A DNA stretch of 27,935 nucleotides from a virus. A program made the translations under genes and the position numbers. The notes beneath the pieces were generated by a model that saw only the letters and a list, made by a program, of their open reading frames with translations, searched no databases and was not told the DNA's origin. Location: the IMG/VR virus record IMGVR_UViG_3300032224_000728, positions 1-27,935 of that record. One strand, written 5' to 3'. Each line of letters opens with the position of its first letter. The first letter of the stretch is position 1. This document shows positions 1-27,935 of the stretch, one piece after another.

Positions 1-339
1 GTAGATAGTCTTAGACCTCTCTTCCTCTTCCCTTATGTGCGCTGCAAGTTGTTCTTGCAACTTAAAAAACTGGGTGAGCTGGCTGACAATGTCGGCCATG
101 ACTTGGGTTTCGTCAACGGCGACGTATTTCTCTTTCGCCACAGACTTGGGGCTTGCGGCGGGCGCTGTTCCGAAGAGCTTTTGCCAAAAACTTCTGACTT
201 GCTTTGCATCTGAGACAACCTCATCAACAGTTTTCTTGATCTCCATGAAAGACGTTTTGGCGTCTTTGTAGAGTTTGCATCCTTGCTTAATGGCGGCAAC
301 GCAAGCGTTGGCAGCGAAAAGAATTGATAAAGGATCAAT
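1..339 (-). CDS. Phage protein of unknown function, 3' end outside window, likely ATT start
   Basis: An open frame of 113 codons runs from 339 to the left edge without a stop, so the C-terminus is missing. The N-terminus is hydrophobic and small-residue rich (DPLSILFAANACVAAIKQGC), followed by a charged, probably helical stretch ending in EEEERSK. An in-frame TAA lies directly before codon ATT at 339, and this TAA is also the stop of the upstream holin-like gene. The only possible early start is therefore ATT, preceded by a weak GGGG six bases upstream; the first in-frame ATG is codon 32. Starts of the form Met-Asp-Pro are common in small phage proteins of this look, which favours the ATT start or a one-base change from ATG. 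Function is unknown; a position next to a holin-like gene suggests the lysis region. Confidence 0.6.
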   Translation of the reverse strand, partial: MDPLSILFAANACVAAIKQGCKLYKDAKTSFMEIKKTVDEVVSDAKQVRSFWQKLFGTAPAASPKSVAKEKYVAVDETQVMADIVSQLTQFFKLQEQLAAHIREEEERSKTIY

Positions 340-534
340 TTACAGCCCCAAGATCTTTTTGATCAATTCGCCGGCAAAGCCTGGGCCGAGCAGCACAGCG
401 CCGATGACGACGTAGAGCAGATACTCTATGCGCGTCATGCGCTTGTCGCCTTCAACAAATGACTTTTCTATCGCGGTGTAGCGTTGGGCGCAGATCGCCT
501 CATGCACCGCAAAGTCTTTTTCTAAATCGCTCAT
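340..534 (-). CDS. Small holin-like / XhlA-like membrane protein
   Basis: A 64-residue protein with a charged, probably coiled-coil N-terminal half (residues 1-36) and one membrane segment at about 38-55 (YLLYVVIGAVLLGPGFA), ending in a short basic tail (IKKILGL). This is the layout of the XhlA/hemolysin-type phage accessory holins, which sit in the inner membrane and help release the endolysin or depolarise the cell. Its ATG overlaps the TGA of the upstream 54-residue gene (ATGA), so translation is probably coupled. No endolysin is visible in the window; it would lie beyond the left edge. The family call rests on topology and not on a diagnostic motif, so a small tail or membrane accessory protein remains possible. 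Confidence 0.6.
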   Translation of the reverse strand: MSDLEKDFAVHEAICAQRYTAIEKSFVEGDKRMTRIEYLLYVVIGAVLLGPGFAGELIKKILGL

Positions 535-695
535 GATGCTGGTATGACTACTGTCTCAGTTGGTGTTGCTACAGCCGCTGTCTGTGCTTGTGCTTGCGCC
601 ACCACCGCAGCATCATGCGCTGCTTGTTCTTCGGCGGTGTATTCCACCTGTGTGGAAACGCCTGTTTCGCAATTAACTACGATTCTGTGTGTCAT
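531..695 (-). CDS. Small phage protein, 54 residues, tail-region accessory
   Basis: A short gene translating as MTHRIVVNCETGVSTQVEYT at the N-terminus, then an Ala/Gln/Val-rich tail ending VVIPAS. It has a good ribosome site (GAAGGA, laid over the end of the upstream gene, seven bases before ATG) and its TGA overlaps the next ATG as ATGA. The opening pattern (short beta-like strand, an N-C-E-T-G turn, then an acidic and Ala-rich helix) recurs in small phage proteins encoded just after tail fibre genes. I do not know a function. Tight packing with both neighbours and the ribosome site make it a real gene. Confidence 0.7.
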   Translation of the reverse strand: MTHRIVVNCETGVSTQVEYTAEEQAAHDAAVVAQAQAQTAAVATPTETVVIPAS

Positions 696-698
696 TTT

Positions 699-1220
699 TT
701 ATCCTTCGTACATGATGTTTACTGAACCAAGGTCATATGCGTCTGTGCCGTTGGTGGTGGTTATGCGTATAGCGGTTAACGCAGCAGCTAAAGAAATTGA
801 TGCACCCATGTAGTTAATGTTTGCCCCCGCATTTTCCCCTAGCACGCCACTACCCACCCATGTATTACCAGATATATTTGTGATGGTTATTACTCCAGAC
901 CTTATATAAGCTGCCGAACCAACTCCACTTAACCCTATTCCTGCGGTTGGATTTATGATAGTACCGTTAGTTGCTGCTGAACCAATATAACCAGTTGTTG
1001 TATATGTTGTTGATCCAGTGCCTAACTGAATAAGGGGAATAGAAGTACCGTTAGTTGATACGCCACTGAACATCACAGTAATGCGCTTCACCCATGACGG
1101 AATAGAAGTAAAGTCAATGCTTGTACCGCTGGTAGATGCAACAGCAGTGCCAGAGGTAATCCCCAGTACCGCGCCTGAATTGATCGTGACGCTTGCTGAC
1201 CCGTCTAAAACTATGCTCAT
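699..1220 (-). CDS. Tail fibre / virion appendage protein (paralogue of the 2141-2728 gene)
   Basis: A 173-residue Ser/Thr/Gly-rich, predicted all-beta protein with almost no charged residues, typical of phage appendage proteins. Residues from about 28 (ASTSGTSIDFTSIPSWVKRI) and the C-terminus (SLAAALTAIRITTTNGTDAY, ending NIMYEG) closely match the protein at 2141-2728, while the central third differs. The family is common in tailed phages beside fibre genes and is thought to form part of the receptor-contact structure; that role is inferred. The ATG overlaps the upstream TGA (ATGA), with GGGAG seven bases upstream inside the preceding gene. Confidence 0.75.
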   Translation of the reverse strand: MSIVLDGSASVTINSGAVLGITSGTAVASTSGTSIDFTSIPSWVKRITVMFSGVSTNGTSIPLIQLGTGSTTYTTTGYIGSAATNGTIINPTAGIGLSGVGSAAYIRSGVITITNISGNTWVGSGVLGENAGANINYMGASISLAAALTAIRITTTNGTDAYDLGSVNIMYEG

Positions 1221-1438
1221 GGCATGACTCCCTTAATTTCATCTACTGTGGTCGCAGCGTCGATGGCTGTCTGCATGGTTGCGTACTTGGCTCTGACTGC
1301 GGCCCGTGCTTCTTCAGCAGCAACGGCTTCAGATGGAATGGTCGCCTTGATGTCCAAGGGCTTGAACTCTTCAGCACGTGCCTCACGGCGCTTGACGTGA
1401 GCTATTGCCTTGGCTTTGTCTATGTTGATGGTGATCAT
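1217..1438 (-). CDS. Small phage protein, possible tail accessory or assembly protein
   Basis: A 73-residue, charged, mostly helical protein (MITINIDKAKAIAHVKRREA at the start, DAATTVDEIKGVMP at the end). I chose ATG at 1438 over a longer frame because it forms an ATGA overlap with the upstream gene and has GGAG six bases upstream. Similar short proteins (N-terminal K-A-K-x-I-A-H, basic patch, then A-x-E-A-A-R-x-A and a C-terminal T-x-D-E-I-K) occur next to phage tail fibre genes, and some resemble the XkdW family. A chaperone or assembly role for the neighbouring fibres is conceivable but is inference. Confidence 0.7.
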   Translation of the reverse strand: MITINIDKAKAIAHVKRREARAEEFKPLDIKATIPSEAVAAEEARAAVRAKYATMQTAIDAATTVDEIKGVMP

Positions 1439-1686
1439 GCTTGGCTCCGATTTGCAAACCATGCCTCATGGCCAATGCCATAGCCTGCTGGTTCGGTAAA
1501 GTCTGCTTCCCACGCCGCCCAAAATTCATACGATTGAGGCATATCAGATGTGTTAAGAATTAAATATGGCTTTCCTGCTGGGACATCCTTTTGGGCAATA
1601 TCTTCTATTGCCAATCCACATTCCAAAGCAGGGTAAACAATCGCAATTGTTCCGTCGTCATTTGGGTAAATAATCTGTTGTGTCAT
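1435..1686 (-). CDS. Small phage protein of unknown function
   Basis: An 83-residue acidic protein beginning MTQQIIYPNDDGTIAIVYPA and containing a motif like ECGLAIEDIAQKDVPAGKPY, found in small proteins near phage tail genes. ATG at 1686 is preceded by AGAGGG at good spacing, so a longer upstream start is unlikely. The 3' end overlaps the next gene by ATGA. Rich in Trp and Tyr near the C-terminus (FWAAWEADF). It lies among fibre and appendage genes, so a tail-related role is likely, but no catalytic motif is visible. Confidence 0.7.
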   Translation of the reverse strand: MTQQIIYPNDDGTIAIVYPALECGLAIEDIAQKDVPAGKPYLILNTSDMPQSYEFWAAWEADFTEPAGYGIGHEAWFANRSQA

Positions 1687-1696
1687 GTTTGCCCTC

Positions 1697-2137
1697 TTAT
1701 CTAAAAACAGCAACGCCGTTATCAGTTGAATCAGTTGATGAACCAGCTACGTTTGAGGTTAAAAATGTAAACGCCGATGTTGTCAGCGTCCCTTGGCTTA
1801 AGCCGGCTATTGATCCGTTTCTAGTCGTAGTAACTGCTGAATAATTTGCATCAACCAATGCAGAAGCAAAATTAACTGTGTAGTTTCCTGTGCTATTTCT
1901 TGTGACACTTGAAACATTACCAGAGCCTGTTCTTGTGCCTGTTGCGCCAGCAAAACTTACCCAAGCACGGCAGGCGTATGCAGTAGCGGCAGAACCGTAG
2001 CCTGAATTGAATTTCAACACGCCAGCAGAGTCAAAACCCAAAGCTGTAGTGCCGTTGGTTTGGAAGTCCAAAGCTCCAGAGGTGTCAGCGGTCTGGACAA
2101 GACCCGCAGATGTTGAGGCGTTAATCGTTGTTGTCAT
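1697..2137 (-). CDS. Tail appendage / fibre-like virion protein
   Basis: A 146-residue Thr/Ser/Ala/Gly-rich beta-type protein (starts MTTTINASTSAGLVQTADTS). Residues 10-45 contain the TADTSGALDFQTNGTTAL segment that often follows or forms phage fibre shaft and head-domain junctions. The second half (from about residue 56) carries CRAWVSFAGATGTR and alternating strands with small residues. Low charge, no signal peptide and its place between two related appendage genes make it a structural protein, probably part of the receptor-binding apparatus. GAGGG, laid over the end of the upstream gene, serves as ribosome site. Confidence 0.75.
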   Translation of the reverse strand: MTTTINASTSAGLVQTADTSGALDFQTNGTTALGFDSAGVLKFNSGYGSAATAYACRAWVSFAGATGTRTGSGNVSSVTRNSTGNYTVNFASALVDANYSAVTTTRNGSIAGLSQGTLTTSAFTFLTSNVAGSSTDSTDNGVAVFR

Positions 2138-2140
2138 GTA

Positions 2141-2728
2141 TTAGCCCTCGTACAGAATGTTGATTGACCCAGCGTCGAAGGTGTCAGTGCCGTTTACAGT
2201 TGTGATACGGACAGCGGTAAGTGCGGCAGCAAGGGCAATAGAACCTCCACTTATAACAATTGTCGCGCCAGCACCTGATGAAATCATTCCAGTACCAACC
2301 CATGTATTTCCAGTTATATTTGTAAAAATAAACTGCCCTGTTCTAGCGTCTGCCGCGCCACCAAAATATGTACCAAATCCCGTTGTAAATGAAGCCGCAA
2401 CAATACCCGCTGCATTTTGTTGATAACTATATGAAGTTACATATCCTGTGGTTGTATAGGTAGTTGAACCTGTACCAAATTGAACTTGTACTGGTGAAGT
2501 GCTGTTAGTTGATACACCGTTAAACATCACAGTAATACGCTTCACCCAAGCAGGCAAGCCAGTAAAATCAATGCTTGTGCCGCTAGTAGATGCTTGAGCA
2601 GTCGCCAATGTATTTAACGACATTGTGCCGGTGGCTGCTTGGACTGAGATTGTGTTAGTACCAGCAACAGTAGGTACAGACATTGTTACCGCGCCGCTGG
2701 TGTCGCCTGATAGGACAAGAGAACTCAT
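2141..2728 (-). CDS. Tail fibre / virion appendage protein (paralogue of the 699-1220 gene)
   Basis: A 195-residue Ser/Thr/Gly-rich beta protein. From about residue 46 (ASTSGTSIDFTGLPAWVKRI) to TTYTTTGY and again over the last 60 residues (NITGNTWVGTGM to INILYEG) it is nearly the same as the 173-residue protein at 699-1220. The middle (about residues 95-130) is longer and unrelated. The N-terminus (MSSLVLSGDTSGAVTMSVPT) is also a frequent opening of phage fibre proteins. AAAGGAAA precedes the ATG. I infer a duplicated appendage subunit; which partner it attaches to cannot be told from sequence. Confidence 0.75.
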   Translation of the reverse strand: MSSLVLSGDTSGAVTMSVPTVAGTNTISVQAATGTMSLNTLATAQASTSGTSIDFTGLPAWVKRITVMFNGVSTNSTSPVQVQFGTGSTTYTTTGYVTSYSYQQNAAGIVAASFTTGFGTYFGGAADARTGQFIFTNITGNTWVGTGMISSGAGATIVISGGSIALAAALTAVRITTVNGTDTFDAGSINILYEG

Positions 2729-2737
2729 ATATTTCCT

Positions 2738-3469
2738 TTACAAAACAACCCAGCGCGAGCCGGAAGGTAAGGTGACAGTGATGCCGCCGTTGATCGTGAT
2801 CGGGCCAGTGCTCATTGCGTTAAAGCCGCTGCTGACAGTGTAGCTTGTGGTGACAGTTTTGCCGTTTTCCACAAACACTTGGTCAGCGCCGCCGCCTGTT
2901 GCGCCACCACCCAAAGCACCCCAAGCTGATGAATTGTAGCCCTCAAACTTGTTGGTCGTGGAGTTGAAACGAACCATGCCGGTAGTTGGCGTGGGGCGTT
3001 GCACAGTGGTGCCTACGTTCAGTTTGGCGGCTCCTGTGCTTGATAAGCTGAGCTGACCGCCAATTGTGACCGTGGTGGAGAACGACGCCGCGCCAGTGAC
3101 TGATAAGACACCAGTGACTGACAGCGTGGAAAACGAGCCGGTGTTGGGTGTTACGTTACCAATCGGTGGGGGCGACGCCAAAGACAGCGCATCCAAGGGA
3201 ATGGAGATGTTGTCCACGGTGTAGAGCAACACGTCCGCAGCGGTCTTGACCACAAATTTGTATACGGTGGTGTTGATCAACCAGATATTGGCTTGGCCGT
3301 AAGAGTCCAAGATGATCGGGTTGGTGTTGGCCGTACCAGCAGACGAGTCGGTATAGGTAGCGATAGGCGTCGTGGTGCCTCCCGCATACGTGTAGATTTT
3401 GCCGCCAACGAGAGGCAGGCCATCCGTTCCGAAGATCTGCTGTTTGGGGGAGGGGGTTAAACCAGCCAT
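2738..3469 (-). CDS. Tail fibre / tailspike-like protein with N-terminal head-binding-like domain
   Basis: A 243-residue protein. Residues 1-95 (MAGLTPSPKQQIFGTDGLPL, then GGKIYTYAGGTTTP, TYTDSSAGTANTNPIILDSY and GQANIWL) match the general pattern of the head-binding domain of P22-type tailspikes and related fibres, which docks the protein to the tail. Residues 100-165 are a repetitive Ser/Thr/Val shaft. The last 40 residues (SYTVSSGFNAMSTGPITING through SGSRWVVL) are shared with the C-terminus of the 786-residue fibre at 9008-11368. No enzymatic spike body is present, so it is a short fibre or adaptor and not a full depolymerase. GAGGT is its ribosome site, over the end of the upstream gene. 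Confidence 0.75.
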   Translation of the reverse strand: MAGLTPSPKQQIFGTDGLPLVGGKIYTYAGGTTTPIATYTDSSAGTANTNPIILDSYGQANIWLINTTVYKFVVKTAADVLLYTVDNISIPLDALSLASPPPIGNVTPNTGSFSTLSVTGVLSVTGAASFSTTVTIGGQLSLSSTGAAKLNVGTTVQRPTPTTGMVRFNSTTNKFEGYNSSAWGALGGGATGGGADQVFVENGKTVTTSYTVSSGFNAMSTGPITINGGITVTLPSGSRWVVL

Positions 3470-3473
3470 GTGT

Positions 3474-5867
3474 TTACCTCAAGTTGTTTTGATTATCGCC
3501 ACCCAGCAACTTGTTGCGGATAGCTTCACGGGTTTTTGGGCCTTGGCCACCAGTAGACGTTGGGCGCGACGCACGAAGATTATCTTCCAGAGCGGTCAAC
3601 AGGTCGAGCATCTGATCGCGTCTAGCACCTGCTTCAAATTTAGCTTGCGCGCTAGTTGCGCGTTGGGCGATTTCATCAAACGCTGCCGCTTTCTCTTTTG
3701 CTTTGGTGTAGGTTTCCGCAATCCATTGCCGATCCATTGCTTTGTTGGCAATTTGTTTGTCGGTCAATTTGCTGAGTTCAGGCGCGGCTTGTTCCAAGCT
3801 GACGCGGGTTCTGTCCCACATCACTTTTTCTGGTGCGGTCATGTCAAACATTTGGCCAGCCGCCACCTTGCGAGACGCCTCAGACAGCGACGCGGGCTGA
3901 GGCAAACCTTGGCCTTGGGCTGGTTGCTCACCAATGACGACGCCGCCTTTGGTGACTTGCCGGCCAGCGGCCTCGCGAGCGGCTTGCTCTTGCGCGGCTC
4001 TTTCTTCCAAAGCCTTTTGCATGTTGTAGTCAAACTTGCGTTGCTCACCCACGGTACGCATGGTGGACTCGCCGCTAGGCGCTTCCAATTGAGGCGGCAT
4101 GGGTTGCACACCTGTTCTGACTTCAGGTTGGGGTCTAGCGTATGTCCAATTTGGCGTGTAGGCTTGTGGTGGTGGGTTGACCAAAGCGTTGACGGGGTCA
4201 AAGATGGCCAAGTTGGACGTGCCAGGCTGAAGGTTGTTGACAATCGGCTGACGAAAGTCAGGTGGCATGGCTTTAGAGGCTTGGAAACCTGGCTTGGCCA
4301 TGCCTCTGGCCAGCGCGCCGCTTGCAACATTACCTGCCGTTGCGCCTGCAACCATGCCATAGTAAAAAGGAATTCCTGTAGCTTGCGCCAAAGTGCCGCC
4401 CGCTACGCTGGCGTAGCCAGACCGAGGAATTGTTTCGCGCCATACGGGCTCATTCAATACGCCGCTTCTTGAAACTTCAGGATAGTTGGCCGCGACGTTG
4501 CCGATCTTGGCCAAAGTGCCGGTCAATGGTTTGCCTTCAGCGGCCATTTTGGCAATGACTTGCGGGTCAAGTTGGCCAGTTGCAAAGTTGGTGGCGCGCT
4601 CGTAATCGTACGTCTTGGCCAACGCTGTGCGAGCGTTGCGGAAAGCGCCCAACAATTTAGGGTCGTTGCCAATATTTGACTCGATCATGCTTTCCAAAGT
4701 ATTGGCCACGCCCATGTTCATGTCGGCTTTGGCAATTGCTTCAGGCGCAGGCGGCGCAATTCCTTTGGATTGTTGGTTATAAATGGCTTGAGCATCTCGA
4801 CGACGAGCGCGGATACTGTCCACCAAGGTTTTGCCGTCTACGCCTTGAGCGAGCTGTTCTTTAACCGCGTCCAACAACGAATTAGCAGCGGCGGCTTGGC
4901 CAGTGTCACCAACCAAAGGCTGGACACGCATACCTTCCAATTGCGCCATTGTGTCGGCGGTCGGCGCAAGAGACGGTATGTTACGCACCGCGTCGTAAGG
5001 TTTGCTTACTTCGGGACGAGAGCGTGACATTTCAAACGCTTTGGAGTCCAAAGTGGTTGTTGGTGGCAAACCCAAATCTTCTTTGGCTGCCGCAGTAAAT
5101 TTGCCTTGATTGTTTTGCGCTAGCTTAGTGTTTAACGTATCCGAACCTACCGTTGCCACACGCAATTTGTTGCCTGTTGTTGGGTTAGATACCGCTGGAT
5201 TGAGCGCAATACCTAAGTCCAACGCATCCTTGGCCGCGTCAATACGAGGCGCATTCTGATAGCTTTGAAGCGAACGCTCTTGAGCAATACGAGCATTGCG
5301 AGCGGCAAGAGGTGCAGTGGCCATGCTTTTGCCCGCTTGAGCAACATCGCTGGTGGCGCGAAGCGCAGGCGCAAGCGATGCGGTAAACCCCATAGGATTC
5401 ATGTAGGGTGGAATTTTTGACGCTTCAAATGCCTTACCAACGCCTTCAACAGCTTCTTGAGCTATTTGTGTGCGAGGTTGGTATGTAATTTCTTTGCCAA
5501 CAGCACGTTGGAACTCAGGGCCGCCAGCACCGGCCAAATAAGTGACCGGCGCAGAAAGAATGTTTGCGCCAACAGCAAACGGCGTTTCAATTACGCCGGA
5601 TATTTTTTCACGCAACGTCAGCGGCTTTTCAGGCGCGGGTGGTGCCATGTTTGGGTTGACACCTGGTATTTGGTCAACTATTGATTTGCGCGCGCTAGGT
5701 ATTCCGCTAGGCGCGGGTGCGGGTTTGCCACCATCAAGCGCCATTACGTCTTTACCAAAGTCTTTTTGGGCTCGCGCTTGCACCATGTCAGGTGTCAGAT
5801 TATCCGGCGCGTTTTGGTACACATGGCTAGTGCCATCGCTAAATGTGACTGTTATATCGCGGGCCAT
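3474..5867 (-). CDS. Large internal virion / DNA-ejection protein
   Basis: A 797-residue protein starting MARDITVTFSDGTSHVYQNA, followed by TPDMVQARAQKDFGKDV, an N-terminal module seen in phage internal virion proteins. A Pro-rich linker lies at about 45-85. Gly/Ala-rich hydrophobic segments (about 95-115, VGANILSAPVTYLAGAGG, and about 487-523, TLAQATGIPFYYGMVAGATA) could insert in a membrane. The C-terminal 180 residues are Gln/Ala/Arg-rich and helical (EERAAQEQAAREAAGRQ). Size, composition and position after two other ejection-type genes fit the P22 gp16/gp20 role, where head proteins are injected with the DNA to make a channel across the envelope. The start overlaps the upstream stop as TAATG. 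No lytic transglycosylase motif was recognised. Confidence 0.65.
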   Translation of the reverse strand: MARDITVTFSDGTSHVYQNAPDNLTPDMVQARAQKDFGKDVMALDGGKPAPAPSGIPSARKSIVDQIPGVNPNMAPPAPEKPLTLREKISGVIETPFAVGANILSAPVTYLAGAGGPEFQRAVGKEITYQPRTQIAQEAVEGVGKAFEASKIPPYMNPMGFTASLAPALRATSDVAQAGKSMATAPLAARNARIAQERSLQSYQNAPRIDAAKDALDLGIALNPAVSNPTTGNKLRVATVGSDTLNTKLAQNNQGKFTAAAKEDLGLPPTTTLDSKAFEMSRSRPEVSKPYDAVRNIPSLAPTADTMAQLEGMRVQPLVGDTGQAAAANSLLDAVKEQLAQGVDGKTLVDSIRARRRDAQAIYNQQSKGIAPPAPEAIAKADMNMGVANTLESMIESNIGNDPKLLGAFRNARTALAKTYDYERATNFATGQLDPQVIAKMAAEGKPLTGTLAKIGNVAANYPEVSRSGVLNEPVWRETIPRSGYASVAGGTLAQATGIPFYYGMVAGATAGNVASGALARGMAKPGFQASKAMPPDFRQPIVNNLQPGTSNLAIFDPVNALVNPPPQAYTPNWTYARPQPEVRTGVQPMPPQLEAPSGESTMRTVGEQRKFDYNMQKALEERAAQEQAAREAAGRQVTKGGVVIGEQPAQGQGLPQPASLSEASRKVAAGQMFDMTAPEKVMWDRTRVSLEQAAPELSKLTDKQIANKAMDRQWIAETYTKAKEKAAAFDEIAQRATSAQAKFEAGARRDQMLDLLTALEDNLRASRPTSTGGQGPKTREAIRNKLLGGDNQNNLR

Positions 5868-7621
5868 TACCAGTTACTCACGGTTGCGCCGGACTTGGTC
5901 GCCGCAGGCGCGGCAGTGGGTGCAGCTGTCGGCGTTGATTTTTTCAACAACTCACGGGTTGCAGGCGACAATTTCTTTTCAAAGTCTTTGCGGCCAGTAC
6001 CTGTTTCATATTGTTGAGCCAAACTGGTAAGTTGACCACCTAACAGTTCGCGGTATGTCGCAATAACTTGTCTTAACTGTTCAGGGCCGTTGGCCGATTT
6101 GATGTTGTCTGCTGCTTCTTTACGTTCGGTAACGCCGCCGCCGTTTTGAACGACAGCTTTTATAACCTCGGCAGCCACCAATTGCTTGGCCGCGTCAAAA
6201 CTGGTTGGTGCGGCAGAGCCAGTGGCTCTGGCAAATGCGTTGCCTGCGGCGTTCACAATTCGAATATCGGTGTTGGCCAAATCGCCAGCCAACTTATCCA
6301 TAGTTTCCAAGTGATTGAGCGCGGTGTTGTTGGCGGTCACACGTTTAGATGACGGGCCTGCACTAAAGTCTTTAAGCGCAGCGGTTTGCGATGCTACGTC
6401 TTGTTTACCTTGTACAACATTGGTAGCTGCTTGCGCCGCAGTTGTAGTGCCGCCGCCCATAGATATTTCTTGGGCGCGATTCAAAATTTGTGTTCTTGCA
6501 TCGGCGGCTTTTTTGCCCATACCTAACGGCGGCATAGCACCTGTTTGCAAATACACGTTGGCCATCATGTCAATGGTGTCAGGCTTAAAGCTACCTTGAT
6601 CGTAATCTTGCTTATATTTATCTTGAGCCAATTTAAGATGCGCGCGTTGAATGTTAAGTTCAGCTTGCGTTTTGTTAATTTGTGTATCGTAAATTTTACG
6701 ATTTGGATCGTTAGGTGGTAACGCGTCACGTTCTTTGATCAACTGAGCCAATTGACTTGGAGCGTTTTGAGTTTCTTTTTGAATCGCGCTTACATATTGC
6801 GCACGGCGCAAATCGCCTTCAGGCAATGCATCCAATTCAGCTTGCATTCTGGCCAAATTAGTAGGTGTAGCTGGCGCTTTGACATACACATTGCCTGATG
6901 CATCTGCAAGACCGACGTTAGGTATAACGTGAGGTGTTTGCAAAGTCTTGAGTTCAGCTTCTTTTGAAGACATTATTGCTTTTGCGCGGGGGTCTTTCAG
7001 TAATGAAAGTTCAAGAATATCTTTTTTCAACTGAGCAATTTGAGCGGAGCCTGATGCGGGTGCAGGCGCAAGGTTAGCTCCAACAGGGGGTACCACAGGG
7101 GCTATGGGAGTCACCACAGAAGCTACGGAGGGCGCCGCAGGAACAGGGGCAGGCGCAAGTTGGTTAGCCGCAGACGTATCTATGCCATAAGTGCCAGATC
7201 CTAATTTATTAACTGTTTCAGGCTGCTGGCGCATCATTGATGGCATTGCTGGTGCAGTAGGCGTGGCGCTAGGGTTTTGACGATTAACGTAATCTTCAAA
7301 TAATTTCTTGTCTTGAACTGCTTGCATGAGCGTGTAGCCGTGCTGCGCCACATTAGGATCAGGATGCGTTGCCATCATCTTGGCGGCTTCTTCAATATCC
7401 AATGGGCCGCCATTGTCGGCAATGGCTTTTTGCATTTTGTCTACATAATCCGCATTGCGTTGCAATTGTTGCAATTGCATGCCCGCAACTTTTTGCTGAG
7501 TTTCAGCGCCGCGCATTTGTTGTTGCGCGGCCAAAATGTTTTGCACTTGACCGTATTGAGCCAACGGATTATCAAGTTGAATCGGTTGAACGCCAAGTGA
7601 AATTCTGGGGTCGATAGCCAT
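5867..7621 (-). CDS. Internal virion / DNA-ejection protein, Gln/Ala-rich helical
   Basis: A 584-residue protein. The N-terminal 70 residues are helical and Gln-rich (QNILAAQQQMRGAETQQKVA), residues 125-200 are a Pro/Ala/Val low-complexity linker, residues 250-345 a long charged helix (LARMQAELDALPEGDLRRAQ, NKTQAELNIQRAHLKLAQDK), and the C-terminus ends in PTAAPTAAPAATKSG. This matches the style of injected head proteins (P22 gp20/gp16 type) and not of tail tube or enzymes. It lies between the gp7-like gene and the 797-residue ejection protein, with a TAATG overlap to the latter, suggesting a three-component ejection set. The role is inferred from composition and context. Confidence 0.65.
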   Translation of the reverse strand: MAIDPRISLGVQPIQLDNPLAQYGQVQNILAAQQQMRGAETQQKVAGMQLQQLQRNADYVDKMQKAIADNGGPLDIEEAAKMMATHPDPNVAQHGYTLMQAVQDKKLFEDYVNRQNPSATPTAPAMPSMMRQQPETVNKLGSGTYGIDTSAANQLAPAPVPAAPSVASVVTPIAPVVPPVGANLAPAPASGSAQIAQLKKDILELSLLKDPRAKAIMSSKEAELKTLQTPHVIPNVGLADASGNVYVKAPATPTNLARMQAELDALPEGDLRRAQYVSAIQKETQNAPSQLAQLIKERDALPPNDPNRKIYDTQINKTQAELNIQRAHLKLAQDKYKQDYDQGSFKPDTIDMMANVYLQTGAMPPLGMGKKAADARTQILNRAQEISMGGGTTTAAQAATNVVQGKQDVASQTAALKDFSAGPSSKRVTANNTALNHLETMDKLAGDLANTDIRIVNAAGNAFARATGSAAPTSFDAAKQLVAAEVIKAVVQNGGGVTERKEAADNIKSANGPEQLRQVIATYRELLGGQLTSLAQQYETGTGRKDFEKKLSPATRELLKKSTPTAAPTAAPAATKSGATVSNW

Positions 7622-7631
7622 TTTTTAATCC

Positions 7632-8300
7632 TTAAGGCAAATACGGACTGTTTTGTGCGTTACGCGTCGCTAATGCATTTGCTATGTTTTGGTTGTTTGT
7701 GTAATTTAAATATTGACTCAAACCACCAGTAATTGCGTTTGCTCCGCCAACATACCCAGATGCCCGCGCGGCGGCGGTGTTTGTAATGTCGTTGCCGACA
7801 TTGGTCGCCATGTTTTGGCCAGCAGTACCAAGTGTATTGGCTGTGGTTTGAGCCATGCCAGTTAATGACTGCAATGGATTTAACCGAGCCGCGCGTTCAG
7901 TCTGATAGCGGTTAAATGCGTTGGTGTACTCTTGCGAGCCGTAATCTTGGCCAAACCGTTCAAGAGCTTTGCCAGTAGCGCCAGACAGCAAACCGCCGCG
8001 AGCCGCAGCAGATCGCTCTAAGGCTTTTTGGCCTTCGCTTAACCTAAAGGCGTACCCTGGGTCAGCTTTAAATTGATCCATGCCAAAAGGCGTGTATTTG
8101 GAAGCGGCTACCAGCTCAGGCAACGCATTGACGCCTACGTCATAGAAAGGCTTTTGCCGCGCGACATTCTGTTGGTACTGTTGGTTTTGCAGTTCAGCGG
8201 CGCGGTCTGACGCGGCGGCTTGCGTATTAGCTGCTTGATTTGCTGCGTTTGAGCCTAGCAGCGAACTGCCTACAATTGCGGCGGGGATCATCCAAACCAT
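7632..8300 (-). CDS. gp7-like DNA transfer / ejection protein
   Basis: A 222-residue Ala/Gln/Asn-rich protein with a hydrophobic N-terminus (MVWMIPAAIVGSSLLGSNAA) followed by a Gln-rich helix (QNQQYQQNVARQKPFYDVGV). The central motif DPGYAFRLSEGQKALERSAA with ARGGLLSGATGKALERFGQD is characteristic of the phage DNA-transfer protein family to which P22 gp7 belongs. Gp7-type proteins are packed in the head, cleaved or released early, and form part of the trans-envelope channel. AAGGAG six bases before ATG at 8300 is the best ribosome site in this region and also covers the end of the cupin gene. Confidence 0.75.
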   Translation of the reverse strand: MVWMIPAAIVGSSLLGSNAANQAANTQAAASDRAAELQNQQYQQNVARQKPFYDVGVNALPELVAASKYTPFGMDQFKADPGYAFRLSEGQKALERSAAARGGLLSGATGKALERFGQDYGSQEYTNAFNRYQTERAARLNPLQSLTGMAQTTANTLGTAGQNMATNVGNDITNTAAARASGYVGGANAITGGLSQYLNYTNNQNIANALATRNAQNSPYLP

Positions 8301-8301
8301 A

Positions 8302-8664
8302 TCAAACTCCTTCGCTCAAACAGTGAGCAATATCATGCACTTGTTTTGCGTTAACAGGCGCGATTACTATTTCATCAACTTCATTCTCATCTGTACATTC
8401 GGTTGCATGAATGCAATACCAAATGACATCAGTCAAAGACCGAACCCCATGATGCTTACCAGCTTGAATTGTTAAACAAGCTGGCGCGTGTAATTCTGAG
8501 CGTTTACCATCAACAATCAATTCAATTGAACCTTTAGCCAATACTGACAAATGGTCATGTTTGTGGGCGTGTTGCACCAACCATTTGTCAGCCGGAATGA
8601 TCGTTTCTTTGGCGTAAACACCGCCGCCAAAATGATGCTTAACTTCAGGTTCAATAAACTTCAC
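8302..8664 (-). CDS. Small single-domain cupin protein
   Basis: A 120-residue protein with both cupin motifs. Motif 1 is QHAHKHDHLSVLAKG with His at 32, 34, 36 and 38; motif 2 is TIQAGKHHGVRSLTDVIWYC with His 71 and 72. Cupins bind a metal through such His residues and act as sugar-modifying enzymes, dioxygenases or plain binding proteins. This one is minimal and the substrate cannot be predicted. It starts with GTG, overlapping the upstream TGA as GTGA, with GGAAGGG in front. It sits between a small virion gene and the gp7-like ejection gene, so it is part of the late operon. Small cupins in phage structural clusters are known, but their role is not established. Confidence 0.8.
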   Translation of the reverse strand: MKFIEPEVKHHFGGGVYAKETIIPADKWLVQHAHKHDHLSVLAKGSIELIVDGKRSELHAPACLTIQAGKHHGVRSLTDVIWYCIHATECTDENEVDEIVIAPVNAKQVHDIAHCLSEGV

Positions 8665-8996
8665 GAAATTTCCCTTCCGCTTACGCGCATGTTGATGGCG
8701 CTGGCTGTGCCTGCAATTGTCGAGATAAACCCGCCAGAAGGCAAGATCTGCCCGACAAGTTCAGGAAAAATATACGTTTCGGACGCGGCCAAGGTACGTT
8801 GTTTGATGACTAAGTTGTTGTTGCCAGCGGCGTCTGTGGCTGTGACCAAGTTGATGCTGATGGTGGCGGATGAGCCGCTGAAATTAGTGGCTGTGAATTT
8901 GTCAATAATCGTAGTGACGCCATTGGCAATATATTGCGTCGTCTGAGTTGCCTCAACAACTTTGGCTGGAACTAGATTTTTGGCGGTTACAGTCAT
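8661..8996 (-). CDS. Small virion-associated protein of unknown function
   Basis: A 111-residue beta-rich, low-charge protein (MTVTAKNLVPAKVVEATQTT; later TATNFSGSSATISINLV and FPELVGQILPSGGFISTIAG). The pattern, with one short beta sandwich and a final RVSGREIS, is typical of small phage structural proteins and resembles the host-fibre-associated proteins often encoded after a long fibre. No catalytic residues stand out. It starts 11 bases after the stop of the long fibre gene and overlaps the cupin start by GTGA, so the three are probably co-translated. Confidence 0.65.
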   Translation of the reverse strand: MTVTAKNLVPAKVVEATQTTQYIANGVTTIIDKFTATNFSGSSATISINLVTATDAAGNNNLVIKQRTLAASETYIFPELVGQILPSGGFISTIAGTASAINMRVSGREIS

Positions 8997-9007
8997 TGAA
9001 GCACCTT

Positions 9008-11368
9008 TTACAAAATAACCCAGCGGGAGCCTGACGAAACTGTCACTGCTTGACCGCTAGCAACGGTGATCGGCCCAGCCGACATGCCTGAATTTCCAGT
9101 GGCTATAGTGTAACTCGCCGCCACGGTTTTGCTGTTGACTTGAATACCATTGCTAGAAACATGCACCGACGACGTAAATTCACCTGTGGACGGCTTGTAC
9201 AGCAGTTTGGTATTGCCCGTATATATCGTCGAAAGCGAGCCAGAAGTCGCGGCGGCAAACGTGGGGTAAACATTGGTGGCTGTGGTCGTGTCGTTGGTAA
9301 TCGTCGCCCCGCTGCCAGTAGCCACCGCCCATGTTGCCGTGGTTCCGTTGGATGTCAGGACGTAGTTATTTGCGCCAATCGCCAGCCTGGTGGCGCTGTT
9401 GGTGCCATTTCCAATGATCAGGTCGCCCGTGCTGGTAATAGGCGACAAGGCGTTGAATCCCGCGCTGGCGGTCGATTGGCCTGTGCCGCCGTTGGCGATA
9501 GCCACAATACCAGTTACGTTTGACGCCGTGCCCGTGGTGTTTTGATTGAGTGTAGGCACATCGGCGGCAGCAATCGTTCCCCAAGACGGCGCGGCAGAAA
9601 CGGAACCAGTACCAGTCTGAACCAAAAAATTCTTGGTGGATGTTGTGTTGCCAGCCAAACGAGAATTGGTATTTGTTGCACTGCCATAGATCAAGTCACC
9701 CAATGTGGTGACTGGCGACAAGGCGTTAAATGCCGCGTTGGCGCTTGTTTGGCCGGTACCGCCGTTAAGGATAGGCAGAGCCGTTCCTGAATACGTGATA
9801 GCCAAAGTGCCGGATGAGGTGATTGGCGAACCAGTAACCGATAGGAACGACGGCACGGTGGCGGCAACCGAAGTGACCGTGCCGCCAGGGTTGCTCGAGT
9901 TAATTGTCTGGTTTGGCCAAGTGCCTGTAATGGTGACGTTGGTGCCCGCCACCAAAGCAGGTGAAGTCGTACCAGTACCGCCGTTGGCTATGGCCACGAC
10001 GCCTGTTACGTTGGACGCTGTGCCCGAGGTGTTTTGGTTAAAAGTTGGCCAAGTAAACGTGCCGGTGCTGAAATTGCCTGATTGCGGTGTGCCAAGAATT
10101 GGCGTCACCAAAGTCGGGGAAGTGGCAAACACCAACGCGCCAGAACCTGTTTCATCGGTAACCGCAGACGCCAAATTGGCGCTGGTTGGCGTGGCCAAGA
10201 ACGTCGCTACCCCAGTGCCCAAGCCTGTGATGGAACCCACCGCAGGTGTAACCGTAGTGTTTGTGACGCTGGTTACTTGGCCTTGGGCGTTTGTTGCAAA
10301 GACAGGAATCTGCGTTGCCGAACCGTAAGTGCCTGCGGTGCCGATATTGGCAATCGAAAATTGATTGGTAACTAGGGATAACCCTGTACCAGCGGTGTAA
10401 GTTTGCACTGCAGCAAATTGCAAAAATACAAGCGCCGTAGTGCCCACGGTAATTGGCAATGGGGTTTGTTGAACCCAAGATGTATTGGCGTTGGTTGTGC
10501 CAGACAAAATTAGGAACAAGTCACCTTGGTCAATTTCATTGATGCCTGTGCCGCTGGTGTCGTAATCGGTAGCGCGCGTCAGAATGTACGGAAGCAGCGC
10601 AGTACCTGCTTGAGTCAACGTATACGCGCCGTTGTTTGCGCCGGTCAATTCATTTTTTACCAATATACGTTTGCCAACGTCGCCCACAACAAACGTGTAT
10701 CCATCAATGGTCAGCGTTCCTACCGCTACCGCCGTCAAGGTTGCGCCGACGCCGCTAGACCCGTTGTTGTACGTGTTAGCGGATAAAGCAGCCGTGGTGG
10801 CGTAATTACACGCCGCATGGAAATTGATGCCGGTGGCAATGCTGTCAGCGTAGGACTTGTTGACAATATCGTTGCTGGACGACGGTGCGGTCGTAATTGT
10901 GCCAGTCGTCAAAGCAATTGATGTAATGTCAGTATTGGCTCCGCTAGCCGCTGCCCCCAATGATGTACGGCCTGTGGACGCTACCAGATTGGTCGCGCCG
11001 CCGTCCCATTGCAACCGTTCGGAATACGCCGTATCCCAATTAGCTTGGCTAGCGGTAGTTGGAAGTGAATATCCACTGGCGTAAGTCAGCACAAAAGTGC
11101 CGGACGTTGTAATAGGATTGCCGGCAATTGACAGCCCTGTGGGCACCGTCATGTCCACAAAAGTCACAGTGCCTGAGCCGCCAGTAGACGGCGTAAAAGG
11201 CGGCGCGAGTTGCAAATCATCCAAAGATGTTTGGTTGTTGCCGCCGCCAGTCAGGTTGAAAATGTTGAGAAAAAACCGATACCACTCACGCGACATTAAT
11301 CCCGTGCGAGGGTCGATAATCTCGACCCGCGACGAAGGTAGGTTCGTTATATTAAGTTGTTCAGGCAT
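9008..11368 (-). CDS. Long tail fibre protein with internal repeats
   Basis: A 786-residue protein, rich in Gly, Thr, Ser, Asn and Ala and poor in charge. Residues 1-60 (IEIIDPRTG-like, here VEIIDPRTGLMSREWYRFFL) form an anchor found at the N-terminus of podovirus fibres. Residues 166-320 (NDIVNKSYADSIATGINFHA to TTALVFLQF) are a recurring fibre domain. Then come repeated modules: NQNTSGTASNVTGVVAIANG at 445 and the NQNTTGTASNVTGIVAIANG copy at 608; GGTGQTSANAAFNALSP near 537 and its copy near 627; and TVTFVDMTVPTGLSIAG at 67 echoed at 497. The last 40 residues match the end of the 243-residue fibre. The role is receptor binding, inferred from these fibre hallmarks. The 5' end overlaps the gp10-like gene by eight bases. 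Confidence 0.85.
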   Translation of the reverse strand: MPEQLNITNLPSSRVEIIDPRTGLMSREWYRFFLNIFNLTGGGNNQTSLDDLQLAPPFTPSTGGSGTVTFVDMTVPTGLSIAGNPITTSGTFVLTYASGYSLPTTASQANWDTAYSERLQWDGGATNLVASTGRTSLGAAASGANTDITSIALTTGTITTAPSSSNDIVNKSYADSIATGINFHAACNYATTAALSANTYNNGSSGVGATLTAVAVGTLTIDGYTFVVGDVGKRILVKNELTGANNGAYTLTQAGTALLPYILTRATDYDTSGTGINEIDQGDLFLILSGTTNANTSWVQQTPLPITVGTTALVFLQFAAVQTYTAGTGLSLVTNQFSIANIGTAGTYGSATQIPVFATNAQGQVTSVTNTTVTPAVGSITGLGTGVATFLATPTSANLASAVTDETGSGALVFATSPTLVTPILGTPQSGNFSTGTFTWPTFNQNTSGTASNVTGVVAIANGGTGTTSPALVAGTNVTITGTWPNQTINSSNPGGTVTSVAATVPSFLSVTGSPITSSGTLAITYSGTALPILNGGTGQTSANAAFNALSPVTTLGDLIYGSATNTNSRLAGNTTSTKNFLVQTGTGSVSAAPSWGTIAAADVPTLNQNTTGTASNVTGIVAIANGGTGQSTASAGFNALSPITSTGDLIIGNGTNSATRLAIGANNYVLTSNGTTATWAVATGSGATITNDTTTATNVYPTFAAATSGSLSTIYTGNTKLLYKPSTGEFTSSVHVSSNGIQVNSKTVAASYTIATGNSGMSAGPITVASGQAVTVSSGSRWVIL

Positions 11369-12803
11369 TGGTCGGGCTCAGAATCAATTCAGCGCCCATA
11401 ACGGCCACCTTCACTGGATCAGTCCCAGACACTTCGTAAACCCTGTCCCGCAACTTAAGAGTCATGCCCAACCGCCGCCAAAACACGCGCTGATAATGCG
11501 CGCCAATTTTGCCCATCGGTGACCAATGTTCGTTTGACCATGTGTGGCCACCGTCATCAGACCAACGCAACATAACTTGCGGGTCGTCGCCTTGACCAGT
11601 AGCCAAACCAGTACCAGACTCGCAGTTTAATTGCAAAGTGTGATGCGCGGTGCGCTTAAGGTTGTTTTGTCCACTGGGTAGCGCGCGCCATGAACGCAGC
11701 CATTTTTGAGGTTGATCATTGTCGGCATAAACATTCAAGGTCATCTTGTAAATGTTGCCATTTTCAAAATCACCCACAATGGTGTTGCCACCAAAGTTGC
11801 ATTGGCAGTTAGACCGATGACGAGTAAAAGCCCCGTTATACCAACCCGCGCGCTCATGCCACGCTTGAGTGGCCACGTCGTACACCCATGTGGCGTTGCC
11901 TGTGGGAAACGTCAGAACATAAAAAGCATGGCCTTCTTGCTGATAGGTATACGCAATTGCATCTGAAATATTGCCGTATTGGGCGATTGCATATTCGATG
12001 GCGTGAGTGGATACCCGTTGCCCAGTGTAACCATTGGCGCGGTAAACGATGCCTTGGCCACGGGCGTCAGTGCCCAACCAAAACAAACCATTGTCTAATT
12101 TGGCCACCGAAAACGCTGCTACACAACCAATTTCGTTGAAAGCACCTTGGATGCGAGTCAATGGGAAGTCGGCCAATCCAGCGTCGTACCAGACTTCGAT
12201 GGAATCAGTGCCAAATAGCCATGCTTCGCGGTGGTCAACATTGATAGCCACCAAACCATCGGGAGAACCTTCGGCGCTAGCAAAATCTAATGGATCAACG
12301 GACAAACCGTCAAGCAAAGAAGTTACCCATACTTTTTGACTGTCAGGCTGGTTAAATACAAAATAGCCATCTAAATAACCAACAGTTGACGCGCCAGGGA
12401 AATCAGGATCAGTAATTTGCTGAAATACGTCAGTGACTTCGTTGTAAATATAGCTGTCAGGATTGCAAGCAAAAAATATTTGCGTTCCGTTGTCTGCAAT
12501 TGAGACAGGGCCAGTGCCGGTCACTGCGCCAAGAAACCTTGGTACACCCGTCATACTATCGAGCTTATAGACTTCTAAGCCTGACACAACATAGAAATCA
12601 GAGCCATTGGTTTGATGCGCCCAAAGGGCACGGATTGGGCCTAAGCCAACCGTTTGCAAAAGCTCAAGCCCAGGGCATCTTGTCAAAAATGCAACGGTTT
12701 GACCGCCATCTGGCGTGGCCTCGGGGTACAGATTGACCATGCGATTGTCGGCAGCATTGACGCTGCGAGCGACGTAGCTGGAGCCAAGAATCGGGGATTG
12801 CAT
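11361..12803 (-). CDS. Packaged DNA stabilisation / tail hub protein, P22 gp10-like
   Basis: A 480-residue protein of the phage stabilisation family typified by P22 gp10. Gp10 forms a hexameric ring under the gp4 adaptor, plugs the filled head and gives the attachment surface for spikes. Seen here: the N-terminus SPILGSSYVARSVNAADNRM followed by VNLYPEATPDGG, repeated beta-propeller-like blades with Trp and Tyr (RALWAHQTNGSDFYVVSG, EAWLFGTDSIEVWYDAG, GLFWLGTDARGQGIVYRANG), and a C-terminal WRRLGMTLKLRDRVYEVSG. Length fits the family. It starts with a TAATG overlap to the gp4-like gene, the same gene order as in P22. Confidence 0.85.
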   Translation of the reverse strand: MQSPILGSSYVARSVNAADNRMVNLYPEATPDGGQTVAFLTRCPGLELLQTVGLGPIRALWAHQTNGSDFYVVSGLEVYKLDSMTGVPRFLGAVTGTGPVSIADNGTQIFFACNPDSYIYNEVTDVFQQITDPDFPGASTVGYLDGYFVFNQPDSQKVWVTSLLDGLSVDPLDFASAEGSPDGLVAINVDHREAWLFGTDSIEVWYDAGLADFPLTRIQGAFNEIGCVAAFSVAKLDNGLFWLGTDARGQGIVYRANGYTGQRVSTHAIEYAIAQYGNISDAIAYTYQQEGHAFYVLTFPTGNATWVYDVATQAWHERAGWYNGAFTRHRSNCQCNFGGNTIVGDFENGNIYKMTLNVYADNDQPQKWLRSWRALPSGQNNLKRTAHHTLQLNCESGTGLATGQGDDPQVMLRWSDDGGHTWSNEHWSPMGKIGAHYQRVFWRRLGMTLKLRDRVYEVSGTDPVKVAVMGAELILSPTNA

Positions 12804-13531
12804 TAGTAATTACCGGCGTAAATGTTGAATCGTTGGCGTGTGGCCACAATGGCGTAGGGCATTGACATAACGTCATCAGGATTGTTGATGCGTTTCAAGT
12901 TACGCTTGGATGTCATGGCAATTCGCTGCACTTGTGGGCTAGGTTCGACGCCAAACTCAGGCGCAAATTCCATTGCCAAGTTGTATGTGAATGCGCGCAA
13001 ATAGCCTGGGGGAAACAAGATTTCAGTTACCAAAGTAGCAGGCTGATCTAACTCTTGCACACTGATAAAGTGCCATTCCAAGTCCCGTGTAGGCTTGGGA
13101 TAAACCGTCATCTGAATATTGGGATATTCCATGTTAATCCACATGACCTGTGGATAAGTGGAAGTCACAGTTTTTACCGCAATACCGTCATATTGCTGTT
13201 GATTGATAAACTTGATACCGAAAGACACGTTGGTGCCTGGGTCGCGATAGTAAGTTGCGTCGTCCAACAAGATTGGGCGAATACCGTCAAAACCGCCAGC
13301 CGCCGCGCCTGAAGGGCCAAGATGGCGTTGAATTTCACCTGCAGGCCAAGTAAACACTTGGTCGATGGTATTGAAAACAGCTAGGCGCTCGGTGTTCCAT
13401 GAGTCAATCATCTGATTGAGCGCGGTCAAAGCGTCTTGGGAAACAGACGCAGAAGGTGTTTCACCTTCAGCCAACACGCCAAGCAATCGTAATGCTCTAT
13501 TGATTTGATCGCCAGCAGTGTATGTGGCCAT
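12803..13531 (-). CDS. Head-to-tail adaptor / head-completion protein, P22 gp4-like
   Basis: A 242-residue protein. The N-terminus (AGDQINRALRLLGVLAEGET, DALTALNQMIDSWNTERLAV) is a helical bundle typical of gp4-type and other connector proteins that dock to the portal after packaging. The central part is beta-rich (MWINMEYPNIQMTVYPKPTR) and the C-terminus is helical with FAPEFGVEPSPQVQRIAMTS. P22 gp4 itself is shorter (about 166 residues), so this belongs to a longer branch of the family. The assignment is supported by its place just upstream of a gp10-like gene with TAATG coupling. A lytic activity as reported for P22 gp4 cannot be judged from the sequence. Confidence 0.75.
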   Translation of the reverse strand: MATYTAGDQINRALRLLGVLAEGETPSASVSQDALTALNQMIDSWNTERLAVFNTIDQVFTWPAGEIQRHLGPSGAAAGGFDGIRPILLDDATYYRDPGTNVSFGIKFINQQQYDGIAVKTVTSTYPQVMWINMEYPNIQMTVYPKPTRDLEWHFISVQELDQPATLVTEILFPPGYLRAFTYNLAMEFAPEFGVEPSPQVQRIAMTSKRNLKRINNPDDVMSMPYAIVATRQRFNIYAGNY

Positions 13532-13533
13532 GT

Positions 13534-13731
13534 TTATGCTCCTTGTTCGACCACCTCTGTGGGTCGGCTACGACGACGTTTAACTTCCAGTTCGTTGACG
13601 ACAGGAGCCGCCTCAACAGGCGTGTCTAAAGTATATCGTACCCAGCCATTTTTTTCATCTTCCACTGCTTCAAGCTCCATGGTTGCGACCTTGGCACCGT
13701 GAACGGGGTGAGACATGTAAATAACAGCCAT
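13534..13731 (-). CDS. Small protein between capsid and connector genes, unknown
   Basis: A 65-residue protein (MAVIYMSHPVHGAKVATMEL) with an acidic middle (EAVEDEKNGW) and a basic C-terminus (ELEVKRRRSRPTEVVEQGA). ATG at 13731 gives a compact gene ending two bases before the gp4-like start. A longer frame would start inside the upstream gene with TTG and no ribosome site. There is no clear ribosome site for 13731 either; a GC hairpin lies directly upstream, so expression may depend on read-through from the capsid genes. The short YMSHP(V/A)HGAKVA segment suggests a small beta domain. Function unknown. Confidence 0.65.
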   Translation of the reverse strand: MAVIYMSHPVHGAKVATMELEAVEDEKNGWVRYTLDTPVEAAPVVNELEVKRRRSRPTEVVEQGA

Positions 13732-13739
13732 AATTTGAG

Positions 13740-13762
13740 AACGGGGGCTTTTGGCCCCCGTT
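13740..13762 (-). other. GC hairpin after the second small virion gene
   Basis: AACGGGGGC (13740-13748) pairs with GCCCCCGTT (13754-13762), a 9-bp stem with a 5-base loop. On the minus strand only two T follow before C, so it is at best a weak terminator. It lies nine bases before the ATG of the 65-residue gene, in place of a ribosome site. Confidence 0.6.
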
Positions 13763-13765
13763 TGG

Positions 13766-14179
13766 TTAGGTTGCGCCGTGGATGATGGCAAAGTTGATGA
13801 TGACAGCTTCAGAGTATGAAGTTGCGCTCAGGTTACGCAAAGAAATTAAACAAGTGCCCGCAGCCATATATGAAACGTAAGTGGTGTAAGCGCCAGCAGC
13901 ACTACCAGTAGTATTGCTAGAAACATTCACAATAACTACGTCGTTGGTTGAAATTAAACTGTTGGTCAGAATAAATGACACCACTGCACCGCCAGCCAAT
14001 GCTGCGTTGTTCATTGTGATACGACCAGCAGACTTGTTAAGAGTTACCCCTGTGGCTTTGTCTGTTGCTTGTGTCACAGTGCCTTGTGCTGCTGATGAAT
14101 AGCCAATTTCTTGGCTAGCGTAGCAGGTAGTAAATTCGGGATCGCTATATGCGACACCGCTTGCTTGTGTATTTGGCAT
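13766..14179 (-). CDS. Small virion protein, possible capsid decoration protein
   Basis: A 137-residue Ala/Thr/Ser-rich, low-charge beta protein starting MPNTQASGVAYSDPEFTTCY, with VTLNKSAGRITMNNAALAGG in the middle and the pattern INFAIIHGAT at the end. It is one of two small structural-type genes directly after the coat gene, each with its own TAAAGGAAAA or AAGGAAAT ribosome site and separated by hairpins. Known phages often encode decoration or head-fibre proteins at this position; that is inference. No cysteine cluster or enzyme motif is present. Confidence 0.65.
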   Translation of the reverse strand: MPNTQASGVAYSDPEFTTCYASQEIGYSSAAQGTVTQATDKATGVTLNKSAGRITMNNAALAGGAVVSFILTNSLISTNDVVIVNVSSNTTGSAAGAYTTYVSYMAAGTCLISLRNLSATSYSEAVIINFAIIHGAT

Positions 14180-14195
14180 GATTTTTTCCTTTAAA

Positions 14196-14217
14196 AACGG
14201 GGGCCGAAACCCCCGTT
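14196..14217 (-). terminator. Terminator-like hairpin after the first small virion gene
   Basis: AACGGGGG and CCCCCGTT form an 8-bp stem around a 6-base loop. On the minus strand the stem runs into TTTTT (14197-14193), then AAAGG, the ribosome site of the next gene. Partial termination here would lower expression of everything downstream of the capsid genes. Confidence 0.65.
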
Positions 14218-14219
14218 AA

Positions 14220-14627
14220 TTACATCAAAAACGCCGAATAAGCTGCGTCGCCGGTCTTCACAAAACGGTAAGTGTAAGCACCGAAACGTGGGACAGTGAC
14301 TGAGCCAAAAATCGTAATACCAGTGCCTGTTGTGACAGGAACGGTAGACGATGCGCCAGTGTTGTTGTTGTTGCAAATTGTCAAGCTAAAAGCTGAACCA
14401 ACTTTTGCGCTTGGGATAGCTGCATCAAGCAACGCTGCTGTGGGCAGAGTCACGGTCAATGTAGCGTCACTTGCTTTTTTGCAAACAACCAAACCAACTG
14501 CTACATCAGCCGCAGTCAGAGTAGTGTCTGCGGTCAAAGTAGTAGGGATGGTTTGTACGGTAAGTTGAGCTTCTGTCAGGTTGCCGTCACCAACTTGGTA
14601 ACCGCCTGCGCCATTAGGTAATGCCAT
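14220..14627 (-). CDS. Small virion protein downstream of coat, possible decoration or head-fibre protein
   Basis: A 135-residue protein (MALPNGAGGYQVGDGNLTEA) with LTADTTLTAADVAVGLVVCK, then TLTVTLPTAALLDAAIPSAK and SFSLT-like strands (here AFSLTICNNNNTGASSTVPV). The DATLTVTLPTAALL motif recurs in phage head-associated proteins. It follows the coat gene after a UUCG-loop hairpin and precedes a terminator-like hairpin, so it may be made in amounts tuned separately from the rest of the operon. A capsid decoration role is inferred from place and composition. AAGGAAA precedes the ATG. Confidence 0.65.
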   Translation of the reverse strand: MALPNGAGGYQVGDGNLTEAQLTVQTIPTTLTADTTLTAADVAVGLVVCKKASDATLTVTLPTAALLDAAIPSAKVGSAFSLTICNNNNTGASSTVPVTTGTGITIFGSVTVPRFGAYTYRFVKTGDAAYSAFLM

Positions 14628-14659
14628 GATAAATTTCCTTAAAAAGAGTTACGAAGACA

Positions 14660-14673
14660 GGGGCCGAAGCCCC
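14660..14673 (-). other. UUCG-loop hairpin after the coat gene
   Basis: On the minus strand GGGGC-TTCG-GCCCC gives a C(UUCG)G tetraloop, one of the most stable RNA loops. It lies nine bases after the coat stop. A T-run (14645-14641) follows only after a further 14 bases, so full termination is doubtful. More likely it is an attenuator or a 3'-end stabiliser for coat mRNA. Confidence 0.6.
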
Positions 14674-14681
14674 CAATCAAT

Positions 14682-15881
14682 TTAGCCCCACATGCGGCAG
14701 GCCATTTGTGGACGGATTGTGCTGTAGCCATACAGAACGTCAATACGGCAAGGCATACGGTCGTTGTTGATATCGTACTGACGAACAACGCGCAAGCTGA
14801 TACCGTTATGAACTGCGCGAGCAGCCATATCGACGCCTTGGGGCAACAACAAGTCGGCGGTCGCAAAAGTGATCGCGTCTTTGTGGTAGATCAAGTTTTG
14901 TGGGTACTGAGTGCTAGCAGTGCCGGTGAACACGACGGCTTTGCTGGTAGCAGGCAAAGTCAACATGGTGGCCAAAGCATGGCTGGCTGAGTACATAGGA
15001 GCCACGGTCACAGTAGCAGTTGTGGTGCTGGTTGAGGAAGCCAAAGCCACAAATTGGAACAACGAACCGGTGGATTCACGGGTTTGTGGGTTCACAGCGT
15101 AGCAATCAGCAATCGTAAACACGTCACCAACAGCGATAAGTTCACCAGAGCCGACAGTCAATGTCAGAGTGGAAGAACCTTCAGTAGTCACAGCAGCGCC
15201 AGTGGTGTTGCCAGTAGCAGCACGTGTGCCGGTGGTGTGTTGCTTGATTGACTGAGACATGTTGACTTCGTCAAAGCCCAACACGCCAGTGCCCATCATG
15301 CCGTTCTTGAACTGCTTGCTGATGGTGTCGGTGGGGTTGAACAAGCCTTTCATGCCTTCAACCAAACCAGCGTTAGCGGCGGGGTTGACGGTAGCGTAAC
15401 GTGGAGACATCACGGCAGCGTTTTCGTTCAACTTCTGCTGGGCTTGCAACAAGACCAAAGAAGTTGAAGGAGTGGTGCCAGGTGTACCAACAGAGTTACC
15501 GATGGTTTTGTAAGCATTGGCAACGTCAGCATCAATGCTGGAAGCCAATTGGCTGATACGAGGCTTCAGAACACGCTCTGCGAAGTCGTCCAATTGCATG
15601 GTCAATTCAGCAGATGTGAAGTTCACGCCAATGTGCTTTTGTGAAGCAACAGACAAAGTTGTGTACTGTTCGTTGTCGTCTTGAACTTGCAAGGCGGCAC
15701 CGTCAGTTACCAGAGCGCGGTCGGGTAAACGGATACGCAGTGTAGAACCAATCTTGGCACCTTCAACAGCAAAGCTGTCGTCGTACTGACGGTTCACGTT
15801 ACGGGTGAGCACCAGATTGTTCTCGAGAATCTCGAGAGCTTTGCGGGTGATCATGTCGATCGTTAAGATACTATTAGACAT
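14682..15881 (-). CDS. Major capsid (coat) protein, P22 gp5-like
   Basis: A 399-residue protein of the P22 coat family (HK97 fold). The N-terminus (TIDMITRKALEILENNLVLT, NRQYDDSFA-GAKIGSTLRIR type) and the following TLSVASQKHIGVNFTSAELT and FAERVLKPRISQLASSIDAD segments are family hallmarks. The middle (about 200-280) carries a Thr/Ser/Gly-rich part that could correspond to the inserted I-domain. The C-terminus contains NGISLRVVRQYDINNDRMPC and IDVLYGYSTIRPQMACRMWG, also typical. The gene follows the scaffold with only 23 bases between and has AAGGA before its ATG. A UUCG-loop hairpin follows its stop. Confidence 0.9.
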   Translation of the reverse strand: MSNSILTIDMITRKALEILENNLVLTRNVNRQYDDSFAVEGAKIGSTLRIRLPDRALVTDGAALQVQDDNEQYTTLSVASQKHIGVNFTSAELTMQLDDFAERVLKPRISQLASSIDADVANAYKTIGNSVGTPGTTPSTSLVLLQAQQKLNENAAVMSPRYATVNPAANAGLVEGMKGLFNPTDTISKQFKNGMMGTGVLGFDEVNMSQSIKQHTTGTRAATGNTTGAAVTTEGSSTLTLTVGSGELIAVGDVFTIADCYAVNPQTRESTGSLFQFVALASSTSTTTATVTVAPMYSASHALATMLTLPATSKAVVFTGTASTQYPQNLIYHKDAITFATADLLLPQGVDMAARAVHNGISLRVVRQYDINNDRMPCRIDVLYGYSTIRPQMACRMWG

Positions 15882-15904
15882 GGAAAAAATCCTTCAAAAA
15901 TTGT

Positions 15905-16696
15905 TTAGCGGTTGGCTTGCGCTTGCCACTTTTTCATCTGTCTTGCTCTTTCAGCTTCAATCCACTGCGAATCGGTCATGGTCTTGGTAGACCGTGGATC
16001 CGTAGTGTCATAAGCTGGGCCCCCAGAGGAGCGAGCTGTGACAGGCGAAATCGGTGCTGGCGCAGACGTGGTTCTTTTCACAGGAGGATCATTGGCCATT
16101 TTGGCCTCAATCTTCCCAATTTCTTTGGCTTGCATGATAGGCGCAAGACGAGAGATTCGATCTGCTTCCTTGGGGTTTGCTCCGAGGTAGTAAGCTACTT
16201 CAGGGCCTATATCCGAGGCGCGAATCGATTCAGCCATCACGTTTGTGATTGGAAGTTTTGGGTTGTAGGCGACTTGTTCAAAATCGTCGTACTTATTCCG
16301 AGCTTCTTCTTCCTTTTCGTGATAGGACTCAAGAATTGCAGATTGCTGCCTTGCTTGTTCTCGCTGGGCGAGTAGTTGTTCAGCTTTTTCATAGGCCAAT
16401 GCATCTGCATAGGCTTCAGTGCTTTCAAACTGATCGACTGACGGGATACCTGCTGGCGCTCTCAGCGTTTGGGCTTCCGCTTGACGTTGAGACTGCTCTC
16501 TTTCCCACTTACGTTGTTCTCTTGCAAGCCTTTTGCCGATTGCTGCATCGAGTTCTTCTTGGGTAAAAACCCTTGATTGCTCTTTTGCTTCTTCAGCGAC
16601 TTCCGGCGCATTTGTTTGTGCTTCAGGAGTGGCCGTCACTTCTGCTGCGGGCGCGGAGTCTACTTCCGCTAAGGGTTGTTGGACTTCTTCAGTCAT
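15905..16696 (-). CDS. Capsid scaffolding protein
   Basis: A 263-residue, highly charged, Glu/Ala/Gln-rich protein without cysteine. The first 45 residues are acidic and disordered (VDSAPAAEVTATPEAQTNAP), followed by FTQEELDAAIGKRLAREQRK and a long coiled coil (WEREQSQRQAEAQTL), a second helical region (EQLLAQREQARQQSAILESY), and a basic C-terminal end (IEAERARQMKKWQAQANR). Scaffolding proteins bind the coat through a basic helical C-terminus; that is how the family works in P22, and the shape here agrees. Its position directly upstream of the coat gene is the standard one. The ribosome site is weak. Confidence 0.85.
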   Translation of the reverse strand: MTEEVQQPLAEVDSAPAAEVTATPEAQTNAPEVAEEAKEQSRVFTQEELDAAIGKRLAREQRKWEREQSQRQAEAQTLRAPAGIPSVDQFESTEAYADALAYEKAEQLLAQREQARQQSAILESYHEKEEEARNKYDDFEQVAYNPKLPITNVMAESIRASDIGPEVAYYLGANPKEADRISRLAPIMQAKEIGKIEAKMANDPPVKRTTSAPAPISPVTARSSGGPAYDTTDPRSTKTMTDSQWIEAERARQMKKWQAQANR

Positions 16697-16738
16697 TTTT
16701 GAATCTCAAAGATTCCCTGGTGAGCCGCACCAGTACGG

Positions 16739-17014
16739 TTAATCGTAGATAACTGTCGCAACTGGGGTTGTTCCGCCCAATACGACATATAGTCCTTTGC
16801 TGAAGTATACGCCTGCTTCGTCGCCTGGCAAGGGGTAGTTGCCTGGGGAAGCCGCGATAAACGTAGCAATCAATGTGGTGCCGCTGGTGCTGGCCGTGTC
16901 GCTGTCATACACCGCAACAGTGGGGGCAGTGCCAGAACTGACAAAAATGCCTTTGAGTTTGCCTGCACCAACTTTTACTTGTGATGTGGCAGTGAGAGCT
17001 TTGTAATTTGCCAT
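16739..17014 (-). CDS. Small beta-rich virion protein, unknown
   Basis: A 91-residue protein (MANYKALTATSQVKVGAGKL, then KGIFVSSGTAPTVAVYDSDT, ending TTPVATVIYD). Small, hydrophobic strands with Gly/Thr turns and few charges suggest a beta sandwich. Proteins of this look, with a GIFVSSG turn, a VYD core and a C-terminal TVIYD, are frequent among phage structural genes. It lies between the ferritin-like gene and the scaffold, with AAGGA before its ATG. The function is not known; a head-associated role is likely from context. Confidence 0.65.
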   Translation of the reverse strand: MANYKALTATSQVKVGAGKLKGIFVSSGTAPTVAVYDSDTASTSGTTLIATFIAASPGNYPLPGDEAGVYFSKGLYVVLGGTTPVATVIYD

Positions 17015-17023
17015 GATGTGTCC

Positions 17024-17392
17024 TTATGCCAAAAAGCGGAGTTTATAAAGAGTACGCAGATAAATCTCAATGATATTATCAATCAATTGTTGTAATGACG
17101 TATCAGTTCTGTCCACTACTTCGTAGCGGCACTTCTCAATATCATCCAATTGCCCTTGCAAGAAATCAATAATATTGGATGTCTTGGTGGCTGAATGCAA
17201 TGTGATTGGCCCCATCAAACCGTGTCGGCCTTGATAGGCTTCGGCAAAGTCATCAGCAGCATCAATAATGCGGTCATAAAAAATATTGAGCGCAACATGC
17301 TTGGAATAGCTGCGGGTGTTGAGATGCACTGAATGAGTTACGTCTCTGGCCAAAAACAGCATTCCGACAAAATCGGCGGCTTTGTACATCAT
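17024..17392 (-). CDS. Ferritin/Dps-like helical protein (DUF5856-type)
   Basis: A 122-residue all-helical protein. Residues 7-60 (FVGMLFLARDVTHSVHLNTR, SYSKHVALNIFYDRIIDAAD, DFAEAYQGRHG) follow the pattern of the first two helices of Dps/ferritin-like proteins: His20, His23 and His32, then Asp40, Asp44, Asp47/48 and Glu51 at helical spacing. Dps proteins store iron and bind DNA. Phage proteins of this type (DUF5856-like) are known only as predicted ferritin-like folds, and whether this one binds iron is unknown. The ATG overlaps the portal stop as ATGA; a second ATG follows immediately. Its place between portal and scaffold points to a head-assembly or virion context. Confidence 0.7.
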   Translation of the reverse strand: MMYKAADFVGMLFLARDVTHSVHLNTRSYSKHVALNIFYDRIIDAADDFAEAYQGRHGLMGPITLHSATKTSNIIDFLQGQLDDIEKCRYEVVDRTDTSLQQLIDNIIEIYLRTLYKLRFLA

Positions 17393-19605
17393 TGGGGCAT
17401 TCCTTGTGGTGGCATACCTTCTTGAGGCGGCATACCTTGTTGTTCCATGCCTTCTTGAGGCATTTCAGGGCCAGTATCGACATCTCGGCCAGGCATTTCG
17501 CTCACCAAATCGCCTGAAGTGATCATGCCATGCACGGTGCCCAGCACAATATCTTGGATCTGTTCGGGTGACATGCTGGCTTGAACAGCCGAAATACGCT
17601 GTGTTTCAGCCTGATACGCCTTAACTTGCGCCTCAAAATCTTTGCGGTGCATGTCTTGCGCTTCAATCGATTTGCCCACATTGGTGAGCATTCCATGCAA
17701 TTGATCCAACTCTTGGCCCATGGCTTGGATTTGCTGCTCGGCGGCTTGCAATTCGGGCGGCTTGTCGTCTTCGGCCATGAGTTTGGGGTCGATGGTTTTG
17801 GCAAACCGCTTGGCCATCTCTTGCGCCCCTGGCCAGTCCATGTTTTTCACAAACAAATCGCCGGCCACAGCCCACAATTGTGGGTTGCCTTGCAGCAACT
17901 GAGCCATGGCTTCCAAGGCTTCTTGACGTTTGGTTGCGTACCCTGGGCCAGTGGCCACCACCACGTCGTACTTACCGACGCTTGGGTTGTAGATCTTGTC
18001 GATCACCACATCGGGGTTATCGGGAGATGTAATCTTACGAACTGCTTCGGGCTGATCAGGGTTTAACTTGACCATCTTGGTTTCGCCGTCCACGCCAATG
18101 ATGCGAGCCACGCGCTGTGTGTCGTAAATCTTGGGAATCAAGTCCACCAACTGACGCACGATGTGACGTACGCCACGGGCTAGGTTGTCACCGTAGTGGT
18201 ATGTGCCCACGTCACCTTCACGCTGGCGCGCAAGAATAGCTTTGCCTGAGCGTTCGTTTGAGCGCATACCCAAAGACGCATCATATTGACCTGTGGTCGA
18301 TTTGATGTCCTCAGACGCACCTGCTTTGGCCTGCAACAGCCCGCTAGAGGCCATTGGTGGCTGCGCCCGCTGGGGTAATGGCAACATACCACCTGCACCG
18401 TCTGTGACGTCAGGATTAACCTCCAAATAAGGCCAATTGTTAGTGTTTGCCGTCTTCCACTGGGTTTCATAGCCTTCAAATTGGCCACCGTAGCCAATAA
18501 ATGGCGCTTTTGGAGCCAAGGCCAGCATCTCTGCTTCTTGGCTCACCCAGTAGTTGTACATGCGCTGGGCATCCTTGGCGTTACGCACAAGGCCAGACAC
18601 ATATAGACGACCGTCAACTTCAAATTCATTACCGACGATGCGAACTACTGGGATCCACTTGCCCGCCCAATTGCGTTCTTCAAGAATTTCATAGCCGTTA
18701 ATCTTGCAGTATTTAACTTGGACACGATCAGATTCACGAGATTTTTTAGGTTTTCCATAAAGTTCTTTCAGTTGTTTGTCCTCTGGAGTGCCTTCAAACG
18801 CGGTCACATTGCCAGGATACAGGTTGAGCGTTGCTTTGGTGTAGTCGAGGTAGTAGTAGTCAGCCACCCGCACGGTGTCTTCAGTCAGCCATTGGCTCAG
18901 ATTCTGATCGCCAACACCTAGCGACTGCAAGGTGGTGATGGGTGCTGAGTTGGGGTATGTGCGAGCGTATTCGTCTTTGGGGATATCTTCAGTAATCAAG
19001 CACCATTTGGCATCTGCGCCAGTTGGGTCTTGAATCATCGGATCCATGTAGACGCTGAATGAGTTGCGAATGCGGCCAATCTTCAAGTCTTGGTCGAATG
19101 TGTTTTCGTCGCAATACTCGGTCAGGATTCGGATGTAACCTTCGCCGTAGGAGACTTGGTTTTCACAAGCGGTGTCGTAAGCAACGTCGGCGTCGCTGAT
19201 GTATTCGATGTGCCTGACCATGCCGTTAAAGATTTCGGCGACTTCGACGTCGGCGTCATCATTGGCTGGAATAACCTTGCCACTTGGGCGGTTCTGCCTT
19301 TGGTCGTTGGTGACTTGTCGGACATGTTGGGGCAGCTTGTTGATGGTAAGCGTTGGTCGTGCGTTGATCGTTTGACCTTGCACTGCGCCGCGCGTTGCCA
19401 ACACGTCCGCTGGCCACTGCCAATGGTTGTCGGGTGAACCGGCGTAAAACTTCAGGTCATCAATCTCATCTTCACGACTTTCAGACAACGCGGCAATCGC
19501 CATGTTGAGGCGAGTGCGGGCGGTGGACAGAATACTGGATTCAGTCTTCTTGTCGCCGCCGTTGGCCACAGCACCGGCTGCGGCGATGCCTGTGTAATCT
19601 GCCAT
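17389..19605 (-). CDS. Portal protein, P22 gp1-like
   Basis: A 738-residue protein of the P22-type portal family. It forms the dodecameric ring at one capsid vertex through which DNA is packaged and ejected. Hallmarks are LKFYAGSPDNHWQWP at about 50-64, PTLTINKLPQHVRQVTNDQR with QNRPSGKVIP (about 84-113), the EIFNGMVRHIEYISDADVAY segment, DPMIQDPTGADAKWCLITED (about 195-214) and ERSGKAILARQREGDVGTYH. Length is close to P22 gp1 (725). The last 30 residues are a Met/Pro/Gln/Gly-rich repeat (EGMPPQGMPQ), unusual for the barrel end. It starts with TAATG on the preceding 47-residue gene and ends with ATGA into the ferritin-like gene. Confidence 0.9.
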   Translation of the reverse strand: MADYTGIAAAGAVANGGDKKTESSILSTARTRLNMAIAALSESREDEIDDLKFYAGSPDNHWQWPADVLATRGAVQGQTINARPTLTINKLPQHVRQVTNDQRQNRPSGKVIPANDDADVEVAEIFNGMVRHIEYISDADVAYDTACENQVSYGEGYIRILTEYCDENTFDQDLKIGRIRNSFSVYMDPMIQDPTGADAKWCLITEDIPKDEYARTYPNSAPITTLQSLGVGDQNLSQWLTEDTVRVADYYYLDYTKATLNLYPGNVTAFEGTPEDKQLKELYGKPKKSRESDRVQVKYCKINGYEILEERNWAGKWIPVVRIVGNEFEVDGRLYVSGLVRNAKDAQRMYNYWVSQEAEMLALAPKAPFIGYGGQFEGYETQWKTANTNNWPYLEVNPDVTDGAGGMLPLPQRAQPPMASSGLLQAKAGASEDIKSTTGQYDASLGMRSNERSGKAILARQREGDVGTYHYGDNLARGVRHIVRQLVDLIPKIYDTQRVARIIGVDGETKMVKLNPDQPEAVRKITSPDNPDVVIDKIYNPSVGKYDVVVATGPGYATKRQEALEAMAQLLQGNPQLWAVAGDLFVKNMDWPGAQEMAKRFAKTIDPKLMAEDDKPPELQAAEQQIQAMGQELDQLHGMLTNVGKSIEAQDMHRKDFEAQVKAYQAETQRISAVQASMSPEQIQDIVLGTVHGMITSGDLVSEMPGRDVDTGPEMPQEGMEQQGMPPQEGMPPQGMPQ

Positions 19606-19748
19606 TATTTTTTCTTTGTTGGTTTCTGCGCTTCGCGCTTGACTGAGTATGCAATTGCAACGGCCTGCTTGACAGGCTTACCAGCCGCGACTTCAGCTTT
19701 AATGTTTTTGCGGAATGCTTCGGGAGATTTTGATTTGACGAGTGGCAT
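19605..19748 (-). CDS. Small Lys-rich phage protein, 47 residues
   Basis: A short basic protein, MPLVKSKSPEAFRKNIKAEV followed by AAGKPVKQAVAIAYSVKREA and QKPTKKK. The pattern S-x-x-A-F-x-x-N-I-x-x-E-x-x-A-G-x-x-x-x-Q-A-V-A-I-A is shared by small proteins in many phage genomes (DUF6496-like), usually near terminase and portal genes. Both ends are coupled: its ATG overlaps the upstream TGA (ATGATG) and its TAA overlaps the portal ATG (TAATG). An ATG one codon earlier (19751) is also possible. The high Lys content suggests nucleic-acid or capsid-interior contact, which is speculation. Confidence 0.75.
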   Translation of the reverse strand: MPLVKSKSPEAFRKNIKAEVAAGKPVKQAVAIAYSVKREAQKPTKKK

Positions 19749-19903
19749 CATTTCCCTTTCTTGGCCGTCTTGGCCGAATCTTTGAATGCCTTGGCAGTTG
19801 GTGCACCAGGTGTGCCAGGCTTACGCATTTTCTCACCTGAGCCTTCTTTGATACGCTCTTGTTTAGCGTGAATATTCGCATAGAGTCCAGGTTTAGTTGC
19901 CAT
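19748..19903 (-). CDS. Small basic phage protein, 51 residues
   Basis: Translates as MATKPGLYANIHAKQERIKE, then GSGEKMRKPGTPGAPTAKAF and KDSAKTAKKGK. The LYANIHAKxxRI-x-x-GSGEKMRKPG motif is a recognisable small family in phages, of unknown function and often beside the 85-residue KKSVSLSVGRGEK-type protein, as here. GGAAG lies eight bases before ATG at 19903, two bases after the upstream stop. Being basic and packed between terminase and portal, it may take part in packaging or be a head-interior component, but nothing in the sequence proves this. Confidence 0.75.
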   Translation of the reverse strand: MATKPGLYANIHAKQERIKEGSGEKMRKPGTPGAPTAKAFKDSAKTAKKGK

Positions 19904-19905
19904 TT

Positions 19906-20163
19906 TCAGCACTTCCATCGTTTAAGTGAAGCCTTGGCGCGTTCAGCATCGCCTTTAGCATGCTTGACCACACCTTCCATGCGAGCGCAAAAACTAGCTT
20001 TGCGCCCTTCGTCTGCTTTCGTTTTGGGGCTGGGTGCTGGCGCTTTCAAGTTACTACCTGTTGCGGCGTTGTATTTTTCTCGGCCTTTGGCGGTCAATCC
20101 CGCGCCCTTAGACACAGGGAGCTTTTCACCACGACCAACACTGAGAGATACACTTTTCTTCAT
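19906..20163 (-). CDS. Small basic phage protein (DUF6321-like), 85 residues
   Basis: I chose ATG at 20163, which overlaps the terminase stop as ATGA (protein MKKSVSLSVGRGEKLPVSKG), over an ATG twelve bases earlier. The sequence continues AGLTAKGREKYNAATGSNLK and ends RMEGVVKHAKGDAERAKASL with KRWKC. This is a well-conserved small phage protein type: a G-A-G-L-T-A-K-G-R-x-K-Y-N-x-A-T-G block and a C-terminal FCARM-x-G and SLKRWKC block. It is very basic with two cysteines (C63 and the last residue). Function is unknown. Its constant position next to terminase suggests packaging or DNA-related work. Confidence 0.75.
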   Translation of the reverse strand: MKKSVSLSVGRGEKLPVSKGAGLTAKGREKYNAATGSNLKAPAPSPKTKADEGRKASFCARMEGVVKHAKGDAERAKASLKRWKC

Positions 20164-21683
20164 GCGCCCATCCATCCAGTTGCTACGGCTCTTTGGCCTG
20201 AGTATACCTTGCGTGTGGCCTCAATGTACTCGCGATGCGCCACAGGAAACGCAAATGTAACAGCAATCGCGTCGGCGGCGTCGGGTGAGGCCAGCCCCCG
20301 CGACTTCATGTCTTTCTTCGATTCCAAGAAAATTGTTCCACGTGAATCAGGCTTCATCATAGGCGAAATCAGATCCGTTTTCAAGAACCTGTCGTTGGGG
20401 ATGCTAGCTGTCTTAAGCCATTCGCGCATTTCGCCCCACATCTGCGCCCTCATATTGCCGTACATGATCGGGTTTTTGGCCTTGTTTCCAAAGTTTACGC
20501 CTTTGATCTTGTAGCGTTGCTCTTTGAGTCTGTCCACAATGCCGGCACCCAGCCCGCCTTCGTCGATCACGACCAATGTAGGCTTGAATTCCTCAATCGC
20601 TTCGATCACATGCCCCACCACCGTCATGGTGTCGTCGCCTCGGTGGCGCATGATCTTCACGATGTCCCGCCCTTGCCGCACCGCAATGACGGTCGCGTCA
20701 GCCCCGAACCGTGCGGGGTCTACGCCAATCACGATTGGCGCCGACTGATCCTGATATTTCTTTCTGGCCATGGCGTCGTCCACGATGTTGGCCGCAATAA
20801 ACTGATCGTCGCCCGCGTTGGGAAACATACCGTACACCTCGACGTGCGCTTGGCTCGAGTCCGGCCCATATTCGTCGATGATTCGCTGATAAACCGCCTT
20901 ATCCGTGCCCTCGACCGTGCGGGCGTCCACCACACGGGTGCGCCAGAACTCACGTTTACTGTTAAACGCTTCGTAAAAGTACCCCGTGTTGCGCCGTGGG
21001 TTACTGAAAGCCAACCAAAAGCGATTTGGCGTGTTTTCTGTGAAAAAACCACCCGTCACCGCCCAAATCGAGTCGTCAATACCTGACGCCTCGTCAAAAA
21101 TCACCAAAACACCGTCAAAGTTGTGCACACCAGCGTAAGCGTCGGGGTTTTCCGCTGACCACAGCCGCCCCTCGACGCCCCAATAGCGTGTGCCTTTCTT
21201 CAAATCCCGTTCAACCAGCTCAGTCAGCCACTTGGCCGGCATGACTCGGGTGGCTGACACCTCAAACCAGTGTGAGTTGATTGACATTGCCAGCCATTTT
21301 GTGATTTCCGCCCAAGTGATCGAGCGCAGTTGAGACTCACTGTTGGCTGAAATGATGGTTGTCGAGCCAATTCTTGTCGCCACCATCCAAATCGTGACCC
21401 AACTGACCAGTGCCGACTTGCCAATACCACGGCCAGACGATATTGCCTCTTGCAATACGTCAAAGTCCAATTTATTGCTATTAGCTTTAATATGCACTGC
21501 AATATCCAACAGCACCTCGCGTTGCCATTTGCGCGGGCCCGTGAAGTGTTCCAGCGGCGTGCCTTTGACGCCCCAGGGAAACGCAAACATTACAAACGCC
21601 AGCGGGTTGTCCTTAATGGCCGGACTCCACAGTCGGGCCATTAACTCTTGTTCGTCCTCAGCGCTGTAGATGGTGTTCTGCAT
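20160..21683 (-). CDS. Terminase large subunit (packaging ATPase and nuclease)
   Basis: A 507-residue packaging motor. The ATPase domain has a Walker A-type loop SSGRGIGKS (about 82-90) and Walker B VLVIFDE (192-198) followed by A-S. The RNase H-like nuclease domain has its acidic residues at VIGVDPARFGADAT (D322, D329), TLVVIDEGGLGAGIVDRL (D374, E375) and SPDAADAIAVTF (D468, D471). It binds the portal, translocates DNA with ATP and cuts the concatemer. Length fits the family. It overlaps the small subunit gene by 26 bases and the next small gene by ATGA. All catalytic residues expected are present, so it should be active. Confidence 0.95.
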   Translation of the reverse strand: MQNTIYSAEDEQELMARLWSPAIKDNPLAFVMFAFPWGVKGTPLEHFTGPRKWQREVLLDIAVHIKANSNKLDFDVLQEAISSGRGIGKSALVSWVTIWMVATRIGSTTIISANSESQLRSITWAEITKWLAMSINSHWFEVSATRVMPAKWLTELVERDLKKGTRYWGVEGRLWSAENPDAYAGVHNFDGVLVIFDEASGIDDSIWAVTGGFFTENTPNRFWLAFSNPRRNTGYFYEAFNSKREFWRTRVVDARTVEGTDKAVYQRIIDEYGPDSSQAHVEVYGMFPNAGDDQFIAANIVDDAMARKKYQDQSAPIVIGVDPARFGADATVIAVRQGRDIVKIMRHRGDDTMTVVGHVIEAIEEFKPTLVVIDEGGLGAGIVDRLKEQRYKIKGVNFGNKAKNPIMYGNMRAQMWGEMREWLKTASIPNDRFLKTDLISPMMKPDSRGTIFLESKKDMKSRGLASPDAADAIAVTFAFPVAHREYIEATRKVYSGQRAVATGWMGA

Positions 21684-22107
21684 GTGTCTCTTGTTCTAAG
21701 CGTGGGCTGGGTTCGTTGGCGATCACGTCAATAACCCGTGACTCGGCTTGGCGTAACGCGCCGATGATGCTGATGCGCTGATCGACATCTATGCTGATGG
21801 ACTGCTTGGCCACCCAGCCGTGTGAGTGTTGCAGGATGGCCAGCGCCGCCTTGGCGTCGCCTTCGGTCGCTGCTTTGTGCAAACACTTGGACATTTCCAG
21901 TTCGCCGTCGGCTTTGCCTTTGAGCGCGGCCATGTCCGCTATTGGATCCAACTCACACAGTTGCCGGTACTCGGTGGGCAACATGCCGGAGGCCAAGGCC
22001 AAGGCGTCGCCTTTGAGGCCGAGCTTGGCGGCTTCGTAAATCTTGTTCAAGCGCGCTTCGGTTGCAACGATCTTGCGCGGCTCAAAAGGTAGGCTGTGGA
22101 ACGTCAT
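21658..22107 (-). CDS. Terminase small subunit
   Basis: A 149-residue protein. Residues 15-55 (VATEARLNKIYEAAKLGLKG, DALALASGMLPTEYRQLCEL) fit a helix-turn-helix of the kind small terminases use to recognise the packaging site. The C-terminal half is helical and acidic (AKAALAILQHSHGWVAKQSI), suited to ring formation and contact with the large subunit. It is the first gene of the late operon, directly upstream of and overlapping the large subunit. No ribosome site precedes ATG at 22107; instead a TGGTATATT extended -10-like element ends seven bases before it, so the mRNA could be leaderless. An in-frame alternative start downstream is not obvious. Confidence 0.85.
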   Translation of the reverse strand: MTFHSLPFEPRKIVATEARLNKIYEAAKLGLKGDALALASGMLPTEYRQLCELDPIADMAALKGKADGELEMSKCLHKAATEGDAKAALAILQHSHGWVAKQSISIDVDQRISIIGALRQAESRVIDVIANEPSPRLEQETHAEHHLQR

Positions 22108-22113
22108 GCGCGG

Positions 22114-22122
22114 AATATACCA
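22114..22122 (-). promoter_or_regulatory. Candidate extended -10 promoter of the late operon
   Basis: Read on the minus strand the bases are TGGTATATT, an extended -10 (TG, one base, then TATATT with five of six consensus bases). Transcription would begin about seven bases downstream, at or next to the A of the terminase small subunit ATG (22107). No good -35 lies at 16-18 bases upstream. A second, weaker pair, TTGACC (22177-22172) with TATTTC (22154-22149) at 17 bases, would give an ordinary leader. Both are by-eye calls. Confidence 0.35.
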
Positions 22123-22169
22123 AAGAAATGCTGGCGCAGGGAGTTCCAGAAATACAAAGTTAAGGAGCT

Positions 22170-22319
22170 ATGGTCAATCCAGTTGCTATGCACCAGCGAC
22201 CGGAATATATCAGGCTGTGGGTCATGTGGGCAATGTTGTCACTGGTTTGGAATTGGTTTTTAAAAATAAAAATTAAAAAAAATTTTGTTTGTGAACCCTC
22301 CGTCCACGTGGGCCTTTAG
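22170..22319 (+). CDS. Possible small membrane protein, 49 residues
   Basis: On the plus strand AAGGAG lies two bases before ATG at 22170, and the frame reads MVNPVAMHQRPEYIRLWVMW, then AMLSLVWNWFLKIKIKKNFV and CEPSVHVGL before TAG. Residues 15-31 are a Trp-rich hydrophobic segment flanked by a basic patch (KIKIKK), the classic signal of a small inner-membrane protein. The ribosome-site spacing is short for 22170; the in-frame ATG at 22188 would give a 43-residue version but lies far from it. The candidate overlaps a possible minus-strand promoter. It could be chance in an AT-rich spacer, so the call is tentative. Confidence 0.35.
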   Translation: MVNPVAMHQRPEYIRLWVMWAMLSLVWNWFLKIKIKKNFVCEPSVHVGL

Positions 22320-22376
22320 CGCCGGCCCTCCCTCCCCCCTCAAACCAAAATGAACATTACTGAATCCTTACAGCCA

Positions 22377-22548
22377 TAAGTTAGTGAGTGCTTACTTACA
22401 CCTGGTAAGTTAGTGGCCACTAACCTTTATCATTCTGCTAAGTGAGTAAGCACTAACTTAGAGAAGTAAGCACTTATTAACATGGCCATCGGCTGGTGGT
22501 TAGTGGCCACTAACATGGCCATTTGACCTAAGTTAGTGGCCACTAACC
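22377..22548. repeat. Operator/iteron-like array with TAAGTTAGTG half-sites and 16-bp palindromes
   Basis: The perfect palindrome GTTAGTGGCCACTAAC occurs at 22409-22424, 22499-22514 and 22532-22547. Two of these lie in an identical 20-mer, TAAGTTAGTGGCCACTAACC (22406-22425 and 22529-22548). The half-site TAAGTTAGTG also occurs at 22377-22386, and inverted (CACTAACTTA) at 22451-22460. A second word, AGTAAGCACT, is found at 22445-22454 and 22465-22474 and inverted at 22387-22396. Such dense two-fold symmetric sites are what dimeric DNA-binding proteins recognise: a repressor, an activator or a replication initiator. Which one cannot be told. Confidence 0.8.
22478..22543. repeat. 33-bp tandem direct repeat, two full units
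   Basis: Unit 1 is 22478-22510 and unit 2 is 22511-22543, with the first four bases of a third unit at 22544-22547. Each unit begins TAACATGGCCAT and ends GTTAGTGGCCAC; the nine bases between differ. 33 bp is close to three helical turns, so bound proteins would lie on the same face of the DNA. ATGGCCAT inside each unit (22482-22489, 22515-22522) is itself an 8-bp palindrome. Confidence 0.85.
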
Positions 22549-22553
22549 CAAAA

Positions 22554-22581
22554 AGTGTGGGTCATTTGGATGACCCACACT
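22554..22581 (-). terminator. Perfect 12-bp hairpin, terminator-like on the minus strand
   Basis: AGTGTGGGTCAT at 22554-22565 pairs with ATGACCCACACT at 22570-22581 around a 4-base loop. Read on the minus strand the stem is followed by a run of T (22554-22550), as in an intrinsic terminator. Such a terminator would stop leftward transcripts before the array and late promoter. The stem also contains the GTGGGTCAT word repeated further right, so it may instead be a protein site. Confidence 0.6.
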
Positions 22582-22607
22582 ATTTCCCTTTAAAATCATA
22601 GGCTTAC

Positions 22608-22800
22608 GTCATTTTTTGGGTTTTGTGGGTCATTTTTTCAAGAATTTGAGTCGCGGCCAAAACGGCGTGGCTCACATCCTACTGTATAGCTATTTAGTAT
22701 TACATTTTTAAAATCCTTTATATATACCCTAAAAAATGACAATATGACCCACAAATAAGCTCTAAGCCTCGTATTTATTGGTTTTTTTGTAGGTCATTTA
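22608..22800. repeat. TTTGTGGGTCAT repeat family, direct and inverted
   Basis: TTTGTGGGTCAT at 22622-22633 has an exact inverted copy, ATGACCCACAAA, at 22744-22755 and a one-mismatch direct copy, TTTGTAGGTCAT, at 22787-22798. GTCATTTTTT at 22608-22617 and the TCATTTTTT following the 22622 copy, with AAAAAATGAC at 22731-22740, extend the pattern. The hairpin at 22554-22581 carries the core GTGGGTCAT twice. This is a second family of sites, distinct from the TGGCCA palindromes. Confidence 0.7.
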
Positions 22801-22928
22801 AACCGGTGCACGGTTGCCCACACAATACCTAAACTGCCTACAAAAAATAGGGTAAACACCTATATATTTATGCAAGTAAATGCCTTACGCTATCAGTGCG
22901 CGCAAGCGCAGCAAAACTTATTCTCAAA

Positions 22929-22952
22929 TCAACTAAAGGAAAGTAAAAAATG
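22929..22952 (+). promoter_or_regulatory. Early leader with ribosome binding site, copy 1
   Basis: TAAAGGAAAGTAAAAAATG (22934-22952) is identical to the leader of the next gene (23240-23258). Both are preceded by ATCAACTAAA, which in the second copy contains the stop codon of the 95-residue gene. AAAGGAAAG is the ribosome binding site, with an A-rich unstructured spacer that favours strong translation. Confidence 0.8.
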
Positions 22953-23237
22953 ATAACCCTTAAATTTAACACCGGCCGCGAATACACCAAGTATGGCCAG
23001 CGCATTGCAGCCACGCAATTAAAAACCGGCCAAATTATTTTGGTCGATATCGACCGGCGCGTTGACGCCATGTTGCCCGCAAACGTGGAATTCACACAGG
23101 CTGACATTATGTGTTTTTACGATATCGGCTGCTATATATACCCAAATGATATCGGCATGTCATATGTCGATTATTACGTGTTGGTCGAGCAGCTGCGCGC
23201 GCTGGCCAATACTTGGACACATAATTCAATCAACTAA
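22950..23237 (+). CDS. First gene of early operon, unknown function
   Basis: A 95-residue protein (MITLKFNTGREYTKYGQRIA) with alternating short strands (TGQIILVDIDRRVDAML) and a Tyr-rich middle (CFYDIGCYIYPNDIGMSYVD, YYVLVEQLRALANTWTHN). It is acidic with no recognised motif. It leads the rightward operon that starts next to the operator array, with a strong AAAGGAAAG ribosome site. The gene is bracketed by two copies of the same leader sequence, which suggests duplication or cassette insertion. Proteins in this position are often host take-over or anti-defence factors, but nothing here proves that. Confidence 0.8.
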   Translation: MITLKFNTGREYTKYGQRIAATQLKTGQIILVDIDRRVDAMLPANVEFTQADIMCFYDIGCYIYPNDIGMSYVDYYVLVEQLRALANTWTHNSIN

Positions 23238-23255
23238 ATTAAAGGAAAGTAAAAA

Positions 23256-23915
23256 ATGCAAGTACATTTAACACTCAAAAGCGCCAACGCAAAAACCGGC
23301 CCCATTCCCGTATCGACCACCGAGCGCGCAAGCTGCCCGCCGGACTGCAGCGTACGCGACGCATGCTATGCGGCCAGCGGGCCGCTGGCCTTGCACTGGG
23401 CCGCTGTCAGTGCCGGCACGCGCGGCACGTCGTGGGGCCAGTTTTGCGACACGGTGGCCAGCATGCCCGCTGGCCAATTGTGGCGGCACAATCAAGCCGG
23501 TGATTTACCTCAAATTGACGGGACCGTCGACGCTGTAAAGCTCGGCCAATTGGTGGCCGCGAATGCTGGCCGTCGCGGGTTTACCTATTCGCACCACCGC
23601 GACGCGGCCAGCATCGCATGGATCCGCCACGCCAACACGTGGGGGTTTACCGTCAATTTATCGGCCAACGATTTGGCCGACGCCGACGCGCTGGCCGACC
23701 ATGCTGCCGGTCCGGTGGTGGTGGTGCTGCCCAGCACTCAAACCCAAAACACCACTACGCCAGCGGGCCGGACCGTGGTTATCTGTCCGGCCACCCAGCG
23801 CGACGATGTGAGCTGCGCGACATGCCAACTATGCCAGCGCCAACGGTCGACAATTGTCGGCTTTCCGGCCCATGGCACCAAAAAACGGGTTATAGATATC
23901 AAACTGGCCGCGTAG
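23256..23915 (+). CDS. Cysteine-cluster phage protein (DUF7227 / gp88-like)
   Basis: A 219-residue protein. The N-terminus reads HLTLKSANAKTGPIPVSTTE followed by RASCPPDCSVRDACYAASGP, with C27, C31 and C37 in a C-P-x-x-C and C-Y-A arrangement. WRHNQAGDLP (76-85) and GFTYSHHRD (about 109-116) follow. Near the C-terminus VICPATQRDDVSCATCQLCQ gives C177, C187, C190 and C193. Seven well-placed cysteines and conserved His and Asp suggest a metal site, zinc or iron-sulphur. Phage and plasmid proteins with this build (gp88-like, DUF7227) are known without a proven function. GC-rich coding, rich in GGCC, unlike the preceding spacer. It shares its leader with the gene before. Confidence 0.8.
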   Translation: MQVHLTLKSANAKTGPIPVSTTERASCPPDCSVRDACYAASGPLALHWAAVSAGTRGTSWGQFCDTVASMPAGQLWRHNQAGDLPQIDGTVDAVKLGQLVAANAGRRGFTYSHHRDAASIAWIRHANTWGFTVNLSANDLADADALADHAAGPVVVVLPSTQTQNTTTPAGRTVVICPATQRDDVSCATCQLCQRQRSTIVGFPAHGTKKRVIDIKLAA

Positions 23916-23924
23916 AGTGTCAGT

Positions 23925-23947
23925 GCATGGCCATACGGTGGCCATGC
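23925..23947 (+). other. Intercistronic hairpin
   Basis: GCATGGCCA (23925-23933) pairs with TGGCCATGC (23939-23947) around a 5-base loop, a 9-bp perfect stem. A second small stem follows (CGGAC with GTCCG, 23949-23966). There is no T-run, so it is not a classical terminator. It may protect mRNA ends, be a processing site or bind the TGGCCA-recognising protein. It lies 42 bases before the next start, which has GAAGGG as ribosome site. Confidence 0.5.
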
Positions 23948-23988
23948 GCGGACAATTCCGTCCGGTGACAGTAAACGAAGGGTAAACC

Positions 23989-24234
23989 ATGACAATCAAA
24001 ACAATGATCGCAAAATATAAGGGCACGTGTGCGCGCACGGGCGCGCCTATACGGCCAGGCGACGAGATAGCTTATGACACGGCCACGCGCCAAGCATGGA
24101 TAACTGACGAAGACGACCGGCCACGCCGCGCCAGCACGTACGTGTCGGACGTGTTTCAAATAGGCGGGCGCGAATACTACCAAAACAAAAAAGGCCGGTG
24201 TATTGACGCGCCATGCTGTGGGTGCTGCACATGA
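23989..24234 (+). CDS. Small Cys-containing protein, probably zinc-binding
   Basis: An 81-residue protein (MTIKTMIAKYKGTCARTGAP, IRPGDEIAYDTATRQAWITD). The KYKGTCARTGAPIRPGDEI segment resembles small beta-barrel domains in which a C-x-x-C-like turn is followed by I-x-x-G-D-x-I; here only C14 of the usual pair remains. The C-terminus has C71, C76, C77, C79 and C80 (CIDAPCCGCCT), a dense cluster that could bind zinc. The function is unknown. GAAGGG is the ribosome site and its TGA overlaps the next ATG (ATGA). Confidence 0.75.
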   Translation: MTIKTMIAKYKGTCARTGAPIRPGDEIAYDTATRQAWITDEDDRPRRASTYVSDVFQIGGREYYQNKKGRCIDAPCCGCCT

Positions 24235-24386
24235 CCTACTACAAAACCAAAGCGGCCGCGCAAGCGCTGGCCGATGAATTGACGCTACAAGATCGCGACG
24301 CGTGGCGGTATGAGGTACACGGTGCCGCGCGCGGGTTTTACGTGGCGGTATTTGACGACGACGGGCATTTTTTGGGAAATCTATGA
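24231..24386 (+). CDS. Small protein, 51 residues, unknown
   Basis: Reads MTYYKTKAAAQALADELTLQ, DRDAWRYEVHGAARGFYVAV and FDDDGHFLGNL. A helix (residues 5-20) is followed by two aromatic-rich strands (WRYEVHG, GFYVAVFDDDG), a compact alpha-beta-beta unit of the type seen in small phage regulators and nucleic-acid-binding peptides. It is joined by ATGA overlaps on both sides, which is strong support that it is translated. The exact function is unknown. Confidence 0.7.
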   Translation: MTYYKTKAAAQALADELTLQDRDAWRYEVHGAARGFYVAVFDDDGHFLGNL

Positions 24387-24472
24387 CTATTCGACAATTT
24401 TTTGACGCGCTGGGCTTTGCTTTATGCATCGCTCTGCCCTTTGTTTTATATTTTTGGAGCATGACACCATGA
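24383..24472 (+). CDS. Tiny membrane peptide, 29 residues
   Basis: Reads MTIRQFFDALGFALCIALPF then VLYFWSMTP. Residues 9-25 form one hydrophobic membrane-spanning stretch, with a short charged N-terminus. GGGA lies six bases upstream and both ends are ATGA overlaps with neighbouring genes. This regular coupling is why I accept a gene this short. A role in membrane signalling, host inhibition or superinfection exclusion is possible but is speculation. Confidence 0.5.
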   Translation: MTIRQFFDALGFALCIALPFVLYFWSMTP

Positions 24473-24654
24473 CAACGACCGAACTAGAACGGGCTGCATA
24501 CGCGGCCGGCGACACCGACCGCGCCCAGTTGTTGGCGCGTATTGACGACCTCACCGAGGCGCTAGGGCGCGCGGTGGCCGAGAATGAGGTGCTGCTCGAA
24601 GAGCGCGACGCGCTCGTTATCGAATTGCAAGATCTGCGGGAGGTGCTGCAATGA
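24469..24654 (+). CDS. Small coiled-coil protein, 61 residues
   Basis: Starts at ATG 24469 (ATGA overlap, GGAG nine bases upstream) and reads MTTTELERAAYAAGDTDRAQ, LLARIDDLTEALGRAVAENE, VLLEERDALVIELQDLREVL and Q. From residue 16 on it is an uninterrupted heptad pattern of leucines and charges, an amphipathic dimerising coiled coil. It is acidic (many Glu and Asp) and could be an inhibitor or adaptor that binds a host helix. An upstream in-frame start at 24424 would overlap the tiny membrane gene more deeply and is less likely. Confidence 0.7.
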   Translation: MTTTELERAAYAAGDTDRAQLLARIDDLTEALGRAVAENEVLLEERDALVIELQDLREVLQ

Positions 24655-24866
24655 TTCACCCACTATTAGCCCAGGCGCTCGCGCCTTGGACACCACCGCC
24701 AGCCCCTACACCGTGCAACCTAGTAACGCGCGCGCTTATTATGGGGCTCACCGCGCCGGACGCCGAGCGCGCGCAACAGTGCGCCGACATGGCCGAACAT
24801 TGGGCGCAGGGGCTCACCGACGCCGAGGTCGAAGCATGTAAAGCGGAGGCCATGCAATATGTCTAA
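24651..24866 (+). CDS. Small acidic protein, 71 residues, unknown
   Basis: Reads MIHPLLAQALAPWTPPPAPT, then PCNLVTRALIMGLTAPDAER, AQQCADMAEHWAQGLTDAEV and EACKAEAMQYV. A Pro-rich N-terminus precedes two helices with C46- and C64-type single cysteines (AQQCAD, EACKAE). The LTDAEVEACKAEA end resembles the tail of small phage accessory proteins. It is coupled to both neighbours by overlap (ATGA on the left, eight bases on the right). Function unknown. Confidence 0.7.
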   Translation: MIHPLLAQALAPWTPPPAPTPCNLVTRALIMGLTAPDAERAQQCADMAEHWAQGLTDAEVEACKAEAMQYV

Positions 24867-25083
24867 CCTCGCTGACTTTTGCGCCACGCCGCGCACAATG
24901 TACGAACTCGAAGCCGAAGGGTTTACCCGCGACCAAGTCTATGGGGCAGTGAAACGGGGCGAGCTAGTCAATCAAAACCGCAAGGACGCCTGGGGGCGCA
25001 CAAGGCGCGGCGCTGGCCTGTTCACCGTGGCCGCACCGGCACCGGTTTATGACGCTGCGGCACTGGTGGACGCATGGCGCTAA
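24859..25083 (+). CDS. Small winged-helix-like DNA-binding protein candidate
   Basis: A 74-residue protein starting MSNLADFCATPRTMYELEAE. Residues 10-36 (TPRTMYELEAEGFTRDQVYG, AVKRGEL) read as helix, turn and recognition helix, followed by a basic wing (NQNRKDAWGRTRRGAGLFTV) of two strands. This is the shape of small winged helix-turn-helix domains. It is the best candidate in the window for a DNA-binding regulator, and could act on the operator array at 22.4 kb, but no sequence feature links them directly. The end is Ala-rich. Overlaps the preceding gene by eight bases. Confidence 0.7.
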   Translation: MSNLADFCATPRTMYELEAEGFTRDQVYGAVKRGELVNQNRKDAWGRTRRGAGLFTVAAPAPVYDAAALVDAWR

Positions 25084-25133
25084 TCGTCGCGGCCATTTTG
25101 GCCGCTATACTGGCGGTGCTGTTTAACCTCTAA
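25074..25133 (+). CDS. Possible 19-residue membrane peptide
   Basis: ATG at 25074 lies inside the end of the preceding gene (ten-base overlap) and reads MALIVAAILAAILAVLFNL before TAA. All residues from 3 to 17 are hydrophobic, giving one short membrane segment. No clear ribosome site is visible, so it would rely on coupling. Small hydrophobic peptides at operon ends are easily missed, but Ala/Leu-rich runs of this length can also arise by chance in GC-rich DNA. It ends just before the operon terminator. Confidence 0.3.
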   Translation: MALIVAAILAAILAVLFNL

Positions 25134-25145
25134 GCAGTTGCCAAA

Positions 25146-25158
25146 CCCTTACAAGCCC
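25146..25158. repeat. Direct repeat CCCTTACAAGCCC, left copy
   Basis: The same 13 bases occur at 27451-27463. Each copy runs into a GC hairpin ending in GGGCTTTTT, and the two copies lie immediately outside the two ends of the primase-helicase gene. Confidence 0.7.
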
Positions 25159-25178
25159 CCCTTACGGGGGCTTTTTTT
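25153..25178 (+). terminator. Intrinsic terminator of the early operon
   Basis: AAGCCCCC (25153-25160) pairs with GGGGGCTT (25166-25173) around a 5-base loop, followed by T at 25172-25178. It ends the rightward operon. On the minus strand there is no T-run after the stem, so it would not stop leftward transcripts from the primase-helicase as efficiently. The T-run overlaps the stop codon of that gene. Confidence 0.85.
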
Positions 25179-27441
25179 ATGCTTCGACCATGTCGCGGAG
25201 GTCGGACTTACTGACACGCGTGTGCTCAGGGGCGCAAAATATATGCTTCTTGGTGCTATGGGTGCGCGACGCGACGCGCCCCATGTCTACCCAATTGGCC
25301 TCTTTAAGCGCGTGTAAGAGCGCGGCCTGCACAATCTTGACGCCAGCGGGTGCCATGCCTTGCAGGCGGTCGCAAACCCCGTGGAAGGGGGACGCAATGA
25401 CACCGCGCGAGAATTCACCGACGCGCCGGCGTAGCTGATCGACAAGGAACGACTCGGCCGTGCTCATGCCGTGCTCGACCATGATGGCCTTGGCCTCGGT
25501 AAGCGGTGGGGGCGCGTTGGGGTTCCAGTCGGACACATCGCGTGTGTGGAGGTAATGGGCGACGGCCTCGAAGCCGCCTCGGTGCTGGTACCAATTCCAC
25601 AAGCTCACCGCGTGAGCCTCTGATAGCTTAGGCGCTGCGCTCCATAGGACGAACCAACGGCGATCCTCTGAGGGTAACGAGATGGCCACACGCTCATTGG
25701 AAAACGCAATGACGAACACGCGGTTGAGCGCCATGTAGGGGTGCAAGCCCTTACGGTTGACCATGAGAAGCTCAGGGGGCGCTGCGATGATGGGTTTGAG
25801 GGTGTTTTCCAACGCGCGCCGGTCTTTGGCCTCTGCTTGGCGTAGCTCGGCGATTTCCATCACTTCGCACTCGAGCGCGTAGCCCCACTGGGAGTTAAGG
25901 TCTTCGTTTTTGACTAGCGAGCAATTGGCCTTGGCGTCGCCGCCGATCGCCCAAAAGAACGGGGCGAAGAGGGTGTCCTTGCCGCTGCCATGGTTGCCGC
26001 CCATGAGGATGGCGTGGTTGATCTTATGGGCGGGGAATTGCACCTTATGCGCCAACGCGTTAAGCAGGTGCTCACGCTCGAAGGGCTCGGGCACCATGCG
26101 CTCGACGTGCTCCAGCCATTTGGTGACGTCACCGGCCTGCGCCTTGGGGCGCGCGTCGCGCCAGCGGTTGCCGTAGACCAAGCCGTCGCGGGCGACCAAG
26201 ATGGACGCGCCAGCGGCGTAGGTGATGCCGGCCAACGCCTTGGCGCCCTTGGCTTGGCGGTTTTCGTCAAAGCAATGCGACGCCTCAATCCGACGCTTGG
26301 CGTTGTGGATCGACTTGCAGTCTATGTGCCGGAATAAGGCGTTGAAGGTGCTGCGGGTCACTTCGCGCCGGTCGGTCAAATCAAAATAACCATCGTCTGC
26401 TTGGACATAGGCGAACCGTTCGTACCATTCGGCCTTCTCAATACGGCCAAGCTCTTTGCGCTCGACCTCGGCGATGACGCGAGCGGCCTCGTTGGGGTAC
26501 TCGACCGTGGGGGTGAGCTTGGACAGGGCTGAATCCATCGCCTGCGCCAGCAATTCCTCACGCAGGCCAGGGGTGTGTGCTGGCCCGCCATTGTCGGCGA
26601 CCCACTGAAGGAACATGCGCGAATCGAAGTCCACGCAATGCGAATGCAGGCAACAGTAGGCGCGGTTGGCGGGCATGTAACGGCCTTCGGGGTTGCCGTC
26701 GCTGTGCTCGGCACCGTTGGGACAAATGACGCCAGCCCAACCCTCGCCGTTGGGTCGGGAAAGGAGCAGACCCTGCTCGGACAGCCACGCCATGACGTCG
26801 TCGGCACCGTCGTCGGACAGTCTGATGGGGCGCAGGGTGAGCGAATCGGCCTCGACGGGCGTCACGCCAAGCGCGGCGCAGATGTCGGGCAGGCTGTACT
26901 CGCGCTCGGGGTGGAACTCGACTAAGCGGGACTCAAAATGGTTGCGGTCGGGTTTTAGATTTACGCTCCCTGGGAGCCGGAAATTGCGAACAGGGTTGCA
27001 GGCACCAGGGTCGGTGTAACCCGCGTCGGCGATCGCTTTGATGGCTGCGCTGAATTCGGCCTTGGTCGGCTGGTCGCTGAAGGCGTAGCCCCACTGGAAT
27101 GAACCCTCGGACGTCTCCATGATCCACGTGGGCTCAAGCGGAGGCGTCTTGGACTTGGTGCCAATGTCGTCAAGCATCATCACAAGGATGTACTCGCAAT
27201 TGGCGGCGGACGCTGACACGCGGCCATCGGCAAAGCGGTCGATGATGAAGCTGGCGGTGTTGCCGTACCACGCTTCGTTGGCCTTGGTGCCCTTGCTGGG
27301 CAGGTACGCTGGCCACGTGCACTTGACTGCACCATCGGCGTGGAGTTGAATCTTGCCGTCTTTTAATTGTGGTTTTTGACGCACAATAAGTGCGGTTTCG
27401 CCGGTTGGGGCGAGTTTTGTGATAAAGTCCAAAAATTCCAA
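25177..27441 (-). CDS. Primase-helicase (RepB-like primase, DUF5906-type helicase)
   Basis: A 754-residue replication protein. The N-terminal 180 residues look like an archaeo-eukaryotic-type primase (ANCEYILVMMLDDIG with D91/D92; NPVRNFRLPGSVNLKP at 149-164). A zinc-like site follows (VICPNGAEH at 238-246, then YCCLHSHC near 262-269). The helicase part has Walker A GGNHGSGKDT (481-490), a Walker B-like ECEVMEIAEL (about 524-533) and the conserved HPYMALNRVFVIAFSNERVA and SLPSEDRRWFVLW. It should unwind and prime DNA at the fork, working with the polymerase encoded upstream. The start is TTG at 27441, chosen because AAGGGAG lies seven bases upstream and no early in-frame ATG exists. GC-rich relative to the late operon. 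Confidence 0.9.
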   Translation of the reverse strand: MEFLDFITKLAPTGETALIVRQKPQLKDGKIQLHADGAVKCTWPAYLPSKGTKANEAWYGNTASFIIDRFADGRVSASAANCEYILVMMLDDIGTKSKTPPLEPTWIMETSEGSFQWGYAFSDQPTKAEFSAAIKAIADAGYTDPGACNPVRNFRLPGSVNLKPDRNHFESRLVEFHPEREYSLPDICAALGVTPVEADSLTLRPIRLSDDGADDVMAWLSEQGLLLSRPNGEGWAGVICPNGAEHSDGNPEGRYMPANRAYCCLHSHCVDFDSRMFLQWVADNGGPAHTPGLREELLAQAMDSALSKLTPTVEYPNEAARVIAEVERKELGRIEKAEWYERFAYVQADDGYFDLTDRREVTRSTFNALFRHIDCKSIHNAKRRIEASHCFDENRQAKGAKALAGITYAAGASILVARDGLVYGNRWRDARPKAQAGDVTKWLEHVERMVPEPFEREHLLNALAHKVQFPAHKINHAILMGGNHGSGKDTLFAPFFWAIGGDAKANCSLVKNEDLNSQWGYALECEVMEIAELRQAEAKDRRALENTLKPIIAAPPELLMVNRKGLHPYMALNRVFVIAFSNERVAISLPSEDRRWFVLWSAAPKLSEAHAVSLWNWYQHRGGFEAVAHYLHTRDVSDWNPNAPPPLTEAKAIMVEHGMSTAESFLVDQLRRRVGEFSRGVIASPFHGVCDRLQGMAPAGVKIVQAALLHALKEANWVDMGRVASRTHSTKKHIFCAPEHTRVSKSDLRDMVEA

Positions 27442-27450
27442 GTTAGTGCT

Positions 27451-27463
27451 CCCTTACAAGCCC
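27451..27463. repeat. Direct repeat CCCTTACAAGCCC, right copy
   Basis: Exact 13-base copy of 25146-25158. On the minus strand it contributes the ribosome site (AAGGG, continued into GAG) of the primase-helicase gene. Confidence 0.7.
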
Positions 27464-27483
27464 GCCTGCCAGCGGGCTTTTTA
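27458..27483 (+). terminator. Hairpin with T-run oriented rightwards, between polymerase and primase genes
   Basis: AAGCCCGC (27458-27465) pairs with GCGGGCTT (27472-27479) around CTGCCA, followed on the plus strand by T at 27478-27482. Both flanking genes are on the minus strand, where no T-run follows the stem. It would act on antisense (rightward) transcription, or as an mRNA-stabilising stem between the two genes. Confidence 0.6.
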
Positions 27484-27935
27484 TTTGCCATATCGAGACA
27501 TGATCGCCACCTCTGCGCCAAGGGGTAAACCCTCAGCCCATGCAGGTGGCGTACACATCACACGTTCCAATCTTTCGGCCATTTCCTCTGGCCTATCGGT
27601 TTCCAACACGATCTCGTCATGCACATGCAACACCACGTCATCAAGCTGGCGCAGTGAGTGGCGCAACAGGTCATTGGCAATGGCTTGGGTGATATTCTCA
27701 CACGCCAGCCCTTTCCAAAGCCGCGCCCGTGGCCATTCTTTGGCATCTGCCGCCGGTTTCCAAGCCGCCTTGGCGTAGGTCACGCCATCAGGCTCGAGTT
27801 TGGCAAAGGGGTAGCAAAGCACACGTCCAGAGGGCAAAGCATACCAAAGATGCTGACCGTCATACATATAGGTAACCCGACCCACGCTGAACTCATGGCC
27901 TTTGTTTCGCATGGCGCGGGTGTAGGCTTCTTCTA
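27481..27935 (-). CDS. DNA polymerase, family A, C-terminal part (5' end outside window)
   Basis: The frame enters at the right edge (EEAYTRAMRNKGHEFSVGRV) and ends with TAA at 27481, giving about 150 C-terminal residues. The family A motif C is present as VVLHVHDEIVLETD, with the catalytic Asp in HDE. The preceding KGLACENITQAIANDLLRHS helix matches the finger/palm region of phage polymerases of the type with YDGQHLWYALPSGRVLCYPF. It should copy the phage genome. The in-window ATG at 27912 is internal: the frame is open upstream and the missing part would hold the exonuclease and motifs A and B. Confidence 0.9.
   Translation of the reverse strand, partial: EEAYTRAMRNKGHEFSVGRVTYMYDGQHLWYALPSGRVLCYPFAKLEPDGVTYAKAAWKPAADAKEWPRARLWKGLACENITQAIANDLLRHSLRQLDDVVLHVHDEIVLETDRPEEMAERLERVMCTPPAWAEGLPLGAEVAIMSRYGK

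Follow-up and report, generated by a model that had tools for sequence, protein, structure and literature searches.

The window analysed here, the whole 27,935-nucleotide viral record IMGVR_UViG_3300032224_000728, belongs to a podovirus-like phage whose structural genes run leftward from a TerS-like ORF and TerL (21683-20160) and whose small early ORFs run rightward from 22950. Two more genes point leftward, a DUF5906 primase (25177-27441) and a family-A polymerase of which the window includes the end. A family search with the TerS-like ORF gave no match over the cut-off. A complete circular relative of 34.5 kb (G003) contains DUF2815-, DUF2800-, VRR-NUC-, and SNF2-like ORFs (names by eye), and inspection by eye recognised no integrase or repressor in it.

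The row of repeats described here is placed between the leftward TerS (22107-21658) and the rightward ORF at 22950-23237 (Table 1). A perfect 16-bp palindrome, GTTAGTGGCCACTAAC, has only 3 copies in the whole record, at 22409, 22499, and 22532, and 2 of them lie inside an identical 20-mer that starts at 22406 and 22529. The half-site TAAGTTAGTG is found at 22377, 22406, and 22529 on the forward strand and at 22451 on the reverse, and the word AGTAAGCACT at 22445 and 22465 (forward) and 22387 (reverse). A sequence-only reading of this DNA had listed all of these elements, and each was confirmed at its position, the palindromes far above chance. That reading had also listed a 33-bp tandem repeat at 22478-22543; the position holds, but the 2 units (22478-22510 and 22511-22543) are identical at just 25 of 33 bases, and they are 2 adjacent palindromes with similar spacers rather than a true tandem. 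Half-sites, AGTAAGCACT words, and 33-bp repeat are thus all parts of one row of 5, perhaps 6, dyad sites of the form GTTAGTGnnCACTAAC.

The in-register sites start at 22380, 22409, 22442, 22499, and 22532, with spacings of 29, 33, 57, and 33. Within the intergenic stretch 22108-22949, 5 sites have 3 or fewer mismatches; 2,000 first-order shuffles of the same stretch averaged 0.044 such sites and never had more than 1. The degenerate sixth site has more than 4 mismatches and was hence left out of site scoring; it was read from the sequence, and its register matches a site conserved in 2 relatives (L048 and L123).

Table 1. Positions of genes, repeats, and promoter-like elements between the late and early operons of the window.
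Feature	Position	Strand	Description
TerS-like ORF, 149 aa	21658..22107	-	First leftward late-operon gene; assigned by position before TerL
Extended -10 TGGTATATT	22114-22122	-	Begins 15 b before the TerS start codon
Promoter-like site toward TerS	22204..22233	-	TTGCCC - 18 - TATATT, extended -10 TGaTATATT; consensus match alone, below the shuffle mean for the region
DnaA-box-like 9-mer pair TGTGGGTCA TGTGGGCAA	22216..22234		Adjoins the late promoter-like site
AT-rich tract, 94% A+T	22253..22286		Also in relatives with and without the array
GC-rich element ending in C-tract	22283..22341		Between TerS and array; in relatives with and without the array
Array site 1	22380..22395		GTTAGTGAGTGCTTAC, imperfect palindrome
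Array site 2	22409..22424		Perfect palindrome GTTAGTGGCCACTAAC
Array site 3	22442..22457		GTGAGTAAGCACTAAC
Degenerate sixth site	22466..22481		GTAAGCACTTATTAAC
Array site 4	22499..22514		Perfect palindrome
Array site 5	22532..22547		Perfect palindrome
Inverted 9-mer pair AGTGTGGGTCAT TTGG ATGACCCACACT	22554..22581		
Further 9-mers GTGGGTCAT / ATGACCCAC / GTAGGTCAT around TACTGTATAGCTATTTAGTATTACATTTTT	22622..22800		Found in array-bearing and array-free relatives
First rightward early ORF, 95 aa	22950..23237	+	

AT-rich DNA lies on both sides of the array. The 94% A+T tract about 90 bases to its left, noticed already in the sequence-only reading, is separated from it by the GC-rich element. DnaA-box-like 9-mers form a second repeat family (22216-22234, 22554-22581, and 22622-22800), which takes forms such as TGTGGACAA, TGTAGGCAA, and TGTAAGCAA in relatives; the letters differ between genomes, and both array-bearing and array-free relatives carry such 9-mers, including those to the right of the array. 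An Rfam scan returned nothing near any gathering score, and near TerS in the window there was no tRNA or structured leader, the fold being worse than that of shuffles. In some relatives, tRNA-Met genes lie directly upstream of TerS (L051:11445-11519 and L081:9922-9996). A TGnTATATT-like word occurs within about 260 bases upstream of TerS in 43 of 73 loci compared, often 12 to 16 bases before the start codon, a placement that would give a leaderless late message.

Conservation of the array among relatives

Relatives were gathered by a palindrome scan of viral contigs and a search for relatives of the primase, and the kilobase upstream of TerS was compared across 73 distinct loci. An array of 3 to 8 sites occupies the same place in 48 of these, most of which hold 5 to 8, a frequency that is biased because the loci were partly collected via the palindrome itself. 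The other 25 have fewer than 3 sites and are referred to as array-free. Syntenic relatives without the palindrome array, an observation that the sequence-only reading had named as counting against its proposal, therefore do occur, and the array cannot be essential in every member. Four array-free loci have a TerS 88% to 92% identical to that of the window.

Where the array is present, it is strongly constrained. Across 284 sites, most core positions are 95% to 100% conserved (upper bounds, since sites were picked by similarity to the consensus), while the spacers and the 2 bases at the center vary freely. Many dyads also have an extended AA..TT flank. Center-to-center spacings fall into 3 classes of 23-25, 28-29, and 31-34 bp with no helical phase (R 0.10-0.18), and each long array-bearing record has one array. 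Mapped on a 68-row TerL tree, presence or absence of the array takes 5 changes, compared with about 18 for shuffled labels, which indicates that the array is mostly inherited and occasionally lost. The array is a real, evolutionarily conserved feature. In 2 genomes (L057 and L092), the same 15-base spacer between 2 array sites appears at the same place, about 170 to 230 bases upstream of TerS, in opposite orientations (TTGTCAAATTTATAT and ATATAGATTTGACAA), as is expected if short segments between inverted repeats flip.

An exchangeable slot and the search for a partner gene

The palindrome is also found outside the window's lineage, where arrays of this consensus, many of them accompanied by a C-tract, belong to phages whose terminases are unrelated. 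A looser pattern of 2 adjacent sites matched at least 119 viral stretches; among the matches listed, most were relatives of the window phage, with TerL 61% to 97% identical and up to 8 sites upstream of TerS. In a second lineage (L246, L201, and L227), sites lie between a C-tract and a different TerS, and the terminase does not match that of the window. Two or more sites were found near other terminase genes in L254, L200, L209, and L211, the last 3 having arrays or site pairs near TerL. Just downstream of the array in L211 is a terminase-like ORF with an intein-like start by eye (2097-3059). In a further set (L167/L191, L177/L192, L184/L223, L172, L176, L166, and L199), sites occur elsewhere or in unplaced fragments. 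Three phage contigs of up to 97 kb (L167, L191, and L205) have sites between 2 small GcrA-like helix-turn-helix genes.

A rough calculation with an assumed collection size puts the number of chance pairs at well under one. In genome contigs, pairs were mainly actinobacterial, often about 24 bp apart, and in several inspected cases they lay between a TetR-type gene and its divergent neighbor; one phage contig of a betaproteobacterial MAG (L328) also carries a pair. Scanning with a second, GTGAGTG-type pattern added few new carriers. A blastn search of the array against isolated phages and plasmids gave no match, and literature searches for the motif and for such arrays returned nothing on point. 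CIRCE (TTAGCACTC-N9-GAGTGCTAA) was set aside because its arm spacing differs.

In the second lineage, we compared 80 relatives of the L246 terminase and scored 55 loci in 5 classes by simple word counts. The C-tract before TerS is kept in most members, and the DNA beyond it differs: the slot holds GTTAGTG arrays (5 of 55 loci), TTATCCACA-type DnaA boxes (17 of 55), GC-rich 8-9-mers, AGGGTTTACCC repeats, or nothing clear, and the array type switches at least 20 times on the TerL tree of the scored loci. The C-tract itself, CCCCCTCCCCCCCCAT, is conserved upstream of TerS in most of this large uncultivated lineage (L341-L420), whose TerL is less than 60% identical to that of any isolate in the collection searched. 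Clusters of TTATCCACA-type DnaA boxes lie beside phage terminase genes in L349, L370, L395, L389, and L391. In the window's own lineage, array-free loci have a mean of 1.65 DnaA-box-like 9-mers in the slot compared with 0.06 in array-bearing ones (Fisher p 2.5e-5, a statistic that ignores kinship). The array is thus one occupant of a slot in which it is swapped for other repeat arrays, DnaA boxes among them.

Binding-site arrays normally travel with the gene for the protein that binds them, and no such gene was apparent here. None of the early-operon ORFs tracks the array across relatives, including the 2 that had been put forward as binders (24859-25083 and 22950-23237), and phage-wide co-occurrence over 16 long records found none either. 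A search of 25 records, either array-bearing or related and in part fragmentary, found no TetR_N protein. A DnaA C-terminal domain was present in MW202483 alone; in this distant relative (L125), the small protein with this domain (7083-7379) adjoins the primase. DUF7227/GP88 genes lie near arrays in 3 groups and do not track the array. Neither a terminase type nor a chromosomal regulon tracking it was found.

Possible functions: origin, operator, or packaging site

Given that unrelated viruses carry this row of 16-letter dyad words and that other repeats sometimes take its place, it is probably a replication start site or a gene switch. The sequence-only reading had offered an iteron origin or a cooperative switch. 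The conservation described above gives good support to an array of dyads that a protein would bind in the region controlling late and early genes; a cooperative switch with all sites on one face of the helix is not supported, as the spacings lack helical phase and the promoter-like sites of the window are about 150 bases or more away. We favor, with a probability of about 0.4, a set of putative binding sites for a dimeric protein that most likely form an origin-type initiator (iteron) array. A dimer would bind each dyad site, and the array would be the initiator-binding part of the phage replication origin. Once bound, it may recruit or position the replication machinery, which in this phage would be the DUF5906 primase and family-A polymerase, and the flanking AT-rich DNA would open. 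The binding protein may be phage-encoded or recruited.

The lean toward an origin comes from the swapping with DnaA-box arrays, which are themselves putative origins and serve here as an analogy, and from a codon-position skew test. The AT-rich DNA at the sides of the array and its distance from promoter-like sites also speak for an origin. On a scaled map with the array near 33.1 kb, the fourfold-site G/C skew of 14 relatives is best fitted by an origin at 33-35 kb, no more than about 2 kb from the array, with the best terminus just about 4 kb away. When replication and late genes on the same strand were compared, the skew difference had the sign that an intervening origin would produce in 15 of 15 genomes. 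This is weak evidence, since the fit draws on few gene families, is partly driven by the terminase, and is confounded with gene direction and class. Plain cumulative GC skew, one of the checks that the sequence-only reading had proposed, makes no clear turn at the array. Several dyad iterons with constrained sequence are present, as in an iteron origin of the lambda type; no linked cognate initiator gene was found in the early operon or across the 16 long records, and there are no TTATCCACA-type DnaA boxes within the array, the DnaA-box-like 9-mers of array-bearing genomes lying outside it. If the array is part of an origin, its absence from 25 of 73 syntenic loci means that it is an optional part.

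The phage lambda origin, where iterons at intervals of about 20-24 are bound by the O protein, resembles the array in having several closely spaced dyad sites of about the same size, with AT-rich DNA nearby. It differs in that no O-like initiator gene was found and the array does not lie inside an initiator gene, and also in that the array is optional and exchangeable, has spacings of 23-34 bp, and is separated from the AT-rich tract by a GC-rich element. In the L246 lineage, the slot can instead hold bacterial DnaA-box clusters, but the array site is a 16-bp palindrome unrelated to TTATCCACA.

The alternative that survives best is an operator array, in which a dimeric regulator on several sites would silence or activate the divergent late and early promoters. 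Dimeric regulators usually bind palindromes, the array sits between divergent operons much as the sites of lambda OR/OL do, and the actinobacterial TetR-type operators (GTKAGTGnnCACTMAC pairs) have the same palindrome consensus and the 23-24 bp spacing class. Those operators, unlike the phage arrays, usually have 2 sites and lie beside a TetR-like gene, and the 25 phage records searched lack TetR_N. The candidate late -10 elements are about 160 bases or more from the array and a consensus scan predicted no promoter inside it, so that the overlap with a recognised promoter seen at OR/OL is missing here, as are a repressor or other nearby cognate regulator gene that tracks the array and the helical phasing; the 5 to 8 sites also set the array apart from OR/OL. 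We consider an operator somewhat less likely than an origin.

A broader proposal, which we regard as unlikely, is a mobile non-coding control cassette. Binding-site arrays of several types would swap, without the gene for the binding protein, into a single slot next to packaging genes in unrelated, uncultivated phages, and a protein whose gene is not adjacent would read them as a shared recognition code.

Packaging offers a different explanation for the position of the array. In this case, it would be a pac or cosB-like site read by TerS, cutting or loading would take place at the C/G-tract, and the likeness to SPP1 pac and lambda cosB lies in multiple repeats close to the small terminase gene. 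Arrays or pairs stand beside terminase genes in unrelated phages, namely the window's lineage, L246/L201/L227, L254, and, near TerL, L200, L209, and L211. Most of the L246 lineage retains the C-tract ahead of TerS, and several contigs of that lineage begin within about 20 bases of the G-tract, although a contig can also end where conserved DNA gives way to variable DNA. Against packaging, the array does not follow TerS type as a pac or cosB site would: genomes whose TerS proteins are about 90% identical may have it or lack it, the array type changes at least 20 times in the L246 lineage, and one palindrome would have to serve as the target of TerS proteins that are unrelated. We therefore judge a packaging site improbable.

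Less probable again are sites of a host regulator recruited by phages. A motif common to unrelated phages without an obvious common gene is what such recruitment would leave, but hardly any copies of the motif turned up in 150 genomes from one bacterial order, chosen because a MAG of that order contains a related phage contig, although the host may belong elsewhere (6 sites in 5 other genomes, compared with about 17 hits for a reversed control pattern), and the whole-collection pair scan returned, among the matches listed, almost nothing other than actinobacterial pairs and the MAG phage contig. A selfish or neutral expansion of repeats without function in a hypervariable intergenic slot would fit the varying spacers, the one spacer found in both orientations, and the different repeat types in the slot, but it is very unlikely given that the core hardly varies over 284 sites and distant relatives keep the consensus, although spacers and central bases change.

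One palindrome code thus recurs in unrelated uncultivated phages, with no partner gene found, and DnaA boxes or other repeats fill its slot where it is missing. If the origin or control reading is right, the array would mark the control or replication center of 2 common phage lineages, neither of which has a close cultured member in the collection searched, and it would provide a DNA bait for fishing out the protein that binds it.
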